Below, piece after piece: positions 1 through 32,843 of a DNA stretch of 32,843 bases. Below the pieces are notes generated by a model. That model searched no databases and was not told the DNA's origin. It saw only the letters and a list, made by a program, of their open reading frames with translations. The DNA comes from Chitinophaga pinensis (lineage in GTDB: Bacteria; Bacteroidota; Bacteroidia; NS11-12g; UBA955), in the NCBI GenBank assembly GCA_945863965.1, contig CAMBBZ010000006.1, positions 1-32,843 on the forward strand. Reading direction: 5' to 3'. The first letter of the stretch is position 1. Every line of letters begins with the position of its first letter. A program made the position numbers and the translations under genes.

Positions 1-182
1 ATGCGGGTCCAAAAATTATTGAGTTTCACGTTGTTTGGGGGTTTGAAGTTTGAAAATGGGTATTTGGGGTTTGAGCTTTAGGTTATGAGTTTGGTAATTG
101 GAGCTTGAGGTTTGGATTCCGGTATTTTTTTGGGATGAATTTTAGAATACGGAATTTATGATTTTTGGGTTTGAGAGTTGTT
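1..182. repeat. G/T-rich low-complexity intergenic patch
   Basis: No credible gene is seen here. The plus strand is strongly G/T-biased and built from degenerate short words such as GGTTTGA, GAGCTT and GAATTT; GGTTTGA-like words occur near positions 40, 69 and 168. It lies just past the stop codon of the CPBP protease gene. It looks like a decayed short-word minisatellite rather than a protein or RNA gene. No clean hairpin with a T-run for the protease transcript was seen. The patch may continue beyond the left edge. Confidence 0.5.
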
Positions 183-1100
183 TTATTTTGGTTTTCGGGT
201 AAGTCCATACAACGAAAATCCCATTAATAAGGAGGCGGGTATGGCGATGGCTGCATTGGCGAGAACCGCATCGGTGGTAAAACTGTCGAAGCTATGTTGG
301 GCATGCGTGAGGTAATAATGCAGGGTAATGGTGGTGCTGTTAAATACAAAATGGGTAAGGGCGTTATACCAAAGGTTTTGCTGTCTAAGGGCGATAATTC
401 CAAAAACAAATCCCATCAAAAAGATGCCGGGCAGTTCAAAGAGGCTTAAGTGTAAAATGGCGAAAACACTGGCTTGGAAGAACAGGGCGGATATAGGTTT
501 ACGGTATTGGATATTGGCTACTTTGAGAATGATGCCTCTAAAGAGAAATTCTTCTAAAACGGCGGGTAAAAATGCCAGAATAAGCAAACAGATGAACAAC
601 TCGCCCAAATGTTGCATATCGAGGATGTTTTCGAAGAGGGTTTCGCGCATGTGCACCAGCTTTTTGGCGGTTTCGGCAAAGGCGCCTTCAATCGGTATTT
701 GTTGCATGAGGCGGCTAAGCACGGCAACAACGGGCAGCGCACTGAGTCCTAAAACGATGCTTTGCAAAATCAGTTTCGGTTCGAATTTCGGCGCATATCC
801 CCAATAATCTCGGGGTTTACTTAAGTTGGCATAAACAAAAACGAGGGAGGGGATTCCCATATAGCAAAGAAACTGAATGAGGTTCGCCCACCGGCCTAAA
901 TTAATGCTGAGGGCGGTAAAATCAGGTTGGATTAAGAGGGCTTTGACTTGGTCAATGGGGATGGCATAAGCCCGAGATAAAATGAAGTTAGCCAATGCGT
1001 TGCCTACGATTTGGAAGACCAAAATAAGTAGGAGTAGGAGCGAAATTCCCCAAAAATTTGAAAAGGGGTTTTTGCGAAAATCGTTGCTTAAGACGTTCAT
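183..1100 (-). CDS. CPBP family intramembrane metalloprotease
   Basis: Predicted polytopic membrane protein of 305 residues in the CPBP (Abi, CAAX-protease-like) family, acting in the inner membrane. The family signature is visible in the C-terminal half: EEFLFR (EExxxR), then FAILH (FxxxH), then HFVFN (HxxxN), embedded in hydrophobic segments; a first membrane segment follows the N-terminal 'FWGISLLLLLILVF'. These residues form the glutamate/histidine active site of Rce1-type proteases. The ORF track begins at 1406, but that extension reads back through the divergent dihydrouridine synthase gene, so I start at the ATG at 1100, just before the first membrane segment. Start codons of the two divergent genes are about 31 bases apart and probably share a promoter region. 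The substrate is unknown; bacterial members are linked to peptide processing or immunity but nothing here shows which. Confidence 0.88.
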   Translation of the reverse strand: MNVLSNDFRKNPFSNFWGISLLLLLILVFQIVGNALANFILSRAYAIPIDQVKALLIQPDFTALSINLGRWANLIQFLCYMGIPSLVFVYANLSKPRDYWGYAPKFEPKLILQSIVLGLSALPVVAVLSRLMQQIPIEGAFAETAKKLVHMRETLFENILDMQHLGELFICLLILAFLPAVLEEFLFRGIILKVANIQYRKPISALFFQASVFAILHLSLFELPGIFLMGFVFGIIALRQQNLWYNALTHFVFNSTTITLHYYLTHAQHSFDSFTTDAVLANAAIAIPASLLMGFSLYGLTRKPK

Positions 1101-1116
1101 TCGGGATATTTCGTTG

Positions 1117-1124
1117 TAGTTTTG
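1117..1124 (+). promoter_or_regulatory. -7 element TAGTTTTG for dus
   Basis: TAGTTTTG matches the Bacteroidota -7 consensus TAnnTTTG and ends only 7 bases before the GTG start of the dihydrouridine synthase gene, so the transcript should have almost no leader. No clear -33 TTG was found at the usual distance. On the other strand CACCTTTG (1134-1127) is a one-mismatch candidate for the CPBP gene. Confidence 0.5.
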
Positions 1125-1131
1125 TACAAAG

Positions 1132-2133
1132 GTGGTAAAAATCGGCGACATACAACTCGGGGAATTTCCTCTCTTATTGGCTCCCATGGAAGACGTGAGC
1201 GATCCGCCGTTTCGGTTCGTATGCAAGCAGCAGGGCGTTGATTTGATGTATACAGAATTTATAAGCAGCGAGGGATTGATTCGAGATGCGGCAAAAAGCA
1301 TGCAAAAACTCGACATTTTCGAATATGAGCGGCCCATAGGCATACAAATTTTTGGTTCCGATATTGAGTCTATGGTGGAGGCTACCAAAATCGCAACGGC
1401 GGCCAATCCGGATTTAATTGATATTAATTATGGATGTCCGGTTAAGAAAGTGGCATGTAAAGGCGCGGGTGCGGGTATTTTAACGAATCCGAAAAAAATG
1501 ATGGAAATGACGGCGGCGATTGTTAACGCCACGCATTTACCTGTAACAGTAAAAACCCGATTGGGGTGGGACGATCAAACTAAGAATATTGTACAGGTTG
1601 CCGAGGGATTGCAAGATGTGGGTATCAAAGCCTTGTCTATTCACGGTCGCACCCGGGTGCAATTATATAAAGGTAGTGCGGATTGGACGTTAATAGGAGC
1701 GGTAAAGGAGAATACACGGATGCGTATACCTATTTTCGGCAATGGCGACATAGACACGCCAGAGCGGGCTTTGGAGTATAAAAATCGCTACGGGGTGGAT
1801 GGCATTATGATTGGTCGGGCGAGTATTGGCTATCCTTGGGTTTTTAGGGAAATCAGGCATTTTTTAAATACGGGTTTGCACTTGGCGAAGCCTGATTTTC
1901 ATGAACGCTTGGAGGCGTGTACGACGCATTTTGAGAAATCGATTCAGTGGAAGGGCGCTGTTGTGGGGGTGGTGGAAATGCGCCGGCATTATGCCAATTA
2001 TTTCAAGGGTTACGCGCATTTTAAGGAATTTAGAACGCGTTTGGTGGGGGCACAAAAACCCGACGAGGTGCACGCGATTTTGAGCGAACTGCGGGAGGTG
2101 GGTGCGGAGCGCTTTGCGGTTTTAGAACTCTGA
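1132..2133 (+). CDS. dusB: tRNA-dihydrouridine synthase (DusB-like)
   Basis: Flavin-dependent enzyme that reduces specific uridines in tRNA to dihydrouridine. The 333-residue length is normal. The TIM-barrel flavin site is recognisable at the start (PLLLAPMEDVSDPPFR), the catalytic cysteine motif is DINYGCPVKKV, followed by GAGAGIL, and FMN/tRNA binding signatures IHGRTRVQLYKG and GNGDI come later; the small helical tRNA-binding domain makes up the last third. Similarity is closest to the DusB branch, judged from the CP-V-K--CKG-GAG pattern, but DusA/DusC cannot be excluded without an alignment. The start is GTG at 1132, the only usual start between an in-frame stop at 1117 and the flavin motif. 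It is monocistronic and divergent from the CPBP gene. Confidence 0.93.
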   Translation: MVKIGDIQLGEFPLLLAPMEDVSDPPFRFVCKQQGVDLMYTEFISSEGLIRDAAKSMQKLDIFEYERPIGIQIFGSDIESMVEATKIATAANPDLIDINYGCPVKKVACKGAGAGILTNPKKMMEMTAAIVNATHLPVTVKTRLGWDDQTKNIVQVAEGLQDVGIKALSIHGRTRVQLYKGSADWTLIGAVKENTRMRIPIFGNGDIDTPERALEYKNRYGVDGIMIGRASIGYPWVFREIRHFLNTGLHLAKPDFHERLEACTTHFEKSIQWKGAVVGVVEMRRHYANYFKGYAHFKEFRTRLVGAQKPDEVHAILSELREVGAERFAVLEL

Positions 2134-2189
2134 TGGGGTTCGTTATCTGTACGCTTTTTAATTTTTAATTCAATTCAATCTCAATTTTC

Positions 2190-2219
2190 TTGGTACTTTG
2201 TGAAAAGTGTTTAAATTTG
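2190..2219 (+). promoter_or_regulatory. Bacteroidota promoter TTG-N19-TAAATTTG
   Basis: A textbook Bacteroidota sigma-A promoter: TTG at 2190-2192, a 19-base spacer, and TAAATTTG at 2212-2219. Transcription should begin a few bases after 2219, giving a leader of about 18 bases before the ATG of the secreted thioredoxin-fold protein gene. Confidence 0.75.
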
Positions 2220-2241
2220 TATTAATCACAACTACTAAACT

Positions 2242-4332
2242 ATGAAGAAAATATTACTTTTTGCAGGATGTGTATTTGCGGCTCTTGGAGCACAAGCGCA
2301 GTACTACAGCTATCCTACATTGATGGCAGGGGAAAACCCAGGTGGGTTGAACAAAGATGGCGAGAATCCTTATCCAGCTGCGGCTAACGTGGGTTGGTCT
2401 ACGGTTTGGAATGGCGGACCAGGAAGTGCAACTTCGTATTCTTCTGAACAACAAATTCCATTTAAATTCAAGTTTAATGGTAAAGATGTTACCCGTTACA
2501 CAGTGGGTAATTTCGGAACGGTTAGCTTTGATGCCGGCACGCCTTCTGTGCGTCCGAGCAGTTTCGGTACTATTTCGTTACCTTCTAGCGAAATCCCAGA
2601 TAATTCTGTTTGTATTTTAGGTATGACGCCTCTTTCAGTAGCGGGTTCCGGTATTACCTATACCAGCGCAGTAATGACAAAAACATTTGGCAAAACACCA
2701 AATCGCCAGCATTGGATTTGGTTTAACTTTTTTGGGGAAACCAACATCAAGCAAGGATGGACTTATTGGGCGGTTGTTTTGGAAGAAAACACCAACCAAA
2801 TTTACATCGTAGACATGAAGACGTTGCCAGTTGAAAACAACGCTTTAATAACTGCTAACGTAAAGTTATCTGCTGGAATTCAAATTAACAGTACTACGGC
2901 TTACACGTTGTCGGGTTCGCCTAACCTAGGTGCACAACAAACGACTCAAAACATATTTGATGCTTCTGATAATTCGTATTACACATTTGTTCAAGGTACC
3001 CAGCCTTCTGGAGATATCTTAGTTAAAAACGTGGTTATGGATCCCTACATGAAGATTGGAGATGCGCCTTTTAATATGGCCGTTCAAGCTCGTAACATTG
3101 GAACTTCAACATTAAGTTCTGCCGAAGTTCATTTCTCTATCAATGGAGGTATGGCTGTAGGTGGCGCGGTAACGGGTTCTACTAATATCGCTTCTTTGGC
3201 CTCAGGTACATTAACCTCTCCCGCCAAATGGACGCCTTCTGCTACGGGTAAATATACCGTTAAAGTTTGGACGTCTAAACCAAACGGATCTGCAGATGGT
3301 AATGCCTATAACGATACGGCTACGTTTAATGTACAAGTGGTGGATCGTTGGGTACAGCGCAACATGATGAATGAAATCTTCACGTCTTCTACGTGTCCTC
3401 CTTGCAAACCCGGTAATGAAAATTACGAAGCGGTAATCTCGGGAAGACAAGCACATACAACATTGAAATACCAAATGTACTTTCCAGGTACGGGAGATCC
3501 GTATTGCACCAACGAAGTACGCACACGTGCTACCTATTATGGGGTGAATTCAGTTCCTCGTATGGAAATAGACGGAGGCTGGGACAATAACGCCAATTCT
3601 TTCACTGCCGATCTTTACGACAAAACGGCGGCCATGCCTTCCTTCCTTGAAATATCAGGAGTTGCGGCGAATAAATGGAAAAATACGATTTCTTTGGATG
3701 TTGAGTTAAATCCTTTGGTTGATTTTTCTTCTAGCAATTTGAGACTTTTCGCCGCTATTGTTGAAGGTGAAACATTCAACAACAAAAAAACAAACGGAGA
3801 AACCAAGTTTGAAATGGTGATGAAAAAAATGATGCCAGGAGCTACAGGTACTGCTTTAAGTCCAATGACTAAAGGCACCAAAGTGAGCCGTACCTTGAGT
3901 CATACTTTCGCCGGTAACTACCGTTTGTCTTTAGACGGTCAAACTGCGAATCACATTAAAGATGCTACTGAGCACAGTGTTGAAACGTTTGATGACGTAT
4001 ATGTTTTAGTTTGGGTGCAGGATGCAATCACTAAAGAAATTTTCCAATCGAAGACTATCGCTGTTAATAATGCGTCTAATGAAAATTTGGAAGTAGAAGC
4101 GAAAGTATATCCTAACCCAAGTAACGACGCATTCAATGTTGAAATTGATCGTTTGGCTTCTGAAACCGCAAAGGTTCAAGTAAGCAACATTCAAGGTCAG
4201 CTTGTTTATGAAGGTTCTATGACGAATGGTAAAATGACTATCAATACTGCAGACTGGAACACCGGTGTTTACATGGTGGCAGTTGAAGGTGCTAGCTATC
4301 ATTACTCTACCAAAATATTGGTTCGTCACTAA
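2242..4332 (+). CDS. T9SS-secreted thioredoxin-fold protein (Omp28-like)
   Basis: Large exported protein of 696 residues, probably delivered outside the cell by the type IX secretion system. The N-terminus is a Sec signal peptide (MKKILLFAGCVFAALGAQAQ). The final ~75 residues form a T9SS type A sorting domain: VYPNPSNDAFNVEI, a VSNIQGQLVYEG segment and the ending STKILVRH. Between them lie beta-rich regions, including an Ig-like stretch around residues 260-370, then a thioredoxin-type segment with active-site C385-P-P-C388 and a likely cis-proline at P439 (NSVPR). This layout resembles Omp28-related and other thiol-disulfide proteins of Bacteroidota. I infer an extracellular or surface redox or binding role; the substrate is unknown. 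It has its own strong promoter and a strong terminator, so it is a single-gene unit. Confidence 0.85.
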   Translation: MKKILLFAGCVFAALGAQAQYYSYPTLMAGENPGGLNKDGENPYPAAANVGWSTVWNGGPGSATSYSSEQQIPFKFKFNGKDVTRYTVGNFGTVSFDAGTPSVRPSSFGTISLPSSEIPDNSVCILGMTPLSVAGSGITYTSAVMTKTFGKTPNRQHWIWFNFFGETNIKQGWTYWAVVLEENTNQIYIVDMKTLPVENNALITANVKLSAGIQINSTTAYTLSGSPNLGAQQTTQNIFDASDNSYYTFVQGTQPSGDILVKNVVMDPYMKIGDAPFNMAVQARNIGTSTLSSAEVHFSINGGMAVGGAVTGSTNIASLASGTLTSPAKWTPSATGKYTVKVWTSKPNGSADGNAYNDTATFNVQVVDRWVQRNMMNEIFTSSTCPPCKPGNENYEAVISGRQAHTTLKYQMYFPGTGDPYCTNEVRTRATYYGVNSVPRMEIDGGWDNNANSFTADLYDKTAAMPSFLEISGVAANKWKNTISLDVELNPLVDFSSSNLRLFAAIVEGETFNNKKTNGETKFEMVMKKMMPGATGTALSPMTKGTKVSRTLSHTFAGNYRLSLDGQTANHIKDATEHSVETFDDVYVLVWVQDAITKEIFQSKTIAVNNASNENLEVEAKVYPNPSNDAFNVEIDRLASETAKVQVSNIQGQLVYEGSMTNGKMTINTADWNTGVYMVAVEGASYHYSTKILVRH

Positions 4333-4353
4333 TATTAACTTAATCAGATCAGG

Positions 4354-4388
4354 AAAGGGCCTCAAAAGGGCCCTTTTTTGTTTTTTTG
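4354..4388 (+). terminator. Rho-independent terminator after the T9SS protein gene
   Basis: Stem AAAGGGCC (4354-4361) pairs with GGCCCTTT (4369-4376) around a 7-base loop, followed by a T-run ending at 4379 and a second T-run after one G. It ends the secreted-protein transcript about 22 bases after the stop codon. Confidence 0.9.
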
Positions 4389-4395
4389 GGAAGTT

Positions 4396-4428
4396 TTTGT
4401 CCCATTTTGTAAATCGGGTGTAAATTTG
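4396..4428 (+). promoter_or_regulatory. Promoter TTTG-N21-TAAATTTG for trhO
   Basis: TAAATTTG at 4421-4428 matches TAnnTTTG; a TTTG at 4396-4399 lies 21 bases upstream, slightly longer than the usual 19-20. The start codon is 17 bases after the -7 element. Confidence 0.6.
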
Positions 4429-4445
4429 TTGAAATACTCCCAACT

Positions 4446-5468
4446 ATGTTATTGCAAAACGTCGTTAATCGGGAGGAGTTAAAACGTCGAATGGATGCGG
4501 ATACACGTCCGTACACTACGATCTCCTTCTATCGTTATCATCCCATTCCCAATCCACAATTATCGAGAGATGAATGGTATGTTCGCTGGCGGTCGTTTGA
4601 GGTGGTAGGTCGGGTTTACGTGGCCAATGAGGGCATTAATGCGCAGATTGCGCTTCCCTCGGAGCATTTGGAACGGTTTAAAGAAGATTTATTCACGATT
4701 GATTTTTTGCAGGGTATTCGACTGAATACGGCGATAGAAGAAAATCAAAAGGCTTTCATCAAATTGGATATGAAGGTACGACCCAAGATTGTGGCCGACG
4801 GCATTGATGATTCGGATTTCAATCCGAGTCATACGGGAACGTATATGGAAGCAGACGATTGGAATCGCTCCATGGAGGATTCTGATACGGTGGTTATTGA
4901 CATGCGTAACCATTATGAGAGTGAGGTAGGTCGATTTGATAACGCCGAATGTCCGGATGCCGATACGTTTAGAGAGGAGTTGCAATTGGTTATAGATCGA
5001 TATGAGGGATATCGGGACAAGCGTATTTTAATGTATTGTACCGGTGGTATACGTTGTGAGAAAGCCAGTGCTTGGATGCGTTACAAGGGCTTTAACGAGG
5101 TTTACCATTTGAAGGGTGGAATCATTAATTATGTAAATCAGGTTAAGGAGCAGTCGTTAGAGAATAAATTCAAAGGCGTGAATTTTGTATTTGACCAGCG
5201 CTTACACGAGCGGGTGAGCACCGATATATTGTCGGTTTGCCACCAATGTGGGGATCCGGCAGATGTACACATTAATTGCGCGAATACGGCCTGTCATTTG
5301 TTGTTTATTCAATGTGAGCGTTGTGCGGAGCGTTATGATCGGTGTTGTTGTGAAGGATGTTCTGATACGATTAAGCTTCCCCCAGAAGTGCAGAAGGAGT
5401 TGCGCAAGGGTGCCAAGGCGGTCCGGATGTTCAAGAAGGGCCGATTTCCTAAGGTTCCGTTTCAGTGA
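4446..5468 (+). CDS. trhO: tRNA uridine(34) hydroxylase TrhO (rhodanese family)
   Basis: Rhodanese-family protein of 340 residues matching the TrhO (YceA, UPF0176) family, which makes 5-hydroxyuridine at the wobble position of tRNA with prephenate-dependent and oxygen-dependent routes known in enterics. Order: an N-terminal acylphosphatase-like domain (YHPIPNPQLSRDEWY, EGINAQIA), a linker with KAFIKLDMKVRPKIVADG, a rhodanese domain with active-site loop CTGGIRCEKA (cysteine at residue 198) and HLKGGIINY, then a C-terminal cysteine-rich stretch (CHQCGDP, CERC, CCCEGC) typical of the family and probably metal binding. Length agrees with E. coli TrhO (about 350). It is a single-gene unit between two terminator or gap regions. 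Confidence 0.93.
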   Translation: MLLQNVVNREELKRRMDADTRPYTTISFYRYHPIPNPQLSRDEWYVRWRSFEVVGRVYVANEGINAQIALPSEHLERFKEDLFTIDFLQGIRLNTAIEENQKAFIKLDMKVRPKIVADGIDDSDFNPSHTGTYMEADDWNRSMEDSDTVVIDMRNHYESEVGRFDNAECPDADTFREELQLVIDRYEGYRDKRILMYCTGGIRCEKASAWMRYKGFNEVYHLKGGIINYVNQVKEQSLENKFKGVNFVFDQRLHERVSTDILSVCHQCGDPADVHINCANTACHLLFIQCERCAERYDRCCCEGCSDTIKLPPEVQKELRKGAKAVRMFKKGRFPKVPFQ

Positions 5469-5686
5469 GCACCTTGGTTCATTGGGGAAACAATAAAATA
5501 GGGATATGCCGTTTTTAAAGCGGATATTGATAATTAGGTGTAAAATAAAAACCAATTTTTGTCGTTAGGTATAGCAATGTGAATGGATAAATGTCTATTT
5601 TTTTAAACGAATGGCTTCCATTTTTAACATTGTGAACGGAAGCGATTATATTCGCACTTTATTAGTATAGGAAACACAAATTGATA
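5469..5686. other. 218-base gap with no recognised gene
   Basis: AT-rich intergenic stretch between trhO and the exported DUF4468-like gene. I see no tRNA, no clear terminator hairpin and no perfect TAnnTTTG promoter. TATATTCG at 5647-5654 is a one-mismatch -7 candidate for the downstream gene, with an ill-spaced TTG at 5630-5632. Confidence 0.4.
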
Positions 5687-6427
5687 ATGAGAAAAGTAAA
5701 CGAATCTCCCCTTAGGATTCGACTGTTGAAAGGTTTGTTTTTTTTGAGCATGTTAGGTGTCCAAACATGGGCACATGCGCAATGGGGAGGGTTTGATAGC
5801 GAGGAAGCCGGAGCGGTTGGTAACGACACACAGGTATTGAATTCAGGCGGCGCTGGCGGCTGGGGTGCTGGTGATGACGGTGGGAGTAAGCAAAAAGACA
5901 CCCTGCCTCCATATAAACGATTTATACCGCCTTACGATAGTTTGCGCGAAATGATATTTTACGAAGGGGTGATTGAGGATATGGAATGTGAATTTTGTTC
6001 CGAGGACTCCCTTTATTTGCGTGCGGCTAATTACTTACAATCTATTTACGGGGCTAAACAATACAAGAAGTTTATCGTGGAAGCCAAACCCGGTCAGGTA
6101 ATATGGCTTAAGGTAGAAATACCTATGTTGGTAGAGAAGGGGGCATACAGTAAGGGTCCAAGTGGTTTATTAGAATTTAGTTTAGTAATCCGGTTTAAGG
6201 ATGCGCGTTATAAATACCAATTCGGAAATTTTGCGCACATAACGGAGCCAACGGGATTGGCGGACTCGCGATTGAAAACGTATCACGAATACTATATGAA
6301 GACCAAGCGCGGATTTCGTGCTACCGATTTGTTTTTGATTACTGCCGATAAAGAGATTAAAAATACGATTGAAGGATTAAAGAAAGCATTGAAGGAATCG
6401 TATAAGCCAGATGAAGACGATTGGTAG
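5687..6427 (+). CDS. Exported protein with DUF4468-like domain
   Basis: Function not known. The 246-residue product starts with a long basic n-region and hydrophobic core ending in WAHAQ, a likely Sec signal peptide. It is followed by a glycine-rich, acidic linker (GGAGGWGAGDDGG, about residues 45-60) and then a compact domain beginning near IPPYDSLREMIFYEG and containing EDSLYLRAANYLQSIYG and a strand ending RYKYQFGNF. This pattern recalls the DUF4468 TBP-like fold common in Bacteroidota exported proteins, but the match is from memory and weak. The ORF track uses a TTG at 5681; I prefer the ATG at 5687, which directly precedes the basic n-region. It lies alone between trhO and the ribosomal block. 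Confidence 0.7.
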   Translation: MRKVNESPLRIRLLKGLFFLSMLGVQTWAHAQWGGFDSEEAGAVGNDTQVLNSGGAGGWGAGDDGGSKQKDTLPPYKRFIPPYDSLREMIFYEGVIEDMECEFCSEDSLYLRAANYLQSIYGAKQYKKFIVEAKPGQVIWLKVEIPMLVEKGAYSKGPSGLLEFSLVIRFKDARYKYQFGNFAHITEPTGLADSRLKTYHEYYMKTKRGFRATDLFLITADKEIKNTIEGLKKALKESYKPDEDDW

Positions 6428-6439
6428 CGAAAACCCGTC

Positions 6440-6489
6440 GTTAGACACCCAAAATGGGTGTCTAACCAAACTCTTTTCAAAAAAGTTTG
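6440..6489 (+). terminator. Tandem hairpins before the rplM promoter
   Basis: A perfect 11-base inverted repeat, GTTAGACACCC (6440-6450) with GGGTGTCTAAC (6456-6466), loop AAAAT, is followed at once by a second hairpin CAAACT...AGTTTG (6467-6489). They sit 12 bases after the stop codon of the exported protein gene and upstream of the rplM promoter, so they belong to the 3' end of that mRNA and not to the rplM leader. There is no proper T-run, so termination on its own is uncertain. Confidence 0.5.
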
Positions 6490-6497
6490 TGGATATC

Positions 6498-6528
6498 TTG
6501 TTATATGCTGAAAATCTTCTTATTTTTG
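6498..6528 (+). promoter_or_regulatory. Promoter TTG-N20-TATTTTTG for the rplM operon
   Basis: TTG at 6498-6500, a 20-base spacer and TATTTTTG at 6521-6528 match the Bacteroidota consensus. The predicted leader to the GTG start at 6560 is about 27 bases. Confidence 0.7.
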
Positions 6529-6559
6529 CAACCCCAAATTCGAACAAAGACCGACTAAA

Positions 6560-7003
6560 GTGAATCCGTTAAGTACATACAAAACGATTTCTGCAAACAA
6601 TGCCACTGTAACCAAGAATTGGTACGTAGTGGATGCAGCAGGGCAACCTCTGGGCCGTTTGGCGTCTCAGATTGCGCGTATTATCCGTGGTAAGCACAAG
6701 GCATATTTTACGCCTCACGTAGACTGTGGCGATCATCTAATTGTGATCAATGCAGCGAGTGTAAAGTTAACAGGAATGAAGATGGAGCAAAAGGAGTACA
6801 TCCGCCACACAGGTTTCCCTGGTGGACAGCGTACTACTTTGGCGAAGGCTTTGCGTCCTGAGCGCTTAATAGAGCATGCGGTTCGTGGCATGTTGCCTAA
6901 AAATCGTTTAGGCCGTAAAATATTCCATAACATGTTTGTGTATGCCGAGGCGGAACATCCTCATATTGCGCAACAACCCAAAGAACTAACATTCGATATC
7001 TGA
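6560..7003 (+). CDS. rplM: 50S ribosomal protein L13
   Basis: Large-subunit ribosomal protein, an early assembly protein binding 23S rRNA. The 147-residue length is standard and family landmarks are clear: WYVVDAAGQPLGRLAS near the start, RGKHKAYFTPHVDCGDHLIVINA, then KEYIRHTGFPGG and a VRGMLPKNRLGR segment. Start is GTG at 6560, giving MNPLSTYKTISAN, which agrees with the usual Bacteroidota N-terminus; no ATG lies nearby. It is the first gene of the rplM-rpsI-rpsB-tsf operon, followed by rpsI after a 7-base gap. Confidence 0.98.
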   Translation: MNPLSTYKTISANNATVTKNWYVVDAAGQPLGRLASQIARIIRGKHKAYFTPHVDCGDHLIVINAASVKLTGMKMEQKEYIRHTGFPGGQRTTLAKALRPERLIEHAVRGMLPKNRLGRKIFHNMFVYAEAEHPHIAQQPKELTFDI

Positions 7004-7010
7004 GAATCCT

Positions 7011-7391
7011 ATGACTAACAGCTCAGGAAGAAGAAAAGCTGCCGTAGCTCGCGTTTACCTTAAAGAAGGTAAAGGCCAAATAACGGTGAACAAGAAACCC
7101 ATCGACCAATATTTTCCTTTGGAGTGGCATCGCAATTCAATTGTGGCTCCCCTTACCATTACAGAAAACGCACAAAACTATGATATCATGGTGAACGTAA
7201 ATGGTGGTGGTATTTCCGGACAAGCAGAAGCCATTCGCCTTGGTATTTCAAAGGCCTTGGTAGAAATCAATGCGGAATATAAGAGCGCGTTGCGCCAAGC
7301 AGGATTCATGACACGTGATTCACGCGTTGTTGAAAGAAAGAAACCTGGTCAAAAGAAAGCGCGTAAGCGTTTCCAATTCTCAAAACGTTAA
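7011..7391 (+). CDS. rpsI: 30S ribosomal protein S9
   Basis: Small-subunit ribosomal protein whose C-terminal tail reaches the P-site tRNA. The 126-residue product begins with SSGRRKAAVARVYLKEGKG and has the conserved GGGISGQAEAIRLGISKAL segment. The basic tail ends KKARKRFQFSKR, with the invariant final SKR. It is second in the operon, 7 bases after rplM and 9 bases before rpsB; the rplM-rpsI pairing is conserved across bacteria. Confidence 0.98.
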   Translation: MTNSSGRRKAAVARVYLKEGKGQITVNKKPIDQYFPLEWHRNSIVAPLTITENAQNYDIMVNVNGGGISGQAEAIRLGISKALVEINAEYKSALRQAGFMTRDSRVVERKKPGQKKARKRFQFSKR

Positions 7392-7400
7392 ACTCAATAC

Positions 7401-8153
7401 ATGGCTTATACTCAACAAGATTTACTCGATGCCGGTGTACATTTCGGACATTTAACCCGCAAATGGAATCCAAAAATGGCTCCCTTTATTTTCATGGAGC
7501 AGAATGGTATTCACATCATCGACTTAAAGAAAACCGAGTCCAAATTAGAAGACGCCAAAGCGGCTGCTCGTAATATTGCTAAATCAGGTCGCCGTGTACT
7601 TTTCGTGGCTACCAAGAAACAAGCGAAAGAAATCGTTGCCCAAGAAGCACAACGTGCGGGTATGCCTTTTGTTACCGAGCGTTGGTTGGGTGGAATGTTA
7701 ACCAATTTCCAAACGGTTCGTCGTAGCATCAAACGCATGCAGATCATCGATCGCATGAATACAGATGGTACCTTCGAACGCTTAAACAAAAAAGAGCGTT
7801 TGATGTTGAATCGCGAGAAAATAAAATTGGCTCGTGTTCTAGGTGGTATCGAAGAAATGACCAAGTTGCCTGGTGCCTTGTTCGTTGTAGATATCAAGCG
7901 CGAACATCTTGCCGTATCTGAGGCAGATCGTCTAGGTATTCCTGTTTTCGGTGTCGTAGATACCAACGCGGATCCTACTTCTATCATGTATCCGATCCCT
8001 GGAAATGATGATGCTTCCAAAAGTATTTATCTAATGGTTTCCGAGATTGCTGATGCGATTATGGAAGGTTCGGTTGCCCGTAAAAAAGAAAAAGCAGCTG
8101 AAGAAGCTAAACAAGAAGAAACAGCTCAAGTTGCTCAAGTAGAAACTGAATAA
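7401..8153 (+). CDS. rpsB: 30S ribosomal protein S2
   Basis: Small-subunit protein added late to the 30S particle. The N-terminus carries the signature [19 protein letters not shown], followed by [10 protein letters not shown], then the coiled-coil region with [18 protein letters not shown] and the C-terminal Rossmann-like core ([31 protein letters not shown]). The 250 residues are typical, with a charged E/K/A/Q-rich tail after residue 230, common in Bacteroidota. It lies 6 bases upstream of tsf, the usual partner. Confidence 0.98.
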
Positions 8154-8159
8154 TCGTAC

Positions 8160-8993
8160 ATGTCGACCATTACTGCCTCCGAAGTAAACAAACTACGCCA
8201 GATGACTGGTGCGGGTTTGATGGATTGTAAGAAAGCGCTTCAAGAAACCAATGGTGACTTTGAAGCAGCCGTTGATTTTTTACGTAAGCGCGGTGCTAAA
8301 ATCGCAGCGAAGCGTGCCGATCGCGAAGCTACAGAAGGTGCTGTAATTGCGCTTACAAGCCCAGATCACACAACAGGTGTTGTTATCTTGTTAAGCTGTG
8401 AAACTGATTTTGTTGCCAAGAACGAAGGATTTGTTGCTTTTGCTAATGAAATTGCTAAAGTAGCGTTGACTGAGAAACCTGCATCTATCGAAGCCTTAAA
8501 AGCATTGCACGTTGGACCTGTTGCATTGGAATCACGTTTGCAAGAAGAAGTAGCCAAAATTGGCGAAAAAATTGATGTTGTTCATTATGAGTTATTTGAA
8601 GGACAAAACATCGTAGCCTACATTCACGGTTCTAACCGTATGGGTGTATTGGTTGAAATGAATCTTGCTCCCTCAGATGCCAATACAGCCGCGGGTAAGG
8701 ATGTAGCGATGCAAATTGCTGCTATGAATCCTGTAGCCGTTGATAAAGATGGTGTTGATACGTCAATGGTTGAACGCGAAATGGAAATAGGACGTGAACA
8801 AGCCCGTGCTGAAGGTAAGCCTGAAGCTATGATCGATCGCATTGCAACCGGAAAATTGGAAAAATTTTATAAAGATTCAACCTTGTTGAATCAAGATTTT
8901 GTAAAAGATTCCTCTAAAACCGTTGCGGCTATGCTTAACGGCGTGGAAAGCGGTTTAACTGTGAAACAATTCAAACGGGTACAGCTCGGATAA
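8160..8993 (+). CDS. tsf: Translation elongation factor Ts
   Basis: Guanine nucleotide exchange factor that recycles EF-Tu-GDP. The N-terminal UBA-like domain is unmistakable (VNKLRQMTGAGLMDCKKAL), followed by RKRGAKIAAKRADREATEG and the TDFVAKNEGF core motif that contacts EF-Tu. The 277-residue length fits Bacteroidota EF-Ts, and the C-terminal part has GRMGVLVEM-like and PEAMIDRIATGKLEKFYKD segments. It is last in the rplM-rpsI-rpsB-tsf operon and is followed by a strong terminator. Confidence 0.98.
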   Translation: MSTITASEVNKLRQMTGAGLMDCKKALQETNGDFEAAVDFLRKRGAKIAAKRADREATEGAVIALTSPDHTTGVVILLSCETDFVAKNEGFVAFANEIAKVALTEKPASIEALKALHVGPVALESRLQEEVAKIGEKIDVVHYELFEGQNIVAYIHGSNRMGVLVEMNLAPSDANTAAGKDVAMQIAAMNPVAVDKDGVDTSMVEREMEIGREQARAEGKPEAMIDRIATGKLEKFYKDSTLLNQDFVKDSSKTVAAMLNGVESGLTVKQFKRVQLG

Positions 8994-9008
8994 AAAATTA
9001 GTAACTTT

Positions 9009-9042
9009 AAAAAAATCCTCCGAAATTCGGGGGATTTTTTTT
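9009..9042 (+). terminator. Rho-independent terminator after tsf
   Basis: A 14-base stem (AAAAAAATCCTCCG pairing with CGGGGGATTTTTTT, one G-T pair) with a 5-base loop runs straight into an 8-base T-run ending at 9042. The ATG of pyrH is only 20 bases after the T-run, so pyrH depends on read-through or on a promoter overlapping this hairpin. Confidence 0.9.
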
Positions 9043-9061
9043 GCCAATAACTCAAAACTAC

Positions 9062-9772
9062 ATGAAATACCAACGAATTCTTTTAAAGTTAAGTGGAGAA
9101 GCCCTATTGGGCTCTCAAGAGTACGGAATCGATCCCGTTGTATTGAAGCAATATGCCCAAGAGGTAAAAACAGTTATCGACGCCGGAGTGCAGGTTGCGA
9201 TAGTCATTGGTGGTGGTAATATTTTCCGTGGTGTTCAAGGAGCTCAGGGTGGCGTTGTAGACCGTGCCACTGGAGACTATATGGGAATGCTAGCAACGAT
9301 GATTAATGCAATGGCCATACAAGGCGCCTTTGAGAAAGAAGGTCTCGTTACACGCTTATTATCGGCTATAAAAATGGAACAAATCAGCGAACCTTTCATC
9401 CGAAGAAGGGCCATGAGGCATTTGGAAAAAGGTCGGGTGGTTATTTTTGGTGCTGGTACGGGTAATCCTTATTTTACAACCGATACCGCCGCTTCCCTTA
9501 GAGCCGTTGAAATAGAAGCCGATATTGTTATAAAAGGTACGCGCGTAGACGGAATTTACGACAAGGATCCAGAAAAACATGCCGATGCCAAACGATTTGA
9601 TTCCATTACCTATAAACAGGTTTATGATTTGAATTTGAATGTAATGGACATGACGGCTTTTACCTTGTGTCATGAAAACAATAAAGAAATCGTGGTCTTT
9701 GATATGAACACGCCGGGTAACTTACTCCGGTTGGTGCAAGGAGAGTCAATAGGTACTTTAGTACATGGTTAA
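9062..9772 (+). CDS. pyrH: UMP kinase
   Basis: Bacterial UMP kinase of the amino-acid-kinase fold; phosphorylates UMP to UDP in pyrimidine nucleotide synthesis as a cytosolic hexamer. Motifs: [15 protein letters not shown] at the N-terminus, [10 protein letters not shown] phosphate loop, [12 protein letters not shown], a [13 protein letters not shown] substrate loop and [13 protein letters not shown]. Length is 236 residues from the ATG at 9062; the ORF track's TTG at 9041 lies in the terminator T-run and is not credible. In many bacteria frr follows pyrH; here it does not, and a convergent terminator and rpsT follow instead. Confidence 0.97.
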
Positions 9773-9785
9773 AATTCCCAATATC

Positions 9786-9829
9786 ATATAATATAAAAGG
9801 CCTTCCGAAGAAGGCCTTTTGTATTATAT
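9786..9829. terminator. Long bidirectional terminator between pyrH and rpsT
   Basis: A 20-base stem with one G-T pair and loop CGAA: the core AAAAGGCCTTC (9795-9805) pairs with GAAGGCCTTTT (9810-9820), and the flanks TATAATA/TATTATA extend it. T-rich sequence lies on both sides, so it can end pyrH on the plus strand and rpsT on the minus strand. Confidence 0.9.
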
Positions 9830-9847
9830 ATACGTAATGTTGGAAAA

Positions 9848-10102
9848 TTAAGACAAGGCGTTAACATGCTTTTGCATGCTAGACTTTAAATTTCCTGCCT
9901 TATTCTTGTGAATGATGTTTTTCTTAGCCAATTTGTCTAATGCGGTAATAGCTAGCTGAAGCATAGGTTCTGCTTCTTCTTTGCTCTTGGCGTTACGTAC
10001 GTTTTTAATGATAGTACGAGCCGTTTTGTGCTGATAGCGATTCAATTCACGCTTGGCGTTATTCGAACGAATTCTCTTTATTGCTGATTTATGATTTGCC
10101 AT
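9848..10102 (-). CDS. rpsT: 30S ribosomal protein S20
   Basis: Small-subunit three-helix ribosomal protein binding 16S rRNA. The 84-residue length, high Lys/Arg/Asn content and N-terminus MANHKSAIKRIRSNNAKREL are diagnostic, as is the KNIIHKNKAGNLKSSMQKHV C-terminal helix. It is monocistronic with its own promoter and shares a bidirectional terminator with pyrH. Confidence 0.98.
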   Translation of the reverse strand: MANHKSAIKRIRSNNAKRELNRYQHKTARTIIKNVRNAKSKEEAEPMLQLAITALDKLAKKNIIHKNKAGNLKSSMQKHVNALS

Positions 10103-10120
10103 TGTGTTCTAAAAGGATTG

Positions 10121-10151
10121 CAAATATACGTTGTGAAAAGAATAAAATCAA
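10121..10151 (-). promoter_or_regulatory. Promoter TTG-N20-TATATTTG for rpsT
   Basis: On the minus strand TTG (10151-10149), a 20-base spacer and TATATTTG (10128-10121) give a near-consensus Bacteroidota promoter 18 bases before the rpsT start. It separates rpsT from the ferredoxin gene upstream. Confidence 0.75.
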
Positions 10152-10164
10152 TTCTTTTAGAAAA

Positions 10165-10491
10165 TTATTCTTGTTCCGGACAGAGTCTGACTACCAAACC
10201 TTCAAGTTGTTCAGTTAAAAACAATTGACACCCCAGCCGGGAGTTGCTTTTAACGAAAAACGCTTGATCTAGCATGTCGAGCTCTGCCTCGTTTGGTTCA
10301 CGCAGTTCATGTGGGCTTTCTATATACACTTGGCAAGTGGCACACATAGCCATTCCCCCACAAGCGCCTTGCACGGGCAGTTCCACTGCGCGACAGAACT
10401 CCATGAGATTCATATTAATGTCTGTTGGGGCTTGGTACGTGGTCGATACCCCATTTCTATCGATTATGGTGAGGGTGATTGAATCGGTCAT
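10165..10491 (-). CDS. 2Fe-2S ferredoxin, adrenodoxin type
   Basis: Small cytosolic electron carrier of 108 residues. Cluster ligands are in the vertebrate/ISC-type spacing: GACGGMAMCATC (C-x5-C-x2-C) and a fourth cysteine in SRLGCQL. This spacing matches adrenodoxin/Fdx proteins used in Fe-S cluster assembly or cytochrome reduction, and not plant-type photosynthetic ferredoxins. It follows the histidine phosphatase gene after 5 bases, so the two are co-transcribed. A cysteine desulfurase is encoded about 19 kb away in the window, not next to it; which reductase it serves cannot be seen. Confidence 0.92.
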   Translation of the reverse strand: MTDSITLTIIDRNGVSTTYQAPTDINMNLMEFCRAVELPVQGACGGMAMCATCQVYIESPHELREPNEAELDMLDQAFFVKSNSRLGCQLFLTEQLEGLVVRLCPEQE

Positions 10492-10496
10492 AAGGT

Positions 10497-11132
10497 TTAA
10501 TTTAAATGATCGGTGTAGTTAAACGTGGTAACCTCGAATTTAGCGTTCGTTTGGTGCTCAAGTATGTATAAGCCGGTATTTTCATGGGGAAATTGATCCA
10601 TATCACACAAGGGTGTATCGGTAAGCAAACATAAAAAACTGCGCAACGCCCGACCGTGCATACAAACCAATACCGTTTCATGTGGGTCGCTCATCAGCGT
10701 GTTCAAGGCTATTTTTTGGCGCTCGAGCATTTGTTGTGGGCTTTCACCTCCTTCAATTGCGGCATCGTACTGGCCTTGCCTCCATTGGGTGGTGATTTTC
10801 AGAAACTGATTGTGGCGTTCGGCTGTTTGTTCTTGTCCTTCAAGAATACCCCAACTAATTTCATTGAGTCCGGGCAATATAATGGGCGTTCCTATTTGTG
10901 GGATAAAAGGGGCAATAGTTTGATGGGTGCGCTTTAACTGTGAAACGTAAATAGCATTAAAAGGAATATGTTGAAATGCGCGGTGAAACCGTTGGGCTTG
11001 TTCACGTCCGGTGTCATTTAAATCGCTGTCAATGCCCGAACCTTGAACAATCATACGACGGTTATAATCGGTTTGCCCATGTCGGGTAAGATAAATTGTT
11101 TTTCTTGCCTTGAAGTCTGAACTTTGCGTCAT
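10497..11132 (-). CDS. Histidine phosphatase family protein
   Basis: Cofactor-independent phosphoglycerate-mutase-like phosphatase. The catalytic RHG motif is in IYLTRHGQTDYNRR, with downstream LNDTGREQAQR typical of alpha-ribazole phosphatase/GpmB-like members; the second catalytic histidine is in VCMHGRALRSFLCLL. Substrate cannot be read from sequence. Length is 211 residues from the ATG at 11132; the ORF track start at 11159 lies in the divergent thioesterase gene. Its start codon is only 2 bases from the thioesterase start codon on the other strand. It is first in a two-gene unit with the ferredoxin. Confidence 0.88.
   Translation of the reverse strand: MTQSSDFKARKTIYLTRHGQTDYNRRMIVQGSGIDSDLNDTGREQAQRFHRAFQHIPFNAIYVSQLKRTHQTIAPFIPQIGTPIILPGLNEISWGILEGQEQTAERHNQFLKITTQWRQGQYDAAIEGGESPQQMLERQKIALNTLMSDPHETVLVCMHGRALRSFLCLLTDTPLCDMDQFPHENTGLYILEHQTNAKFEVTTFNYTDHLN
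11096..11126 (+). promoter_or_regulatory. Possible promoter TTG-N20-GAACTTTG for the thioesterase gene
   Basis: GAACTTTG at 11119-11126 differs from TAnnTTTG by one base; a TTG at 11096-11098 lies 20 bases upstream. It falls inside the 5' end of the phosphatase gene and would give a transcript starting almost at the ATG at 11135. Confidence 0.35.
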
Positions 11133-11134
11133 AA

Positions 11135-11569
11135 ATGGAAACCCTATTTGATATCGCAAATATACGCATCGAAGACCTTAACGAGCGGTGTAAGAATACA
11201 CTAAATACGGCCATAGGGTTTCATTATACGCGCATCACGGGTTCCACATTACATGCGGAACTTGAGGTTAGTGATAAGAATTGTCAACCCATGGGACATT
11301 TAAACGGTGGGACTTCCTTGGCGATTATTGAAATTTTGGGATCTACGGCGGCCAATTTAGTATTGGATGCCTCTTTACAGGTAGCCGTGGGTCAACACGT
11401 GAACGCCCATCATTTTCGACCTGCTTTAATAGGCGAACGGGTGTATGCCCATACGGTGGCCTTACATATTGGTAAAAAAAGTCATGTTTGGGAGGTGCTC
11501 ATAGAAAATGCCGTGGGTAAGCTTATTTGCAAAGGCACCATTACGATGGCCGTAATAGCGCGCACCTAA
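11135..11569 (+). CDS. menI: Hotdog-fold thioesterase, probable DHNA-CoA thioesterase
   Basis: PaaI/YdiI-type hotdog thioesterase of 144 residues. The family active-site region is GHLNGGTSLAIIEILGS, with the glutamate expected to activate water, followed by a beta strand around VGQHVNAHHFRPAL and GERVYAHTVALHIGKKSHVWEV. Four bases downstream is isochorismate synthase, so I infer that it hydrolyses 1,4-dihydroxy-2-naphthoyl-CoA in menaquinone synthesis (MenI role); the sequence alone would only support 'acyl-CoA thioesterase'. It starts 2 bases from the divergent phosphatase gene, and the ATG at 11135 is the only Met before the active site. Confidence 0.85.
   Translation: METLFDIANIRIEDLNERCKNTLNTAIGFHYTRITGSTLHAELEVSDKNCQPMGHLNGGTSLAIIEILGSTAANLVLDASLQVAVGQHVNAHHFRPALIGERVYAHTVALHIGKKSHVWEVLIENAVGKLICKGTITMAVIART
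11157..11164 (-). promoter_or_regulatory. -7 element TATATTTG for the phosphatase-ferredoxin unit
   Basis: Minus-strand TATATTTG matches TAnnTTTG exactly, 24 bases before the phosphatase ATG and entirely inside the thioesterase coding sequence. No good -33 TTG was seen. Confidence 0.5.
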
Positions 11570-11573
11570 TTCG

Positions 11574-12590
11574 ATGCCGCATCCTTCATTCGCGTTCGTT
11601 CGCTTGCCCGGTGAATCTTCCCAACAAGTTCGTGTTTTTACGGATTCGCCGCATTTAGTACCACAACCAATTGGCGTTTTAAATGACACCAACAGTCCGG
11701 ATCGCTTTGTTTTTAGTCCTTGGAACGGCAGCGATCAGTTGTATATATGGTCGGATTTTCAAGGAGTTTTTATGCTGGGGGAAGTTTCCCAAAATATTCG
11801 TCATTTACACAAGCGCCCCTTCCTAACGCCGAGCACCCCTTTTGAACATTTTGAATTGGGCATTAGTCGGGCAAAAGCCCAAATGGAATCGGAAGATTTG
11901 GCTAAGGTGGTTTTAGCAAGGGAGTTGATCATGCCACAAGAGGTAGATTGGGACGTTTGTATGAACTTGTTTGAACATTTGTGTGGGGCACATCCGCAGG
12001 CGTTCGTGTATGTTTGTTCTTCAGAGAATTGGGGTACGTGGATGGGAGCTTCCCCCGAAACTTTGGTGCGTTATGAGAGCGGTGAGGTTCAAGTGATGAG
12101 TTTGGCCGGCACCTTGTTTAACGAGGCAGAGTCGTGGTCGGCAAAAGAGCGTGCAGAGCAATCGGTGACTTCTGATTTTATTCGGTCTTGTTTGAATTGG
12201 CAGGCCAGCGATGAGATTGAGGTTAGAGAGCTGCGGCAGGGCGGTTTGCGGCATTTATTGAGTATTTACCGAAAATCATGGCCTCGAAATTTATTGGCCC
12301 AATTGGTACAAGAATTATCGCCTACCCCCGCAGTTTGTGGGAGTCCGCGCACTCAAGCGGCGGCTTTTATAGCCAAAGAGGAAGGATTTTTGCGGGATTT
12401 GTATGCCGGTTTTATGGGGGTTCAACAGGGCGGCCGTTTTTTAAGCAATGTGAATTTGCGTTGTGCCGAAATAGGCACGGATGGCATTCGATTGCTCGCG
12501 GGTTGTGGCATCAATAAAGAGAGCGCGGCAGACCGAGAATGGCAGGAAAGTGCCTTGAAGATGTCTGTTATCGGGGAATATCTTTCTTAA
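11574..12590 (+). CDS. menF: Isochorismate synthase
   Basis: Chorismate-utilising enzyme of 338 residues; converts chorismate to isochorismate, the first committed step to menaquinone. C-terminal chorismate-binding signatures are present: AKVVLARE, WGTWMGASPETLVRYESG, VMSLAGT, an SPTPAVCGSPRTQAAAF segment, EEGFLRDLYAGFMG and the terminal GCGINKESAADREWQE with the metal-binding glutamates. The N-terminal region is shorter than in trpE/pabB, matching MenF/EntC. Its neighbour is the MenI-like thioesterase (4-base gap), which supports the menaquinone assignment over salicylate or siderophore synthesis. The last 23 bases overlap the convergent gene on the minus strand. Confidence 0.93.
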   Translation: MPHPSFAFVRLPGESSQQVRVFTDSPHLVPQPIGVLNDTNSPDRFVFSPWNGSDQLYIWSDFQGVFMLGEVSQNIRHLHKRPFLTPSTPFEHFELGISRAKAQMESEDLAKVVLARELIMPQEVDWDVCMNLFEHLCGAHPQAFVYVCSSENWGTWMGASPETLVRYESGEVQVMSLAGTLFNEAESWSAKERAEQSVTSDFIRSCLNWQASDEIEVRELRQGGLRHLLSIYRKSWPRNLLAQLVQELSPTPAVCGSPRTQAAAFIAKEEGFLRDLYAGFMGVQQGGRFLSNVNLRCAEIGTDGIRLLAGCGINKESAADREWQESALKMSVIGEYLS

Positions 12591-13485
12591 TTTCGTCTAC
12601 GTCGATCGTAATACGTGTGGCGAAGGGTAAATCGTCGGTAAGTACTTTTTTGACCCATGTTTTGCCTTCTTGAAAATAAGCGTGGTAATCGCCAGAAGGG
12701 ATATAGAAATATGGATTTCCTTTGAATTGTGGACCGGAGGGAACGAGGTCTTCCATTACTATATGTTGGCCTTCTTCTTGGTATCGCAGCATTAACTTGG
12801 CCGATTTGTGGTATTCGAAAATTTCACGGGGTTCGGGTGTTGGATCTTCTTCGCTGCTGCGAAATAACTCGTACCCAAAATAGGGTTCATCCCCATCAAA
12901 ATATAAAACGTCTAAGATGGAACGGTTCGAGTTTTTATTATGTCCGTCGAATCCAAAGAGCAAATACGTTTGTATTTTGCCAATTTTAAAGGGTTGCAAT
13001 TGATAGTAGATACATCCTATCCATTGGTCGATACTGAGTTCGGCTTCGGCGTAACGTTCGGGTAGTTTTTGTGCCGTATCCAGCAGGGCGTAGGTTTTTA
13101 GTTCCTTGCGCTTTTTGTGTTGGATGACCCCATATTGATGAAAAACGCCGTCGTTGAGGATAACGTTGAAGGTAAATATGCGCACATTGGCTTTGGGATG
13201 AGAGGCAATGGGTATTGTTGAGAATTTCAGGGCCTCGAAGGGATATTCCCAAGACTCGGGATGTTGTAACGCTTCCATGAGGGTTTCTTGGATAAAACGG
13301 GCCGTATTGATTTTGGCTTCGTTGGTGGTATCCATTCTAAGCGGGATGTCATTTATTTGAAGAATGATTTCTTCACAACGTAGGGGTGTAATGTCCGTTT
13401 GCGTCCAAGCAATTTTAGGGAGACCTAAGAACAGGCCTCCCATCAAAATTAACAGGATTTTAGGAATCACGATTTTGGGAATCAT
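12568..13485 (-). CDS. Exported protein of unknown function
   Basis: I do not recognise this family with confidence. The 305-residue product begins with a hydrophobic signal peptide (KIVIPKILLILMGGLFLGLP...AWTQ). The mature part is mixed alpha/beta with several aromatic strands, including SWEYPFEALKFSTIP, VRIFTFNVILNDGVFHQYGVIQ, TYLLFGFDGHNKNSNRSILDVLYFDG and PYFYIPSGDYHAYFQEGKTW; such exported proteins of about 300 residues are common in Bacteroidota. I start at the ATG at 13485; the ORF track begins at a TTG at 13533 inside the thiolase gene. It follows thiolase after 34 bases and probably shares its transcript. Its final codons overlap the end of menF on the opposite strand. Confidence 0.75.
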   Translation of the reverse strand: MIPKIVIPKILLILMGGLFLGLPKIAWTQTDITPLRCEEIILQINDIPLRMDTTNEAKINTARFIQETLMEALQHPESWEYPFEALKFSTIPIASHPKANVRIFTFNVILNDGVFHQYGVIQHKKRKELKTYALLDTAQKLPERYAEAELSIDQWIGCIYYQLQPFKIGKIQTYLLFGFDGHNKNSNRSILDVLYFDGDEPYFGYELFRSSEEDPTPEPREIFEYHKSAKLMLRYQEEGQHIVMEDLVPSGPQFKGNPYFYIPSGDYHAYFQEGKTWVKKVLTDDLPFATRITIDVDEIKKDIPR

Positions 13486-13519
13486 TACGTGATAAAAACG
13501 TGGATTTAGCTCCGATATT

Positions 13520-14695
13520 TTAACAATTCTCAATAATCATTGCGGAAGCGCCACCGCCACCGTTGCAAATGGCTGCGCCACCAATTTTGCCATTTTGTTG
13601 TTTCAGCACATTAATAAGGGTAACGATAATGCGGGCGCCCGAGGCTCCTAATGGGTGACCTAGAGAAACGGCTCCACCATTAATATTGACCTTGGCGGGA
13701 TCGAGGTTTAATAACTTCATATTGGCAAGTCCAACAACGGCGAAGGCCTCATTGAGTTCTACGGCATCGAGGTCTTCGATTGCAACACCGGCGCGTTTTG
13801 CGGCTATGGGCATGGCTAATGCAGGGGTGGTGGTGAACCATTCTGGATCTTGTTCGGCATCGGCGGTTCCTATTATTTTTGCCAATGGGGTAAGTCCGAG
13901 TTCTTTTAACTTTTCTCCACTTACGAGAATTACAGCTGCCGCACCGTCATTAATGGAAGAGGCGTTGGCAGCGGTAACCGTACCGTCTTTTTTGAAAACA
14001 GGTCGGAGTTCAGGGATTTTATCGAAACGAACATTTTTGAACTCTTCGTCTTCATCGACAACGATATCGCCTTTTTTGGTATTGATGGTAACGGGGGCAA
14101 TTTCAGAGTTAAAACGGCCTTCGGACCAAGCTTTAGCGGAGCGGGTATAGCTTTCTATGGCAAATGTGTCTTGATCTTCGCGGCTAAAATGGTGTTCGCT
14201 AGCGCAGGTCTCGGCGCAAACGCCCATCAATCCGTTGGAATAAACATCGGTAAGACCATCGTGTACAATGCCATCAATAGCTTGAAAATTTCCATAGCGG
14301 TAACCGCTGCGGCTATTGGGTAGGTAATGGGGGGTTAAACTCATATTTTCCATTCCTCCGGCTACAACGATATCGGCGTAGCCCAATTGAATGCTCTGCA
14401 TGCCTAAGGCTATGGCTTTCATGCCGCTGGCACAAACTTTATTAATGGTCGTGGCGGGTACGTTATCGGGAATGCCTGCAAATTTAGAGGCCTGACGTGC
14501 AGGGGCTTGACCAACACCGGCTTGTAAAACATTTCCCATAAGGACTTCTTGTACCAATTCGGGATTGATACCGGCTTGCTGTAATGCGGCTTTAATCGCA
14601 ACAGCACCTAATTGGGTTGCTGATACGGTAGATAAAGATCCGTTAAAACTTCCAAGGGGGGTGCGTTTGGCGCCTACGATATATACGTCTTTCAT
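13520..14695 (-). CDS. Acetyl-CoA C-acetyltransferase (thiolase)
   Basis: Thiolase II family enzyme of 391 residues that condenses or cleaves acetoacetyl-CoA or 3-ketoacyl-CoA. The nucleophilic cysteine lies in TINKVCASGMKAI, the second signature is GGAVSLGHPLGASGAR with the conserved histidine, and the C-terminal cysteine motif is AAICNGGGGASAM. Length and motifs match biosynthetic-type acetyl-CoA acetyltransferases (AtoB/PhaA/FadA-like); the exact chain-length preference cannot be told. It is divergent from tsaB and heads a unit with the exported unknown protein. Confidence 0.95.
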   Translation of the reverse strand: MKDVYIVGAKRTPLGSFNGSLSTVSATQLGAVAIKAALQQAGINPELVQEVLMGNVLQAGVGQAPARQASKFAGIPDNVPATTINKVCASGMKAIALGMQSIQLGYADIVVAGGMENMSLTPHYLPNSRSGYRYGNFQAIDGIVHDGLTDVYSNGLMGVCAETCASEHHFSREDQDTFAIESYTRSAKAWSEGRFNSEIAPVTINTKKGDIVVDEDEEFKNVRFDKIPELRPVFKKDGTVTAANASSINDGAAAVILVSGEKLKELGLTPLAKIIGTADAEQDPEWFTTTPALAMPIAAKRAGVAIEDLDAVELNEAFAVVGLANMKLLNLDPAKVNINGGAVSLGHPLGASGARIIVTLINVLKQQNGKIGGAAICNGGGGASAMIIENC

Positions 14696-14711
14696 AATCT
14701 TTTATTGCTTG

Positions 14712-14719
14712 CAAAGGTA
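14712..14719 (-). promoter_or_regulatory. -7 element TACCTTTG for thiolase
   Basis: Minus-strand TACCTTTG, an exact TAnnTTTG match, 16 bases before the thiolase start. No convincing -33 TTG at 19-21 bases. The same octamer drives tsaB on the other strand. Confidence 0.55.
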
Positions 14720-14785
14720 GGCATATTCAATTAAAATAGGGTTTCTATTGCGCCTGACGAAATCAAATGATACGTGAAACTAATG

Positions 14786-14793
14786 TACCTTTG
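14786..14793 (+). promoter_or_regulatory. -7 element TACCTTTG for tsaB
   Basis: TACCTTTG ends 5 bases before the tsaB ATG, so the mRNA should be leaderless or nearly so. A matching -33 TTG is not evident. Confidence 0.55.
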
Positions 14794-14798
14794 CGCGT

Positions 14799-15467
14799 AT
14801 GCTTTTGGTTTTAGAATCGTCTGCGGGAACCCCTTCACTCTGTTTGGTGAATGCGGATGGACATATTGTATTCCAAAGAATGGCGGAGCATGAGAAATCC
14901 CATGCCGAATGTTTGCCTGTTTTTATTCAGGAGGCCTTGGATTTTATATCCGAAACCAAGGGCGCATTGTTGGCCGTTGCTCTGAATGAAGGCCCAGGAA
15001 GTTATACGGGCTTGCGCATTGGCACGAGTTTAGCAAAGGGCTTGTGTTTTGGTTTACAGATCCCTTTAATTGCAGTTCCTGGCTTGCAAGCGCTGGGTCA
15101 GTGGGCGCTGAATTCGTTTCCCAAAAAAGAACGTTGTTTTGCCATGATTGATGCCCGCCGCGACGAAGTTTATGTCCAAATATATAGTCGTAATAAGGGT
15201 TTAACTCCCGTTGAGGCTCAAATTATCACCTCGGGATTGTGGGAAATTGATACGGATTTAGATGTGTTTATGGGCAATGCGAATACGAAGGCCGTTGCGT
15301 TGCTTCACGCCGAGGGTGTTGCCTGTGAAGAAGGTCCGTACGCTGTACAATTGGTTTCCTTGGCGCTTCAAAAATGGCGTGCCGAGGAATACGTATCTGT
15401 GGCGTATTTTGAGCCTTTTTACCTCAAGGAATTTCAGGCCGGTATTAGTAAAAAGTTCAGTCTTTGA
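14799..15467 (+). CDS. tsaB: tRNA threonylcarbamoyladenosine synthesis protein TsaB
   Basis: Partner of TsaD and TsaE in making the universal t6A37 modification of ANN-decoding tRNAs; an ASKHA-fold protein without its own catalytic role. At 222 residues the length fits. Signatures: LLVLESSAGTPSLCLV at the N-terminus (cf. LAIDTS in E. coli), HAECLPVFIQEAL, and ALNEGPGSYTGLRIGTSLAKGL, the strongly conserved GPGS(Y/F)TGLR element; FAMIDARRDEVYVQIY is the usual later strand. It overlaps pabA by 4 bases (TTGA), implying translational coupling. Confidence 0.96.
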   Translation: MLLVLESSAGTPSLCLVNADGHIVFQRMAEHEKSHAECLPVFIQEALDFISETKGALLAVALNEGPGSYTGLRIGTSLAKGLCFGLQIPLIAVPGLQALGQWALNSFPKKERCFAMIDARRDEVYVQIYSRNKGLTPVEAQIITSGLWEIDTDLDVFMGNANTKAVALLHAEGVACEEGPYAVQLVSLALQKWRAEEYVSVAYFEPFYLKEFQAGISKKFSL

Positions 15468-16048
15468 GAATACTATTTTTCGATAACTACGACAGTTTTA
15501 CCTTCAATTTGGTGCATTATCTGCAAGAAATTGGAGTAGAAATTTTTGTAATAAATCAAGAGACAGCGGTAGATTTTGATTTTAAAACAGTCCCATTTGA
15601 GGCCCTAGTGGTTGGACCGGGTCCAAATTCACCTGAAGAATCTGGATGCCTTTTGGATTTTATGCGCGCGTGTATGGATTTAAATAAGCCCATTTTAGGG
15701 GTTTGTCTGGGACATCAAGCGTTGGGACAGCTTTTGGGTTTGCAGGTGCAACGGGCTGCTTTTCCAATGCATGGAAAAGCATCGATTTTGTTTCATGAGG
15801 GAATCGATATTTTCAACGGATTGGATTCGCCGATGTGTGTGGGTCGATACCATTCTCTTATTCTTAAAGAAGGCACGAATGCCCCAACAGATCTAAGGGT
15901 TTTAATGCGCGATGCTATTGGACAAATAATGGCATTTAAGCATAGTGACCGTCCTTTTTGGGGAATTCAATTCCATCCTGAAAGCGTGTTAACACCACAG
16001 GGGAAAATGTTGCTCATGAATTGGGTCTGCTTGACCGAGGCCTTATAA
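15464..16048 (+). CDS. pabA: Glutamine amidotransferase, aminodeoxychorismate/anthranilate synthase component II
   Basis: Class I glutamine amidotransferase subunit of 194 residues that supplies ammonia to a chorismate-binding partner. Motifs: DNYDSFTFNLVHYL at the N-terminus, GPGPNSPEESG, the nucleophile loop GVCLGHQALGQ (C81) and catalytic H171/E173 in FHPES. PabA and TrpG cannot be separated by sequence here; absence of other trp genes favours folate (PabA), but dual use is common. The start is TTG at 15464 overlapping the tsaB stop; an ATG is not available before the DNYDSF motif. No pabB-like gene is adjacent. Confidence 0.92.
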   Translation: MRILFFDNYDSFTFNLVHYLQEIGVEIFVINQETAVDFDFKTVPFEALVVGPGPNSPEESGCLLDFMRACMDLNKPILGVCLGHQALGQLLGLQVQRAAFPMHGKASILFHEGIDIFNGLDSPMCVGRYHSLILKEGTNAPTDLRVLMRDAIGQIMAFKHSDRPFWGIQFHPESVLTPQGKMLLMNWVCLTEAL

Positions 16049-16133
16049 TTACGTGATGTGCAAGGTTTGCAATCTCGACAAAGCAACATACAGGCCGTAA
16101 CTGGGTTTTAGTTATAGTTGGGGCCACAATAGA

Positions 16134-17837
16134 CTAGGTGGCGCTCAAGCCCTGCAATCGCTTTAATATAGCTTTGGGACCGTAACCGGCTAATTCGTAA
16201 AGAATGGAATTATTGCCGTGGGTAATGAAGGTGTCATCGATTCCCAAGTGTTGCCATTGAGCGGGTAACTGAGTTCCGAGTTCTTGTTTTAAAAAGTTGC
16301 CGATGCCTCCGGTTATAATGCCATCTTCAATGGTAATTATATGGGTATAGGTATCAAGATTGGTAATGGGGGGAAGGGGTTTGAGGCGCGCTAGGTGGAG
16401 CCAATCGACAAGAAGGGGTTCGAGGTGTTCTTCGATTTCCCCCAAAAGTTCGGTGGTTTTACCCGTGGTTATGCATAAAATACGGCTGTCGACCCTTTGT
16501 TTTAGCCAAGTTAAGGGCTGGGTAAACGCCGTTTTTATTGCCGGTAAGGGTCCTTTGGGATAGCGTATGCAAACGGGCTGCGGGTGGTTGAGCGATTCGT
16601 TTAGGGCGTAAACGAGTTCGTTTTCGTTAGCGGGCGACCATATTTGGATATTGGGTATAGGGAGAAGGAAGGCAAGGTCGAATACGCCGTGATGGGTAGG
16701 ACCGTCTTCGCCCACCAACCCTGCTCTATCGATACATACCGTAACGGGCAGTTCTTGAAGTGCAATATCGTGAATGAATTGATCGTAAGCGCGTTGCAAA
16801 AAGGTGCTGTAGATAGCCACAAATGGTTTTTTACCCGCTTGGGCAATTCCGGCGGCAAAGGTGAGGGCATGTTGTTCGGCAATGGTGACATCGACAAATC
16901 GTTCGGGAAAGGCATTAATGGCTTTCGACAATCCGCTAGAGCTGGGCATTGCAGGGGTAATTCCCATGACTTTGGGGTGCTTGGTTGCCAAGTCAAAGAT
17001 GGCATCTCCGAAGGCTTCGTGCCAAGCTCTTTTTGGGGAACTATGCGGTTGTACTTTTACATACTTAGGGGCGCTATGCCATTTGGTTTGTTCTATTTCA
17101 GCTGGGGCGTATCCTTTTCCTTTGATGGTTTTAACATGCAGTAGTTTCGGACCTTTAACCGCTTGTATGGAATGGATGGCCGTGGTAAGTTCAGCAATAT
17201 CATGTCCGTTTACAGGTCCTCCGTAATGGAGTCCAAAAAATTCAAACCACGATTGAAGTTCGGCAGCATTGGCTTGGTGAATGGCTCCGGCATTAGGGTC
17301 AATCCCCATTCCGTTATCATTAAATACAATTAATACATCGAGCGGATTGCTTTTAAGGTTATTGAGGGCCTCAAAGCTCATGCCACCCGTTAGGGCGCCG
17401 TCGCCAACGATACTAATTACGGTATGTTGTTGGGAGGGGGGCAGGTCGTATTGCGCCCAAGCCATCCCCATAGCGGCCGATATGGCGGTACTTGAGTGTC
17501 CGGTACCGAATGAATCGTAGGTACTTTCTGTTAATTTGGGAAATCCTGAAATACCCTCATAGGTGCGGATATGTTTAATATGTTCTTTACGGTGGGTTAG
17601 GATTTTAAAGGGATAACTTTGGTGACCTACATCCCAAATATAGCGATGCTGCGGAACCGGATAGGCCTTCATTAAGGTTACACAAAGTTCCACGACGCCT
17701 AAATTGGCGGCGAAATGTCCGCCTGAGTTTAAAATGGTTTCAATTATATATGCTCTTAGGTCTTCACAAAATTGGGGTAATTCGTTAAAATTCAATATTG
17801 ACAGGTCTTTGGGGTCCTGGTATTGGTGAAAATCCAT
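16134..17837 (-). CDS. dxs: 1-deoxy-D-xylulose-5-phosphate synthase
   Basis: Thiamine-diphosphate enzyme that joins pyruvate and glyceraldehyde-3-phosphate, the entry step of the MEP isoprenoid pathway. Landmarks: ANLGVVELCVTLM, WDVGHQSYPFKILTHR, GHSSTAISAAMGMA, the TPP/Mg motif GDGALTGGMSFEALNN...FNDNGMGIDPN, and the transketolase-C region TIAEQHALTFAAGIAQAG, YSTFLQRAYDQ and DRAGLVGEDGPTHHG. It has 567 residues against about 620 in E. coli; the C-terminal domain and central linker look compact, as in other Bacteroidota enzymes, and no key motif is missing. It is a single-gene unit convergent with tsaB-pabA across an 85-base gap. Confidence 0.97.
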   Translation of the reverse strand: MDFHQYQDPKDLSILNFNELPQFCEDLRAYIIETILNSGGHFAANLGVVELCVTLMKAYPVPQHRYIWDVGHQSYPFKILTHRKEHIKHIRTYEGISGFPKLTESTYDSFGTGHSSTAISAAMGMAWAQYDLPPSQQHTVISIVGDGALTGGMSFEALNNLKSNPLDVLIVFNDNGMGIDPNAGAIHQANAAELQSWFEFFGLHYGGPVNGHDIAELTTAIHSIQAVKGPKLLHVKTIKGKGYAPAEIEQTKWHSAPKYVKVQPHSSPKRAWHEAFGDAIFDLATKHPKVMGITPAMPSSSGLSKAINAFPERFVDVTIAEQHALTFAAGIAQAGKKPFVAIYSTFLQRAYDQFIHDIALQELPVTVCIDRAGLVGEDGPTHHGVFDLAFLLPIPNIQIWSPANENELVYALNESLNHPQPVCIRYPKGPLPAIKTAFTQPLTWLKQRVDSRILCITTGKTTELLGEIEEHLEPLLVDWLHLARLKPLPPITNLDTYTHIITIEDGIITGGIGNFLKQELGTQLPAQWQHLGIDDTFITHGNNSILYELAGYGPKAILKRLQGLSAT

Positions 17838-17947
17838 AGTGCAAATTACGGCGATATTTTTAGGTTCTTGAGATGGATATTACTAAATAGAGTCCTTTGA
17901 ATTAATAAATTCAGCAATATTTTGGTAATTTTCATCGGAAATTTAAT

Positions 17948-17967
17948 AAGTTTTTAATTTAAAACTT
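17948..17967. promoter_or_regulatory. Candidate operator palindrome upstream of the AT-hook gene
   Basis: AAGTTTTTAATTTAAAACTT: 7-base arms AAGTTTT and AAAACTT around a 6-base centre. Its right arm overlaps the candidate -33 TTG (17966-17968). A second short inverted repeat GAATT-AATA-AATTC lies at 17899-17912. Both are all-A/T-core sites of the kind AT-hook proteins bind, so autoregulation is a possibility only. Confidence 0.35.
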
Positions 17968-17996
17968 GTGTACCTAAAAATAATTAACTTTTTTTG
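17966..17996 (+). promoter_or_regulatory. Candidate promoter TTG-N20-TTTTTTTG for the AT-hook gene
   Basis: TTG at 17966-17968 and TTTTTTTG at 17989-17996, 20 bases apart; the -7 differs from TAnnTTTG at one base. The predicted leader is about 35 bases. The dxs and AT-hook genes share this 199-base AT-rich gap, which otherwise holds nothing I recognise. Confidence 0.4.
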
Positions 17997-18036
17997 TGAC
18001 TAGAACTTAATAGTACTTTATAACACTTAGTCAAAA

Positions 18037-18645
18037 ATGGAACAACCAACACAACCAAAAAAGAGAGGGAGGAAGCCCGGATCTAAAAACAAAACTAAAC
18101 GTGCAACCCTTAAAGGTTCAGGCAATTCTAGTTCGATTTTTGCTGAATTGGAGCGTGAACTTGGCAGTATGCTCAATCAAATTCATAAGGCTCAAGATAC
18201 CGCAGCCCGTGAATTAGAGCGCTTGGAAATAAAGCACTCACGTGAGTTGGAAAAACAAAAAGCGAAATTAGAAACGTCTGCAAATCTGTGGAAAAATCGC
18301 GCCAAAGAATACCGTAAAAAACTAACGGTATCGGGCACGCGCAGAGGTAAAGTAGGGCGTCCTGCTAGTGCATCTTCAGCCAAGCGTGGCAGGCCAGTTG
18401 GTTCTGCGGGTCGCAAGGGTGGAGGCCGCAAAAAAGCGGGCGAATTAACCAAACGTGATATAATTTTAAGTTTCGTTAAAGAACAAAACACGGCGTTGAC
18501 TTCACGTCAACTAATCGATGCCTTATTCTTAACGAGTGGTGAAAATGACAGAAAGCGTTTCTCTCAAGGTGTATATACAACCTTAACTTTGATGTACAAC
18601 AGAGGAGATTTAAAGAAAAAAGGGACCTTAATTACGCTTGCGTAA
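18037..18645 (+). CDS. AT-hook, coiled-coil, winged-helix-like DNA-binding protein
   Basis: Not a family I can name. The 202-residue, very basic protein has three visible parts. Residues 8-20 carry an AT-hook with extended basic tail (KKRGRKPGSKNKT). Residues about 34-95 are strongly heptad-like and charged (ELERELGSMLNQIHKAQ, LERLEIKHSRELEKQKAKLE), a predicted coiled coil for dimerising. Residues 101-133 hold two more GRP hooks (KVGRPA, KRGRPVGS) and a RKGGGRKK basic patch. Residues about 135-202 form a small helical domain (TKRDIILSFVKEQNTALTSRQLIDALF...RKRFSQGVYTTLTLMYNRGDLKKKG) shaped like a winged helix. I infer a nucleoid or regulatory protein that bridges A/T-rich DNA. It is a lone gene with its own terminator and ends by overlapping prmC. 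Confidence 0.82.
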   Translation: MEQPTQPKKRGRKPGSKNKTKRATLKGSGNSSSIFAELERELGSMLNQIHKAQDTAARELERLEIKHSRELEKQKAKLETSANLWKNRAKEYRKKLTVSGTRRGKVGRPASASSAKRGRPVGSAGRKGGGRKKAGELTKRDIILSFVKEQNTALTSRQLIDALFLTSGENDRKRFSQGVYTTLTLMYNRGDLKKKGTLITLA

Positions 18646-18646
18646 T
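18631..18646. repeat. Palindrome spanning both convergent stop codons
   Basis: ATTACGCTTGCGTAAT: 7-base arms with a 2-base centre (or 6-base arms with a CTTG loop). Read on the plus strand it encodes ITLA-stop of the AT-hook protein; on the minus strand it encodes ITQA-stop of PrmC. On the minus strand it is followed after 9 bases by TTTTTTC, so it may act as a weak terminator for the panD-prmC operon. Confidence 0.7.
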
Positions 18647-19429
18647 CACTTTCTTTATTACTTTTATAAATCGAGGGTTTCCAGAGAAATCCTCGATTTT
18701 TTTTGCTTCTAATTTCAAACTATTAAATACAGCTATGGTTTCCTGCCATAAAAATTGGTTAATTTCAAACCAAAATTCACCCGATGGGGTATGTTCAGAA
18801 AAAAGTGTTGCCATTTTTTTGTAAAATATTAGCGGATCCTCACCTGCAAATAGTGCGCTATGGGGCTCATGCAGGGTAACCTTATTGGATAAAGAAGACT
18901 TTTCTTGGATAGAAATATAGGGAGGATTTGATATCCAAATATCGGCCTTGGGTAGTAAATGTAATTTTAGGATATCGCCCAATTGAAATTTTAACCGGTT
19001 GCTGACCCCTAGTGATTCTGCATTATTGCGGGCTACATCCAGCGCATCATTGGAAATGTCTAAACCCATAGCGGTCCAGTTAGGTCGTTCCTTGAGCAAG
19101 GTAATGGGAATACATCCGGAACCGGTGCCTAAGTCGATTATGTGTTTAGGGGTATTGGAATGTTCATTTAGAATGAGCTCGCAAAGTTCTTCGGTTTCCG
19201 GCCGAGGAATTAACGTGTGCTTGTTAACATGAAACGTATAGCGATGAAAAAATGCGCGTTGCGTAATATATTGAATGGGTTCCAATTGGTGTAAGCGCGC
19301 CGAAATTTCGTCTAAAGAAACAGTGCCTTGGTAATCGTTTAAATGCAGTATTATACTATTAATTTCGTCTGTCGTGTACTGGTGTTGCAGCTTTTGTCGG
19401 AGTATATCGAGTTCAATCTTACTTATCAT
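18632..19429 (-). CDS. prmC: Release factor glutamine methyltransferase
   Basis: SAM-dependent N5-glutamine methyltransferase that modifies the GGQ motif of release factors RF1/RF2. The catalytic motif NPPY is present (ADIWISNPPYISI), preceded by the SAM site IIDLGTGSGCIPITLL and the pre-motif FLIPRPETEEL-like segment HTLIPRPETEELCELIL; LHEPHSALFAGEDPL follows. Length is 265 residues, slightly shorter than the usual 275-290, with a short N-terminal helical domain. It is last of the panD-led operon and overlaps its upstream neighbour by 11 bases. Its 3' end overlaps the AT-hook gene by 14 bases and contains that gene's terminator on the opposite strand. Confidence 0.96.
   Translation of the reverse strand: MISKIELDILRQKLQHQYTTDEINSIILHLNDYQGTVSLDEISARLHQLEPIQYITQRAFFHRYTFHVNKHTLIPRPETEELCELILNEHSNTPKHIIDLGTGSGCIPITLLKERPNWTAMGLDISNDALDVARNNAESLGVSNRLKFQLGDILKLHLLPKADIWISNPPYISIQEKSSLSNKVTLHEPHSALFAGEDPLIFYKKMATLFSEHTPSGEFWFEINQFLWQETIAVFNSLKLEAKKIEDFSGNPRFIKVIKKVITQA
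18668..18704 (+). terminator. AT-hook gene terminator embedded inside prmC
   Basis: A 14-base stem with one G-T pair, AAATCGAGGGTTTC (18668-18681) with GAAATCCTCGATTT (18686-18699), loop CAGA, and an 8-base T-run (18697-18704). It is a strong plus-strand terminator 22 bases after the AT-hook stop, yet all of it is coding sequence of prmC on the minus strand. The minus strand has no T-run after the stem, so prmC can read through. Confidence 0.9.
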
Positions 19430-21965
19430 AGTGAAAGCTGATGCGTTCTGTTTGTGTAATTCGTTGTTGGTCTCCTATATGGAGGGCCTCAAATTTAAGC
19501 ACATAATTCCCTGATTGGTAAATTCGCGGAAATTCTTCCAACAATAACGGATAAACGCCCGTTTGGGGTATTTGCAATCCGGTATGGATGGGTCCCAGTG
19601 GATTTCCCCAAGCGTCGAAAAGATAAATATTCAAATAATATCCGTTGTTGGGAAATTTGAAGCTCAGGTTCAATTGGGGTTCTAACCCGTTAATAATCCA
19701 AATTCTGCGGTCGAGTTCAATAAACTTTTTACTTGGTGGCCGTGCACTGGCATAGGTTCCAAAGCTGGGACTGCTGGGTTGGTTTAAGCTCAAATGGCTC
19801 ATCCAGTTTTGGCTGTTATTAGACGACAGTCCGAGGGCTTTTTTCTCTAAGGATCTTTGGGTGGTGACAGTTTGCGAGTGCATATCGCGATTAAATGGCG
19901 CTTTGTCTAATCTTCCATAAAGATGATGAACTATTTCAACGCTCCCGCCTTCGGATTTCAAATTGGGATAGGTACTAAGAGCCATGATTTGGTTGGGATT
20001 TACCGAATCGATTTGGCTGATGATATAGTGTGGATTTTGTGTAAAGACGAAAAATTCGCCCGGCATGAGCCATTTTCGGGGACTCGTAAAACAGGGTACA
20101 ATTACTTGGAGCTGGTTGCTAAGGTCGTAAATTAAAATATCTAAGTCGTTTAAGGATATGGCATGCTTCCCGCTATTATACACTTCTATAAAATCGCTAT
20201 TTTCTGTCGCCTCGAACCATATTTCGGTAATTTCAATGGGACTGTAACCAAGTGTGAAAAGGGGGCATTGGAGCGTTTTTAAGTTTTGATGGCGGTCGTA
20301 AAAGTGCAAGGCACAGGAGTCGGTAAACTTCAATCCATTAAATGTTAACAGTTGACCTGACGTGTAAAAAGTAGAATCTTTGATTTGGTCGTGAACGATA
20401 TAAATCCATTGTTGCGGCTTTAGGGTTTCGGTTAATTCTATGTAAATGAATGGCTTGATAAACACGGATCCGGCCAATAGTGGTGTATTTCTAGGTCGAG
20501 ACCGTTGGAGCATATGAGGAGGGGAGCCAGGAGTTCCCCCCTGATAGGCGTTGCTATACCATTCGCTGGCATTGCTGAAGGCACTTAAACTTTCGGGTGC
20601 CTCCAAAGAAACCCCACCGGAATAGTACACGGGATTTTGTTGTTCGTAATGGAGGGTTATGGAATCTAATAACCCCTGATTTGGGCTGTATAAAGTCAGG
20701 GTATTTTCAGCGGTTAAAAGGTTGAACGGAAAATTTATACAGGGAATGGAGTCGAAGTCGCGGCAGGTGGGACTTAAAATGATATAGTCGAGGGAGTCCC
20801 ATACATACTCGGGAAATAGGAATTTATTGGAGTTGATGGTGATTTCAGTTCCCTTAAGATTAATGTCGGATTTGGAGGTTTTGTGAAGTTCAATATATTC
20901 GGTTTCGGGTAAGTTACCATAAGAGGGAACAGCGTCGTAATGCACCTCTGAAAACCGAAGATCGCCGTAGGTTGGATTTTTGGGATAGTCGATGGGAATC
21001 CAAAATTGCGTATCTAGATACTGATTCTTACGGCTCTTAATGTTTCTTAGGGAAATAAAAGCAGAATCATTTAAAGGTTGGTTAAATACCACTTCTAGCT
21101 GTTGGTAATCGTTGTGATAATTAATGGTGCTAGGTGCTTGTTCAAATATAGAAATGTCTGTTAAATCTGGAATTTCAATTGCTTGATTAAATTGTAATCG
21201 AATTTGTTCGGAGTTGATTATTTGGGCTTGAACCAATTGTGGGGGTTGGTAGGTTAATGGGAGGGTGCAAACCTTGAATTGCGAAATGCGGTGGGTTCCA
21301 ATGGCAGTTTTGCCGTTCTGGAATATCCTCCAAAAAAGGCCACTTAGTTGGGTGGGATTTATTTTGATTTTATAGCAATACGGGGTGTCAGGAATCGTGG
21401 GGAAAAGCTTTAAGATTAGGTGTGAGGTGTTTTTGATGAGTTGAACTTGGTAGTGGTTTTTAGTTTGGTCGAAGATTTTTTCGGCACCCAAGAGGGTGTC
21501 TTTTGGCAGTTGAATAAATTGCATTTGATCTTTCGTATTGCCTATTTGAAAGTAGGCCTCACTGCCGTTGGTTAGGGTGTATCCAAAACAAAATCGATTG
21601 CTGGATGAGGTATTCAAATTAAGTTCAAGATTGAATTCCCATAAAATAGAATCGACGGGGGTTTTGAAGGGCACGCGTAATTCGTAGGAATGGGGATTTG
21701 TGTTGGTCGATTGGCTTTGTAAGGCGGCATTTTTGACGCCAAAAAGGGTTAAATCACCTTGGAAATAGGCAGGAATTTGCGCGTTTAAGGAATCGTTGTA
21801 TATGCATTGGGATTGAAGGCTATTGGGTATGCCAATACCAATTAAAATGAGGAAGAAACAAATCCGTGGAAGCGGTAATTGAACGGCGGATGCCGAATTC
21901 CGAGCTGTAAAAAGACTAAGAGAGCGTCCGATTTTTCCATTTAATGGAAACGAAGAATTGTCCAA
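19419..21965 (-). CDS. Large exported protein with two lamin-tail-like domains
   Basis: Exported, probably surface protein; about 848 residues from my chosen start. After a hydrophobic signal segment (ICFFLILIGIGIPN) and SLQSQ/C cleavage area comes an N-terminal beta-rich lectin-like region, an SbsA-like Ig segment (IRLQFNQAIEIPD), then a lamin-tail domain (LRFSEVHYDAVPSYG, ETEYIELHKTSKSDINLKG, PGSPP) and a second one (IEITEIWFEATENSDFIEVYN, AISLNDLDILIYD, GTYASARP). The C-terminus resembles a FlgD-like beta domain (LNIYLFDAWGNPLG, YQSGNYVLKFEAL); I do not see a clear T9SS type A tail. The start is uncertain: the frame has no ATG, GTG or TTG between the end of the upstream gene and the signal core, so the nearest usual one is TTG at 21965, inside that gene. 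It is fifth in the panD-led operon. Confidence 0.78.
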   Translation of the reverse strand: MDNSSFPLNGKIGRSLSLFTARNSASAVQLPLPRICFFLILIGIGIPNSLQSQCIYNDSLNAQIPAYFQGDLTLFGVKNAALQSQSTNTNPHSYELRVPFKTPVDSILWEFNLELNLNTSSSNRFCFGYTLTNGSEAYFQIGNTKDQMQFIQLPKDTLLGAEKIFDQTKNHYQVQLIKNTSHLILKLFPTIPDTPYCYKIKINPTQLSGLFWRIFQNGKTAIGTHRISQFKVCTLPLTYQPPQLVQAQIINSEQIRLQFNQAIEIPDLTDISIFEQAPSTINYHNDYQQLEVVFNQPLNDSAFISLRNIKSRKNQYLDTQFWIPIDYPKNPTYGDLRFSEVHYDAVPSYGNLPETEYIELHKTSKSDINLKGTEITINSNKFLFPEYVWDSLDYIILSPTCRDFDSIPCINFPFNLLTAENTLTLYSPNQGLLDSITLHYEQQNPVYYSGGVSLEAPESLSAFSNASEWYSNAYQGGTPGSPPHMLQRSRPRNTPLLAGSVFIKPFIYIELTETLKPQQWIYIVHDQIKDSTFYTSGQLLTFNGLKFTDSCALHFYDRHQNLKTLQCPLFTLGYSPIEITEIWFEATENSDFIEVYNSGKHAISLNDLDILIYDLSNQLQVIVPCFTSPRKWLMPGEFFVFTQNPHYIISQIDSVNPNQIMALSTYPNLKSEGGSVEIVHHLYGRLDKAPFNRDMHSQTVTTQRSLEKKALGLSSNNSQNWMSHLSLNQPSSPSFGTYASARPPSKKFIELDRRIWIINGLEPQLNLSFKFPNNGYYLNIYLFDAWGNPLGPIHTGLQIPQTGVYPLLLEEFPRIYQSGNYVLKFEALHIGDQQRITQTERISFHYDK

Positions 21966-23046
21966 TGGCCACAGAAGGAATGAAAATGGATTGGATAATG
22001 CTCGACACAACCATATGAATAAAGGAGGGGGCGTTTTCTGGTAATTTTGAAAAAAGCTTCCGAATGAAAAGAACTTCGCCGATGATTTTGAAAGACCAAA
22101 TGCTGAGGGGAATGACATACAAGGAGTGTAACCCCATAAAAAGTGTCAGCCCCCATAAATAAAGCAAGAATAATACGAATAAAAGTTGCGATTTTTGCGT
22201 CTGTCCGAATTCCTGATAGTGTGATTTTTTTGCCCATCGGATCCGCTGTTGCCATAATTCGCCCCAGGTGCTTACATTTTGGGTGCTAACAGCGGTTTGG
22301 AGGTCGTTGGCATAAACAACTTGCTTGTGATTTTTCAGAAAGGATTGGATCAGGAATATATCGTCGCCGCCGGCTACGTGCCAATTGTCTTCATAGGGCT
22401 TGCAGCTCATAAATGCGGACCGATTGAACAGCATATTGGCGGCGTTACCCATGCTCGGTTCTTTGCGGTTGGCGTGATAGGTGCTGAGTGCCACGAGCGC
22501 ATTGTTCTCGATTAGTTGATAAGAATTTACTAGGGAATTGGGTCCTTGGAATCGCATAAGCCCCAATGTTAAATCGCTGTTTTTTTGCTGATGAAGGCCG
22601 TATAAATGCTGAAGGGCTTTTGCATTAAGGGTGCAATCGGCATCGGTCGTATAAATGATTGGCGCAGTGGCATTGGCGATTGCCCATTGTAAACAGGCTT
22701 TCTTGCCTACACTATTAATAGGGGCCTGGTAAAGGTGGAAATTAACATGTGCGTATATCGGATGGTCCTGAATACGGGTGTTGGATTGGTCGGTACTGTG
22801 GTCATTGACCAAGAGAACAGTAATCGGTAGTGCGTTTAAAAGGCCAGCGCAGCCATCGAGAAAGGGGTTTAGAACGGACTCTTCGTTGCGAAAAACGCAA
22901 ATAAGTGTAAGGGTATTATTTGGAATTATCGCAAGGGGAGTCGTATCGCTTGCATAAAATTGAACGATGCGATTCCATTGCCAAAGGTGTGTTAAAGTCC
23001 ACAGACCTGCTAAAAACCAAAGGGCGGTATGCAGGGTATTCGGCAT
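21916..23046 (-). CDS. Family 2 glycosyltransferase, membrane anchored
   Basis: GT2 enzyme of 376 residues with a GT-A catalytic domain flanked by membrane segments. An N-terminal hydrophobic helix (TALWFLAGLWTLTHLW) precedes the domain; LTLICVFRNEE starts the fold, LLVNDHSTD is the nucleotide-sugar loop, YTTDADC is the DxD-type metal site, GGDDIFL supplies the acceptor-side acid and QQRIRWAKKS is the QxxRW-like motif of processive-type GT2s. Two to three C-terminal membrane segments follow (LLFVLFLLYLWGLTLFMGL and others). Donor and product are unknown. It lies 10 bases after rfaE2 and near a flippase-like gene, so a role in cell-surface glycan or glycolipid synthesis is likely. Confidence 0.9.
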   Translation of the reverse strand: MPNTLHTALWFLAGLWTLTHLWQWNRIVQFYASDTTPLAIIPNNTLTLICVFRNEESVLNPFLDGCAGLLNALPITVLLVNDHSTDQSNTRIQDHPIYAHVNFHLYQAPINSVGKKACLQWAIANATAPIIYTTDADCTLNAKALQHLYGLHQQKNSDLTLGLMRFQGPNSLVNSYQLIENNALVALSTYHANRKEPSMGNAANMLFNRSAFMSCKPYEDNWHVAGGDDIFLIQSFLKNHKQVVYANDLQTAVSTQNVSTWGELWQQRIRWAKKSHYQEFGQTQKSQLLFVLFLLYLWGLTLFMGLHSLYVIPLSIWSFKIIGEVLFIRKLFSKLPENAPSFIHMVVSSIIQSIFIPSVAIGQFFVSIKWKNRTLS

Positions 23047-23056
23047 GAGATTTTAT

Positions 23057-23554
23057 TTAGGACCGAAACGTATCTATAATTTTACGTTCGATGTTGGTGG
23101 TGGAATAGCCGGGCAAGAATTCGATGGTGCATACCGATCCACCGTGCTGGGTTACCCAATCGGCGCCTACAATTTCACTAATTTGATAGTCGCCTCCTTT
23201 AACAAGTACGTTGGGGGTGATGCATTCGATAAGTTCTTTCGGTGTGTCTTGGTCAAAAATCACAACCGCATCTACACACCTGAGAGCCGCCATAACGGCC
23301 GCGCGCGAGTCTTGACTTTGCAAAGGTCGTGCTGGTGATTTATTGAGTCGGTATACCGATTGATCGCTATTGATTCCCACGATAAAAAAATCAGCCAATT
23401 CGGCCGTTTTTTCTAGATAATGCACATGACCCGCATGTAAAATATCGAAAACCCCATTGGTAAAAACAATGGATTTCCCAGCGGCTTTAATGGGGCTGAG
23501 GTGTTCAAGAATTTCCTGCGAACTCCAGATATTAAGCGGTTTCGGCACGTTCAT
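23057..23554 (-). CDS. rfaE2: Heptose 1-phosphate adenylyltransferase RfaE2-like
   Basis: Nucleotidyltransferase of the cytidylyltransferase superfamily, 165 residues, matching the stand-alone C-terminal half of HldE. Motifs: VFTNGVFDILHAGHVHYLEK (the HxGH nucleotide site), FIVGINSDQSV, SRAAVMAALRCVDAVVIFD and PNVLVKGGDYQISEIVGAD with the ending GYSTTNIERKI (cf. STT/S-II motif). It should activate D-glycero-beta-D-manno-heptose-1-phosphate to ADP-heptose for lipopolysaccharide core or S-layer glycan; no kinase half or GmhA/GmhB is adjacent. It overlaps the flippase-like gene by 23 bases. Confidence 0.93.
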   Translation of the reverse strand: MNVPKPLNIWSSQEILEHLSPIKAAGKSIVFTNGVFDILHAGHVHYLEKTAELADFFIVGINSDQSVYRLNKSPARPLQSQDSRAAVMAALRCVDAVVIFDQDTPKELIECITPNVLVKGGDYQISEIVGADWVTQHGGSVCTIEFLPGYSTTNIERKIIDTFRS

Positions 23555-24503
23555 TTTTCTGTAATTCGTAAAATAGAAGTCCGTAGCAAATACCGCCTAA
23601 AACGATATGGAAAATATTGGAAAATGCGACGGTAAATATGCCAAAGGTAGCGGCATTGCCTTCGGTAAAACCAAAAACGAGGGTCAATCCGTAAGCAATG
23701 GAATACCAAACACCGGCGCCTCCTGGAACAGGGATAATAATTCCCAAAGAGGAAAATAGCAATATGGCGAGGGCGTTTCCAATGGTTAAATGTGCGGTTA
23801 TTTCAAGGGCTTCTAGCTGCAAATACATGCTCATCCAGTAACAAAACCAAATAGCCAAAGAAAGTCCCCAAAACGTTCCTTTTTCTTTTACTTGAAAAAC
23901 GCTGTTGATTCCCGAGAGTAATTTTTGAAGAATGCCGTTGGGATTTTTTTCTTTTTTGGGAAATAGTTTACGTGCGACAATAAAGCTAACGGCGGCCCCG
24001 GCTAAAATGAGCAACGCCATGGGACCGTGGGTGCGCAGGGGTAGCCAAATGGAGGTGTAGGCGAATTCGGAAATTACGTTATACTGAATAAGTAAGCATA
24101 GAAGGCCCATGAAAGCCATCGTAATTAGGTCTATGATACGTTCTGTAATAACCGTTCCAATAAGGGTTTCAACAGGTGCTTTTTCGCTTTTTGCGGTGAG
24201 GGCGCATCGAACTACTTCGCCGCCGCGTGAGGTGGCGGCATTGACTAAATAACCGGCCATAACGGAATAAAAGGCTCTCCGCACGTTAAGCGGATACCCC
24301 GTGGTAGCCCCAAGGATGCTCCACCGGTAGGCACGCAAAAAATGAGCGAGCAACATGATTAAAATTCCGATAAAAATAAGTCCATAATGGGCGCCTTGTA
24401 TGGCTGTCCAAGTGGCTGTCCAATCGGTTTTATACCCTATATAGCCAAAAACCGATACGGCGAGTATTAGCATAACGATGCGGCTAAGGGTTTTTTTATT
24501 CAT
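23532..24503 (-). CDS. Lysylphosphatidylglycerol-synthase-type flippase-like membrane protein
   Basis: Integral membrane protein of 323 residues with about eight hydrophobic segments, matching the UPF0104/LPG_synthase_TM family (YbhN, AglD-like). Family landmarks are HFLRAYRWSILG after TM2, GYLVNAATSRGGEVVRC and TERIIDLITMAFMGL, then PVPGGAGVWYSIAYGL near the C-terminus. Members are associated with lipid or glycolipid translocation, or act as the membrane part of MprF. No aminoacyltransferase domain is fused here, so this is the stand-alone form. Its start overlaps the panD stop (TGATG) and its end overlaps rfaE2, so the three are translationally coupled. Confidence 0.9.
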   Translation of the reverse strand: MNKKTLSRIVMLILAVSVFGYIGYKTDWTATWTAIQGAHYGLIFIGILIMLLAHFLRAYRWSILGATTGYPLNVRRAFYSVMAGYLVNAATSRGGEVVRCALTAKSEKAPVETLIGTVITERIIDLITMAFMGLLCLLIQYNVISEFAYTSIWLPLRTHGPMALLILAGAAVSFIVARKLFPKKEKNPNGILQKLLSGINSVFQVKEKGTFWGLSLAIWFCYWMSMYLQLEALEITAHLTIGNALAILLFSSLGIIIPVPGGAGVWYSIAYGLTLVFGFTEGNAATFGIFTVAFSNIFHIVLGGICYGLLFYELQKNERAETA

Positions 24504-24850
24504 CAGATGATTTGATTTTTAGAATCTGGGAATATGTTTTTAGGTTCGAATTTGCGGGCTTCTTGAATTTCCAGACTCACGAATGTCATGATAATTAGGG
24601 CGTCGCCAACCTGGCCTTTTCGGGCGGCGGCTCCATTTAGGCCAATAACTCCGGTACCTCTTTCTCCCGCAATTATATAGGTTTCGAAACGCTCTCCATT
24701 GTTATTATTTACGATGAGTACCTTTTGATTGGGAAACATTCCGGCGGCATCGACCAAATTCATATCAACGGTAATACTTCCGGTATAGTTCAGTTCGGTT
24801 TGCGTAATGCGAACATTATGGATTTTAGCTTGAAGTACTTCTACGTACAT
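24503..24850 (-). CDS. panD: Aspartate 1-decarboxylase
   Basis: Pyruvoyl enzyme that makes beta-alanine from aspartate for pantothenate and coenzyme A. The 115-residue proenzyme has the self-cleavage site Y22-T-G24-S25-I; cleavage at G24/S25 creates the pyruvoyl group. Other landmarks are KIHNVRIT, the GERFETYIIAGERGTG and NGAAARKGQVGDALIIM segments. It is the first gene of the minus-strand operon and its ATG lies 8 bases after the -7 element, so the mRNA should be nearly leaderless. No panB or panC is adjacent. Confidence 0.97.
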   Translation of the reverse strand: MYVEVLQAKIHNVRITQTELNYTGSITVDMNLVDAAGMFPNQKVLIVNNNNGERFETYIIAGERGTGVIGLNGAAARKGQVGDALIIMTFVSLEIQEARKFEPKNIFPDSKNQII

Positions 24851-24858
24851 ATTAGGTG

Positions 24859-24871
24859 CAAAGTTACTTTG
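24859..24871. promoter_or_regulatory. Palindromic divergent -7 element between panD and recR
   Basis: CAAAGTTACTTTG is a perfect 6-1-6 palindrome. On the minus strand it gives TAACTTTG, an exact TAnnTTTG match for panD. On the plus strand it gives TTACTTTG, one mismatch, towards recR. Either shared promoter core or a regulator site is possible. Confidence 0.5.
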
Positions 24872-24922
24872 ATTTTATGTAAAACGGGTAAAATCATGGC
24901 TCTTATGCCTATTTTCGCGTTA

Positions 24923-25531
24923 ATGCAATTTACCTCGCAAATTGTGGAGCAAGCCGTGGAGGCCCTGTCTTCGTTTCCAGGCATAGGCAAGCGAACGGCA
25001 TTGCGTTTGGTCATGTATTTAATGAATCGGCCTGAAATAGAAGTTACCCACCTAGCAGATGCGCTTATAAAGTTAAAAACAGAGTTGCATTTGTGCAAAC
25101 GCTGCGGAACAGTAAGCGACCAAGAGTACTGCGATATATGTCGCGATCCACGCCGGGATGAAACTTTAATTTGTGTGGTGGAAGACTTTAGTGATCTCAT
25201 GGCCATTGAAGCAACGGCCCAATTTAAAGGCACGTATCACGTTTTAGGCGGTCTTATTTCCCCCATGGAAGGAATAGGTCCGAGCGATTTAAACATCGAG
25301 GCCATTTTGCAACGGGTAAAAGAAGAGGGTCCTAAAGAGGTAATATTGGCGTTGAGCGCAACCGTTGAAGGCGATACTACTTTGTATTATGTGGCTAAAA
25401 AATTAAATGAATTTGATGTCGTGGTGAGCAATATTGCCCGTGGTATTTCCGTTGGAGGAGAGTTGGAGTATGTCGATGAAATAACCTTAGGCCGCAGCTT
25501 ACTTCAACGCACCCAATACACCATTAACTGA
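24923..25531 (+). CDS. recR: Recombination protein RecR
   Basis: DNA-gap repair protein that works with RecO and RecF to load RecA. From the ATG at 24923 the product is 202 residues, the usual size. The helix-hairpin-helix element is SSFPGIGKRTALRLVMYL, the zinc finger is CKRCGTVSDQEYCDICRD, and the Toprim domain starts LICVVEDFSDLMAIEATAQF and includes YHVLGGLISPMEGIGPSDL. Upstream in-frame ATGs at 24896 and 24905 would only add a short, atypical tail, and the track's 24725 start lies in panD. Its stop overlaps the next start (TGATG). Confidence 0.96.
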   Translation: MQFTSQIVEQAVEALSSFPGIGKRTALRLVMYLMNRPEIEVTHLADALIKLKTELHLCKRCGTVSDQEYCDICRDPRRDETLICVVEDFSDLMAIEATAQFKGTYHVLGGLISPMEGIGPSDLNIEAILQRVKEEGPKEVILALSATVEGDTTLYYVAKKLNEFDVVVSNIARGISVGGELEYVDEITLGRSLLQRTQYTIN

Positions 25532-27480
25532 TGCACCAACTATCGATTGTTATTGTTAATTATAATGTAAAACATTTCCTGGAGCAGGTTTTGTATTCGG
25601 TGGAAGCGGCTTCACAGCAGTTAGATGTGGAAACATGGGTCGTTGATAACAACAGCGTAGACGGCAGTATGGAAATGGTTCATGCCAAGTTTTCATGGGT
25701 TAAAACCATTATTAATAAAGACAATGTTGGTTTTTCTAAAGCCAATAACCAAGCCATTCGATTGAGCGATAGTACGTATGTGCTGTTGTTGAATCCCGAT
25801 ACGGTTTTGCAAGAAGATACGTTGAGTAAATGCCTCGATTACATGGACACCCATGCCCATGTTGGCGGGTTAGGCGTGCGCATGATCGATGGTAAAGGGT
25901 GTTTTTTGCCGGAAAGCAAACGGGGTTTGCCTACTCCTAAAGCGGCGTTTTATAAAATGTCGGGCTTAGCCGCGCTATTCCCAAAATCTAAGGAATTCGG
26001 CCGTTATCATATGAAATATGCCTCTGAATTTCAAACCCATGAGGTTGATGTATTAGCGGGGGCCTTCATGATGTTGCGCAGTGCTATGCTTTCTGAAATT
26101 GGCTTATTGGATGAACAATTTTTTATGTACGGGGAAGATATTGATCTTTCCTACCGCATTACGTTAGCCGGGTATAAAAATGTGTATTTTTCAGATACTA
26201 CGATTATCCATTACAAAGGCGAGAGTACTAAGAAAAAGTCGGTCAACTATGTAAAGGTATTTTATAATGCAATGGTTTTATTTGCGCGAAAGCATTATTC
26301 GGCCCAACGGGCCGGCCGCTTTGCCTTTTGGATTCATATTGCGATTTATCTCAGGGCTTCATTGGCCTTAGTTTGGCGTGCGGCAAGCACGATATGGATG
26401 CCTTTTTTAGATTTTTTGCTGATTTATTTGGGCTATTTCGGCATCGCGCGGTATTGGGAGGCCTTTCATAAATTTGTCCCTAATTTTTATCCGCCTGAAT
26501 ATTATTGGTTGCACATACCTATTTATGTGCTCATGGCCTTATTCGCCGTTTATATATCGGGAGGCTATGATAAACCTTTTCGAGCATACCGTGTTTTTCG
26601 CGGTACCCTTGCCGGTTCCTTGGTTTTATTTGCCGCTTATGCCTTTTTCCCTAAGGATCTGCAATTTTCAAGGGCTATTTTAGCTTTGGGAAGCGCATGG
26701 GCCATCGGTGGTACCCTTTTAATGCGCTGGTTTTATGAACGCCTGCATGTGGGACAAGTTGAAATGACTCGCCTGCAACAGAAACGCATTATTTTGGTCG
26801 CTGGAATCAAAGAAAGTAAGCGTATTGTTGATTTGTTGAATAAAAGCGAAGTATCGCATCAATTGTTGGGTTCTGTGAATCCTCAAGAATCCAAAGAAAT
26901 CGCCTTTGTAGGTCATATTGGCCAACTCAGTGAGGTGGTAGAGATTTATGCAGCCAATACCATTATATTTAGTTCCAAAGACGTTTCGAATACCCGAATA
27001 ATAGAGGTAATGTCGGCTTTTGCAGACCAAAACATTCAGTTAAAAATAGCCCCAAACAAAGGGGAATTTATCATTGGGTCTAGTAGCAAAAACGATCCCG
27101 GCGAATTATTTACCCTAGAAGTTCACTACGCATTGGCCGAGTCTTATTACAAGCGGCGCAAACGTATTTTTGACATATTGGTTGCTGTGGGTTTAATCGC
27201 TTTCATGCCTTTTGGGATGTTCTTTTTATTAAGTGAACGGTGGCGGATTTTGTATGCAAACATTTTCGCGGTTTTGATTGGTAGAAAAACCTGGGTAAGT
27301 TATCAAGGACTACACTCGGCTGCATTTTTGCCGAAGCTACGCCAAGGGGTGGTATGGGCTAGTGGTCCGTGGACTGAAACTACTTTCGAGGCCGATGTGA
27401 ATCATGTGTATGCCAAAGAGTATGAGGTGGGTAAAGACTTACAACTGCTTATCAATTATATTCGGGGGAGGAAACAATGA
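25531..27480 (+). CDS. GT2 glycosyltransferase fused to membrane, Rossmann and degenerate sugar-phosphate-transferase-like domains
   Basis: A 649-residue multidomain envelope enzyme. Residues about 4-230 are a GT2/rhamnosyltransferase-like domain: SIVIVNYNVKHFLEQ, VVDNNSVDGS, NVGFSKANNQAI, LLLNPDTV (metal site) and LLDEQFFMYGEDIDLSYR. About residues 265-405 hold five hydrophobic segments. Residues about 415-525 (KRIILVAGIKESKRIVDLL and following) resemble the Rossmann-like CoA_binding_3 domain that precedes polyprenyl-phosphate sugar transferases. Then comes RRKRIFDILVAVGLIAF, the usual entry membrane helix of those transferases, but the rest (residues 570-649) lacks their catalytic acid/arginine core and is much shorter. 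I infer an active GT2 with a regulatory or scaffold tail. It is second in the recR operon, with TGATG coupling, and overlaps the next start (ATGA). Confidence 0.85.
   Translation: MHQLSIVIVNYNVKHFLEQVLYSVEAASQQLDVETWVVDNNSVDGSMEMVHAKFSWVKTIINKDNVGFSKANNQAIRLSDSTYVLLLNPDTVLQEDTLSKCLDYMDTHAHVGGLGVRMIDGKGCFLPESKRGLPTPKAAFYKMSGLAALFPKSKEFGRYHMKYASEFQTHEVDVLAGAFMMLRSAMLSEIGLLDEQFFMYGEDIDLSYRITLAGYKNVYFSDTTIIHYKGESTKKKSVNYVKVFYNAMVLFARKHYSAQRAGRFAFWIHIAIYLRASLALVWRAASTIWMPFLDFLLIYLGYFGIARYWEAFHKFVPNFYPPEYYWLHIPIYVLMALFAVYISGGYDKPFRAYRVFRGTLAGSLVLFAAYAFFPKDLQFSRAILALGSAWAIGGTLLMRWFYERLHVGQVEMTRLQQKRIILVAGIKESKRIVDLLNKSEVSHQLLGSVNPQESKEIAFVGHIGQLSEVVEIYAANTIIFSSKDVSNTRIIEVMSAFADQNIQLKIAPNKGEFIIGSSSKNDPGELFTLEVHYALAESYYKRRKRIFDILVAVGLIAFMPFGMFFLLSERWRILYANIFAVLIGRKTWVSYQGLHSAAFLPKLRQGVVWASGPWTETTFEADVNHVYAKEYEVGKDLQLLINYIRGRKQ
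27467..27471 (+). promoter_or_regulatory. Strong Shine-Dalgarno GGAGG before the histidine kinase
   Basis: GGAGG within a GGGGGAGG run, 5 bases before the ATG at 27477. Most genes in this window lack Shine-Dalgarno sequences, so this stands out. Confidence 0.6.
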
Positions 27481-28667
27481 TTTCTAAGAACAATATCAAT
27501 GCCTTTGAAGTCCGTAAATTTATCAAGATAATTTTATTGTTGTTAGCGGTATTAATTAGCATCCTAACGCTGTATTTATCGCAGCGTTTGGTGAATAAAA
27601 TTGCCGTTGAAGAAACAAAAAAAATGGAAATTTGGGCCGATGCGGAGCGCATTTTATCGGATCCCGATGCTCAGGGCGATTTGGGTTTTGAGCTAAAGAT
27701 AATCCAATCGAATGAAACAATTCCTGCGATACTCGTAAGTGAAACCGGTCGTATCATTCAGTATATAAATATCGGAAACGAGAAAAAAGCGCTTAGTGAT
27801 GAACAATTGCAGGAAATCCTAAAAGGTTTTTCGGAAGAAAATACCGCGATACGCATTCCAATCGATGAACAAACTACCTACCGGGTATACTATGGAAAAA
27901 GCAGTGTGTTGAAGCAGTTGGAATACTATCCGTACATGGTTTTGGCAATAGTGGGCTTATTTGTACTCGTTAGCTATTCTGCCTTTTCGTATTCTACCCG
28001 TTCTGAACAAAATCAAGTTTGGGTGGGACTTGCCAAGGAAACGGCGCACCAATTGGGAACCCCAATTTCAAGTTTAATGGGTTGGGTTACGTGCATAGAA
28101 AACGATATAATTCCCGATAATGCCGCCGAAGAAATGAAAAAAGATGTTGATCGGTTAAAGATTATAACAGAACGATTTTCCAAAATCGGGTCGGAGCCTA
28201 TTTTAAAAGTTTGTGACTTCAATCGGGTAGTTAGGGAGTCCTTAGAATATATGGAATCCAGAATTGGTAGGGGTGTTGCATTCGATTGGGATATTCCCCA
28301 AGAGCCCTTATCTGTAATGATGAACGTGAATTTATTTCAGTGGGTTATTGAGAATTTAGTAAAAAACAGTGTTGATGCCATGGATGGAAGCGGTGCGCTT
28401 CGTTGTATTGTAGAATCCAAAAACAACAAAGTATTTATGGATATTACGGATACAGGAAAAGGCATTTCAAGAAGCCAAGTAAAAGATATTTTTAAGCCAG
28501 GTTTTACTACGAAAAAGCGGGGCTGGGGCCTTGGTCTTTCTTTAGCGAAACGGATTGTTGAAGATTATCACGAAGGGCTTATTTTTGTAAAAGAGAGCAC
28601 GCCGTTTAAGCGCACAACGATACGCGTTCAATTAAGTTTGGCTGCTGATTGGAAGGAGATCCAATGA
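27477..28667 (+). CDS. Sensor histidine kinase
   Basis: Membrane-bound two-component sensor of 396 residues. An N-terminal membrane helix (FIKIILLLLAVLISILTLYL) and a second one near residues 150-170 (YMVLAIVGLFVLVSYSAF) bracket a periplasmic sensor region of about 110 residues. The cytoplasmic part has the dimerisation/phosphoacceptor helix KETAHQLGTPISSLMGW with H191, the N-box ENLVKNSVDAM, the G1 box DITDTGKGIS, an F-box FKPGFTTKKRGWGLGLSLAKRIVEDYHEG. All key catalytic boxes are present. The second-line 'HQLGTPISSL' H-box is typical of Bacteroidota kinases. No response regulator is next to it, so it is an orphan. It overlaps both neighbours by 4 bases (ATGA). Confidence 0.93.
   Translation: MISKNNINAFEVRKFIKIILLLLAVLISILTLYLSQRLVNKIAVEETKKMEIWADAERILSDPDAQGDLGFELKIIQSNETIPAILVSETGRIIQYINIGNEKKALSDEQLQEILKGFSEENTAIRIPIDEQTTYRVYYGKSSVLKQLEYYPYMVLAIVGLFVLVSYSAFSYSTRSEQNQVWVGLAKETAHQLGTPISSLMGWVTCIENDIIPDNAAEEMKKDVDRLKIITERFSKIGSEPILKVCDFNRVVRESLEYMESRIGRGVAFDWDIPQEPLSVMMNVNLFQWVIENLVKNSVDAMDGSGALRCIVESKNNKVFMDITDTGKGISRSQVKDIFKPGFTTKKRGWGLGLSLAKRIVEDYHEGLIFVKESTPFKRTTIRVQLSLAADWKEIQ
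28654..28658 (+). promoter_or_regulatory. Strong Shine-Dalgarno AGGAG before the DUF4293 gene
   Basis: AGGAG exactly 5 bases before the ATG at 28664, inside the end of the histidine kinase gene. It supports the ATG at 28664 over the track's 28649 start. Confidence 0.6.
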
Positions 28668-29155
28668 TATTAAGAATTCAAACATTATACCTGTTTTTAG
28701 TATTTGCTTTGGGATTCATGCTGTTTATGCAAAATCCGATTGTGAACGAAATTATGTACCGGGATGGGAAAGCAATTTTTATTGAGTTTTCACAGTTTTG
28801 GAGTGAAGCGAGGGTGTTCAAAGATTCTGCACAACCTGTTTGGTCAATCAATTATGGTCACTTGAGTATGTTAATGGTACTATCGTTGAGTTGTTTGGTG
28901 GCTATTTTTCTTCCGCGTGCACCCAAGATACAATTCTTATTGTGTTTGATATCGCTTTTTTTGACTATATGCTTAACAATCAGCTTGTTACTTCGGTTTC
29001 AAATTCGATTGACAGAAATTGGACACGGTTTAATTGATTCTGTAGAAACGCCGCATATGCTTTGGCTTGGATTGCTTTTGGCTTTCCAAATTTCGGTTTT
29101 GCGATTTTTATGGGCAGAAACAAAAAAGAATCGACTTTCGGATTTAGTCGATTAA
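28664..29155 (+). CDS. DUF4293-like four-helix membrane protein
   Basis: Function unknown. The 163-residue product begins MILRIQTLYLFLVFALGFMLF, the characteristic start of DUF4293 family proteins (MIQRIQT.YL), and has four hydrophobic segments (about residues 6-22, 63-82, 90-112 and 125-145) with a short polar loop after the first. The family is largely confined to Bacteroidota. It is last in the recR-glycosyltransferase-kinase operon and overlaps the kinase by 4 bases, so it may be a membrane partner of the kinase, though that is only a guess. Its stop codon overlaps the convergent QueD-like gene's stop (shared TTAA). Confidence 0.8.
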   Translation: MILRIQTLYLFLVFALGFMLFMQNPIVNEIMYRDGKAIFIEFSQFWSEARVFKDSAQPVWSINYGHLSMLMVLSLSCLVAIFLPRAPKIQFLLCLISLFLTICLTISLLLRFQIRLTEIGHGLIDSVETPHMLWLGLLLAFQISVLRFLWAETKKNRLSDLVD

Positions 29156-29571
29156 TCCTCTCCGTAATAATCTACAAAATTATTCTGGGTTTCCCACAGG
29201 GTTATTTTATGCAGTAAAGCTCCGTTTGGAAGGTGTGGTTGGATGCGTTCCCAAATGGCAACCACAACGTTTTCAATAGAGGGCATTATGCCCTCAAGCC
29301 ATGGAACATCAAGGTTTAAATTTTGATGGTCTAGGGGATCTATAACCTCGCGTTCAATAATTTTTTTGAGATCTTTTAGGTCCATCACCAATCCTGTTTT
29401 AGGATTGGGCTGGCCCTTAACGCAAACAAATAGTTCAAAGTTATGACCATGAAAATGTGGATTGGCACATTTTCCAAATAAAGTCAAATTTTCAGCTTCG
29501 GTGAGATTGGCATTCCAAAGCTGGTGGGCCGCATTGAAGTGGGCTTTCCGTGTGATATACAGGGTTGGCAT
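29152..29571 (-). CDS. queD: 6-pyruvoyl/6-carboxytetrahydropterin synthase (QueD/PTPS family)
   Basis: Zinc-dependent enzyme of 139 residues acting on 7,8-dihydroneopterin triphosphate. Zinc ligands are H16 (FNAAHQL), H41 and H43 (HFHGHNF); the catalytic cysteine is C35 in GKCANPHFHGH. Later DLKDLKKIIEREVIDPLDHQNLN gives the conserved aspartate-histidine pair, and ENVVVAIWERI and the glutamate in TLWETQNN complete the pocket. The C-x5-HGH spacing is that of eukaryotic-type PTPS rather than the C-x3-HGH of E. coli QueD, so the product (queuosine precursor versus tetrahydropterin) is uncertain. No queC/queE is adjacent. It is last in the efp operon, 13 bases after the cysteine desulfurase gene. 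Confidence 0.88.
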   Translation of the reverse strand: MPTLYITRKAHFNAAHQLWNANLTEAENLTLFGKCANPHFHGHNFELFVCVKGQPNPKTGLVMDLKDLKKIIEREVIDPLDHQNLNLDVPWLEGIMPSIENVVVAIWERIQPHLPNGALLHKITLWETQNNFVDYYGED

Positions 29572-29584
29572 TTATAGCTCAAAG

Positions 29585-30739
29585 TTAAACGGACATGGGG
29601 GAATTTTCGCCGTACCATTGCGTGAGTTTTTCAACGGTTGTTTCGATTTCAGCAGCTGTGTTAAATTTCCCAAAGCTAAAGCGCACGGTTGTTCGATTGG
29701 AATTGGGACGAATATTTTGGATAACGTGGCTTCCACCAACGGATCCACTGGAACAAGCACTACCGCCGCTGGCTGAAATACCCGCGATGTCTAAATTGAA
29801 TAGTAACATGGAACCCGCATCTGAGGGAGGGAACGAAACGCTCAGTACCGTATAGAGGCAGTTTCCTGTTGGATCGCCGTTGAATTCGATGCCTGGTATA
29901 CGTTCAGACAGCAGTTGCATCATTTGATTTTTGAGTGCGTGAATCGTTTCTTTCTTTTCCTCGAGGTGCGCATAACTGATTTCTAGGGCTTTGGTCATGC
30001 CTACAATTCCGTATACGTTTTCAGTTCCACCGCGCAATTCACGTTCTTGAGACCCACCGGTGATTTCTGCCGGAATTCGAATCTTTTTGTTCACGTACAA
30101 GAAGCCGACTCCCTTGGGACCGTTAAATTTATGGGCAGCGGCACAGAGAAAGTCAACATGGTCGCGACTCAAATCAAAGGGGAAATGCCCCATAGTTTGT
30201 ACGGTATCGCAATGGAAAATGCCGTTGTATTGATGAATTAAGGCCCCGATAGAGTCCAATTCGATCATGTTGCCGATTTCGTTATTGGCATGCATGAGGC
30301 TCACTAAGGGTTTTTTGCATTGTTTCAAAAGTTCCTCTAGGTGTTGTTCGTCGATATGACCGTTGCTATGAACGCGCACCCAATGGAGGGGAATGCCTTT
30401 TTGGGCTGAAATTTCTTCAACGGTATGGGTTACGGCATGGTGTTCAATGGGGGAAGAAATGATGGCATCGATTTCTAAATTTAATGCGGCACCGCGTAAG
30501 GCGAGGTTATCGGCTTCGGTTCCACCCGAGGTGAAAAATATTTCTGATGCTTTGCAGTGGAGCCATTTGGCAATTTGGCTGCGGCATTCTTCTATTATGT
30601 TTTTCGCTTTACGTCCGTGGCCGTGGGTGGAGCTTGGATTTCCATAATGGTCTTTCATTATCAAAACCATGGCTTCGATTACGCTCGGATCGAGAGGGGT
30701 GGTTGCGGCATTGTCGAGGTAGATTCGATTCTCGTTCAT
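29585..30739 (-). CDS. Cysteine desulfurase, NifS/IscS type
   Basis: Pyridoxal-phosphate enzyme of 384 residues that takes sulfur from cysteine for Fe-S clusters and tRNA thiolation. N-terminal YLDNAATTPLDPSV, EIFFTSGGTEADNLAL and the PLP lysine in CAAAHKFNGPKGVGFLY are present, as is RGGTENVYGIVGM. The persulfide-carrying cysteine is in GGSACSSGSVGGSHV, in the flexible loop of class I (NifS/IscS) enzymes and not the SufS class. No iscU or iscA is adjacent, so it could serve Fe-S assembly or a specialised acceptor. It follows agmatinase with 1 base between. Confidence 0.95.
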   Translation of the reverse strand: MNENRIYLDNAATTPLDPSVIEAMVLIMKDHYGNPSSTHGHGRKAKNIIEECRSQIAKWLHCKASEIFFTSGGTEADNLALRGAALNLEIDAIISSPIEHHAVTHTVEEISAQKGIPLHWVRVHSNGHIDEQHLEELLKQCKKPLVSLMHANNEIGNMIELDSIGALIHQYNGIFHCDTVQTMGHFPFDLSRDHVDFLCAAAHKFNGPKGVGFLYVNKKIRIPAEITGGSQERELRGGTENVYGIVGMTKALEISYAHLEEKKETIHALKNQMMQLLSERIPGIEFNGDPTGNCLYTVLSVSFPPSDAGSMLLFNLDIAGISASGGSACSSGSVGGSHVIQNIRPNSNRTTVRFSFGKFNTAAEIETTVEKLTQWYGENSPMSV

Positions 30740-30740
30740 T

Positions 30741-31637
30741 TTATAGTTGGTTATTATGGTGCAGATAACTCATGAATTTATAGCACAACTTGGCCATAGT
30801 AAATTCGGTAAGGGTATCGTGCTCTCTGGGGGCAATTTCGACAATATCGAATCCAATTACGTTCTTTTGTTTGGCTATGGTTCTTAAAAGGTCTAAACCT
30901 TGAAACCAAGTTAATCCACCGGGCTCTGCGGTGCCTACGGCTGGGGCAACGGAAGGGTCGAAACCATCGGCGTCGATCGTTACATATACATTTTCACCTA
31001 AAGCAGCTATGCATTCTTGAATCCAATTTGGATTTTGGTGAATTTGGTGGGCGTACCAAGTTTGGATACTTGGGGCCGATTTTCGCAATTCCGCTTCTTC
31101 ACGGCATTGGGCTCTTATACCAACCTGCACCATCGGGATGCCCATATCGTGAACACGTGCCATTACCGAAGCATGCGAATACGGGTTGTCTTGATAGGCG
31201 GCGCGCAAATCGGAGTGTGCATCGATTTGCAAGACACACATATCGGGGTATTTTTCTTTAAATGCGGATACAATTCCTCCGGTTACGGTATGTTCTGCAC
31301 CCAAAGAGATTACAAATTTATTTTGGTTTAATAGCTCGCGCGTTTGATTGCTGATACACGCCATAGCTTCCGCATTAACAGCGCCTTTAAAGTCGAGTTC
31401 CTCAAGGGTGGCAACGCCCGTTTTAAGGTAGCACTCGGTGTCTGTTTCTTCGTCGTAAAACTCCACGTAATGGGAGGCTTCTATGATGGCTTTAGGACCT
31501 TTGAAAGATCCTTCGTGGTAACTGGAGGTATGCTCGTAAGGCAGCAGCTGAATGGCTACTTTAGAGTTTTCAATTTGGGTCAGTTCGGCTTCAGGTGGGG
31601 CCAAAAAGGCGCGATCGGCAGACAATGTTTTAATCAT
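30741..31637 (-). CDS. speB: Agmatinase (ureohydrolase family)
   Basis: Binuclear manganese hydrolase of 298 residues that should convert agmatine to putrescine and urea. Metal-binding residues are in order: SLGAEHTVTGG, LQIDAHSDLR, and TIDADGFDPSVAPAVGTAEPGGL; the agmatinase-type SHASVMARV stretch is present. The ADGFDPS..PAVGTAEPGG signature favours agmatinase over arginase or guanidinobutyrase, but substrate remains inferred. It has an N-terminal extension typical of Bacteroidota members. It lies 9 bases after efp and 1 base before the cysteine desulfurase; the usual partner arginine decarboxylase is not here. Confidence 0.9.
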   Translation of the reverse strand: MIKTLSADRAFLAPPEAELTQIENSKVAIQLLPYEHTSSYHEGSFKGPKAIIEASHYVEFYDEETDTECYLKTGVATLEELDFKGAVNAEAMACISNQTRELLNQNKFVISLGAEHTVTGGIVSAFKEKYPDMCVLQIDAHSDLRAAYQDNPYSHASVMARVHDMGIPMVQVGIRAQCREEAELRKSAPSIQTWYAHQIHQNPNWIQECIAALGENVYVTIDADGFDPSVAPAVGTAEPGGLTWFQGLDLLRTIAKQKNVIGFDIVEIAPREHDTLTEFTMAKLCYKFMSYLHHNNQL

Positions 31638-31646
31638 AGTCTACGA

Positions 31647-32207
31647 TTATTTTACCCGTTCCATGTACGTGCCGGTGCGCGTATCGATTTTGATTTTCTC
31701 GCCGATATCTACGAACAAGGGCACCATAACTTGAGCGCCTGTTTCAAGGGTAGCGGGTTTAAGGGTGTTGGTGGCGGTATCTCCTTTAACACCAGGTTCG
31801 GTGTAGGTAACTTCTAATACTACGCTCTGTGGGGCATCTGCAGACACGGCGGTTTCGCCTTCAAACGCAATCGTTACCGTGTCGCCTTCTTTCATGAACT
31901 TGGCGCCTTCGCCAAATAAGTGTTTAGAAATTGGAATTTGATCATAATTTTCATTATTCATACAAACGAAGGCGTCGCCTTCTTCGTACAAGTATTGTAA
32001 ATCGTGGGTTTCAACGCGTAAAATTTCTACGGTTTCCCCGCTACGGAATCTATTTTCTGCTGATTTTCCGTCTCTTACACGGCGCATTTTTGCTTGATAA
32101 AAAGCACGTAAATTACCGGGGGTACGGTGTTGCCAATCTGTTATCTGACATAATTCCCCGTTATAACGGATAAAAACGCCCACGGATACATCTGCTGTTG
32201 TTGCCAT
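31647..32207 (-). CDS. efp: Elongation factor P with atypical tip loop
   Basis: Translation factor that rescues ribosomes stalled at polyproline stretches. From the ATG at 32207 it has 186 residues, the usual size, with three beta domains: the KOW-like N-terminal domain (ADVSVGVFIRYNGELCQITD), the OB domain region LQYLYEEGDAFVCMNNENYDQIPI and the C-terminal VVLEVTYTEPGVKGDTATN with the ending IKIDTRTGTYMERVK. The tip loop reads TPGNLRAFYQAKMRR: aligned with E. coli KPGKGQAF, the lysine that is normally modified (K34) is Asn32 and the next-but-one residue is Arg34. The track's start at 32294 is an unlikely 29-residue extension upstream of the promoter. Confidence 0.96.
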   Translation of the reverse strand: MATTADVSVGVFIRYNGELCQITDWQHRTPGNLRAFYQAKMRRVRDGKSAENRFRSGETVEILRVETHDLQYLYEEGDAFVCMNNENYDQIPISKHLFGEGAKFMKEGDTVTIAFEGETAVSADAPQSVVLEVTYTEPGVKGDTATNTLKPATLETGAQVMVPLFVDIGEKIKIDTRTGTYMERVK

Positions 32208-32215
32208 AATTAAAG

Positions 32216-32223
32216 CAAAATTA
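32216..32223 (-). promoter_or_regulatory. -7 element TAATTTTG for the efp operon
   Basis: Minus-strand TAATTTTG, an exact TAnnTTTG match, 8 bases before the efp start. It predicts a nearly leaderless efp-speB-desulfurase-queD transcript. No clear -33 TTG. Confidence 0.55.
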
Positions 32224-32327
32224 CTAAAAAGCGGTGAAAGTCGACTTTTTCTATTTACGCATCGTTTTTTCCATCTCTTTTTTGGGGGAAGCAATCAAGT
32301 GTCCGAATAAGATATTATGCTTTGGCT

Positions 32328-32843
32328 TTAGTCGTTTTTATAGGAAAGTTCAACCCCGTATCGCCGTATGGTTCGATTAATGAGTTGTTGGCGGCGGCGA
32401 GAAATTCGGTGATTGATTCCGCAGGTGCGGGGGCAGGGTAACATAGAGGCAATATTGATGCATTGTTGATAGCTAAGCTGTTGGGCTTGAGTATCGTAAT
32501 AGTAACGCGCTGCCTCGGAAATGCCAAAGGCGCCTCGGCCCATTTCCACTACATTTATATACACTTCCAAAATGCGGGCTTTGTTCCAAAGTAATTCCAT
32601 CCAGAAGGTCATGTATGTTTCTAATCCTTTACGGAGCCAACTCCGGCCTTCCCAAAGAAAAATGTTTTTCGCTGTTTGTTGGCTGATGGTGCTGGCGCCT
32701 CTTTTGGTTTTTCCTCTTTTATTATGCTCGAGGGCTTTTTCAATGGCTTCAAAATCAAATCCGCTGTGTTGAAAGAAGCGTTGGTCTTCGGCCGCTATAA
32801 CTGCTTTTTCAAAGATATCGGGTATTTCGTTTAGGGATAACCA
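32328..32843 (-). CDS. mtgA: Monofunctional peptidoglycan transglycosylase (partial, 5' end cut)
   Basis: GT51 glycosyltransferase domain that polymerises lipid II into glycan strands at the inner membrane. The reading frame stays open to the window edge, so the true start and any N-terminal membrane helix lie beyond 32843; the track's ATG at 32612 is internal. Visible GT51 motifs in order: AAEDQRFFQHSGFD (catalytic glutamate), RGASTISQQTAKN, and LEVYINVVEMGRGAFGISEAARYYY. It ends soon after the GT51 fold, with no transpeptidase domain, which marks the monofunctional MtgA type rather than a class A penicillin-binding protein. It lies upstream of efp on the same strand but separated by 120 bases. 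Confidence 0.92.
   Translation of the reverse strand, partial: WLSLNEIPDIFEKAVIAAEDQRFFQHSGFDFEAIEKALEHNKRGKTKRGASTISQQTAKNIFLWEGRSWLRKGLETYMTFWMELLWNKARILEVYINVVEMGRGAFGISEAARYYYDTQAQQLSYQQCINIASMLPCPRTCGINHRISRRRQQLINRTIRRYGVELSYKND

Follow-up and report, generated by a model that had tools for sequence, protein, structure and literature searches.

H-NS-like proteins are known from Proteobacteria, Actinobacteria, and Bacillus, and histone-H1-like bacterial proteins include Pseudomonas AlgP. In the open-access literature, we found no H-NS-like protein described in Bacteroidota. The H-NS-like plan places an oligomerising domain at the N-terminus, followed by a linker and a C-terminal DNA-binding domain (PMC6936261), and H-NS and Lsr2 carry AT-hook-like QGR/RGR motifs (PMC6212790, PMC6936261). 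The Bacillus xenogeneic silencer Rok (PDB 5ZUX/5ZUZ) possesses a winged helix with the base-reading residues N154, T156, and R174 (PMC6212790). Hc2, a histone-H1-like protein of Chlamydia, is a DNA-binding protein with a variable number of lysine-rich pentamers (PMC2848022).

The protein considered here, of 202 aa, is encoded at positions 18037 to 18645 (+ strand, ATG start) of the window, by which we mean the whole stretch of 32,843 nucleotides that was analysed, and it combines AT-hooks, a coil, and a predicted winged helix. The open reading frame is a real gene, and its product is conserved at 27%–77% identity across 26 other sequences. With a rough probability of 0.6, we regard it as a lineage-specific, dimeric, A/T-preferring nucleoid-associated (architectural) protein that would work like H-NS or Rok. 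The initial annotation had read it as a dimeric A/T-DNA-binding or nucleoid-bridging protein, and this still offers the best explanation, in which we infer dimerisation and DNA binding together with A/T preference, bridging, and silencing. The predicted winged helix, a profile match biased toward Rok, and the H1-like or AT-hook tails of syntenic relatives all strengthen this explanation.

Similar to H-NS, Lsr2, and MvaT, the protein has a basic linker, and we propose for it an oligomerising N-terminal domain and C-terminal binding to the A/T minor groove. However, there is no sequence match with these proteins; in the present protein the coil has true AT-hooks on both sides, and the C-terminus is predicted to fold as a winged helix. 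PF00816 (H-NS C-terminal domain) gave no match in the 202-aa protein or in its own whole genome, with a positive E. coli control, and this genome encodes two HU-type proteins. HMGA and CarD-type proteins also resemble it in having several AT-hooks for the A/T-rich minor groove, but the RNA-polymerase-interacting N-terminal domain of CarD was not found here in the Pfam search.

Modules of the 202-aa protein

The N-terminal AT-hook (KKRGRKPGSKNK, residues 8–19; positions 18058 to 18093, + strand) contains G11, R12, G15, S16, K17, and N18 as invariant residues in 27 sequences, and its columns are invariant or nearly so across the family alignment. Between the coil and the winged helix lies a basic and disordered linker (residues 105–131; positions 18349 to 18429, + strand) that carries GRP hooks at G107-R-P and G118-R-P and is GR-rich up to R131. 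The G107/R108 and G118/R119/P120 columns are likewise invariant or nearly so. The N-terminal hook, the two further GRP hooks, and the basic patch of the initial annotation are all borne out. Five GR[PK] cores occur in the protein (residues 11, 107, 118, 125, and 130); shuffled versions of its sequence are expected to hold 0.32, and none of 5000 reached five. Two basic segments carry net charges of +9 and +11. GRP cores flanked by basic residues, by which AT-hooks are recognised, are therefore present; the Pfam AT_hook model was not among the Pfam matches of the window protein, and it scored above its cut-off in a distant relative (L089). Hooks of the KKRGRKPGSKNK type were also observed at or near the C-terminus of proteins that we take, from the appearance of their sequences, to be a glycogen/starch synthase-like protein of a Succiniclasticum MAG (L056:1654-3714), an AraC-like regulator of Prevotella (L055:5530-6084), and a dehydrogenase-like protein of a Clostridiales MAG (L057:4543-6180). 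These proteins are unrelated and match through the AT-hook only, and they were rejected as relatives.

AlphaFold2 models, built on alignments of the window and locus sequences, predict a single long amphipathic helix of 68 residues (residues 31–98; positions 18127 to 18330, + strand) with block pLDDT values of 80–95 that fall to 70 at the end, and we propose this helix as the dimerisation coil. Family-averaged hydrophobicity peaks at a period of 3.667, which corresponds to a hendecad and was equalled by none of 4000 shuffles, whereas the heptad period of 3.5 was not significant in the same test (0.26). The coil had been described as long and heptad-rich; its length agrees with the predicted helix, but its period does not, and a canonical heptad coil was rejected in favour of the hendecad.

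In the same models, residues 99–138 form a disordered and basic linker, and the C-terminal domain (residues 139–202; positions 18451 to 18642, + strand) is predicted to contain helices at 139–150, 156–167, and 172–189 and strands at 192–195 and 198–201. This is a winged-helix topology, in which the H1-(S1)-H2-H3-S2-wing-S3 order is found, with a mean pLDDT of 84.7 over residues 126–202, and it agrees with the small, helical, winged-helix-like domain first noted. Within the domain, conservation is highest along helix 3 (QG-YTTLTQ-Y). Its Foldseek neighbours are mostly winged helices and mainly DNA binders, including Zur/Fur, HOP2, and E2F-DP, with Rok at rank 14 (PDB) and linker histone H1 at rank 47, all of them at E > 0.001. 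For the full-length model, the viral fold neighbours include three Rok winged-helix proteins at ranks 4, 46, and 47, none below 0.001. Winged helices resemble one another, which limits the weight of such neighbours.

Similarity to Rok and distribution of the family

Profile–profile comparison (hhalign) used Rok homologues taken from Bacillus plasmids. The isolated winged helix matched Rok with a probability of 78.6% and a score of 31.6, compared with 17.7 for the Fur winged helix, the sole control family; none of 150 column shuffles scored above 16.4. The match is moderate and comes from the isolated winged helix only, with the full-length profile reaching a probability of 5.6%. A profile search (hmmsearch) gave a non-significant E-value of 0.72 for Rok in the PDB, and no Rok family was among the Pfam/NCBIfam matches of the 202-aa protein. 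Taken over three routes (PDB profile, fold, and profile–profile searches), Rok is the closest winged helix found.

The two proteins are alike in length (191 aa in Rok and 202 aa here), in having an N-terminal coiled region and a linker, and in a C-terminal winged helix whose elements follow one another in the same order, and Rok gave the best profile match among those tested. However, Rok has no AT-hook and a neutral linker, it belongs to a different phylum, and the profile match is limited to the segment from helix 1 to the beginning of helix 3. In the hhalign alignment, D171 and K173 stand opposite N154 and T156 of Rok, and the wing (KKKG/KxDGG) has no arginine for R174. Because the base-reading residues of Rok are not conserved, the 202-aa protein is not filed as Rok.

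The family was unassigned in the initial annotation and has stayed so, as no matching Pfam, NCBIfam, or solved-structure family was found; sequence searches of Pfam, NCBIfam, PHROGs, and the PDB returned weak, inconsistent, or low-complexity matches only. Relatives are present in 38 of the 108 genomes of the order, all within the window's own family, in a near-constant single copy per genome (the sole genome with two matches has both at contig ends). The protein family is confined to this one family of uncultured lake Bacteroidota, and a single genome (G343) matched outside it among 345 drawn from the class. Beyond the window's own genome, a phylum-wide search gave only short marginal matches of about 17–49 positions, some with internal stops, which were excluded from the relatives. 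No relative was found in the viral contigs and plasmids searched.

Distant kin are sporadic in other orders of the class. Those in G343, G059, and G137 combine AT-hooks and a winged helix with a coil-like segment at the N-terminus, and their profile comparison with the window family gave a probability of 97.5% over 77 columns. Conservation outside close relatives, on which the original interpretation depended, is therefore divided: the protein family is confined to one family, but it has clear distant kin in other orders, and the interpretation survives narrowly. Read by eye, a protein of G111 (L143:1006-1953) has a coil-like N-terminus, a winged-helix-like middle, and several C-terminal AT-hooks, so that the parts are shared but differently ordered. 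In G059 and G137 (L088 and L089), a MoxR-type AAA ATPase gene stands immediately upstream of the distant relative and in the same orientation.

The dxs/prmC locus and its differing tails

The gene is flanked by two conserved neighbours, a divergent dxs (1-deoxy-xylulose-5-phosphate synthase; positions 16134 to 17837, − strand) and a convergent prmC (release-factor glutamine methyltransferase; positions 18632 to 19429, − strand), the latter overlapping it by 14 bp. We take these names from the appearance of the sequences and established knowledge. The gene thus stands alone, as had been stated, and among the loci listed, dxs and prmC flank it in every family locus checked in which the contig is long enough. 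In ten genomes sampled from the family (genera g3, g6, g9, g11, and g325), which form one clade on the Dxs tree, other genes lie beside dxs; therefore, the gene is not universally needed in the family. Its absence from G003 and G007, both of the window's genus, is best read as assembly gaps; prmC appears in both as weak matches only, the dxs of G003 runs off the contig end, and G007 gave no dxs match.

At the same locus, the AT-hook-coil body is joined to other tails. In G773 (complete ORF, 255 aa) and in G775, whose ORF is cut by the contig end, 8-residue lysine repeats come after it, and in G020 a K/A/P-rich tail does. G773 and G020 end in histone-H1-like K/A/P/V repeats instead of a winged helix, and the order-wide search listed no winged-helix match for the genomes G773, G775, and G020. 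The bodies are homologous to that of the window family in hhalign (E 1.9e-21 for G773 and 1.8e-19 for G020, both pairwise E-values on lysine-rich sequence), and the Dxs tree, with well-supported branches, places at least two separate changes behind the H1-like form. The lysine/alanine/proline tails of G020 and G773 resemble Hc2-type proteins of Chlamydia, but the window protein has no such tail, and a Pfam search of the G020 protein gave no HC2 match. In G739, the dxs/prmC locus encodes a 139-aa coil with about six arrayed hooks (48-bp repeat). Profile comparison with the window family gave 3% with no detectable sequence homology, and we do not treat the G739 protein as an established homologue, the agreement being in position and parts only. 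The DNA of the G773 tail consists of 14 tandem copies of a 24-bp unit (L136:579-907), and that of the G739 hook array of 4.2 copies of a 48-bp unit (L123:1008-1207). Because tandem DNA repeats encode these tails, their length probably varies by slippage.

We read these loci as those of an architectural protein in which the coil and hooks are the fixed part and a further DNA-binding tail is the variable part. The hendecad helix would join two subunits, while the N-terminal AT-hook and the GRP hooks of the linker would hold A/T-rich DNA by its minor groove. Each subunit would add a second contact, made by the helix and wing of its C-terminal domain. With a pair of winged helices and at least six hooks, such a dimer could coat or bridge A/T-rich segments, and the outcome may be DNA compaction and probably the silencing of A/T-rich promoters, as for H-NS and Rok. 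The protein family is undescribed and lineage-restricted, and its architecture, as far as sequences and models tell, makes a strong case for a role in organising A/T-rich DNA. More tentatively, and short of an even chance in our estimation, it may be the equivalent of H-NS and Rok in a Bacteroidota lineage, namely an undescribed family of xenogeneic silencers whose hendecad coil bears both true AT-hooks and a winged helix, and in which the DNA-binding tail would be exchangeable in evolution while the body and locus are fixed. The candidate is compact and clearly modular and occupies a single genomic locus, and its natural tail swaps would permit a direct test of whether winged helices, lysine repeats, and AT-hook arrays are functionally interchangeable in the organisation of bacterial chromatin.

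The constant combination of a coil, A/T hooks, and a basic or DNA-binding tail therefore fits architectural binding better than regulation at one operator. It is possible, albeit unlikely, that the protein is a sequence-specific transcription regulator whose winged helix reads one operator, perhaps in its own promoter or that of dxs, with the AT-hooks serving to anchor it nearby. Winged helices usually read specific sites, the strongest conservation of the domain falls on helix 3, and the divergent neighbour dxs is constant. However, dxs and prmC are unrelated housekeeping genes, and in two lineages the same locus encodes low-complexity lysine repeats rather than a winged helix, which a one-operator regulator could hardly tolerate. 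The intergenic region shared with the divergent dxs (positions 17838 to 18036, + strand), with its putative promoters, is indeed very A/T-rich, as first noted: its A+T content of 76% is the highest among nine intergenic gaps above 40 bp measured in the window. The two inverted repeats reported in it are at chance level (2 seen vs 1.6 expected, P = 0.42) and were rejected as operators.

Less probable still is a compaction or accessory factor of the histone H1 or HMGA type, acting without dimerisation through many weak contacts with the minor groove and backbone and through a winged helix in the style of linker histones. The H1-like repeat tails of G020 and G773, the Foldseek rank of linker histone H1, and the two strongly basic segments are consistent with such a factor, but nearly all members keep the 68-residue amphipathic hendecad helix, which argues for a coiled-coil dimer. 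Binding to RNA, for which the N-terminal hook and its basic residues would act as an extended AT-hook (eAT-hook), is very improbable: the motif is known from Tip5, and PMC11354804 cites a paper that reports it as RNA-binding, but the basic residues of described eAT-hooks lie 12 residues from the hook and are much nearer here, the Pfam "RNA binding Region" (RBR) match (residues 2–21, E 0.0033) is below the cut-off, is confined to the hook, and was rejected as an assignment, and the winged-helix fold neighbours are mainly DNA binders.

A hairpin within prmC

Downstream of the gene, a terminator hairpin with a 14 bp stem, a CAGA loop, and a T-run (positions 18668 to 18699, + strand) lies within the convergent prmC ORF. 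The terminator that had been called private to the gene thus exists as a hairpin with a T-run, but it is not private, as it coincides with prmC codons 244–254 (KIEDFSGNPRF). Both arms vary in relatives while pairing is kept (for example, CGAGG/CCTCG, CGGAG/CTCCG, and CGCAG/CTGCG). Because the arms change in sequence yet stay a hairpin, this is probably a real terminator inside prmC, and the joint change of both arms suggests that selection may act on the hairpin within the coding sequence. Hairpins within the last prmC codons were observed in the window's genus and in some others (at the same position in L019-L058), and other relatives carry a different G/C-rich hairpin in its place.
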